Shown: piece after piece, positions 1-32,730 of the stretch
How positions within the stretch are numbered: the stretch's first letter is position 1
Layout: every line of letters begins with the position of its first letter
Origin: Candidatus Doudnabacteria bacterium RIFCSPHIGHO2_01_48_18
GTDB taxonomy: Bacteria; Patescibacteriota; Doudnabacteria; UBA920; 2-01-FULL-46-14
NCBI GenBank assembly: GCA_001777515.1
Contig: MFEF01000021.1
Span: forward strand, 1 to 32,730
DNA: 32,730 nt
Reading direction: 5' to 3'
Position numbers and translations under genes: made by a program
Notes under the pieces: model-generated
Database searches by the model: none
The model's input: only the letters and a program-made list of their open reading frames with translations
Told to the model about the DNA's origin: nothing

Positions 1-97
1 CGGAAAATTCCCCCCGCGAAAATTCGGAAAGGCGGCGGCCTGTACTGAGCGACTTGTCCTGAGTTAATCGAAGGAAGTCGAAGTGAGCCGCACCGCT
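1..97. repeat. Left arm of a perfect 97-bp inverted repeat (may extend beyond the window start)
   Basis: CGGAAAATTCCCCCCGCG...GTGAGCCGCACCGCT is the exact reverse complement of 864..960. Confidence 0.97.
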
Positions 98-176
98 CAA
101 AACCGCAAAAGAACTCGGAGAAAAACATCGGCTCGAACCATATTTTAATTTTGGGGGAAGAAAAATTTTTAATCAT

Positions 177-833
177 ATGAGTCAGAAAAATATTATCTTG
201 ATAATTGTGGTAGTTGTTATTATTGGTGGGATTAGTTATTTTGCTTTAGTTAAAAAACCGCAACCAATAGTTCAAGTTCAGCAATCGCCTAATCAAAACA
301 CACCCACGCCAACACCAGAAAATAAAATTGCAGCTTGGAAAACATATAAAAATCAGCAATTCGGATTTGAGTTTAAGTATCCGGAGACTTACGAAGTTGT
401 AGTTGAGACTAATCGTAGTTTGGGTCATGGATTATTTTTTGTTGGGCTTCGACCAAAGAGTTGGACTGACACAGAACAGTTCAAGTCCTATGATGAATCT
501 GCTACTCTATTAGGAATTTGGGTTGATGTCATGAGTTTCAACGAAGCCGCAACACAAGCTGGATTTGAGAAACAAAATGGTAATTGGGTTTTATTGGGTA
601 GACAAGGAATTCTCGGTGAAGCTAAAGAAATAACTGTACAAAAGTGGAAGGGATTATCAGGTATTACTTCGGTTGGTTCTTTTCAAAAAGGTGGTGGTTA
701 TGCTGGCCTTGAAGATAGTGGTCGAGCAATTATCAATCGGGATAATGATTTGTCTGCTTTCTTCGAAATGACACCTTTAATTTCAGAGGAAGTTTTTAAT
801 AATCTAATTTCGACCTTTAAATTTTTGAATTAA
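177..833 (+). CDS. Membrane-anchored/secreted protein with a PsbP-like 'FGFEFKYPETY' segment; sits inside the inverted repeat
   Basis: 218 aa ORF, N-terminal TM helix, Pro/Thr linker, then globular domain; visibly AT-richer than neighbours. Confidence 0.8.
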   Translation: MSQKNIILIIVVVVIIGGISYFALVKKPQPIVQVQQSPNQNTPTPTPENKIAAWKTYKNQQFGFEFKYPETYEVVVETNRSLGHGLFFVGLRPKSWTDTEQFKSYDESATLLGIWVDVMSFNEAATQAGFEKQNGNWVLLGRQGILGEAKEITVQKWKGLSGITSVGSFQKGGGYAGLEDSGRAIINRDNDLSAFFEMTPLISEEVFNNLISTFKFLN

Positions 834-863
834 TTTGCCGCCAAAGAAAAACTTGAAATTGTC

Positions 864-960
864 AGCGGTGCGGCTCACTTCGACTTCCTTCGATTAACTC
901 AGGACAAGTCGCTCAGTACAGGCCGCCGCCTTTCCGAATTTTCGCGGGGGGAATTTTCCG
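864..960. repeat. Right arm of the perfect 97-bp inverted repeat
   Basis: Exact reverse complement of 1..97. Confidence 0.97.
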
Positions 961-1012
961 GAAAAAATGCGTTCGGACTAATTCAAGAATACTGCATAGG
1001 TAACGGCAGAAT

Positions 1013-1792
1013 CTAGTTTCTCGCGACTACCAAGCCCCAGATTTCCGCGGGCGCAAATTGTTTTAAGGTCAGCGCGCATTCGTTAAGAGTTGCGCCCGTG
1101 GTAGCGACATCATCAATGAGAAGAATCTTCCGTCCTCTCAGTTTTTCCCCGTCGAACCGCGGGTCAACCGCAAACGTATTTTTTATATTCTCGAGGCGCG
1201 CATCGCGGGTAAGTTCAACCTGGCGCGTGGTATTTTTGGTTTTGGAAAGGAGCGCGGTCATTTCCATGCCCAGATTTTTTGCCAGCTGGCTGGCTATTTC
1301 CATGGATTGATTAAAACCGCGAAATCGGAACCTGCTCGCATGAATCGGAACAGCAACAACGATGCTTTGCGCGAAATAATCCACAAGGTCATTGTTTGCC
1401 AAAAAATCGGCCATGAGCAGCGCTAAAGTTTTACTGATATCTTTAACCGAGTTATATTTCAAATGCCAGATCAGATTGCGGACGGCAGGAGCGCGGTATT
1501 CTGCGGCAATCATGAGCCCGGTGAGTCCAATCTTTTTACTCTGGCATTCAGAATGAATTTGTCCAAGTGGAGAATTTTTACCGCATACCAGGCAGCGGTG
1601 GATCGGCGCCTCGATTAACGTTTGGCAAGCAAGACACAAATACCAACCTTCCCGGCCGCAACCTTGGCAAAAAACAGGGAAGATGAGATCAATGCCGCCA
1701 GAAATAACTCGCCCTAACGCTTTGAGCGCGTTAGTGCGCGCGAGATTTCTAACAGAGTCAAGCAATAACTCTGGAGGAAATTTTAACTTCAA
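1013..1792 (-). CDS. comF: ComF-like phosphoribosyltransferase
   Basis: Cys pairs (CQGC..CLAC, CLVCG) and PRTase motif 'ILLIDDVATTGATL'. Confidence 0.9.
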   Translation of the reverse strand: MKLKFPPELLLDSVRNLARTNALKALGRVISGGIDLIFPVFCQGCGREGWYLCLACQTLIEAPIHRCLVCGKNSPLGQIHSECQSKKIGLTGLMIAAEYRAPAVRNLIWHLKYNSVKDISKTLALLMADFLANNDLVDYFAQSIVVAVPIHASRFRFRGFNQSMEIASQLAKNLGMEMTALLSKTKNTTRQVELTRDARLENIKNTFAVDPRFDGEKLRGRKILLIDDVATTGATLNECALTLKQFAPAEIWGLVVARN

Positions 1793-4241
1793 GGGTTTTT
1801 TTGCCTCTCCGGGGCGATGAGGAAATAGTCAATTCAATAATTTGTCCTGATTTCAATTTGCCCGCGATAATCTTTTTGGCAATCAAATCCTCCACGAACT
1901 CCTGAATATTCTTGCGGATTTTTCTGGCTCCTTGCTCGGCATCGAAGCTTGTTTCGGCCAAATAAGTAAAAACGTTTTCCGACACAAGCAAATTTATGCC
2001 AAGCTCTCTGAGATGCAGTTTTAAATTTTCGAGCTCAAGCCTGGCAATCTTTTTTAAATCATCGGGTTTCAGCGGCTCGAACACGAGGATTTTATCAATG
2101 CGGTTGAGAAATTCAGTGCGGAAATGAGATTTTACCGCATCCATGACCGAGGCTGTGGCCTTTCGCATATCGAGCGCCGCTTTTTGGTTTTGGCCAAAGC
2201 CAAATTCTGCCGCAGCTTTGTTGAAAGCGCCAAGGCCGAGGTTCGAGGTCATAATGATGAGAGTATTGCGGAAATTGACGGTTTTGCCGGCAGCGTCCGT
2301 GAGTTGGCCTTCTTCGAGAATCTGCAGCAAAAGGTTGAACACATCAGTATGGGCTTTTTCAATTTCATCGAACAGTACGACCGAATAAGGTCTTCGGCGC
2401 ACAATTTCTGTGAGCCGGCCTCCTTCCTCAAACCCGACGTAGCCGGCCGGCGCGCCTATGAGCCTCGCGACATTGTGCCGTTCCATTAGTTCGGACATAT
2501 CAATCCGCACCAAGGCTTTTTCGCTCCCGAATAGCTCTTTGGCCAGAAGCTTGGCCAGCAGAGTTTTTCCCACGCCGGAAGGGCCTAGAAACATGAAAGA
2601 ACCGAATGGCCGCACCGCAGCAGAGATTCCTGCGCGAGATCGCCTGATGGCGGAGGCGATTTCGGCGAGGGCCGCGTCTTGGCCGACGATTTTCGTTTTC
2701 ATTTTCTTTTCCAGATTTATGAGCTGCGCCCGATCTTTCTTGAGCAGAGTACTTACGGGTATGCCGGTTATGCGCGCGACTGAAGCGGCGATGTGCGGCC
2801 CCGTGATCTCCAGGGTCCCTGTAGAGGGGAGCTTTTTTTTACCCAGATCGTCCTGATACTTCATGAGCAAGCCCTCTTGGCTGCGGATAGCAGCCGCCTG
2901 CTCAAAGTTGCGATTCAAGACAGCCTGTTTTTTCTTGGAGCCAAGCTCTGCGAGGTCCTGTTCAATGTTCATTCTCACAGGGCTGGGATGTTTTTGATCA
3001 TGAAGCATTTTGTGATAGGCCGCTGTTTCGTCAACAAGATCGATGGCTTTATCGGGCAGAAAGCGATCAGTAATATAGCGGACCGAAAGTTTTACCGCTT
3101 CATTCAGAGCGTCATCGGAAATTTTTACCTCATGGTGGCGTTCATAATGCGGGCGGAGTCCTTTCAGGATTTCGAGGGTTTCTGTGTGGTCTGGTTCCCT
3201 GACGTGAATAGGCTGGAACCGTCGCTCTAGGGCAGGGTCTGATTCGATGTGTTTTTTGTATTCCCCAAAAGTCGTCGCGCCGATCGCTCTGATTTCTCCG
3301 CGAGCCAGGGCCGGCTTTAGGATATTTGCCGCATCAAGGCTGCCAGCCGTCGCGCCCGCACCCACCAGAGTGTGAAGCTCATCAATAAACAAAATGACGT
3401 CGCCGGCATCTTTTATTTCTTCAAGGACCTGTTTGAGCCGGTTTTCAAATTCACCGCGAAACATGCTACCCGCGACCATGAGCGCGAGATCGAGGGCAAG
3501 GATCCTTTTGCCGGCGAGGCTACGCGAGACTTTTTTTTCCCGGATAGCCAAAGCAAGTCCTTCCACAATCGCTGTTTTGCCGACGCCCGGTTCGCCAATC
3601 AGAACCGGATTGTTTTTATGCCTGCGGTTCAAAATACTGATGAGCCGCTCGACTTCATCTTTGCGGCCAATGAGCGGATCAATCTGACCGTTTTTGGCCC
3701 TGGCTGTCAGGTCAGCGGTGAAAAAATTTAATGCTCCAGCCCCTGCATTCATCTCTTCCTGGATTTTCGGCGATTCGCGGACGATTGGTTCGGGGAATTT
3801 GGAAACGTTTTCAAAAATTGACAGCAAGTTCTTTTTTATTTCAGCCGGAGAGATTTTCAGGGTGCTGAGAATCTGCTGTGCCTCGTTTGGTTCGCTATCC
3901 ACGATGCCATACAAAAAATGCTCCGTGCCAATGAACTGATACTGATATTTGGAAGCGATGATGGCGGCTTTTTCCAGGCAGGCTTTTAGTTCGGGTGAAA
4001 TTTTGGCCAGAGGAATAAGCGTTTGCTTGCGCCGCCTAGCGAGCTCCAGCCTCAGGACTTCTTCGTTGATTTTGTTTTTCAATATCACTTCTGAAGCAAA
4101 CGAGCTGAACTCTGAAACTATGCCGAACAAAAGGTGCTCGGTTCCAGTGTAGTTGTATTCCAGTTCGCGGGCAATATTTTGCGCGGTTTTTAGCGCGTTC
4201 TTGGCGCGGCTCGAGAATTTGTCGTTTATAAAGTCGATCAC
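1758..4241 (-). CDS. clpC: ATP-dependent Clp protease ATP-binding subunit ClpC
   Basis: Clp_N repeats (TEHLLFGIV), two Walker A ([16 protein letters not shown]), UVR-like middle region; GTG start. Confidence 0.95.
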
Positions 4242-4314
4242 CCCATTAGAAATCCTGTATTAATCATTAACCCATTGTCCCGCCATCCTGTTAAAACCGG
4301 GATTTCTAACGGGG
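4241..4314. promoter_or_regulatory. Inverted repeat overlapping the clpC GTG start (14/15 bp arms)
   Basis: CCCCATTAGAAATCC (4241-4255) vs GGATTTCTAACGGGG (4300-4314); clpC start codon is the complement of 4239-4241. Confidence 0.7.
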
Positions 4315-4400
4315 CAAGTGTTATTATTATACTATGAACCCCGTTTGAAATGTCTAGTGGGATGATCGGGGAGCGTATTTAACTATTTATTTCTAACTGG

Positions 4401-4937
4401 GTGAATGAGAAGGTTTACGAAAAAGCCATACGATTTTTATCGATGCGCCTGCATACGACTGGCGAACTCCACCAAAAGCTCCGCCGGAAAGGTTTCGACG
4501 ACGAAGTCATTATTCCCGTGCTCAAACGGCTTGAGGAGCTCGATTTTTTAAATGATCAGCGCTTCGCGGAGATTTTTATCGATAACCTGAAACGGTTCAA
4601 AGATTGGGGTTATTTTGGGATTCGTTCCAAACTCGCGGCTCGCCAGATCCCGCATCAGCTGGCCGTGAAAGCCATGGCGGAGTTTTTCACGGCAGCCGAC
4701 GAGCTTGCCGTGGCAAAAAAATTATTTTCGAAAATAAATCCAGCACCTTCCTGTCGGGGTATTGCACCCCGCAGGAAGGCTATATTGAGCCATTCATCCC
4801 CGCAGCAAGCTGCGGGGTATTCTGGAAGGTGCTGGATAAAAAAACGCCCGGTAACGCGTGAAAAATTGCTGCGGGCTTTTTCTTCGAGGGGTTTTAGAAC
4901 TGAGGTTATCCGAGAGATTTTGCGCGAGGAAACCTAG
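4401..4937 (+). CDS. recX: RecX-family regulatory protein with a palindrome-encoded insert
   Basis: RecX-like repeats 'LHTTGELHQKLRRKGFDDEVIIPVLKRLEELDFLNDQRFAE' and C-terminal 'KLLRAFSSRGFRTEVIREILRE'. Confidence 0.85.
   Translation: MNEKVYEKAIRFLSMRLHTTGELHQKLRRKGFDDEVIIPVLKRLEELDFLNDQRFAEIFIDNLKRFKDWGYFGIRSKLAARQIPHQLAVKAMAEFFTAADELAVAKKLFSKINPAPSCRGIAPRRKAILSHSSPQQAAGYSGRCWIKKRPVTREKLLRAFSSRGFRTEVIREILREET
4738..4837. repeat. 100-bp compound palindromic element inside the recX reading frame
   Basis: ATCCAGCACCTTCC / GGAAGGTGCTGGAT outer arms with two inner hairpins, including CCCCGCAGCAAGCTGCGGGG. Confidence 0.9.
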
Positions 4938-5839
4938 CCACCCATGCTGCGCAATCGGCGGATCCTTTCGGCAGCTGGCGGGTGAGTGTTGAACAAGCCC
5001 GCGAACCAGCCGATAGAGTCGTGATGATTTTTCAGGGGATTGGCAATGTAGAGGTGGGCTGTGGCTTTGTTCGCTGCTTCGAGGGGTTCAGTGTCTCCGG
5101 AGATTTTTTCCAACGCTGAAGCAAGGCCCTCAGGGTAGCGCGTTAGCAGTGTCCCGGAAGCATCAGCAAGGTATTCGCGCTTGCGAGATATTGCGAGCTG
5201 GATCAGGGTGGCAATAACAGGGGAGAGAATAGCAAGAACTATGCCGAGCGCCATGAACAGCAGTTGCGCTTGGCCGCCGTTGCGCGACCGCCCAAAGCGA
5301 ACCCGAAGACCAACCCGAAGAAAAAAATCCGCAAGCAAAGTCAAGACTCCGACGAGAATTACCACCATAGTCATCAGGCGGATATCATAGTTGCCGATGT
5401 GAGAAAGTTCATGGGCTACAACCCCTTCAATCTCGGTTCGATTCAATCGCTGGAGGATGCCGGTCGTAAACACCACGACCGCGTTCTCCGGATTCCTTCC
5501 GGTGGCGAACGCGTTCATGGCCGTATCCTCGATTATATAAATTTTTGGCGTTGGAAGACCGGCGGTGATTGCCAGATTTTCTACAAGATTGTAAAGATAT
5601 GGATTCGCAGCTCTGTCCACTAGTTTTGCTCCGGATAGGGAAAGAGTTATGTTTGCGCTGAAATAGTAGCTCACGAGAGCATAAATTACGCTGAAGGCTA
5701 CCGCTGCATAAAGGATCTCAAGCGCGCCATAGGCCCTGCTGAACACAAATCCCAGGACAGAAATCAGGACCAAAAACGCGCCCAGGAGCAGCGCGGTTTT
5801 GATTTTGTTTCCGGTGATGTGTTCGTAAACAATCGCCAT
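4934..5839 (-). CDS. htpX: HtpX-like membrane metalloprotease (M48)
   Basis: HEXXH in 'VAHELSHIGNYDIRL', TM helices, 'SRKREYLADASG'. Confidence 0.93.
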   Translation of the reverse strand: MAIVYEHITGNKIKTALLLGAFLVLISVLGFVFSRAYGALEILYAAVAFSVIYALVSYYFSANITLSLSGAKLVDRAANPYLYNLVENLAITAGLPTPKIYIIEDTAMNAFATGRNPENAVVVFTTGILQRLNRTEIEGVVAHELSHIGNYDIRLMTMVVILVGVLTLLADFFLRVGLRVRFGRSRNGGQAQLLFMALGIVLAILSPVIATLIQLAISRKREYLADASGTLLTRYPEGLASALEKISGDTEPLEAANKATAHLYIANPLKNHHDSIGWFAGLFNTHPPAAERIRRLRSMGG

Positions 5840-6396
5840 TAGAATTCGACCTTAACCGGTTGTCCTTCCGCGCCTTTTTCGTCGATATCGAAAAATTCGT
5901 TCGGCTCAAATTTTAGCATCGAGGCGATCATATTGGTAGGGAAGACCTGAAGCTTGGTGTTGAAATCTCGAACATTGCCGTTATAGAAGCGGCGCGCAGC
6001 CTGGATTTTGTTTTCCGTGTCAGTCAAATCATTTTGCAGGCTCAGGAAATTTTGATTGGCTTTCAGATCCGGATAGGCCTCGGCGACCGCGAACAAGGAT
6101 TTCAGCGCGCCGGTTAGCATGTTTTCTTTTGCCAATTTGTCATGTGGATTGGTCGCTCCCATTGCCGCAGACCGCGCTTGGGTGACTTTGTCGAAGACTT
6201 GATTTTCGTGAGCAGCATAGCCTTTGACTGCGCTGACCAGGTTAGGGATGAGATCATATCTTCGTTTCAACTGCACCTCGATATCGCTCCAGGCTTCCTG
6301 GACGCGATTTCGCGAGCGAATTAGGCCGTTGTAAGTGGCGATTAGCCATAGCGCCACGGCGGCTAACGCTATCAAAATAATGGTGGTTGCTGTCAT
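5839..6396 (-). CDS. lemA: LemA family protein
   Basis: 'YNGLIRSRNRVQEAWSDIEVQLKRRYDLIPNLVSAVKGYAAHE'; adjacent to htpX. Confidence 0.95.
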   Translation of the reverse strand: MTATTIILIALAAVALWLIATYNGLIRSRNRVQEAWSDIEVQLKRRYDLIPNLVSAVKGYAAHENQVFDKVTQARSAAMGATNPHDKLAKENMLTGALKSLFAVAEAYPDLKANQNFLSLQNDLTDTENKIQAARRFYNGNVRDFNTKLQVFPTNMIASMLKFEPNEFFDIDEKGAEGQPVKVEF

Positions 6397-6465
6397 GTTT
6401 TGGGTCCTTTTTTAATGCTTGTGGTCCTTAATGCTTTAAGTTTATACTATTAGCTAGGAGTGTCA

Positions 6466-6570
6466 ATTTACCCACCAAAATTTCTGGTGGAGTTAGAAAC
6501 AGGCCGGTATTATTATTTCTGAGGTTATTCATGAGTAAAATAATTAAACAAGAAATTTAGGTGGGTAAAT
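6466..6570 (+). promoter_or_regulatory. gatC leader: 20-nt inverted repeat (19/20) sequestering RBS/start, plus a competing local hairpin
   Basis: ATTTACCCACCAAAATTTCT (6466-6485) vs AGAAATTTAGGTGGGTAAAT (6551-6570); CCACC..GGTGG alternative at 6472-6490. Confidence 0.7.
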
Positions 6571-6850
6571 GATAAAAAAAGAAGAAGTCGCTTATATCGC
6601 CAAGCTGGCCAGAATCGAACTCACGGATGAGGATCTGGTCAAATACCGCACAGATTTAAACAAGATCTTGGGATACATCGAGGTACTCAAAACCGTTGAC
6701 ACGGAAGGAGTAGAGCCCCTCGCCCAGGTTACTGGACTCGAAAATGTGTATCGCGCCGACGAGGTAAACACAGCCGATATCGCAGACGAGCTATTGTCTA
6801 GCGCGCCAGAGACATCCGGACGTTTTATCAAGGTCAAGAAAGTCCTCTGA
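6569..6850 (+). CDS. gatC: Asp/Glu-tRNA(Asn/Gln) amidotransferase subunit C
   Basis: 'YIAKLARIELTDEDLVKYRTDLNKILGYIEVLKTVDTEGVEPLAQV'. Confidence 0.96.
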   Translation: MIKKEEVAYIAKLARIELTDEDLVKYRTDLNKILGYIEVLKTVDTEGVEPLAQVTGLENVYRADEVNTADIADELLSSAPETSGRFIKVKKVL

Positions 6851-6852
6851 AT

Positions 6853-8340
6853 ATGGATTTAAGTTTCGCGACTATCACCGAGCTTCGATCCGGACTCGAT
6901 AAGAAAAAATTTTCCGCGGTGGAATTGGCGCGGCATTTTTTGGATCGTATAAAAAATCATGACAAAAAACTGAACGCTTTTATTACTGTAACCGAGGAAG
7001 CTGCGCTCGAGCAGGCAAAGCGCGCTGACAAATCTATTGCTGATGAAAAACAAACTCTGCTGACAGGTATTCCGTACGCGGCCAAAGATTTATTTGTCAC
7101 CAAGGGCATAAAAACCACGGCCGCTTCAAAAATTTTGGAAAACTATGTGCCGCCGTTCGACAGTACTGTAGTCTCGAAGCTGCAGAAATCCGGGGCTGTG
7201 CTGCTCGGCAAAACCAACCTAGACCAATTCGCGCATGGTTCATCCACGGAAACTTCATACTATGGTCCGTCCCGTAATCCCTGGGATTTGGACAGAATTC
7301 CGGGCGGTTCGTCCGGCGGCAGCGCCGCAGCCGTGGCGGCCGGCCTCGCGCCTTTGGCTTTGGCCACGGAAACTGGAGGATCGATTCGACAGCCAGCGAG
7401 CCTTTGCGGCATTTCTGGCTGGAAGCCAACTTATGGCCAGGTCTCAAGGTACGGAGTCATTGCCATGTCTTCGTCGATGGATAGCATGGGCACCGTCGCG
7501 AGGACCGTGGAGGATCTGGCGATGAGCGCCGAAATCATCGCGGGTATAGATCCCAAGGATGCCACCTCTGCTAAAGCGCGTACTCATGAATGGTCGCAGA
7601 TGCTGGATCGTGATCTGAAGCGACTGCGAATTGGCGTACCGCAGGAATATTTTGTTCCCGGAATTGAAAAGGATGTAGAAACCAGCGTACGGCAGGCAGT
7701 CGAAGATTTGAAAACACTCGGACCGGAAATAATCGAAGTTTCGCTTCCTTTCAGCGCCTATGGCTCAATGGTTTACGCCATTGTCACTTCATCAGAGGTC
7801 AGCTCAAACCTTTCGCGTTATGACGGTATTCGCTACGGACACGTAACATCTGAGGCAAATAATATTTTTGAGGTCTACGCGAAATCCCGCGCTGAGGGTT
7901 TCGGGCCGGAAGCAAAGCGCCGGGTCATGACTGGCACATACGCGCTATCTGCCGGCTACCGCGAGGCATATTACCTCAAGGCACAGAAGGTGCGGCGTTT
8001 GATTGTAAATGAGTTCAACGAAGTTTTTAAAAAAGTAGATATTTTGCTTTGCCCGTCGACTCCCAACTTTGCTCCAAAAATCGGCACCGCTGCCGACAAT
8101 CCCTTGTTTGGTTACATTTCAGACCAGCTCAACATCCCCGGTTCTCTGGCTGGTTTGCCTGCGCTTAGCGTGCCGTGCGGCTTCGGTAAACCGAAAAAAG
8201 AAAAAAACAAAGCGGAGCTGCCGGTGGGATTGCAGATCATCGGGCCGCAGTGGGGAGAGGGTCTTGTTTTTCAGGTCGGACACGCTTATCAAAAAATCAC
8301 TGCCTGGCACAATGCCAAGCCGAAAGCATTTACTATCTAG
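6853..8340 (+). CDS. gatA: Asp/Glu-tRNA(Asn/Gln) amidotransferase subunit A
   Basis: Amidase signature 'GSSGGSAAAVAAGLAPLALATETGGSIRQPAS'. Confidence 0.98.
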   Translation: MDLSFATITELRSGLDKKKFSAVELARHFLDRIKNHDKKLNAFITVTEEAALEQAKRADKSIADEKQTLLTGIPYAAKDLFVTKGIKTTAASKILENYVPPFDSTVVSKLQKSGAVLLGKTNLDQFAHGSSTETSYYGPSRNPWDLDRIPGGSSGGSAAAVAAGLAPLALATETGGSIRQPASLCGISGWKPTYGQVSRYGVIAMSSSMDSMGTVARTVEDLAMSAEIIAGIDPKDATSAKARTHEWSQMLDRDLKRLRIGVPQEYFVPGIEKDVETSVRQAVEDLKTLGPEIIEVSLPFSAYGSMVYAIVTSSEVSSNLSRYDGIRYGHVTSEANNIFEVYAKSRAEGFGPEAKRRVMTGTYALSAGYREAYYLKAQKVRRLIVNEFNEVFKKVDILLCPSTPNFAPKIGTAADNPLFGYISDQLNIPGSLAGLPALSVPCGFGKPKKEKNKAELPVGLQIIGPQWGEGLVFQVGHAYQKITAWHNAKPKAFTI

Positions 8341-8342
8341 AT

Positions 8343-9815
8343 ATGGCGAAATTTGAACAGATTATCGGACTGGAGATCCACGTCCAGCTCAAGACCAAAT
8401 CAAAAATGTTTTGCGGTTGCCGCAACAATCCAGACGAAATAGAGCCGAACCGCAACATTTGCGAGATTTGCACTGGTCAACCTGGCGTTTTGCCAGTAGT
8501 AAATAGAGAGGCGATTCGTAAAGCGCTCATGGTCGGGCTGGCGCTGGACTGCGAGATACCTGAGTACTCCAAATTTGATCGAAAAAATTATTTCTATCCG
8601 GATTTGCCGAAAGGCTATCAGATCTCCCAATTCGACCAGCCAGTTTGCGCCGCTGGTAAAGTTACTATCCACCACGACGGTAAGGAGAAAGAAATTCGCA
8701 TCACCCGGGCGCATTTGGAAGAGGACGCAGGCAAGCTGATCCACGATGGAGCAACGACGCTGGTAGACTTGAATCGCGCGGGGGTGCCGCTGCAGGAGAT
8801 CGTTACTGAGCCGGATTTTCGTCTGCCAAGCGAAGCCAAAATATTTTTGCAAAATCTGCGCAACACAGTCCGCTACCTCGGCGTTTCGGACGCGGACATG
8901 GAAAAAGGGCATCTGCGCTGTGACGCGAACATTTCTTTGCGTTCGGTGGGAGAGGAGGGGCTGCCGCCTTATAAAATCGAGATCAAGAATCTGAACTCAT
9001 TTAAGGCGGTCGAGGCCGCATTGCATTACGAGATCAAACGACAAACGGAAGCACTCGAGGCGGGAGAAACTTTCATGAACCAAACTCGCGGCTGGGACGA
9101 TGCCAAAGGCATTACTGTGGAGCAACGCACCAAGGAAGCCGCGCATGACTATCGGTATTTCCCCGAACCAGATTTGCCGATTATGCGTTTTTTGCGAGAA
9201 GAAGTCGAAGCCGTACGGGTCCAGCTTCCGGAACTACCGCACCAAAAAGCGCAGCGTTTTGGTGCCGAGTTTGGACTAGCTGCAAAAGACATCGAGGTTT
9301 TAATCAATGACAAGAGCCTCGCGTCCTATTTCGAAGACGTGGTGTCAGAGCTCATGGAATGGTTCGCTGCAGAGAGGCTCGAAGGCGACGAAAAAAAACT
9401 GGCAAAGCTGGCGTCAAACTGGATCAGCGGGGATCTGCAGGCCATGCTGAAGGAAAGCGGCTCTGGCGTTCGCGATTCCAAAGTCAGCGCTGAGAACCTC
9501 GCCGAGCTGATAAAGATGATTCATAAAAATGAAATCAGCACCACCGCCGCAAAAAAGATTCTTGAAGTTATGTTTACCACGGGCGGGGATCCGTCTCACA
9601 TTGCTGAGGACGAGGGACTTGGGCAGGTTTCAGATGAGGGCGCGATCGCGGCTGCCGTTGACAAAGTCATCTCTGAAAACGAAAAAGTCGTTGCCGATTA
9701 CCGATCCGGCAAAAAACAAGCCCTCGGGTTTCTCGTGGGCAAGGTCATGGCAGAAATGAAAGGCAAAGCCAACCCCAAAATCGCCAGCAAGCTATTGGCG
9801 GATAAACTTGGCTAG
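8343..9815 (+). CDS. gatB: Asp/Glu-tRNA(Asn/Gln) amidotransferase subunit B (start placed at ATG 8343)
   Basis: 'IIGLEIHVQLKTKSKMFCGC', 'DLNRAGVPLQEIVTEPDF'. Confidence 0.97.
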   Translation: MAKFEQIIGLEIHVQLKTKSKMFCGCRNNPDEIEPNRNICEICTGQPGVLPVVNREAIRKALMVGLALDCEIPEYSKFDRKNYFYPDLPKGYQISQFDQPVCAAGKVTIHHDGKEKEIRITRAHLEEDAGKLIHDGATTLVDLNRAGVPLQEIVTEPDFRLPSEAKIFLQNLRNTVRYLGVSDADMEKGHLRCDANISLRSVGEEGLPPYKIEIKNLNSFKAVEAALHYEIKRQTEALEAGETFMNQTRGWDDAKGITVEQRTKEAAHDYRYFPEPDLPIMRFLREEVEAVRVQLPELPHQKAQRFGAEFGLAAKDIEVLINDKSLASYFEDVVSELMEWFAAERLEGDEKKLAKLASNWISGDLQAMLKESGSGVRDSKVSAENLAELIKMIHKNEISTTAAKKILEVMFTTGGDPSHIAEDEGLGQVSDEGAIAAAVDKVISENEKVVADYRSGKKQALGFLVGKVMAEMKGKANPKIASKLLADKLG

Positions 9816-10679
9816 CATTTTTTCTGCCTGCCCCTGATTATTTATCCAATTTATCGGCAGTTTTCGAAACCACGTATTCTGGCGCTTGGCAAAGTACCAG
9901 GTGTTTTTTTTGATCTGCGCGATCGCTTCCTTGAACGTAATTTTTTTCTCGAGATAGGCAATAACCTCCCGGTAGCCAATAGCATCAAAGGCCTGCGGTT
10001 TTTTGCCGTACCTTTTTATTAGATTCTTTACTTCTTTGACCAAGCCGTTTTTGATCTGTATGTCCACACGGCGCTCAATGTTGCGTTTCAATTTTGCGCC
10101 AGGAGCATTGATCCCGAGAACGAGCATATCAAACAGCTGCGGACCCTTTTTTCTAGTCTGCGAATAAAGCTTGCCAGACGCAGTTATCTCTAGTGCCCGG
10201 ATTATTCTTCTGGGGTTTTTTGGGTCAATAATGTATGCTGCCTCGGGATCAAGGCTGACCAGTTTTTTGTAAAGTTCGTTAAGAGAAAGTTTTTCCAGTT
10301 TTTTTCTCAGTTTCTTGTTTGGTTTTACTTCTGGAATCTCCAAATTGCTGACCAGCGCATTAATGTAAAGTGCGGTACCGCCAACTAGAAAGGGGACACG
10401 GCCGCGTTTTTGAATCTGCTTGATCGTTTTTATGGCATCGCGTTTAAACTGCGCCAGGGTGTAATCTTTGTCAGGGGTTCTAACGTCAATGAGATGATGA
10501 GGCACATTTTTCAATTCTTTTTTTGTTGCTTTGGCCGTGCCGATGTCCATTTGCGTATAAATCTGCCGCGAGTCAGCCGAAATAATCTCGCCAGTGAATT
10601 TTTTTGCCAGTTTCAAGGACAACGCGGTTTTACCCGCAGCAGTGGGACCGGTAATGATAACCAGCTTCGGCAAGGTCAT
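9792..10679 (-). CDS. miaA: tRNA dimethylallyltransferase
   Basis: 'ITGPTAAGKTALS', 'EIISADSRQIYTQMDIGTAK', 'PFLVGGTALYINAL'. Confidence 0.97.
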   Translation of the reverse strand: MTLPKLVIITGPTAAGKTALSLKLAKKFTGEIISADSRQIYTQMDIGTAKATKKELKNVPHHLIDVRTPDKDYTLAQFKRDAIKTIKQIQKRGRVPFLVGGTALYINALVSNLEIPEVKPNKKLRKKLEKLSLNELYKKLVSLDPEAAYIIDPKNPRRIIRALEITASGKLYSQTRKKGPQLFDMLVLGINAPGAKLKRNIERRVDIQIKNGLVKEVKNLIKRYGKKPQAFDAIGYREVIAYLEKKITFKEAIAQIKKNTWYFAKRQNTWFRKLPINWINNQGQAEKMLAKFIRQ

Positions 10680-10837
10680 GAGCGCGTTTTTTTGTGGATA
10701 TGCAAAACTGCTCGCTGGCTTTGCTTCTTGAGGCTTTGTCCATGAACGCGCATCTTCGGCCGTTTTCTGGCGGCGCGGCGCTCTGCCCGGTCATCTTTCA
10801 AATCGTCAAGATTATTGTTATGATCTATTTTAGCCAT
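10676..10837 (-). CDS. Small basic protein (53 aa), ATGA-coupled to miaA
   Basis: In-frame ATG at 10837: MAKIDHNNNLDDLKDDRAERRAARKRPKMRVHGQSLKKQSQRAVLHIHKKTRS; stop overlaps miaA start. Confidence 0.6.
   Translation of the reverse strand: MAKIDHNNNLDDLKDDRAERRAARKRPKMRVHGQSLKKQSQRAVLHIHKKTRS
10796..10824 (+). promoter_or_regulatory. Sigma70-like promoter TTTCAA-N17-TATGAT
   Basis: -10 ends 11 nt before the ATG at 10836. Confidence 0.5.
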
Positions 10838-11561
10838 GAAGTTTCTTACCCCTATTATTTTTATTATACTATTTTTTACCTCGCAAGTGTCAGCCCACGG
10901 CTTGGCGCCTTCGCTGCGCGCGGACCCGAGCGCCCTGCCCGGCAGTTTCAAATATGTTTTCGAGCGGCCCGCGGAGTGGATCGATGTTAATCTTTTGACG
11001 TTCAGTACCAAACAAAAGCAGTTAAAAAAGACGCAGCTTGCTAGCGAACGCGTAGCTGAGATGGGAACATTGCTGTATACTGCCAATCCAAAAGAAAAAA
11101 GATTGAGAACCGCCCTCGTCCGCTACCGTTATTATCTCGAGAGCGCGGAAGATATGGCTGAAAAGATTATTTTTCTCGATGGCGCGGAGATTGGCGTTGC
11201 AGAAGCTTTTGAAGAGGAAACCAGGCTGCAGGAGAAATCTTTGCGGGAGCTCCTGGAGGGATCAAGCGCAGTCGAGCTCGCAGCTGTTTTGAATGAAGCA
11301 TTGATCCTGGCGCGCAATCAAAACAAGAAAATTTTTGAATTTATGGTAAATAATTACCAAGGCACTGACGCTGAAGTTAGAAAGCATCAGGATATTTTGG
11401 GAAAGCACATAGCTTTAACTCGCGACTCTTTGCTTCACGCAGAAGATGATAAAAAGAAAAAAGCAGCGGAGCAGCTTGCCGAGGCGGAAAAATTCCGCAA
11501 GGCCGGACTCAACATCCAGGCCTATGACTGGATAGAAAAGGCAAAAAATACTCTATACTAG
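10836..11561 (+). CDS. Secreted DUF5667-like protein
   Basis: Signal peptide, 'LPGSFKYVFERPAEWIDVNLLTF', acidic/helical repeat region. Confidence 0.65.
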   Translation: MKFLTPIIFIILFFTSQVSAHGLAPSLRADPSALPGSFKYVFERPAEWIDVNLLTFSTKQKQLKKTQLASERVAEMGTLLYTANPKEKRLRTALVRYRYYLESAEDMAEKIIFLDGAEIGVAEAFEEETRLQEKSLRELLEGSSAVELAAVLNEALILARNQNKKIFEFMVNNYQGTDAEVRKHQDILGKHIALTRDSLLHAEDDKKKKAAEQLAEAEKFRKAGLNIQAYDWIEKAKNTLY

Positions 11562-11692
11562 CAGGCGAACCGCTGTTTTCCGCGGAGCATTTTTTACTCG
11601 GGATTCTGCGAGAAGAAAAATCCCTGGCAGCGGACATACTCCGCAGGCATGGGTTTACCCTGGAAAAAACCCGCGAGCTAATCAAAAAATAA
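11528..11692 (+). pseudogene. Clp_N-like fragment in the -1 frame relative to the upstream ORF
   Basis: Translation ...ILAGEPLFSAEHFLLGILREEKSLAADILRRHGFTLEKTRELIKK* resembles a Clp_N repeat. Confidence 0.6.
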
Positions 11693-11701
11693 ATCTTGCG
11701 C

Positions 11702-13447
11702 CTATGAGGCGGCCTTCGCGACTGCCTCATTTTTTATTTTCTCGATAAATTCTTCATGCTTCATAACACCAAGATCTTTTTCGCCGCGACCGCGGATTGA
11801 TACTGTTCCGGCTTCAGCCTCTTTTCCGCCGATGATGAGCATATAAGGGATTTTCTGTTTCTCTGCTTCTCGGATTTTTTTGCCGATAGACTCATTGCGG
11901 TCATCCAGTTCCACGCGCACATTGTTTTGCATGAGGTCTTTGCTTATCGAGCGGGCATAGCTTGCAACTTTGTCATTGATCGGCAAAACCGCGACCTGAA
12001 CAGGGGACAGCCACAGCGGGAAGGCGCCGGCGAAGTGCTCGATTAAAACTGACATAAATCTTTCGATTGAGCCCATGATGGCAGCGTGGATCATCACGAT
12101 CCGTTCTTGTTCGCCTTTTTCGTTTACGCATGATAGATCAAATCTTTCTGGCATGTTCATGTCTAGCTGGATCGTGGCGACTTGCCATTCTCGCCCAAGA
12201 GAATCATTTGCCATAAAATCGATTTTCGGTCCATAAAAAGCCGCCTCGCCAATGGCAATTTCTGCTTTCGCTTTTTTACTTTTGACAAGCTTCTCAAGCT
12301 GAGCTTCCGCGGTTTTCCATAGCTTTGGCGTGCCCAGGTATTTTTCCTGAGCTTTGGGATCATGAAATGAGAGCCTAATCTCTAGCTCGGGAAAGCCGCA
12401 GCCTTTGTAAAACTCTTCGATAATCTCCCAAATTTTTGACATCTCTTCTACGTTCTGGTCAGCTCGGCAAAACACGTGAGCATCGTCCTGGGTGATGCTT
12501 CGGACGCGCGACAATCCAGAGAGCTCGCCGGTTTGCTCATCGCGATAAACCATAGTGGTATTTGCGTAGCGCTGCGGCAGGTCGCGGTAGCTCCACTGTT
12601 TTCTGGCGTAAATTTGCGTGTGATGCGGGCAGTTCATGGGTTTCATGGCAAACACATGGCCTTCGCGGGTTTGGATGCGGAACAGCTCGTTTTTGAATTT
12701 GTCCCAATGTCCGCTTTTTTCGTATAAATCTTTTTTAGTGATATGCGGAATCTCGACTCTGTGGTAGCCGAATTTTTTGCGAAGCTCCCATACAAAATCA
12801 TCAAGCAGTGTCCGAATCAAAGTTCCTCTTGGTGTCCACAATGGGAGTCCTGCCCCCACGAGTTCAGAAAATGTAAACAAATCAAGCTCGGGCCCTAGTT
12901 TTTTATGGTCGCGTTTTTTTGCTTCTTCCTGGAACTTCAAGTAATCGTCCAGTTCTTTTTTGGAAGCAAAAGCCAGGCCATAGATGCGCGTGAGCATCGG
13001 ATTTTTTTCATCGCCGCGCCAATACGCTCCGGCCACGTGCGACAGCTTGAATGAATCAGGCGCAATCTCTTTGGCCGGGTTTTCCGCATGTCCGCCGCGG
13101 CAGAGGTCAGAAAAATTTCCGGATTTGTAGAGTGTTAAGCCGCCTTTGGCATACTCTTCGATAAGCTCAAGCTTGAATGGATTATCAGCATATTTTTTTT
13201 TGGCATCCTTTTCGCTGACCTCTGATTTTTCAAATTTGGTCCAGCCTGGTAAAAGCTGTCTCATTTTTTTTTCAATACTGGGAAGATCGCTGTCAGAGAT
13301 TGGCTTCGTAAATTGAAAATCATAGAAAAAGCCATTATCGATCGCTGGGCCGATAGTGCGTTTGGCATCTGGATACAGCTCCATTACCGCTGCGGCCAAA
13401 AGGTGAGCGAGGGAATGGCGGTTGTTTTCGAGGGAAGCGGTTTTCAT
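11702..13447 (-). CDS. thrS: Threonyl-tRNA synthetase lacking an N-terminal TGS domain
   Basis: 'HSLAHLLAAAVMELYPDAKRTIGPAIDNGFFYDF', 'MKPMNCPHH', class II motifs; begins at the editing domain. Confidence 0.97.
   Translation of the reverse strand: MKTASLENNRHSLAHLLAAAVMELYPDAKRTIGPAIDNGFFYDFQFTKPISDSDLPSIEKKMRQLLPGWTKFEKSEVSEKDAKKKYADNPFKLELIEEYAKGGLTLYKSGNFSDLCRGGHAENPAKEIAPDSFKLSHVAGAYWRGDEKNPMLTRIYGLAFASKKELDDYLKFQEEAKKRDHKKLGPELDLFTFSELVGAGLPLWTPRGTLIRTLLDDFVWELRKKFGYHRVEIPHITKKDLYEKSGHWDKFKNELFRIQTREGHVFAMKPMNCPHHTQIYARKQWSYRDLPQRYANTTMVYRDEQTGELSGLSRVRSITQDDAHVFCRADQNVEEMSKIWEIIEEFYKGCGFPELEIRLSFHDPKAQEKYLGTPKLWKTAEAQLEKLVKSKKAKAEIAIGEAAFYGPKIDFMANDSLGREWQVATIQLDMNMPERFDLSCVNEKGEQERIVMIHAAIMGSIERFMSVLIEHFAGAFPLWLSPVQVAVLPINDKVASYARSISKDLMQNNVRVELDDRNESIGKKIREAEKQKIPYMLIIGGKEAEAGTVSIRGRGEKDLGVMKHEEFIEKIKNEAVAKAAS
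11704..11738 (+). terminator. Rho-independent terminator within the antisense 3' end of thrS
   Basis: ATGAGGC-N13-GCCTCAT followed by T-tract. Confidence 0.6.
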
Positions 13448-16400
13448 GCTTTGATTATACTTTCACGCAACAGTTCGCGCAATTCGGTTTTAAACTCGTC
13501 GGTGGCGTTGACCGCGAAATCGGTTTTGATTTCGCGCTCGGTTCCTTCCCGGTCTGGGATGACCAATGACACAGAAACCTGTCCGGGAAATTTAGTGAAT
13601 ACGGTTTTGAGCTTGGTGAAAACCATAGGGCTCGCTGTTTTTGGGATTTTTATTTTTAGGATTCTTGCTGGCTCCCCGGGATTTTCCGGTGCCGGGATGG
13701 GTTCTGATCTTTTTTCCGAGTAGCTCGCTGTTTTTTGCGGCCAGGATTTCCTAGCGGGTTGAGGCTTTTGCGTCCAGGTTTCTATGTCCTGATCAGTGAT
13801 CGATTTGAACGAGTCGGCCAAAAGTTTGATCTCGCCATCTTTGTCAGAGACTTTACCGCGTACCAAAACCATGGTGTCAGCCGTTAGCAAGGATTTGTAT
13901 TCATTGAAAACATTGGGAAATACGACCAGCTCGAGCTTGCCGCCCTCATCCTCGATGTCTGCGAAGCACATCTGGTCGCCCTTTTTAGTGAGAATGTTTT
14001 GCACACGCGTAACAATGCCGCCGATGGTAACGTAAGAATTTTCGTCAGCAGAAGACAGGGCACTGACTGGTCTGCAGTATTTTTGCAGGGTCCCGCGATG
14101 GCCGCGCAGTGGATGAGCGGAAACATAAAGCCCAAGAAATTCTTTTTCCCAGGAAAGCCTTTCCTGGTCAGAAGCTGGCGGCGCATCCCGCAATAGCAGT
14201 TCCTCGCCGCCATTTGCCATTCCCGTTCCCAGGAGCGTGACCTGGCCGGCGGCTGCTTGTTTTTGTTCGTTCCTTGAGAATTCTAAAATATTTTCCGTGT
14301 TAAGCAACATCTTGTTTCTCTCGTCAAACCGATCGAGGCTGCCGCTTTTTACCAAAGCTTCCCAGGATTTTTTATTGAAATTTCTCGTCTTCACGCGACG
14401 GACAAAATCACCGATAGTTGTGAACTGTCCATTTTGTTTGCGCTCTATGATAATCGTTTCGATTACATCAGATCCCAAATTTTTTACAGCATTCAAGCCA
14501 AAGCGGATCTGTTTATCTCCAATCACCGTGAAATCGGCCAGGGACTCGTTGACATCAGGTGGTAAAACCTCGATACCGAGGGCCACGCATTCATTCACTG
14601 CCTCAGCGATTTTTTCATTGTCACCTGATTCCGCGGTCATTACCGCCGCCATAAACTCGACAGTGTAGTTGGCTTTCATGTAACCGGTTTGATAGGCGAC
14701 CATGGCATAGCTGGCTGCGTGCGCCTTGTTAAACCCATAAGCCGCGAACGGTTCAATCAAGGCCCAGAGTTTCACGGCTGACGGCAGGGACATGCCGCCC
14801 GTGATTGCGCCCTGAATGAATTTTTCTTTTTGAGCGGCCATCTCGATGGGGATTTTTTTGCCCATAGCCTTTCTAAGCTTGTCTGCTTCCTCCCAGCTGT
14901 AGCCGGCCAGCTTGATCGCGATGAGGAGCACATCGTCCTGATAGGTGATGACGCCGTATGAAAGATCAAGAATTTCTTTGAGCCGGGGGTCGAGGTAGGA
15001 AATGAGCCGGGGGTCATGTTTGCGGGCAATAAATTCCGGGATCGATTCCATTGGCCCTGGGCGGTACAGAGAAATCATGGCCATGATGTCAAAAATATTT
15101 GTAGGTTTGAGATCCACAAGATATTTGGTCATGCCGCTGCCGCCAAGCTGAAACACGCCCATGGTTCGTCCTGATGCGAGGAGCTTAAATGTTTCTGGAT
15201 TGTCCAGAGGGATTTTTCCTAAATCGATTTCCAGCCTGCGGTGATCGCGCACAACCTGCACCGCGTTTCCCAAAATGGAAAGATTGCGGATTCCCAAGAA
15301 ATCCATTTTCACTAGCCCTGCGTCCTCCACTGAGTGCATGTCGTACTGAGTGATGATGTTTTTGTTGTCAGTATCAAGCTGCAGCGGGGTATAGTCGGTC
15401 AGGTCCGTTGGCGCGATGACTACGCCGGCGGCGTGCACGGAAGCATGCCTGGCGGAGCCTTCGACCTTGCGGGCAAGAGTTATGAGATTTTGAGTTTCCC
15501 GGTCTTTGCCATAAGCTTCCTTGAGTTCAGGAGAAAGCGACAGAGCCTTTTCGATCGTCATATGAAACCCCTGTTTTCCAAATGGGATCATTTTAGCGAT
15601 GCGGTCGCATTTGGAATAAGGGAGACCCAAAGCGCGTCCCACGTCGCGAACCGCGGCTCTCGCCATCATCGTCCCAAAGGTTACGATCTGCGCGACCTTG
15701 TTTTTGCCGTATTTTTCACTGACATAGTTTAAAACCTCGTCACGACGATTGTCAGCAAAATCCATATCAATATCAGGCGGGGTCGGACGATAAGGATTTA
15801 AAAAGCGTTCAAAAGGCAGCTTGTATTCCACCGGATTCATGGTTGTGATGCCAAGAGCGTAAGCCACCAGCGACCCAGCAGCAGATCCTCGCGTGGTGCT
15901 GATGATGCCGCGTCTGCGCGACCAGTTTACAAAATCTGCCACTACGAGGAAATAGGCAGCGTACCCTTTTTTTTTGATGATATCGAGTTCATAGTTAAGC
16001 CTGCGGCTCATCTCTGGGGGCGGAGAAACATCAGTGTAGCGCGCTGCCAAGCCGTTTTGGCTCAAGAGCTCTAGATAAGTTTCTGCCGTATGGTCGGGCG
16101 GGACTGGAAAATTAGGGAAATGCCGTTTTTCCAGGGCGATCTCAAGCTGGATCATGTCGGCGACTTTTTGCGTATTGGCAATTGCTTCAGGAACATCTGC
16201 GAACAGCTCAGTCATTTCTTCAGGAGACGCCAGATGCAGCCTCATCCTTCTCATATCCAGGCGATCGCTTTGTTCAACGGTGGTGCCGGTTCCTATGCAA
16301 ACCAAGATATCCTGGGCTGCGTTATCCTCTGGTTCAAGGTAGTGCGCGTCATTTGTGGCCACGAGAGGGATGCCGGTTTCTTGGGAAAGCTTTATCAGGC

Positions 16401-16968
16401 CTTCATTGACTGATTCCTGCATTGGTTCTTTGATGTTACGCTGCAACTCCAGATAAAAACTATCTTTTTCAAAAAAGCCGGCAATCTCCAGCGCGATTTT
16501 TTTTGCCTGGTCATGATTGCCGGAAGCAATGCTTCTGGCAATTTCGCCGCGAAGACACCCGGAAAGCCCGATAATCCCCCCCGCGTGTTCTGCTAAAATC
16601 TCTTTATCCATGCGCGGTTTGTAATAGTACCCTTCGAGATGCGAAATCGTTACCAGTCGCAGCAGATTTTGGTAGCCTTCGTTGTTTTTTGCGAGCAAAA
16701 TCATGTGGAAATAATCCGCGTCCGCCGGTGACCGCTTTTCCTTGAGACTCCCTGGCGCCACGTAAGCTTCGATACCAATGATTGGTTTTATACCCTCGCG
16801 TTTCGCTTGCTTGTAAAACTCAAGCGCCCCATACAGAGAGCCGTGATCAGTTAGCGCCACGGCAGTCATTCCTTGTTTTTGGATATGGTTTATTAGGTCT
16901 GGAATCTTTGGCAATCCATCCAAAAGAGAGTAGTGGGAGTGGACATGCAGGTGAGTGAACATAGACAA
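13444..16968 (-). CDS. dnaE: DNA polymerase III alpha subunit
   Basis: PHP domain 'HLHVHSHYSLLDGL', catalytic 'PPDIDMDFADNRRDEVL', OB-fold region. Confidence 0.98.
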   Translation of the reverse strand: MSMFTHLHVHSHYSLLDGLPKIPDLINHIQKQGMTAVALTDHGSLYGALEFYKQAKREGIKPIIGIEAYVAPGSLKEKRSPADADYFHMILLAKNNEGYQNLLRLVTISHLEGYYYKPRMDKEILAEHAGGIIGLSGCLRGEIARSIASGNHDQAKKIALEIAGFFEKDSFYLELQRNIKEPMQESVNEGLIKLSQETGIPLVATNDAHYLEPEDNAAQDILVCIGTGTTVEQSDRLDMRRMRLHLASPEEMTELFADVPEAIANTQKVADMIQLEIALEKRHFPNFPVPPDHTAETYLELLSQNGLAARYTDVSPPPEMSRRLNYELDIIKKKGYAAYFLVVADFVNWSRRRGIISTTRGSAAGSLVAYALGITTMNPVEYKLPFERFLNPYRPTPPDIDMDFADNRRDEVLNYVSEKYGKNKVAQIVTFGTMMARAAVRDVGRALGLPYSKCDRIAKMIPFGKQGFHMTIEKALSLSPELKEAYGKDRETQNLITLARKVEGSARHASVHAAGVVIAPTDLTDYTPLQLDTDNKNIITQYDMHSVEDAGLVKMDFLGIRNLSILGNAVQVVRDHRRLEIDLGKIPLDNPETFKLLASGRTMGVFQLGGSGMTKYLVDLKPTNIFDIMAMISLYRPGPMESIPEFIARKHDPRLISYLDPRLKEILDLSYGVITYQDDVLLIAIKLAGYSWEEADKLRKAMGKKIPIEMAAQKEKFIQGAITGGMSLPSAVKLWALIEPFAAYGFNKAHAASYAMVAYQTGYMKANYTVEFMAAVMTAESGDNEKIAEAVNECVALGIEVLPPDVNESLADFTVIGDKQIRFGLNAVKNLGSDVIETIIIERKQNGQFTTIGDFVRRVKTRNFNKKSWEALVKSGSLDRFDERNKMLLNTENILEFSRNEQKQAAAGQVTLLGTGMANGGEELLLRDAPPASDQERLSWEKEFLGLYVSAHPLRGHRGTLQKYCRPVSALSSADENSYVTIGGIVTRVQNILTKKGDQMCFADIEDEGGKLELVVFPNVFNEYKSLLTADTMVLVRGKVSDKDGEIKLLADSFKSITDQDIETWTQKPQPARKSWPQKTASYSEKRSEPIPAPENPGEPARILKIKIPKTASPMVFTKLKTVFTKFPGQVSVSLVIPDREGTEREIKTDFAVNATDEFKTELRELLRESIIKA

Positions 16969-17007
16969 GTAACTGATAACAAGTAACCGTTACTAGTTAC
17001 TTGTTAA

Positions 17008-17036
17008 TTGTTATTAGTTAACATAGGCATTATAAT
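17008..17036 (+). promoter_or_regulatory. Sigma70-like promoter TTGTTA-N17-TATAAT
   Basis: Upstream of the GTG start at 17059. Confidence 0.55.
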
Positions 17037-17058
17037 GAATTCTAGAGGATAAACCAAC

Positions 17059-17904
17059 GTGATTAACATACCCAACCTCTCCAACCTGCCCAACAAGGAA
17101 GATCTGGAGTACAAAGAAAAAACTTTTTTGATCGATGTCCGGGATCAGTTTCATCAGACCTCAAAAAAATGGTATTGGGGGCTCTTGGCCACTATAATCA
17201 TCAGCCTTCCTTTAGGATTTCTGCTGCGCCGTCAACTCGCTTCGTTTATCATCGGCAGACAAGAGCCGATTCCGGTTAACGAGAATCTATACCATGCTTC
17301 AGATCTTAAGGCCGCTGAAGTCGATTTCATTTTTGTAAATCCCGGGCTTGTTTCTGCTTATGCTCACGTATCTAATCCCAACGCTGATCTGTCAGCGCGA
17401 TCGTTCTCATACGAATTCGTTTTCAAAAATTCCAGTGGCTCGGTTATGAAAACCATCCGGGGCGAAAGTTTTTTGCTCCCTGGTGCTAGCCGGTACGTGA
17501 TTTTGCCCGCGGTTACTGTTGCGGAAAATCCAAGCACGATTAATTTTTCAATGAGCAACCCAAGGTGGACTCGCGCTATGATTCCAGATAATCCTGAATT
17601 CACAATTTTGCAACCGAAGTGGGGTGACGCTGATAGCAAGTTTTTTGTGGAAGGTTTGGTAAAAAATCCCTATTCCTTTGTCGTTAAAAAATTGAACCTG
17701 TCCGCGGTTATTTTTGATCAGGCAAACCGTACGCCTTTGGCAGTCAATCACACCGTACTCGACGACCTAGCGCCTTTGGAGAGCCGATATTTTCGTTTAT
17801 TCTGGCCCAAGTCCCAGTCTGATTTATTCGGACAGGTCATGGGCCAGGTTCAGCTCAAAGCGGAAATCAACCCGCTTAACGCCGAATTTGAATTAGCACA
17901 ATGA
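17059..17904 (+). CDS. Single-pass membrane protein of unknown function, overlaps rodA start
   Basis: 281 aa ORF, one TM helix, ATGA overlap with the next gene. Confidence 0.85.
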   Translation: MINIPNLSNLPNKEDLEYKEKTFLIDVRDQFHQTSKKWYWGLLATIIISLPLGFLLRRQLASFIIGRQEPIPVNENLYHASDLKAAEVDFIFVNPGLVSAYAHVSNPNADLSARSFSYEFVFKNSSGSVMKTIRGESFLLPGASRYVILPAVTVAENPSTINFSMSNPRWTRAMIPDNPEFTILQPKWGDADSKFFVEGLVKNPYSFVVKKLNLSAVIFDQANRTPLAVNHTVLDDLAPLESRYFRLFWPKSQSDLFGQVMGQVQLKAEINPLNAEFELAQ

Positions 17905-19004
17905 TTTGGCAGCGGTATTTTCGCGGTTTTGACTGGATATTTTTTACGGCCGCTTTGGTTCTGACAGCGGTCGGGATCATGATGATTTACTCGACAGGAT
18001 TTGCTGCCACTGTCGAGTCTTCGCTTTGGATCAGGCAGCTGGCGGCGCTTGTGATTGGCCTCGCGGGTATGTTTTTTTTCAGCTCGCTTGATTATCGGTT
18101 TTTGCGCAAGAACAGCTCCCTGATATACATTGGCGCCATATTGCTTCTGGGACTTGTTTTGATTATGGGACTCGAGATCCGCGGTTCAAAAAGGTGGTTT
18201 GAACTCGGTCCAGTCAACTTTCAGCCCGCAGAGCTATCCAAGCTGGCACTGATCATTATTTTGGCGAAATATTTTCAAGTCCGTCAGCCGTTTTTGCAGA
18301 AGTTTCGCTATATTATTTTGTCATTTATTTATGTGCTCATTCCGGTGGTTCTGATCATGCTTCAGCCAGACCTTGGTTCAGCTCTGGTGCATCTTGGCAT
18401 TTGGGCCGGTATGCTGCTGATGGCCGGTATCCCGAGACGCTTTTATCTCTATTTATTTTTGACGTTTGTTTTGGTTTCCGGGGGCGCGTGGCAATTTTTA
18501 CTTCAGGATTATCAGAAAGATCGAATCCTGACCTTTGTTGATCCGGCCGCAGATCCGCTTGGCAGGGGATATAATGTTATTCAGTCCATGGTGGCTGTCG
18601 GATCGGGCGGCATTTTTGGCCGGGGTCTTGCCCGCGGCCTGCAGAGCCAGCTCAGGTTCCTGCCGGAGAGACAAACCGATTTCATCTTTGCTTCTACCGT
18701 TGAGGAGCTTGGTTTTTTTGGCGGAACTCTTGTATTGGTTTTTTTGGGAATGGTCGTATTTCGTATTTTGCGGATCGTCAAACGGTCAGAAGACAGTTTT
18801 GGTGCGTACCTCGCTGCTGGCGCTTTTTTTCTGCTTTTGACCCAGATTGTGATCAACGTTGCAATGAATATCGGACTGCTGCCAGTCACTGGCATCACTC
18901 TGCCGTTTCTGTCCTATGGCGGTTCTTCGCTTGTCGCAACCTTTTGGCTCGTGGGCCTCGTAGAGAGCGTGGCGATCCATTCCACGCAGGTGAGATTTCG
19001 ATAA
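17901..19004 (+). CDS. rodA: RodA/FtsW family SEDS glycosyltransferase
   Basis: 'GSKRWFELGPVNFQPAELSKLALI', 'LQPDLGSALV', 'LPFLSYGGSSL'. Confidence 0.93.
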   Translation: MIWQRYFRGFDWIFFTAALVLTAVGIMMIYSTGFAATVESSLWIRQLAALVIGLAGMFFFSSLDYRFLRKNSSLIYIGAILLLGLVLIMGLEIRGSKRWFELGPVNFQPAELSKLALIIILAKYFQVRQPFLQKFRYIILSFIYVLIPVVLIMLQPDLGSALVHLGIWAGMLLMAGIPRRFYLYLFLTFVLVSGGAWQFLLQDYQKDRILTFVDPAADPLGRGYNVIQSMVAVGSGGIFGRGLARGLQSQLRFLPERQTDFIFASTVEELGFFGGTLVLVFLGMVVFRILRIVKRSEDSFGAYLAAGAFFLLLTQIVINVAMNIGLLPVTGITLPFLSYGGSSLVATFWLVGLVESVAIHSTQVRFR

Positions 19005-19011
19005 CCGCCCA

Positions 19012-19040
19012 TTGCAATGCGAAGAAAATTGGTGTATAAT
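19012..19040 (+). promoter_or_regulatory. Sigma70-like promoter TTGCAA-N17-TATAAT
   Basis: Followed by TAGGAG and ATG at 19060. Confidence 0.6.
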
Positions 19041-19059
19041 ATTGGTAGGAGAGCGATCC

Positions 19060-19416
19060 ATGCGAGAAACACACTTTCAAAAAATGATAGAACTCCTGGC
19101 CCTCGTATTGCATTGTCCCATTTGCTCGGCAAAATACAATGCCGAGAACACCAATGTCATTGAAACTAAGGCCGTGGACAAGGGTGAAGAGTCTTCCATG
19201 CTGGTTCACACTGACTGTGAGCGCTGCAAAAGCTCGGTGGTGTTCAGTATCTCCATGGATGGTCCGGAAATTTTCTCCGTAGGTATGGTTACAGACCTGA
19301 CGAGTGCTGACGCGGCTAGGTTTCGCGACGCCAATCAGATTACTGTGGACGAGGTCATGGAATTTCATGACTTTTTGGAGAATTTTGACGGTAATTTTGA
19401 AAAAGTCCTGCGTTAA
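19060..19416 (+). CDS. Zinc-ribbon-like protein (CPIC...CERC)
   Basis: Two CxxC motifs; start moved from 19012 to 19060 because of promoter and SD. Confidence 0.75.
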   Translation: MRETHFQKMIELLALVLHCPICSAKYNAENTNVIETKAVDKGEESSMLVHTDCERCKSSVVFSISMDGPEIFSVGMVTDLTSADAARFRDANQITVDEVMEFHDFLENFDGNFEKVLR

Positions 19417-19440
19417 TTTGTTCTACTGATCTCATACTAT

Positions 19441-19462
19441 AGCGCTTGACGGGCGCTTTTTA
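19441..19462 (+). terminator. Terminator AGCGC-TTGACGG-GCGCT-TTTT, overlapping the next promoter
   Basis: Hairpin plus T-run; its loop is the -35 TTGACG. Confidence 0.55.
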
Positions 19463-19474
19463 ATTTGGTATTAT
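19446..19474 (+). promoter_or_regulatory. rplY promoter TTGACG-N17-TATTAT
   Basis: -10 ends 10 nt before ATG 19485; no SD. Confidence 0.6.
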
Positions 19475-19484
19475 TTTTTTTACT

Positions 19485-20180
19485 ATGGAATACGCAATAC
19501 AAGCCCAAGCCCGAACAGTTTTGGGCAAACAGAATAGCAAACTTCGCAAGCAGGGGATTATCCCGGCGATTTTGTACGGCCGCGGCAAGCAGTCGCAGGC
19601 GATTCAGGTTTCCTCAAAACAGTTTGACAAAATATACAGACAGGCCGGGGAGAATACTCTCGTCAACCTCAAGATTGACGGCGGCAAAGAAACCAAGGTT
19701 CTCATTCATGACGTCGCGAAGCACTACATGAAAAATGAGGCGGTTCATGTTGATTTTTACGAGGTAGATTTAACCAAAAAAATTCACGCCAAAGTGCCGT
19801 TGGAATTTGTTGGGCTTGCTCCGGCGGTCAAAGAACTGGGTGGTATTTTCATGAAAATCGTGACTGAGGTTGAGGTAGAAAGCCTTCCTTCTGATCTGCC
19901 GCATAAGATCGAGATCAATGTCGAATCGCTCAAGACTTTTGAAGACGCAATCCGCATTTCTGACATCAAGGTAAAAGGCGATGTTAAGATTTTGGGCAAC
20001 GCTGAAGACATGATTGCGTCAGTGCAGGCGCCGCGAACTGAAGAAGAGCTTGCCTCACTGGAACAGTCAACCGCGGAGGCGGAAAAAGCAGCAGTTGAAG
20101 CTTTGACAAAAGAACCTGAAGCAGCCGCCGGGGAAGAGGGCGCAGAAGACGCGGAAAAGCCAGAGCCTAAAAAGGAATAA
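19485..20180 (+). CDS. rplY: 50S ribosomal protein L25/CTC
   Basis: 'ILYGRGKQSQAIQVSSKQF', 'HVDFYEVD', CTC-type C-terminal extension. Confidence 0.95.
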   Translation: MEYAIQAQARTVLGKQNSKLRKQGIIPAILYGRGKQSQAIQVSSKQFDKIYRQAGENTLVNLKIDGGKETKVLIHDVAKHYMKNEAVHVDFYEVDLTKKIHAKVPLEFVGLAPAVKELGGIFMKIVTEVEVESLPSDLPHKIEINVESLKTFEDAIRISDIKVKGDVKILGNAEDMIASVQAPRTEEELASLEQSTAEAEKAAVEALTKEPEAAAGEEGAEDAEKPEPKKE

Positions 20181-20185
20181 TTCTT

Positions 20186-21184
20186 GTGAGAAAAGCGATT
20201 ACCGCAATAGTAATAATCGCGGCAGCAGTTACAGGGTACGTCATCTCGTACCCTGTTTTTAACAACGGCGAAAAATTGGGGGGCGGTAAACAGATCGCGG
20301 GCGAGCAAGATCCCAAGCAAACGCAAAACGGGCCGTTTGTTGCCGTGATTTACGATAATGACCCGAATGCCAGGCCGCAGTTTGGGCTATCAGAAGCAAG
20401 CATTGTATTCGAGACCGTAGCCGAGGGCGGCATCACTCGCATGCTCGCCTTTTTCGACAAACACCAAAAGATCACGAAGATTGGACCAGTGCGCTCGGCC
20501 AGGCCGTATTTTGTGGATTGGGCCAGGGGCTTTGGCAGTGCACTCGCGCATTCTGGGGGATCAAGAGAAGCGCTGGCGCAAATCTCTTCACTCGGGAATG
20601 CTTTCCATGATATTAATGAATTTTTCAATGAACACACTTTCAGGCGAGATACCAGAAGGACAGCACCTCACAATCTTTTTACATCTTCAGATCTGCTGCA
20701 GAGCTTTGCGAGTGGCAAAGCCTGGCCGCTTGAAATGCAGATCTCGCCTTGGGCGGTGAGTGACGAAAAGGCGGGCGAGAATGTGCAAACCACAGCCACA
20801 AGCATCCGCGTTGATTTCAGCTATCCGCAGTTCGTAGCCAGCTACCAGTATGACGTGACAAATAAAAACTATATTCGATCGCTTGGCGGGAGGCCTGACA
20901 AGGACGCGATCAACGGCCAGCAGATAACGGCCAAGAATGTGGTGATTTTATACACGACAAGCTCGGTCATTGACCCCAAGCTTCTAACTGTGGATTTGAT
21001 CACGTCTGGAAGCGGCAGGGCGATGGTCTTTACGAACGGCAAGGTCATGCAGGCCCGCTGGCAGAAAAGCGGTAGCGCAGGCGAGCTCAAGATCGTTGAT
21101 GCTGATGGTTCAAGCGTGGTCATAGGCCATGGTCCAACCTGGATCGAGGTCATCGACCAGAACGCCGCCGCAAGCTGGAAATAA
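20186..21184 (+). CDS. DUF3048 (YerB-like) secreted protein
   Basis: 'RPQFGLSEASIVFETVAEGGITRMLAFFDKHQKITKIGPVRSARPYFVDWA'. Confidence 0.88.
   Translation: MRKAITAIVIIAAAVTGYVISYPVFNNGEKLGGGKQIAGEQDPKQTQNGPFVAVIYDNDPNARPQFGLSEASIVFETVAEGGITRMLAFFDKHQKITKIGPVRSARPYFVDWARGFGSALAHSGGSREALAQISSLGNAFHDINEFFNEHTFRRDTRRTAPHNLFTSSDLLQSFASGKAWPLEMQISPWAVSDEKAGENVQTTATSIRVDFSYPQFVASYQYDVTNKNYIRSLGGRPDKDAINGQQITAKNVVILYTTSSVIDPKLLTVDLITSGSGRAMVFTNGKVMQARWQKSGSAGELKIVDADGSSVVIGHGPTWIEVIDQNAAASWK
20231..20260 (+). terminator. Terminator-like hairpin within the signal-peptide coding region
   Basis: ACAGGGTACG-TCATCT-CGTACCCTGT-TTTT, 10-bp perfect stem. Confidence 0.6.
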
Positions 21185-21219
21185 TCTATTTTTTTCGTTA
21201 GAATACGGATAGCAGTAAG

Positions 21220-21243
21220 GCAGTCGTGCTGACTGCTTTTTTG
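21220..21243 (+). terminator. Rho-independent terminator upstream of purA
   Basis: GCAGTC-GTGCT-GACTGC followed by TTTTTT. Confidence 0.65.
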
Positions 21244-21268
21244 ATGAATTTTCTTGAGGAGGAAAAAT

Positions 21269-22582
21269 ATGAAACGGAACTTGGCTGTAGTTGGATTGCA
21301 GCGAGGCGACGAAGGAAAAGGCAAGCTCGTGGATTTGCTGTCTCAGGGGTTTGATTGCGTGGTTCGCTATCAGGGCGGACACAACGCTGGGCATACAGTG
21401 CGTATCGGACTCCAGATTCATAAGCTGCACTTGATCCCGTCCGGTATTTTTCGGTTCCGAACACAGTGCGTCATCGGCGGCGGAGTGGTTCTCGACCCCA
21501 CAGCTTTTATGGAAGAGGCGGACAAGCTTCAAATGCTGGATCTCACTGGAAGGTTGTTTGTTTCCGACAGGGCGCATTTGATAATGCCCTGGCATCCCAA
21601 AATCGAAAAAGCTCAGGCCGTGCATTACGGACAGGGTAAAGTTGGAACCACTCAGCGCGGCATTGGTCCGGCTTATGAGGACAAAGCGGGCCGTCGCGGC
21701 TTTCGCGCAGTTGATATTCTCAATGGTGAGAAATTTGAGGAAAGGGTTTACGACGAATGGCCAAAAAGGAACAAACAGCTTTATGGTCATGAGGTCAGTG
21801 AGCCGGAGTTACAGCGCTTTCTGGTTTCTGCCCGCAAACTCGCTCCCTTCATTTACGACACGCGTGTTCTGCTCAACAGGATAATCAGGCAGGAGAAAAG
21901 CGTATTGTTTGAGGGTGCTCAGGCATTTGGACTTGATCTGGATCACGGCGTTTATCCCTATGTCACTTCTTCCAATCCCACTGTCGGCGGGATATCTACA
22001 GGCACGGGCGTGGCAGCTAAATACATTCACAGCGTGCTGGGCGTTGTCAAAGCATACAAGACCAGCGTCGGGGGCGGGTATTTTCTCACGATTGATGCGG
22101 GGGAGGACGGCCGGCATATGTATCAGGCTGGGGAAGAGGTCGGTACCAGCACGGGCAGGGATCGCGATTGTGGCTGGTTTGACGCAGTGGAAGTCAGGGA
22201 CGCGGTAATGATCAACGGCGTGGACGCGTTGGCAGTGATGAAGCTTGATGTTCTGACGGGTCTTTCGAAAATTCGTATCTGCACGCATTATATGCTGGAC
22301 GGCAAGGCAATTTATCACACTCCGGCGGACGCTGATGCTCTGGCCCGGTGTGTTCCATTCTACGTTGTTTTGCCGGGATGGACAGAGAATATCAGCAGCG
22401 TCAGATCTTTCCCTGACCTGCCGAGGAACGCACAGGAGTTTCTGCTCCGGCTGCAGGACATCTGCGAAGTGCCGATCAAAATTATCTCAGTCGGCCCGGA
22501 GCGAAATCAGACTACCATGATTTCCAACGTCGCCGAAATGGAATGGATGGACCGTCTCGCGGAAACCTCGGTGGTCGTTTAG
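21269..22582 (+). CDS. purA: Adenylosuccinate synthetase (start placed at ATG 21269, after GAGGAGGA SD)
   Basis: 'VGLQRGDEGKGKLVDLL', 'GGHNAGHTV', 'GTTQRGIGPAYEDKAGRRGFR'. Confidence 0.97.
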   Translation: MKRNLAVVGLQRGDEGKGKLVDLLSQGFDCVVRYQGGHNAGHTVRIGLQIHKLHLIPSGIFRFRTQCVIGGGVVLDPTAFMEEADKLQMLDLTGRLFVSDRAHLIMPWHPKIEKAQAVHYGQGKVGTTQRGIGPAYEDKAGRRGFRAVDILNGEKFEERVYDEWPKRNKQLYGHEVSEPELQRFLVSARKLAPFIYDTRVLLNRIIRQEKSVLFEGAQAFGLDLDHGVYPYVTSSNPTVGGISTGTGVAAKYIHSVLGVVKAYKTSVGGGYFLTIDAGEDGRHMYQAGEEVGTSTGRDRDCGWFDAVEVRDAVMINGVDALAVMKLDVLTGLSKIRICTHYMLDGKAIYHTPADADALARCVPFYVVLPGWTENISSVRSFPDLPRNAQEFLLRLQDICEVPIKIISVGPERNQTTMISNVAEMEWMDRLAETSVVV

Positions 22583-22596
22583 TCGCTGTTTTCTAT

Positions 22597-22658
22597 ATAT
22601 CCTCCAGAATAAAATTGTCGCAGAGCGCGCGACAATCAATTCTGGAGGATATTTTTTC
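22597..22658 (+). terminator. Strong stem-loop terminator between convergent purA and guaA
   Basis: ATATCCTCCAGAAT..ATTGTCGC / GCGACAAT..ATTCTGGAGGATAT + T6. Confidence 0.85.
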
Positions 22659-22685
22659 ACTCGACGGTGGCGGCAACGCGGTTAT

Positions 22686-24212
22686 TTATTCCCACTCGAC
22701 TGTAGCCGGGGGTTTGGAAGTTATGTCATAGACAACTCTATTTATTCCTGGGACTTCGTTGGTGATGCGCACGGAGATTTGTTCCAGCAAGGAATAGGGG
22801 AGGTGCACCCAATCAGCAGTCAGGAATTCAGCGGTTTCAATTGCTCTGAGAATGATCGGCTGGCCATAGGTTCTGGAATCTCCCGCGACTCCAACCGATC
22901 TGATATCGGGCAGGGCAACGAAATAAAAAAATTGCGAATTTTTGATAAACGAAGTTTTTTCCATTTCCTCGCTTACTATCTGATCAGCGTGGCGCAGAGT
23001 ATTAAGTTTTTTTTCGGTAACTTCGCCGATGATTCGGACAGCTAGCCCTGGCCCAGGAAAAGGCATGCGGTAGGTTATTTTTTTCGGCAAACCGAGTTCG
23101 TCGCCGACCTTTCTCACCTCATATTTATAAAGATCGCGCAATGGTTCTATCAGTTTGAAACCAAATTTTTCTGGCAGCCCACCGACATTGTGGTGGGATT
23201 TGATGACCGCTGTATGTTTTCCGCCTGAACTAAAACCCGAACTTACTACGTCTGTGTAAAGAGTGCCTTGTACTAACCATTTAACCTCACCAATTTTTTT
23301 GGCTTCCCGTTCAAAGATTTTTATAAATAAGCCGCCAATAGTTTTTCGTTTTTTTTCCGGATCAGTAATGCCTCTCAGGCTTTTTATAAATTCTTTTTTT
23401 GCATCGATTATTTTCAAATTCATCTTCATATGAGATTTGAAAGTTTTCCTCAAATTCTCAGTCTCTCCGCTGCGCATGAGGCCGGTATCGACATAAATGC
23501 AGGTCAGATTTTTTCCAATTGCCCGATGGACCATGGTGGCGGCGATAGCCGAATCCACCCCTCCGGAAAGCGCACAGACGGCCTTGGATTTTCCGATTTG
23601 TTTTTTTATTTGCGAAATCGAATCTTTGATGAAATTTTGCATTGACCAATCACGTTTTGCCTTGCAAATTCGTAAAAAGTTTTCTAGGATTTTTTTACCG
23701 TTCGTAGTATGAACTACTTCCGGATGAAATTGAATTCCATAAATTTTGTGTTTTTCGTCAGCCATGGCCGCGATCGGACAGTTTAGGGAACTGGCGATTT
23801 TCACAAAATTTTTCGGGAGCCTTACGACCTGATCACCATGCGACATCCATGTTAATTGAACGCTATTTAGACCCGAGAACAGGGGAGACTTTTTAGTGAT
23901 TTTTATGGACGTTGGTCCGTATTCTCGCTTCGAGCCGGCTTTGACCTTGCCTGTCAGTTCAAAAGCCGTGAGCTGCATGCCATAGCAGATTCCTAGGATC
24001 GGAATGCCAAGCGTGTAGATTTTTTTATCGACGCGCAGCGCGTCACTGTCGGAAAGGTTTTGCGGCCCGCCGGAGAGAATGATGCCCTCCGCAGTTTTCA
24101 ATTTGTCGAGCGAAATATTTGGTGCGACCAGCTCGGCAAAAACACCCAGCTCGCGGATGCGGCGGGTGATGAGGTGGGAATATTGAGAACCGAAATCGAG
24201 AACAAAAATCAT
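22686..24212 (-). CDS. guaA: GMP synthase (glutamine-hydrolysing)
   Basis: 'ILDFGSQYSHLI'-like start, 'GICYGMQ', 'ALSGGVDSAIAATMVHRAIG'. Confidence 0.98.
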   Translation of the reverse strand: MIFVLDFGSQYSHLITRRIRELGVFAELVAPNISLDKLKTAEGIILSGGPQNLSDSDALRVDKKIYTLGIPILGICYGMQLTAFELTGKVKAGSKREYGPTSIKITKKSPLFSGLNSVQLTWMSHGDQVVRLPKNFVKIASSLNCPIAAMADEKHKIYGIQFHPEVVHTTNGKKILENFLRICKAKRDWSMQNFIKDSISQIKKQIGKSKAVCALSGGVDSAIAATMVHRAIGKNLTCIYVDTGLMRSGETENLRKTFKSHMKMNLKIIDAKKEFIKSLRGITDPEKKRKTIGGLFIKIFEREAKKIGEVKWLVQGTLYTDVVSSGFSSGGKHTAVIKSHHNVGGLPEKFGFKLIEPLRDLYKYEVRKVGDELGLPKKITYRMPFPGPGLAVRIIGEVTEKKLNTLRHADQIVSEEMEKTSFIKNSQFFYFVALPDIRSVGVAGDSRTYGQPIILRAIETAEFLTADWVHLPYSLLEQISVRITNEVPGINRVVYDITSKPPATVEWE

Positions 24213-24286
24213 GGAGAATTTCTAATTACCTAATTGATCTAATTTCTAAATAAGCACCAATGTCTAATTTGGGAAATTGGGATTGA

Positions 24287-25273
24287 TCAATTTATGAATG
24301 TGGCCTCAAACGCCCATTTGGTGCACTGGGCAACCTCTTTGCTCGAGAGGATTTTATTTTTGATCAAAAATTCCTGCTCTTTATGGATGTTGGTGCGGTA
24401 CATTTCCGGGCCATCGGTGTTGATCGTAAATCTGACCTTGTAGCGTTTGAATGTGCGAACGATGGTTTTTAGTTCAGCGGCATTTTTTACCACGCTGTTT
24501 CTAAGGTTTGAGGTCGGACAAATCTCGAGAACGATTTTTTGTTTGACGATCGCTTTCATAAGCTTTGGATCGCGAGCGGCCATAACTCCATGGCCGATCC
24601 GGTCCGGTTTTATTTCCGCAACCACGTAGCGCATTTCCTCCAGGTCGCCTTCTTCTCCAGTGTGTATAGTTACGCCCAGGCCGGCTTTTTTTGCTCTAGC
24701 GAACAGTGGCGCATGTTCCCTCATGGAAAAAGTTTTTTTCTGAGGTCCCGCAAGATCTATTCCGATGATGCCATTTTTGTATTTTATCGCTTTTCGGACA
24801 ATGATTTCGTTCTGCTGATACGTCAATGTGCGGTCAATCATCAATATGATCCCAGCGCGGACCTGGGGATATTCCAGAAGAGCCTTATCGAGTCCCCACA
24901 CTGCTGATAGGATGATATGGTCGAGGTCGCGTTCGCCGCCGCGATTTCTTTTCATCGGGTTAAAGCGCAGTTCCTGAAGCACCAGGTTATTTTTTCGATA
25001 ACCCCCGCTGATGATGCTTTTCACTGATTCTTCGACTGCCTCAGGCGAGGATTGAATAAGCTCGGTCCAGTGGTAGAAATTTTTATCAAGATCAGTAACG
25101 CTGCGGTTTTTCTCGCCCGGATCGACTGTGATCATATCTTCAAACTCCCAGTAATTTTTTGTGGGGAGTTTTATCCCTTGGCGGTGGGCGATGGACCAGA
25201 GAATCGGCGGGTCAACAGCCGCGCCAAGATGGGTATGAAGTTCGGCTCTCGGGATTTCGGTTTTTTTCGGCAT
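24287..25273 (-). CDS. Adenosine deaminase-like metallohydrolase with altered motifs
   Basis: 'AELHTHLGAAV', 'HTGEEGD', 'RIGHGV', 'EICPTSNL', 'INTDGPEMYRTNIHKE'. Confidence 0.88.
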   Translation of the reverse strand: MPKKTEIPRAELHTHLGAAVDPPILWSIAHRQGIKLPTKNYWEFEDMITVDPGEKNRSVTDLDKNFYHWTELIQSSPEAVEESVKSIISGGYRKNNLVLQELRFNPMKRNRGGERDLDHIILSAVWGLDKALLEYPQVRAGIILMIDRTLTYQQNEIIVRKAIKYKNGIIGIDLAGPQKKTFSMREHAPLFARAKKAGLGVTIHTGEEGDLEEMRYVVAEIKPDRIGHGVMAARDPKLMKAIVKQKIVLEICPTSNLRNSVVKNAAELKTIVRTFKRYKVRFTINTDGPEMYRTNIHKEQEFLIKNKILSSKEVAQCTKWAFEATFIN

Positions 25274-25338
25274 TTGAGTAAATTAAAAATTTTAAAATTT
25301 TACACTGTCACTTTGATCTTTGATATTTACATTTTTCA

Positions 25339-26397
25339 TTAATAGTTGGGCGAACGCTTAATTATTGTTATAGAATGGGGGTGTGACTCTTTCAATCCGG
25401 CGTTGGTAATCTGGATAAACCTGGCGCATTCGGGCATGTCAGCAATGGTTTTTGCCCCAATATATCCCATGCCGCTCTTGATGCCGCCAGTGATCTGAAA
25501 AATTACGTCCGCAAGCTTTCCTTTGTATGGCGTGACCGCTTCGACACCTTCCGGTATATAGTTCTTTTCCGTCTTTTGGAAATACCGGTCAGAAGATTTG
25601 CCGCCCTGCATTACGCCAAGCGAACCCATACCGCGGTATGATTTAAACTCTTTGCCATTGATTTTGACAACCTTGCCTGGTGCTTCGGCTGTGCCAGCGA
25701 GCATGGAGCCAAGCATAACCGTAGAGGCGCCGGCCGCGAGTGCTTTTACAGCGTCGCCAGAATATTTGATGCCACCGTCAGCGATCACTGGAATGCCTTT
25801 TTTGCTTGCGATTTTTGCAACATCAAGTATAGCCGTGAGCTGCGGCACCCCAATGCCGGCAACAATTCTCGTAGTACAAATCGAACCTGGACCCACACCT
25901 ACCTTGATGGCGTCAGCAAATTTTATGAGTTCGGCGGCGGCTTCCTTGGTGGCGATATTGCCGACGATGAGCTGCGCGCGAATCGCTTTTTTGATTTCTT
26001 TCGCGCCCTTCAGAGAGGCGATGTTGTGCGCATGAGCTGTATCTACGATAATCACGTCCGCGCCAGCTTTATCAAGGGCTTTGGCGCGCTCTAGGTCATA
26101 CGCGCCTACCGCAGCACCAACCGCGATATCAGCGCGTTTCGCTTTTTTGACCATCGCGACCTGATCGGCAATGGAGCAATTGCGATGCAATACAGCCATC
26201 CCGCCGAGGTGGCCTAACGAAACAGCCATAGACGTCTCAGAGACTGTGTCCATGGCTGCAGAAAGAATGGGAATTTTCAGATTGATTTTGCGCGTGAGCT
26301 TTGTTTCGAGCGAGACCTCGCCTCGTACCACCCCAGATTCTCTGGGCTCAAGTAATACGTCGTCAAAGGTCAAACCTAACCGGTATTGAACGTCCAT
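25339..26397 (-). CDS. guaB: IMP dehydrogenase lacking the CBS (Bateman) domain
   Basis: '[10 protein letters not shown]', '[20 protein letters not shown]', '[10 protein letters not shown]'; 352 aa, no CBS pair. Confidence 0.93.
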
Positions 26398-27248
26398 GAC
26401 CTATTGTATACCATTGTGGCGAATTTCGCAAGCGATTTGTTTTGCGCTTTTGGAAGGAATTTTTTGACAAGTTTTTGCACGGCAGCTTTTTGTGATGGAT
26501 CGTGTTCGATCAAAATCGTAAGATTTTGATCCTGAGCAGTGCCGAAGGGGTAGGTAGAAATTTGTTTGAACAAATCTCTATAATACTTTAGACTACCTTT
26601 GCCAGCAACGAGCGCATTTTTTGGTTCATATTTTAGATCGGGATTTTTCATTTGCTTTGGGGTGAGATAGGGGAGGTTAGCTAGAATAATCGAATTTTCA
26701 ATTCTCAATTTCCAATTTTCAATCAAATTACAATTTTCAAACTTTATTTTTTTCAGAACATGATGCCTTCTTGCATTCAGCCTTGCGATCTTTAAAGCAG
26801 GTTTTGAAATATCTGTCCCGTAAAATTTTAGATTGCTTCGCCTGCGACTCGCAATGACAGCAATGGAGATTATGATTGCGCCGCTGCCTGTGCCAATATC
26901 AATTATGTTTTTGAATTTTCCAGATTTTAACAACTCCAAAGCCTTTTCCACTAAGATTTCTGTTTCTGGCCGAGGAATTAGTACATTTTGATCTACTTTG
27001 AAATCCAAGCCATAAAATTCCTTATGTCCCGTAAGGTATGCTACTGGCCAGCGATGTGATCGCTTCGCAATCATTAGTTTGTAATTGGTAGCTTGTAGTT
27101 TGGAAAGTTTTTTCTGCAGATTAGCAAACAACCAGGCTTTATTTTTTTTCGAGACATGCGACAAAAGCACCTCAGCGTCCAGCTGAGGCGATAGAGAATT
27201 TTTTTTCAATTTTTTGTCAGCCCAAATGAACGCCTCGCGGATCGTCAT
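26376..27248 (-). CDS. prmC: Peptide chain release factor N5-glutamine methyltransferase
   Basis: '[16 protein letters not shown]', '[11 protein letters not shown]', '[10 protein letters not shown]' (NPPY-like). Confidence 0.93.
26508..26552. repeat. Palindromic repeat-like segment in the prmC coding sequence
   Basis: GATCAAAATC-GTAA-GATTTTGATC followed by CCTGAGCAGTGCCGAAGGGG; encodes '[11 protein letters not shown]'. Confidence 0.65.
26831..26858. repeat. Repeat-like segment GATTGCTTCGCCTGCGACTCGCAATGAC in the prmC coding sequence
   Basis: Encodes '[10 protein letters not shown]'; resembles the widespread ATTGC..GCAATGAC interspersed repeat. Confidence 0.6.
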
Positions 27249-28294
27249 TTCTTTGCTTCAAGCATTCGCTTCTGATCCTCGGCAATGAGCGCGCCAATTA
27301 CCGGCTCGATTTCGCCTTCCATTATCGTGGTGATCTGATTCCAGTTTTGGTTGATACGGTGATCAGTGACGCGGTCCTGAGGGAAATTGTAGGTTCTGAT
27401 TTTTTCGCTGCGATCGCCAGTGCCAATCTGAGATAAGCGTTTTTCACGCAGTTCCTTGTTCTTTTTTTCCTGCTCGTGTTCGTAAACGCGCGCTCTGATA
27501 ACCTGCATGGCTTTTTCCCGGTTCTGGACCTGGGAGCGTTCATCCTGGCACTGGGCCATGATGCCGGTAGGGACATGAGTGATACGGATCGCGGAGTACG
27601 TTGTATTTACTGATTGGCCTCCGTGCCCGGATGAGGTTGTGGCTTCGATTTTTAGGTCCTTGGGATCAATATCAAAATCTTTTTCCTCCAGCTCCGGTAA
27701 AACCGCGACCGTTACGGTTGAGGTATGAACCCGCCCCGATTTCTCAGTTTCCGGTACGCGCTGCACGCGGTGCACACCTGATTCGTATTTGAGGATGCCG
27801 TAAGCCCCACTGCCCCTGACCTCGCAGATCACTTCCTTAAATCCGCCGATGCCGGTGCGGCTGGAAGAGATAATATGAACCTTCCATTTTTTTGATTCTG
27901 AATATTTTTGGTACATGCGAAACAGCTCCGCGGCAAACAGGCCTGATTCATCACCGCCCGCGGCGGCTCGGATTTCCACGATCGCGTTTTTTTCATCCAG
28001 TGGATCGCGCGGCAGCATCAGAGAATCGATTTCCGCTTCCAGTGGCGGGATCTGGGTTTTGATCGCTTCGATCTCTTCTTCCGCCATTTTCGCAAACTCT
28101 GGATCACTGAGGAGTTTTTTGTTGTCTTCCATTTGATCCTGGAGCCTGCCCAACTCTTTAATCTTTTCTACGAGATCAGAGAGCTCACGCTCACGCTTGC
28201 CCAATACGCGAAGCTGCTCACCATCGTTTGCCGCGGAGAGCTTGGCCTGAATGCTGGCGTATTCGTCAAGAATTGCTTGGTACTGTTTGTCCAT
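27245..28294 (-). CDS. prfA: Peptide chain release factor 1
   Basis: GGQ in '[27 protein letters not shown]'. Confidence 0.97.
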
Positions 28295-28298
28295 AAAT

Positions 28299-28346
28299 AA
28301 AAAATCAGTGCTTTGAAAAACTTACTTAAGTTATTTTAGCACTGAT
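28299..28346 (-). terminator. Hairpin plus T-run between rpmE and prfA
   Basis: On - strand ATCAGTGCT-N25-AGCACTGAT followed by TTTTT. Confidence 0.6.
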
Positions 28347-28350
28347 CGGG

Positions 28351-28638
28351 TTATTTCTCGACTTTTTTGGCGGCTTTTTTTTCCGCTTTTTTGGCGAACT
28401 TGTGTTTCTTCGAGGAGTGAACCTTGGATGCGGCTTTGGCGATTTGAATGCGTTTCTGGAATTTCTCTACGCGGCCGGCAGTATCAACGAGTTTCTGTTT
28501 GCCGGTATAGAACGGATGGCAGGCGCTGCAAATTTCCACATGGAGTTCCTCGCGGGTGCTGCCAGTGGCAAAGGTATTGCCGCAAGCGCAAACAACTTTG
28601 GCTTCAGCAAAATAGGTTGGGTGGAGGTCCTTTTTCAT
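28351..28638 (-). CDS. rpmE: 50S ribosomal protein L31, zinc-binding type, with Lys/Ala-rich tail
   Basis: '[27 protein letters not shown]...[24 protein letters not shown]'. Confidence 0.97.
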
Positions 28639-28649
28639 ATAAGTAGACG

Positions 28650-28701
28650 AATCATAACAAGGTCAGAGGGTTTTGACAAGGGTGTGCTCCTTGTTATGAT
28701 T
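28650..28701. promoter_or_regulatory. Symmetric divergent promoter with 13-bp inverted repeat
   Basis: AATCATAACAAGG / CCTTGTTATGATT; + strand TTGACA-N16-TATGAT, - strand TTGTCA-N17-TATGAT with overlapping -35s. Confidence 0.7.
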
Positions 28702-28718
28702 AGCAAAAGGAGGCCTAT

Positions 28719-29084
28719 ATGAAGACTCATGGTGTCGCACCGTCGATCCAAAAGATGTTGAGAGCGCAGAAATTTTCACTTTTTGACTCGATAGTGGACG
28801 ATTCGGTGTCAGAAATCCCGGCCGAAAAACCGGCCAAGCAGATACCGGCGCGAAAAAGATCTAATGTTCCCGCCGCCGGTGTTTTGCACTCAGTAGAAAG
28901 AAAAAAGCAGTTTTTGGATATTCCAACGGCAGCGGAACTGGCAGGATTTTCTATCCGTCATTTTCGGCGGATCATGGATGACGACAAAATCCCGATCATG
29001 CAAATCGGCCACAAATTCTTCATTCTTGGACGCGATTTCAATAACTGGGAAGCTTCCAAGAAATCAACAAGCGGATCATCATGA
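28719..29084 (+). CDS. HTH (excisionase/MerR-type helix-turn-helix) domain protein
   Basis: 'FLDIPTAAELAGFSIRHFRRIMDDDKIPIMQIGHKFFILGRDFNNWEASK'; AGGAGG SD. Confidence 0.8.
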   Translation: MKTHGVAPSIQKMLRAQKFSLFDSIVDDSVSEIPAEKPAKQIPARKRSNVPAAGVLHSVERKKQFLDIPTAAELAGFSIRHFRRIMDDDKIPIMQIGHKFFILGRDFNNWEASKKSTSGSS

Positions 29085-29097
29085 CCGAACGCAACTT

Positions 29098-29141
29098 AGG
29101 CCTCGCAAGAGACGAACATTATGTTCGTTTCCGCGAGGCCT
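29098..29141. terminator. Strong hairpin between convergent HTH gene and a small membrane ORF
   Basis: AGGCCTCGC..GACGAACAT/ATGTTCGT..GCGAGGCCT. Confidence 0.5.
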
Positions 29142-29148
29142 GATTTAG

Positions 29149-29359
29149 TCAAAGCGTGGTTTGGTTCAACGCGGTTGCCGCGAAAGGGATTGACACTGCA
29201 CCGATGAGAAATAATAATCCCATAGCTCCCGCAAACGCGCCGGTCTCGATTATTTCCGGGTAAAAGCAATACAGCACTAGTACCAGGAACGGAATCATCG
29301 TTCCCACATCCAGAAGAGCCAGGATGATTTTGAATTTTGCCGGCAGCCCGGTTTTTCAT
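29149..29359 (-). pseudogene. Small two-TM membrane protein, frame-disrupted at an A5 run or using an internal GTG start
   Basis: Reading ...LPAKFKIILALLDVGTMIPFLVLVLYCFYPEIIETGAFAGAMGLLFLIGAVSIPFAATALNQTTL*; absent from the ORF track. Confidence 0.5.
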
Positions 29360-29450
29360 GTTTCCCAACCCGGCGCTTTTTGGCCGGCAGCGATTGCCTG
29401 TTCCTGGATCTGAATATATCTTCCTGTTCAAGAGGCGCAAATCCAAGGAT

Positions 29451-29479
29451 TTGCAAATTTTTGAAACTGCTGTTATAAT
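29451..29479 (+). promoter_or_regulatory. rpsB promoter TTGCAA-N17-TATAAT
   Basis: Near-consensus spacing; ~140 nt upstream of the rpsB ATG. Confidence 0.6.
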
Positions 29480-29509
29480 CTGAAAAGTATTATTAATCAC
29501 ACATTTCCT

Positions 29510-29600
29510 CCCGCCCAAATTTGCTACGCAAATTTCAGTCGGGCAAGCTGATTGGCCCCTGATTCATTACCCTTGCGAGGGAACTGAATTCGCTACAGTT
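29510..29600 (+). promoter_or_regulatory. Structured rpsB 5' leader with three consecutive hairpins
   Basis: AAATTTGC-TAC-GCAAATTT; CCCT-TGCG-AGGG; AACTG-N9-CAGTT. Confidence 0.5.
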
Positions 29601-29625
29601 GAGAGGAAAGAGGACAAAGGGAATA

Positions 29626-30390
29626 ATGAATTATCCTACATTAGAAGAACTGCTCACCGCAGGGGTCCATTTTGGACATCTCTCTTCCAGGTGGAATCCG
29701 AAAATGAGTCGGTACATTTTCGCCACCCGGAACCGGATCCATGTTATCAATCTCGAGAAAACTCTCGAGCAGCTCAAAAAAGCGCTCGATTTCGTAAAAG
29801 CTACCGCCAGCGCGGGGGGTCAGGTTTTGTTTGTCGGAACCAAGCGCCAAGCCAAAGACGCGGTCAAAAAAGCAGCTCAGGCCTGCGGCATGCCATACGT
29901 AACCATCCGCTGGCTCGGCGGTACTTTCACCAATTTCAAAACTATCCAGAAAACCATCAAAAAGCTGGAGCGTTTGCAGAAACTGGCCGCGAGTCCGGAT
30001 TTTGAGACTAAATACATCAAAAAGGAGCGTTTGCTTATCGAACGCGAGATTGCCAAACTGGCAAACCTTTTTGAAGGCATTAAGGATCTGCGAAAACTGC
30101 CGGAAGCGATTTTCGCAGTCGATATCAATCATGACAAAATCGCGGTCACTGAGGCCAGAAAAACTAACATCAAGGTCATCGGCCTCGTGGACACCAACTC
30201 TGATCCGGAAGGAATCAGCTATGTTATCCCTTCCAACGATGATTCTATCAAAGCGATCTCTCTGATGTGCGACGCTGTCGCTAGCGCGATAAACGAAGGT
30301 AAACTGGACGCGCCTGCGGCCTCCTCACCTCAGCCGAGCGTGGCCGTTCCCTCTCCCGCAAGGGGCGAGGGTAAAAAGGAAAATATCTAA
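29626..30390 (+). CDS. rpsB: 30S ribosomal protein S2 (start placed at ATG 29626)
   Basis: 'LLTAGVHFGHLSSRWNPKMSRYIFATRNRIHVINLEKT', 'VGLVDTNSDPEGISYVIPSNDDS'. Confidence 0.97.
   Translation: MNYPTLEELLTAGVHFGHLSSRWNPKMSRYIFATRNRIHVINLEKTLEQLKKALDFVKATASAGGQVLFVGTKRQAKDAVKKAAQACGMPYVTIRWLGGTFTNFKTIQKTIKKLERLQKLAASPDFETKYIKKERLLIEREIAKLANLFEGIKDLRKLPEAIFAVDINHDKIAVTEARKTNIKVIGLVDTNSDPEGISYVIPSNDDSIKAISLMCDAVASAINEGKLDAPAASSPQPSVAVPSPARGEGKKENI
30349..30371. repeat. REP-like palindrome in the 3' coding end of rpsB
   Basis: CCCTCTCCCGCAAGGGGCGAGGG, encoding 'PSPARGEG'. Confidence 0.6.
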
Positions 30391-30992
30391 TGGCAGAGAA
30401 GATTTCCGCCGCCCAAGTCAAACTTTTGCGTGAACAAACCGGCGCTGGCATGATGGATGCCAAAGCCGCTCTCGCTGAAACAAACGGCGTTGTCGCATCC
30501 GCCATTGAGCTGCTGCGCAAAAAAGGCGTTCTCAAGGCAGGCAAGAAATCAGACCGCATCACCAAGCAAGGATTGATCCATGCCTATATTCACGGTGAAG
30601 GGCGCATTGGTGTGCTTTTGGAAGTAAACTGCGAAACCGATTTTGTGGCTCGCAATGAAGATTTCAAGGGATTGGTTCATGACCTGGCTCTGCATATCGC
30701 GGCCTCAAACCCTCTCTACGTTTCGAGGGAAGAGGTGCCGTCTGTAATGGTGGAAAAGGAAAAAAGCATTTATCTCGAGCAGGTGCAAATGAATCCGCCT
30801 AAGGCGGACAACATTATCGAAAAAATTGTGGAAGGCAAGCTTGAAAAATTCTATGAGCAGATTTGCCTCCTCGAGCAGCCGTTCGTCAAAGACAGTGATG
30901 TTACAGTCAAAGAGCTCGTGACCCAGAAAATCGCTACCATTGGAGAGAACATTCAGGTCCGCAGATTCACAAGATACGTCCTGGGCGAATAG
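30390..30992 (+). CDS. tsf: Elongation factor Ts (short form)
   Basis: 'VKLLREQTGAGMMDAKAALAE', 'GVLLEVNCETDFVARN'. Confidence 0.97.
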   Translation: MAEKISAAQVKLLREQTGAGMMDAKAALAETNGVVASAIELLRKKGVLKAGKKSDRITKQGLIHAYIHGEGRIGVLLEVNCETDFVARNEDFKGLVHDLALHIAASNPLYVSREEVPSVMVEKEKSIYLEQVQMNPPKADNIIEKIVEGKLEKFYEQICLLEQPFVKDSDVTVKELVTQKIATIGENIQVRRFTRYVLGE

Positions 30993-31028
30993 CGTCAAAA
31001 TTAAAATTAAATAGTAATTTTGGCCCGC

Positions 31029-31880
31029 ATGTTTCTATTCATTCCGCAATTATTAATAGTGCTTTCCCTGGCCGGCATTATTTTGATTGTTTTGCGGCGC
31101 ACGCCAGAGCTTCGGTTCCCAGTTCCGGTTCTTGTCAAAAATCTTGAGGGATTTTTGCAAAAATGGACCGCGCTAGGCTTCGAAAAGCTTTGGCTTTTTG
31201 TTTTAGAGGTAAAGGAAATCTCCAAAAAAACCAAGCCGCTTGGATTTTTGCCAAAGAGCCTGCCAAAGCTCCATTTGCCAGGACGGCCGCGCCTCAATAT
31301 GTCTTCGTTTACCGGTCCCAAACCCGGAACCGCAGAGTTTTTCATTAAGCAAGGCGAGAAATCCTTAGCGGCCGGCGATCATTATAATGCGGAACAAAAT
31401 TTTATTCGAGCCATAAAAAAAGAACCCCAGAGCGAGCAGGCTTTTGCTTATTTGGGCAAGCTGTACCTCGGGCAGGACAAAATCAGGGAAGCGATTGAGA
31501 CTTTTCGTTTTTTGGTCAAGCACCATCCGGATAAAGGCCACTATCATGCCAGCCTTGGCCAGGCTTTTCATAACAGTAAGCAGTATGACAAAGCAATCGC
31601 CGCTCATGAGCGCGCGATAGAGCTTGATCCAAACAATCCGCGCCGCTATCTCAACCTCGGCATGACGCTCGAAGCAAAAAAACATTTAGAAGAAGCGATT
31701 CTCAACTATCGCAAGGCCGTTGATCTCGACGGAGACAATACGCACTATGTCATGATTCTTTCCGAAGCATTGGCGAAAAAGGGAGATAAAGATGAAGCGG
31801 AAATTCTTTTGGAAAAGATTCTGATGGTTGAGCCTACCAATCAGCATGCCAGGGAAAAATTGATGAGCTTAAAATATTGA
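31029..31880 (+). CDS. Membrane-anchored TPR-repeat protein
   Basis: N-terminal TM helix; repeats 'YNAEQNFIRAIKKEPQSEQAFAYLGKLY', 'YDKAIAAHERAIELDPNNPRRYLNLG'. Confidence 0.88.
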   Translation: MFLFIPQLLIVLSLAGIILIVLRRTPELRFPVPVLVKNLEGFLQKWTALGFEKLWLFVLEVKEISKKTKPLGFLPKSLPKLHLPGRPRLNMSSFTGPKPGTAEFFIKQGEKSLAAGDHYNAEQNFIRAIKKEPQSEQAFAYLGKLYLGQDKIREAIETFRFLVKHHPDKGHYHASLGQAFHNSKQYDKAIAAHERAIELDPNNPRRYLNLGMTLEAKKHLEEAILNYRKAVDLDGDNTHYVMILSEALAKKGDKDEAEILLEKILMVEPTNQHAREKLMSLKY

Positions 31881-31896
31881 CTAAGAACAAATAACA

Positions 31897-32379
31897 ATGA
31901 AAAAATTTCTCATTGCTGTTTTGCTCATAGTCGCCGTCACCGGCGTTTACGCGCTAACCATGAAAGACGAAGCGGCAGAGATGCGTGAGACAGAAATTAA
32001 CAACGAAACAGATGACAACACTAACCATTCGCCGCCGCCAGATGGCGGACCGAACCCACAGCCAAACAAGGATGACATAGGTGATGTGGACCCTGCGCCG
32101 GCTGCAACCAAGACTTTTAACGTAACTGGCAGAAACTTTTCATTCTCCACAACTGAAATTCGCGTCAAAAAAGGGGATACCGTAATAATCAATTTTGAAA
32201 GCACAGATGGGTTTCACGATTGGGTGGTTGACGAGTTCAACGCCAAAACCGAGCAGGTAAATCCGGGTAAAAAAACCACTACACAGTTCATCGCGGACAA
32301 AACCGGCACGTTTGAATACTACTGTTCAGTTTCTATTCATAGAGCCGCGGGCATGAAAGGCAAGCTTATTGTCGAGTAA
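31897..32379 (+). CDS. Membrane-anchored cupredoxin-domain protein
   Basis: 'FSFSTTEIRVKKGDTVIINFESTDGFHDWVVDEF' ... 'YYCSVSIHRAAGMKGKLIVE' (C-x4-H-x4-M). Confidence 0.9.
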   Translation: MKKFLIAVLLIVAVTGVYALTMKDEAAEMRETEINNETDDNTNHSPPPDGGPNPQPNKDDIGDVDPAPAATKTFNVTGRNFSFSTTEIRVKKGDTVIINFESTDGFHDWVVDEFNAKTEQVNPGKKTTTQFIADKTGTFEYYCSVSIHRAAGMKGKLIVE

Positions 32380-32386
32380 CTGAGTA

Positions 32387-32418
32387 ACAAAAAATTCCTC
32401 AAATGAGGAATTTTTTGT
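32387..32418. terminator. Bidirectional rho-independent terminator
   Basis: ACAAAAAATTCCTC-AAAT-GAGGAATTTTTTGT. Confidence 0.9.
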
Positions 32419-32518
32419 GGTGTCTCTATTGTACCAAGCTCGCACCTATTTTCAAAACAAATGATGTGGTGCGCTCCACGCGCGCGGTAATGTGAAATGT
32501 AATCGTACGTTCTAATAC

Positions 32519-32710
32519 GAATTCCGTCACGGCTCAGCATCCGCTCCAGAACACGCTGGGAGCGTGTTCCTCCGCTTCTGCTGTTCCGTTCCGCCCTCGC
32601 CTCGCCACCACGCATTCTATTTTGATTTGGCGGGAGTTTTCTCTTTTTTTATTTTGTATGGTGGTGGCGGGCGAGGTCGGGTTTCTCCAAAGGAGAAACT
32701 GACGGAATTC
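32519..32710. other. Nested inverted-repeat element predicted to fold as a closing stem with three hairpins
   Basis: GAATTCCGTCA/TGACGGAATTC closing stem; GAACACGC/GCGTGTTC; CCTCGCC(T)CGCCACCAC/GTGGTGGCGGGCGAGG; GTTTCTCC/GGAGAAAC. Confidence 0.75.
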
Positions 32711-32730
32711 TTAGTGCCAATTCGGTGGAC

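Follow-up and report, generated by a model that had tools for sequence, protein, structure and literature searches.

Integrons carry gene cassettes that resemble the locus described here in being single-gene units with open-ended cargo that form head-to-tail arrays, although only a single unit is visible in the window – the whole stretch of 32,730 bp of DNA that was analyzed – and the array feature comes from another locus, L025. Integrons employ the tyrosine integrase IntI and attC sites, whereas the enzyme associated with the present cassettes is a large serine recombinase; moreover, the ends of these units consist of recombinase-gene fragments plus a mimic of a tRNA 3' end, each unit carries a leader of its own, and the units are scattered at tRNA genes. 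Inspection by eye of 26 aligned ends revealed no conserved pair of the attC type (R'' RYYYAAC and R' GTTRRRY).

Large serine recombinases are known from transposons and integrases of the Tn4451 (TnpX), Tn5397 (TndX) and phiC31 type, and their domain order – Resolvase, Recombinase, Zn ribbon – is the one seen here. In such elements attP and attB recombine through a 2-bp core to yield attL and attR; here the junctions between the outer ends that we designate E2 and E1 look like attP, and appear compatible with crossover near GCAC. In contrast to those elements, the autonomous form of the present family is only ~1.6 kb long, its inverted ends of ~100 bp reach into the recombinase frame, it is associated with tRNA 3' ends generically, and it has non-autonomous single-gene derivatives. 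Targeting of tRNA genes and variable cargo are shared with tycheposons and other tRNA-integrating islands, but these use tyrosine recombinases and carry many genes, whereas the units here are single genes with a tRNA-end mimic next to which a further element can be located. Integrases of the SSV type, which are tyrosine enzymes, have their gene split on integration, and as in the present locus recombinase pieces flank the inserted DNA with the C-terminal part on the left and the N-terminal part on the right; the enzyme here is a serine recombinase, and the pieces are short and contain a conserved internal deletion (the junction of fragments 1b and F3). Finally, MITEs and IS-derived passenger elements are likewise non-autonomous derivatives that share ends with an autonomous element, but the present cassettes differ from MITEs in their precisely placed foreign gene, their tRNA 3' end target and the family of the enzyme. 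The segment at the left end of the window is probably (at a probability of about 0.7) a non-autonomous, type A mobile gene cassette belonging to a family of large-serine-recombinase elements, a reading drawn from comparison of sequences.

A single gene between perfect inverted repeats

The window comprises contig C21 of the source assembly G000 (919 kb in 33 contigs) in its entirety, and its left arm is consequently cut at base 1 by the contig end. Positions 1-97 and 864-960 are exact reverse complements, with pairing that extends to 102 nt at 98% identity, and they enclose one ORF; the GC content is 0.36 inside the arms and 0.48 for the contig as a whole. The first-pass annotation, which described perfect 97-bp inverted repeats around one AT-rich ORF and smaller REP-like palindromes within the arms, is confirmed on both counts. 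The features of the segment and its flank are as follows.

1-97, minus strand: left arm, the reverse complement of end E2; a perfect mirror of 864-960, cut at contig base 1
99-120, plus strand: recombinase fragment 1b, with TAKEPG-like codons (AAAACCGCAAAAGAACTCGGAG); matches the recombinase gene just after F1
121-146, plus strand: recombinase fragment F3, with IGSNHIL codons from near the C-terminus; ACATCGGCTCGAACCATATTTT is identical or nearly so in intact recombinases
149-176, plus strand: leader LD with the Shine-Dalgarno-like GGGGGAAG; conserved before cargo ATGs and recombinase ATGs
177-833, plus strand: cargo ORF of 218 aa; membrane-type segment at the N-terminus, weak match to PsbP_2
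834-863, plus strand: recombinase fragment F1, with FAAKEKLEIV codons; matches intact recombinases and other cassette ends
864-960, plus strand: X, the right arm belonging to end E2; contains GC-rich segments that form hairpins
877-922, no strand assigned: REP-like palindrome inserted in the arm; a gap in alignments to L023, L029 and L030
971-998, plus strand: F2, the tRNA-3'-end mimic (GTTCGGACTAATTCAAGAATACTGCA) that forms the outer boundary of E2 and is followed by genome sequence
1013-1792, minus strand: comF (phosphoribosyltransferase with a double zinc ribbon, from Pfam); host flank, not cargo

The limits first given for the arms are correct for the exact pairing, but the conserved element runs on past 960 to about 998 on the right side, which makes it likely that the full arm exceeds 97 bp. 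The REP-like palindrome is mirrored in both arms of the window and is missing from most homologous arms, and in L143 and L027 the insertion is limited to one arm. When an arm was searched against all contigs of the source assembly no third copy was found, but homologous arms are present in many other genomes; a search of plasmid and phage record collections with one arm gave no match. As single-stranded DNA the arm folds no better than its shuffles (z = -0.08), and its palindromes are short local features. An Rfam search of five loci returned tRNAs and one weak sub-threshold match, and nothing else.

The inner ends are pieces of a recombinase gene

When 60 relatives were searched, the inner ends gave short hits at numerous positions and with varied spacing, and reading of the related loci identified these ends as fragments of a large serine recombinase gene. 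The junction between 1b and F3 is shared by many cassettes, F1 begins directly behind the cargo stop codon, and the LD sequence ahead of the cargo ATG is the recombinase gene's own 5' leader. An intact recombinase, of 502 aa, is encoded in L024 (genome G041) and contains Resolvase, Recombinase and Zn-ribbon domains (PF00239, PF07508 and PF13408, all above cut-off). The first-pass statement that there is no transposase thus holds within the element, but the ends derive from a specific family of large serine recombinases. Members of this family occur in 36 of 61 relatives, although the looser matches represent other subfamilies. The closest copies in the source genome are partial or interrupted by a stop.

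Synonymous codon conservation among 17 recombinases is 0.93 for F1, 0.75-0.82 for F3 and up to 0.76 for the terminal region against an average of 0.57, a pattern consistent with cis-acting DNA within the coding sequence; a few other stretches of the recombinase also attain 0.74-0.80, and the apparent conservation of F1 at the DNA level is biased because the F1 word was the search key for both the locus collection and the phylum scan.

Cassette architecture

Three arrangements recur among the related loci. The autonomous form consists of E1, leader, recombinase and inverted E1, within ~1.6 kb, and its ~100-bp inverted ends extend into the 3' coding region of the recombinase. Type B cassettes have the order E1, leader, gene, F1, X and F2, and type A cassettes, as in the window, the order inverted E2, 1b, F3, leader, gene, F1, X and F2. 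The leader, F1, 1b and F3 are common to cassettes and recombinase genes, and E1 is common to type B cassettes and autonomous copies, whereas the outer arm E2 of the type A cassettes is not part of the autonomous copies. Inverted arms of 24-130 bp and 80-100% identity surround other genes in 18 further loci, in 12 of which the arms measure at least 84 bp (84-130 bp).

Intervals from leader to F1, 41 in all, are mostly 480-1150 bp long; many have a start codon just after the leader and a stop codon just before F1, and some contain two genes. Left-end words lie within 1.5 kb upstream of F1 at 29 of 54 sites, compared with 6 of 54 downstream, and at the other 25 no left end is recognised within 1.5 kb. 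Cassettes lie next to recombinase genes, or to what is left of them, in L080, L084, L104, L107, L149 and L164. In L025, from Doudnabacteria, units stand head to tail, each gene having F1-type and F2 words behind it and, after these, the F3 of the next unit.

Association with tRNA 3' ends and equivalents of empty sites

The F2 sequence, GTTCGGACTAATTCAAGAATACTGCA(C), resembles by eye the segment of a tRNA from the T-loop to CCA. It was dropped as a third recombinase fragment because the DNA of intact recombinases has no match to it. In 96 aligned F2 ends, conservation continues up to GCAC, after which the sequence is variable or runs into an E1 end; the F2 of the window ends in TGCA followed by TAGG, in place of GCACCA. 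E1 ends follow a tRNA gene or an F2 mimic in 40 of 48 instances: 24 come after tRNA genes of eight isotypes, 17 of them at exactly 25 nt, and 16 after F2, 14 of them at exactly 27 nt. Most of the remaining eight are preceded by what by eye is a tRNA-like ending. This placement of E1, together with the variable or E1 sequence beyond F2, suggests att half-sites, with a tRNA end or F2 on one side and E1 on the other.

We note that near 5700-5740 at the right end of L104 and near 2010-2070 in L093, E1 follows GGTTCGA(A/G)CTTGGTACAATAAATACACCA, a tRNA-like sequence that is uncalled by ARAGORN and may be either a degenerate tRNA or a mimic of a second type. Another possible tRNA-end mimic is GGTTCGCGCATTTTCAAACAAAGGGCACCA, which precedes the E1 ends of L030 and L078 on the minus strand.

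Empty sites, which the first-pass annotation proposed to look for, have equivalents in two relatives of the source genome. The F2 end of the window is no more than about 20 bp from the stop codon of comF, and the side on which the tRNA would be expected is the one where the contig ends; in G001 (same genus) and G002 (same family) a tRNA-Arg(GCG) gene directly follows comF with no element words, the gap between them containing neither cassette gene nor repeat. Of the two, only G001 has the tRNA in the orientation that the model needs, pointing towards comF; in G002 it points away from comF. When used as a query, the G001 tRNA was found in G001 and G002, and in the source's own assembly matched only partially, over 33 nt; its absence there is what a location in the gap to the left of base 1 would predict. 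A search for a DUF5667-like neighbour, intended to locate the missing left flank, found nothing, and a test of synteny based on the sigma-factor gene next to L029 returned paralogues only.

Cargo genes

The product of the window gene matches PsbP_2 (PF18933) with an E value of 6.4e-5, below the curated cut-off. Elsewhere the same ends surround diverse genes in many genomes, which answers the first-pass question of whether other copies flank different cargo: the 69 proteins that end beside F1 represent 55 Pfam families, most of them seen once, and some of the genes concerned may belong to the host instead of being cargo, given the 25 F1 sites without a recognised left end. The families include sodium/calcium exchangers, methyltransferases, SET, RDD, HNH, YdjM and PRA isomerase, and by a crude hydropathy scan 36 of 68 cargo proteins have a membrane segment at the N-terminus. 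The proposal that the segment is a non-autonomous mobile cassette with a gene for a surface or secreted protein is well supported by the shared ends, the empty-site equivalent, the membrane-type N-terminus and the weak PsbP_2 match.

Ten cargo proteins (in L027, L053, L054, L086, L096, L104, L114, L130, L160 and L025) have an N-terminal segment like MNQKGFANIVLIVLVVILAGAVGYF and differ towards the C-terminus, a pattern that looks like reuse of one membrane anchor. In the array of L025 (positions 1-8050; Doudnabacteria nzgw380), a larger block between two sites contains an AlbA/schlafen-like ORF and ORFs that resemble by eye parts of DNA methylases, and is possibly a defence island inside the array.

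Alternative explanations

Membership of the window segment in a recombinase-derived mobile family is well supported by its modular anatomy, the recurrence of the ends with different cargo, the precise distance that separates them from tRNA genes or F2, and the empty-site equivalents, and it is against these observations that other readings have to be weighed. The arm might be a MITE-like short repeat of recombinase remnants that inserts downstream of genes, in which case the host genes between such repeats would be immobile. This would account for the many F1 sites at which no left end is recognised, and for short cargo-free copies (F1, hairpin, 1b, F3 and leader) in L063 and L157 (at 4001), but where a left end is present the start and stop codons usually fit tightly between leader and F1, the genes of the 18 other loci are flanked by inverted arms on both sides, and the comF-tRNA gap of G001 and G002 is free of gene and repeat alike; we consider it unlikely. 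We regard as extremely improbable an artefact of assembly or amplification, in which a chimeric join at the contig end created the inverted repeat. Several other such elements do lie at contig ends, and the contig-boundary explanation raised at first pass accounts for an arm that begins at base 1, but not for the repeat itself: the arms carry words conserved across genomes, and the same arrangement occurs away from contig ends in independent assemblies (L084, L104, L125, L142, L160 and L164 among them), so that contig ends are excluded as a general source of the repeats.

An invertible, phase-variable segment, flipped at the inverted arms by a serine recombinase, was also raised in the first-pass annotation, and both the near-perfect arms around a single gene and the presence of serine recombinases in the family are in its favor. 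It is not supported by the cassettes compared, in which the order and direction of leader, gene and F1 are constant and the opposite orientation relative to 1b/F3 and F1 does not occur; as the leader is inside the segment, inversion would carry it along, and such switching seems very unlikely. A further possibility is a variant of the mobile-cassette reading rather than an exclusive alternative, namely that the family was once mobile and the copy in the window is now a fixed leftover. The defective state of the closest recombinase copies in the source genome and the altered end of the window F2 are in keeping with such a relic, but the window arms are 100% identical over 97 bp, the inserted REP included, unlike those of L143 and L027, and this implies recent duplication or conversion. 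Relic status is rather doubtful, albeit with an appreciable chance of being correct.

A model for cassette movement and its distribution

Under the mobile-cassette reading, a large serine recombinase that targets tRNA ends would act in trans on circular cassettes, using the tRNA 3' end (or F2) and E1 as two kinds of att half-site, with crossover near GCAC and preservation of the tRNA upon insertion. Cassettes retain the leader, have an unrelated gene where the recombinase reading frame would start, and close with fragment F1 and an arm finishing in the mimic F2. We infer present-day mobility, the circular intermediate and the capture step from the arrangement of the loci; our guess is that genes might enter between leader and F1 by illegitimate joining, with selection then favoring those that are read from the recombinase leader.

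An exact-pattern scan of GTDB genomes yielded at least 119 stretches, mostly in Patescibacteria with a few in other phyla, for example on a 2.1-Mb contig of Zixibacteria RBG-1 (L117); part of the matches are recombinase genes and the rest non-coding cassette ends. The F1 word, with up to 3 mismatches allowed, occurs in 31 of 382 evenly sampled genomes of the phylum, and the reversed control in none. The window gene apparently belongs to a widespread, undescribed Patescibacteria/CPR family of mobile single-gene cassettes, of which we found no description in the open-licence literature searched. More tentatively, and at slightly less than even odds, these cassettes may constitute a Patescibacteria-wide system of gene capture and exchange that extends to other phyla too, in which single-gene cassettes are passed from one tRNA 3' end to another by large serine recombinases, and the mimic present in every cassette serves as a landing site at which arrays grow, a serine-recombinase counterpart of integrons. 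If true, the mimic would represent a new route to gene arrays that dispenses with a tyrosine integrase.

Patescibacteria have tiny genomes and their gene acquisition is poorly known, and defined cassette ends provide a searchable signature for recently acquired genes across thousands of genomes, one that would take in many exported proteins that may act on hosts. The family also offers a concrete pair of recombinase and att site for work in vitro.

Two minor observations concern the arms and F1. A second arm subfamily, of the GTCCTTTCCGCTCCGG or GTCCAATCCGAAAGGG type, is present in L066, L076, L082, L117 and L131, records labelled as non-Patescibacteria; these labels could reflect errors of binning, the 2.1-Mb Zixibacteria contig being the least suspect. 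Palindromic inserts of ~60 bp, of the TCAGTGAATTTTTCAAT..ATTGAAAAATTCACTGA type, lie inside F1 in L025 (837-931), L036 (3770-3830) and L037 (4376-4470), and are probably a separate small mobile repeat.
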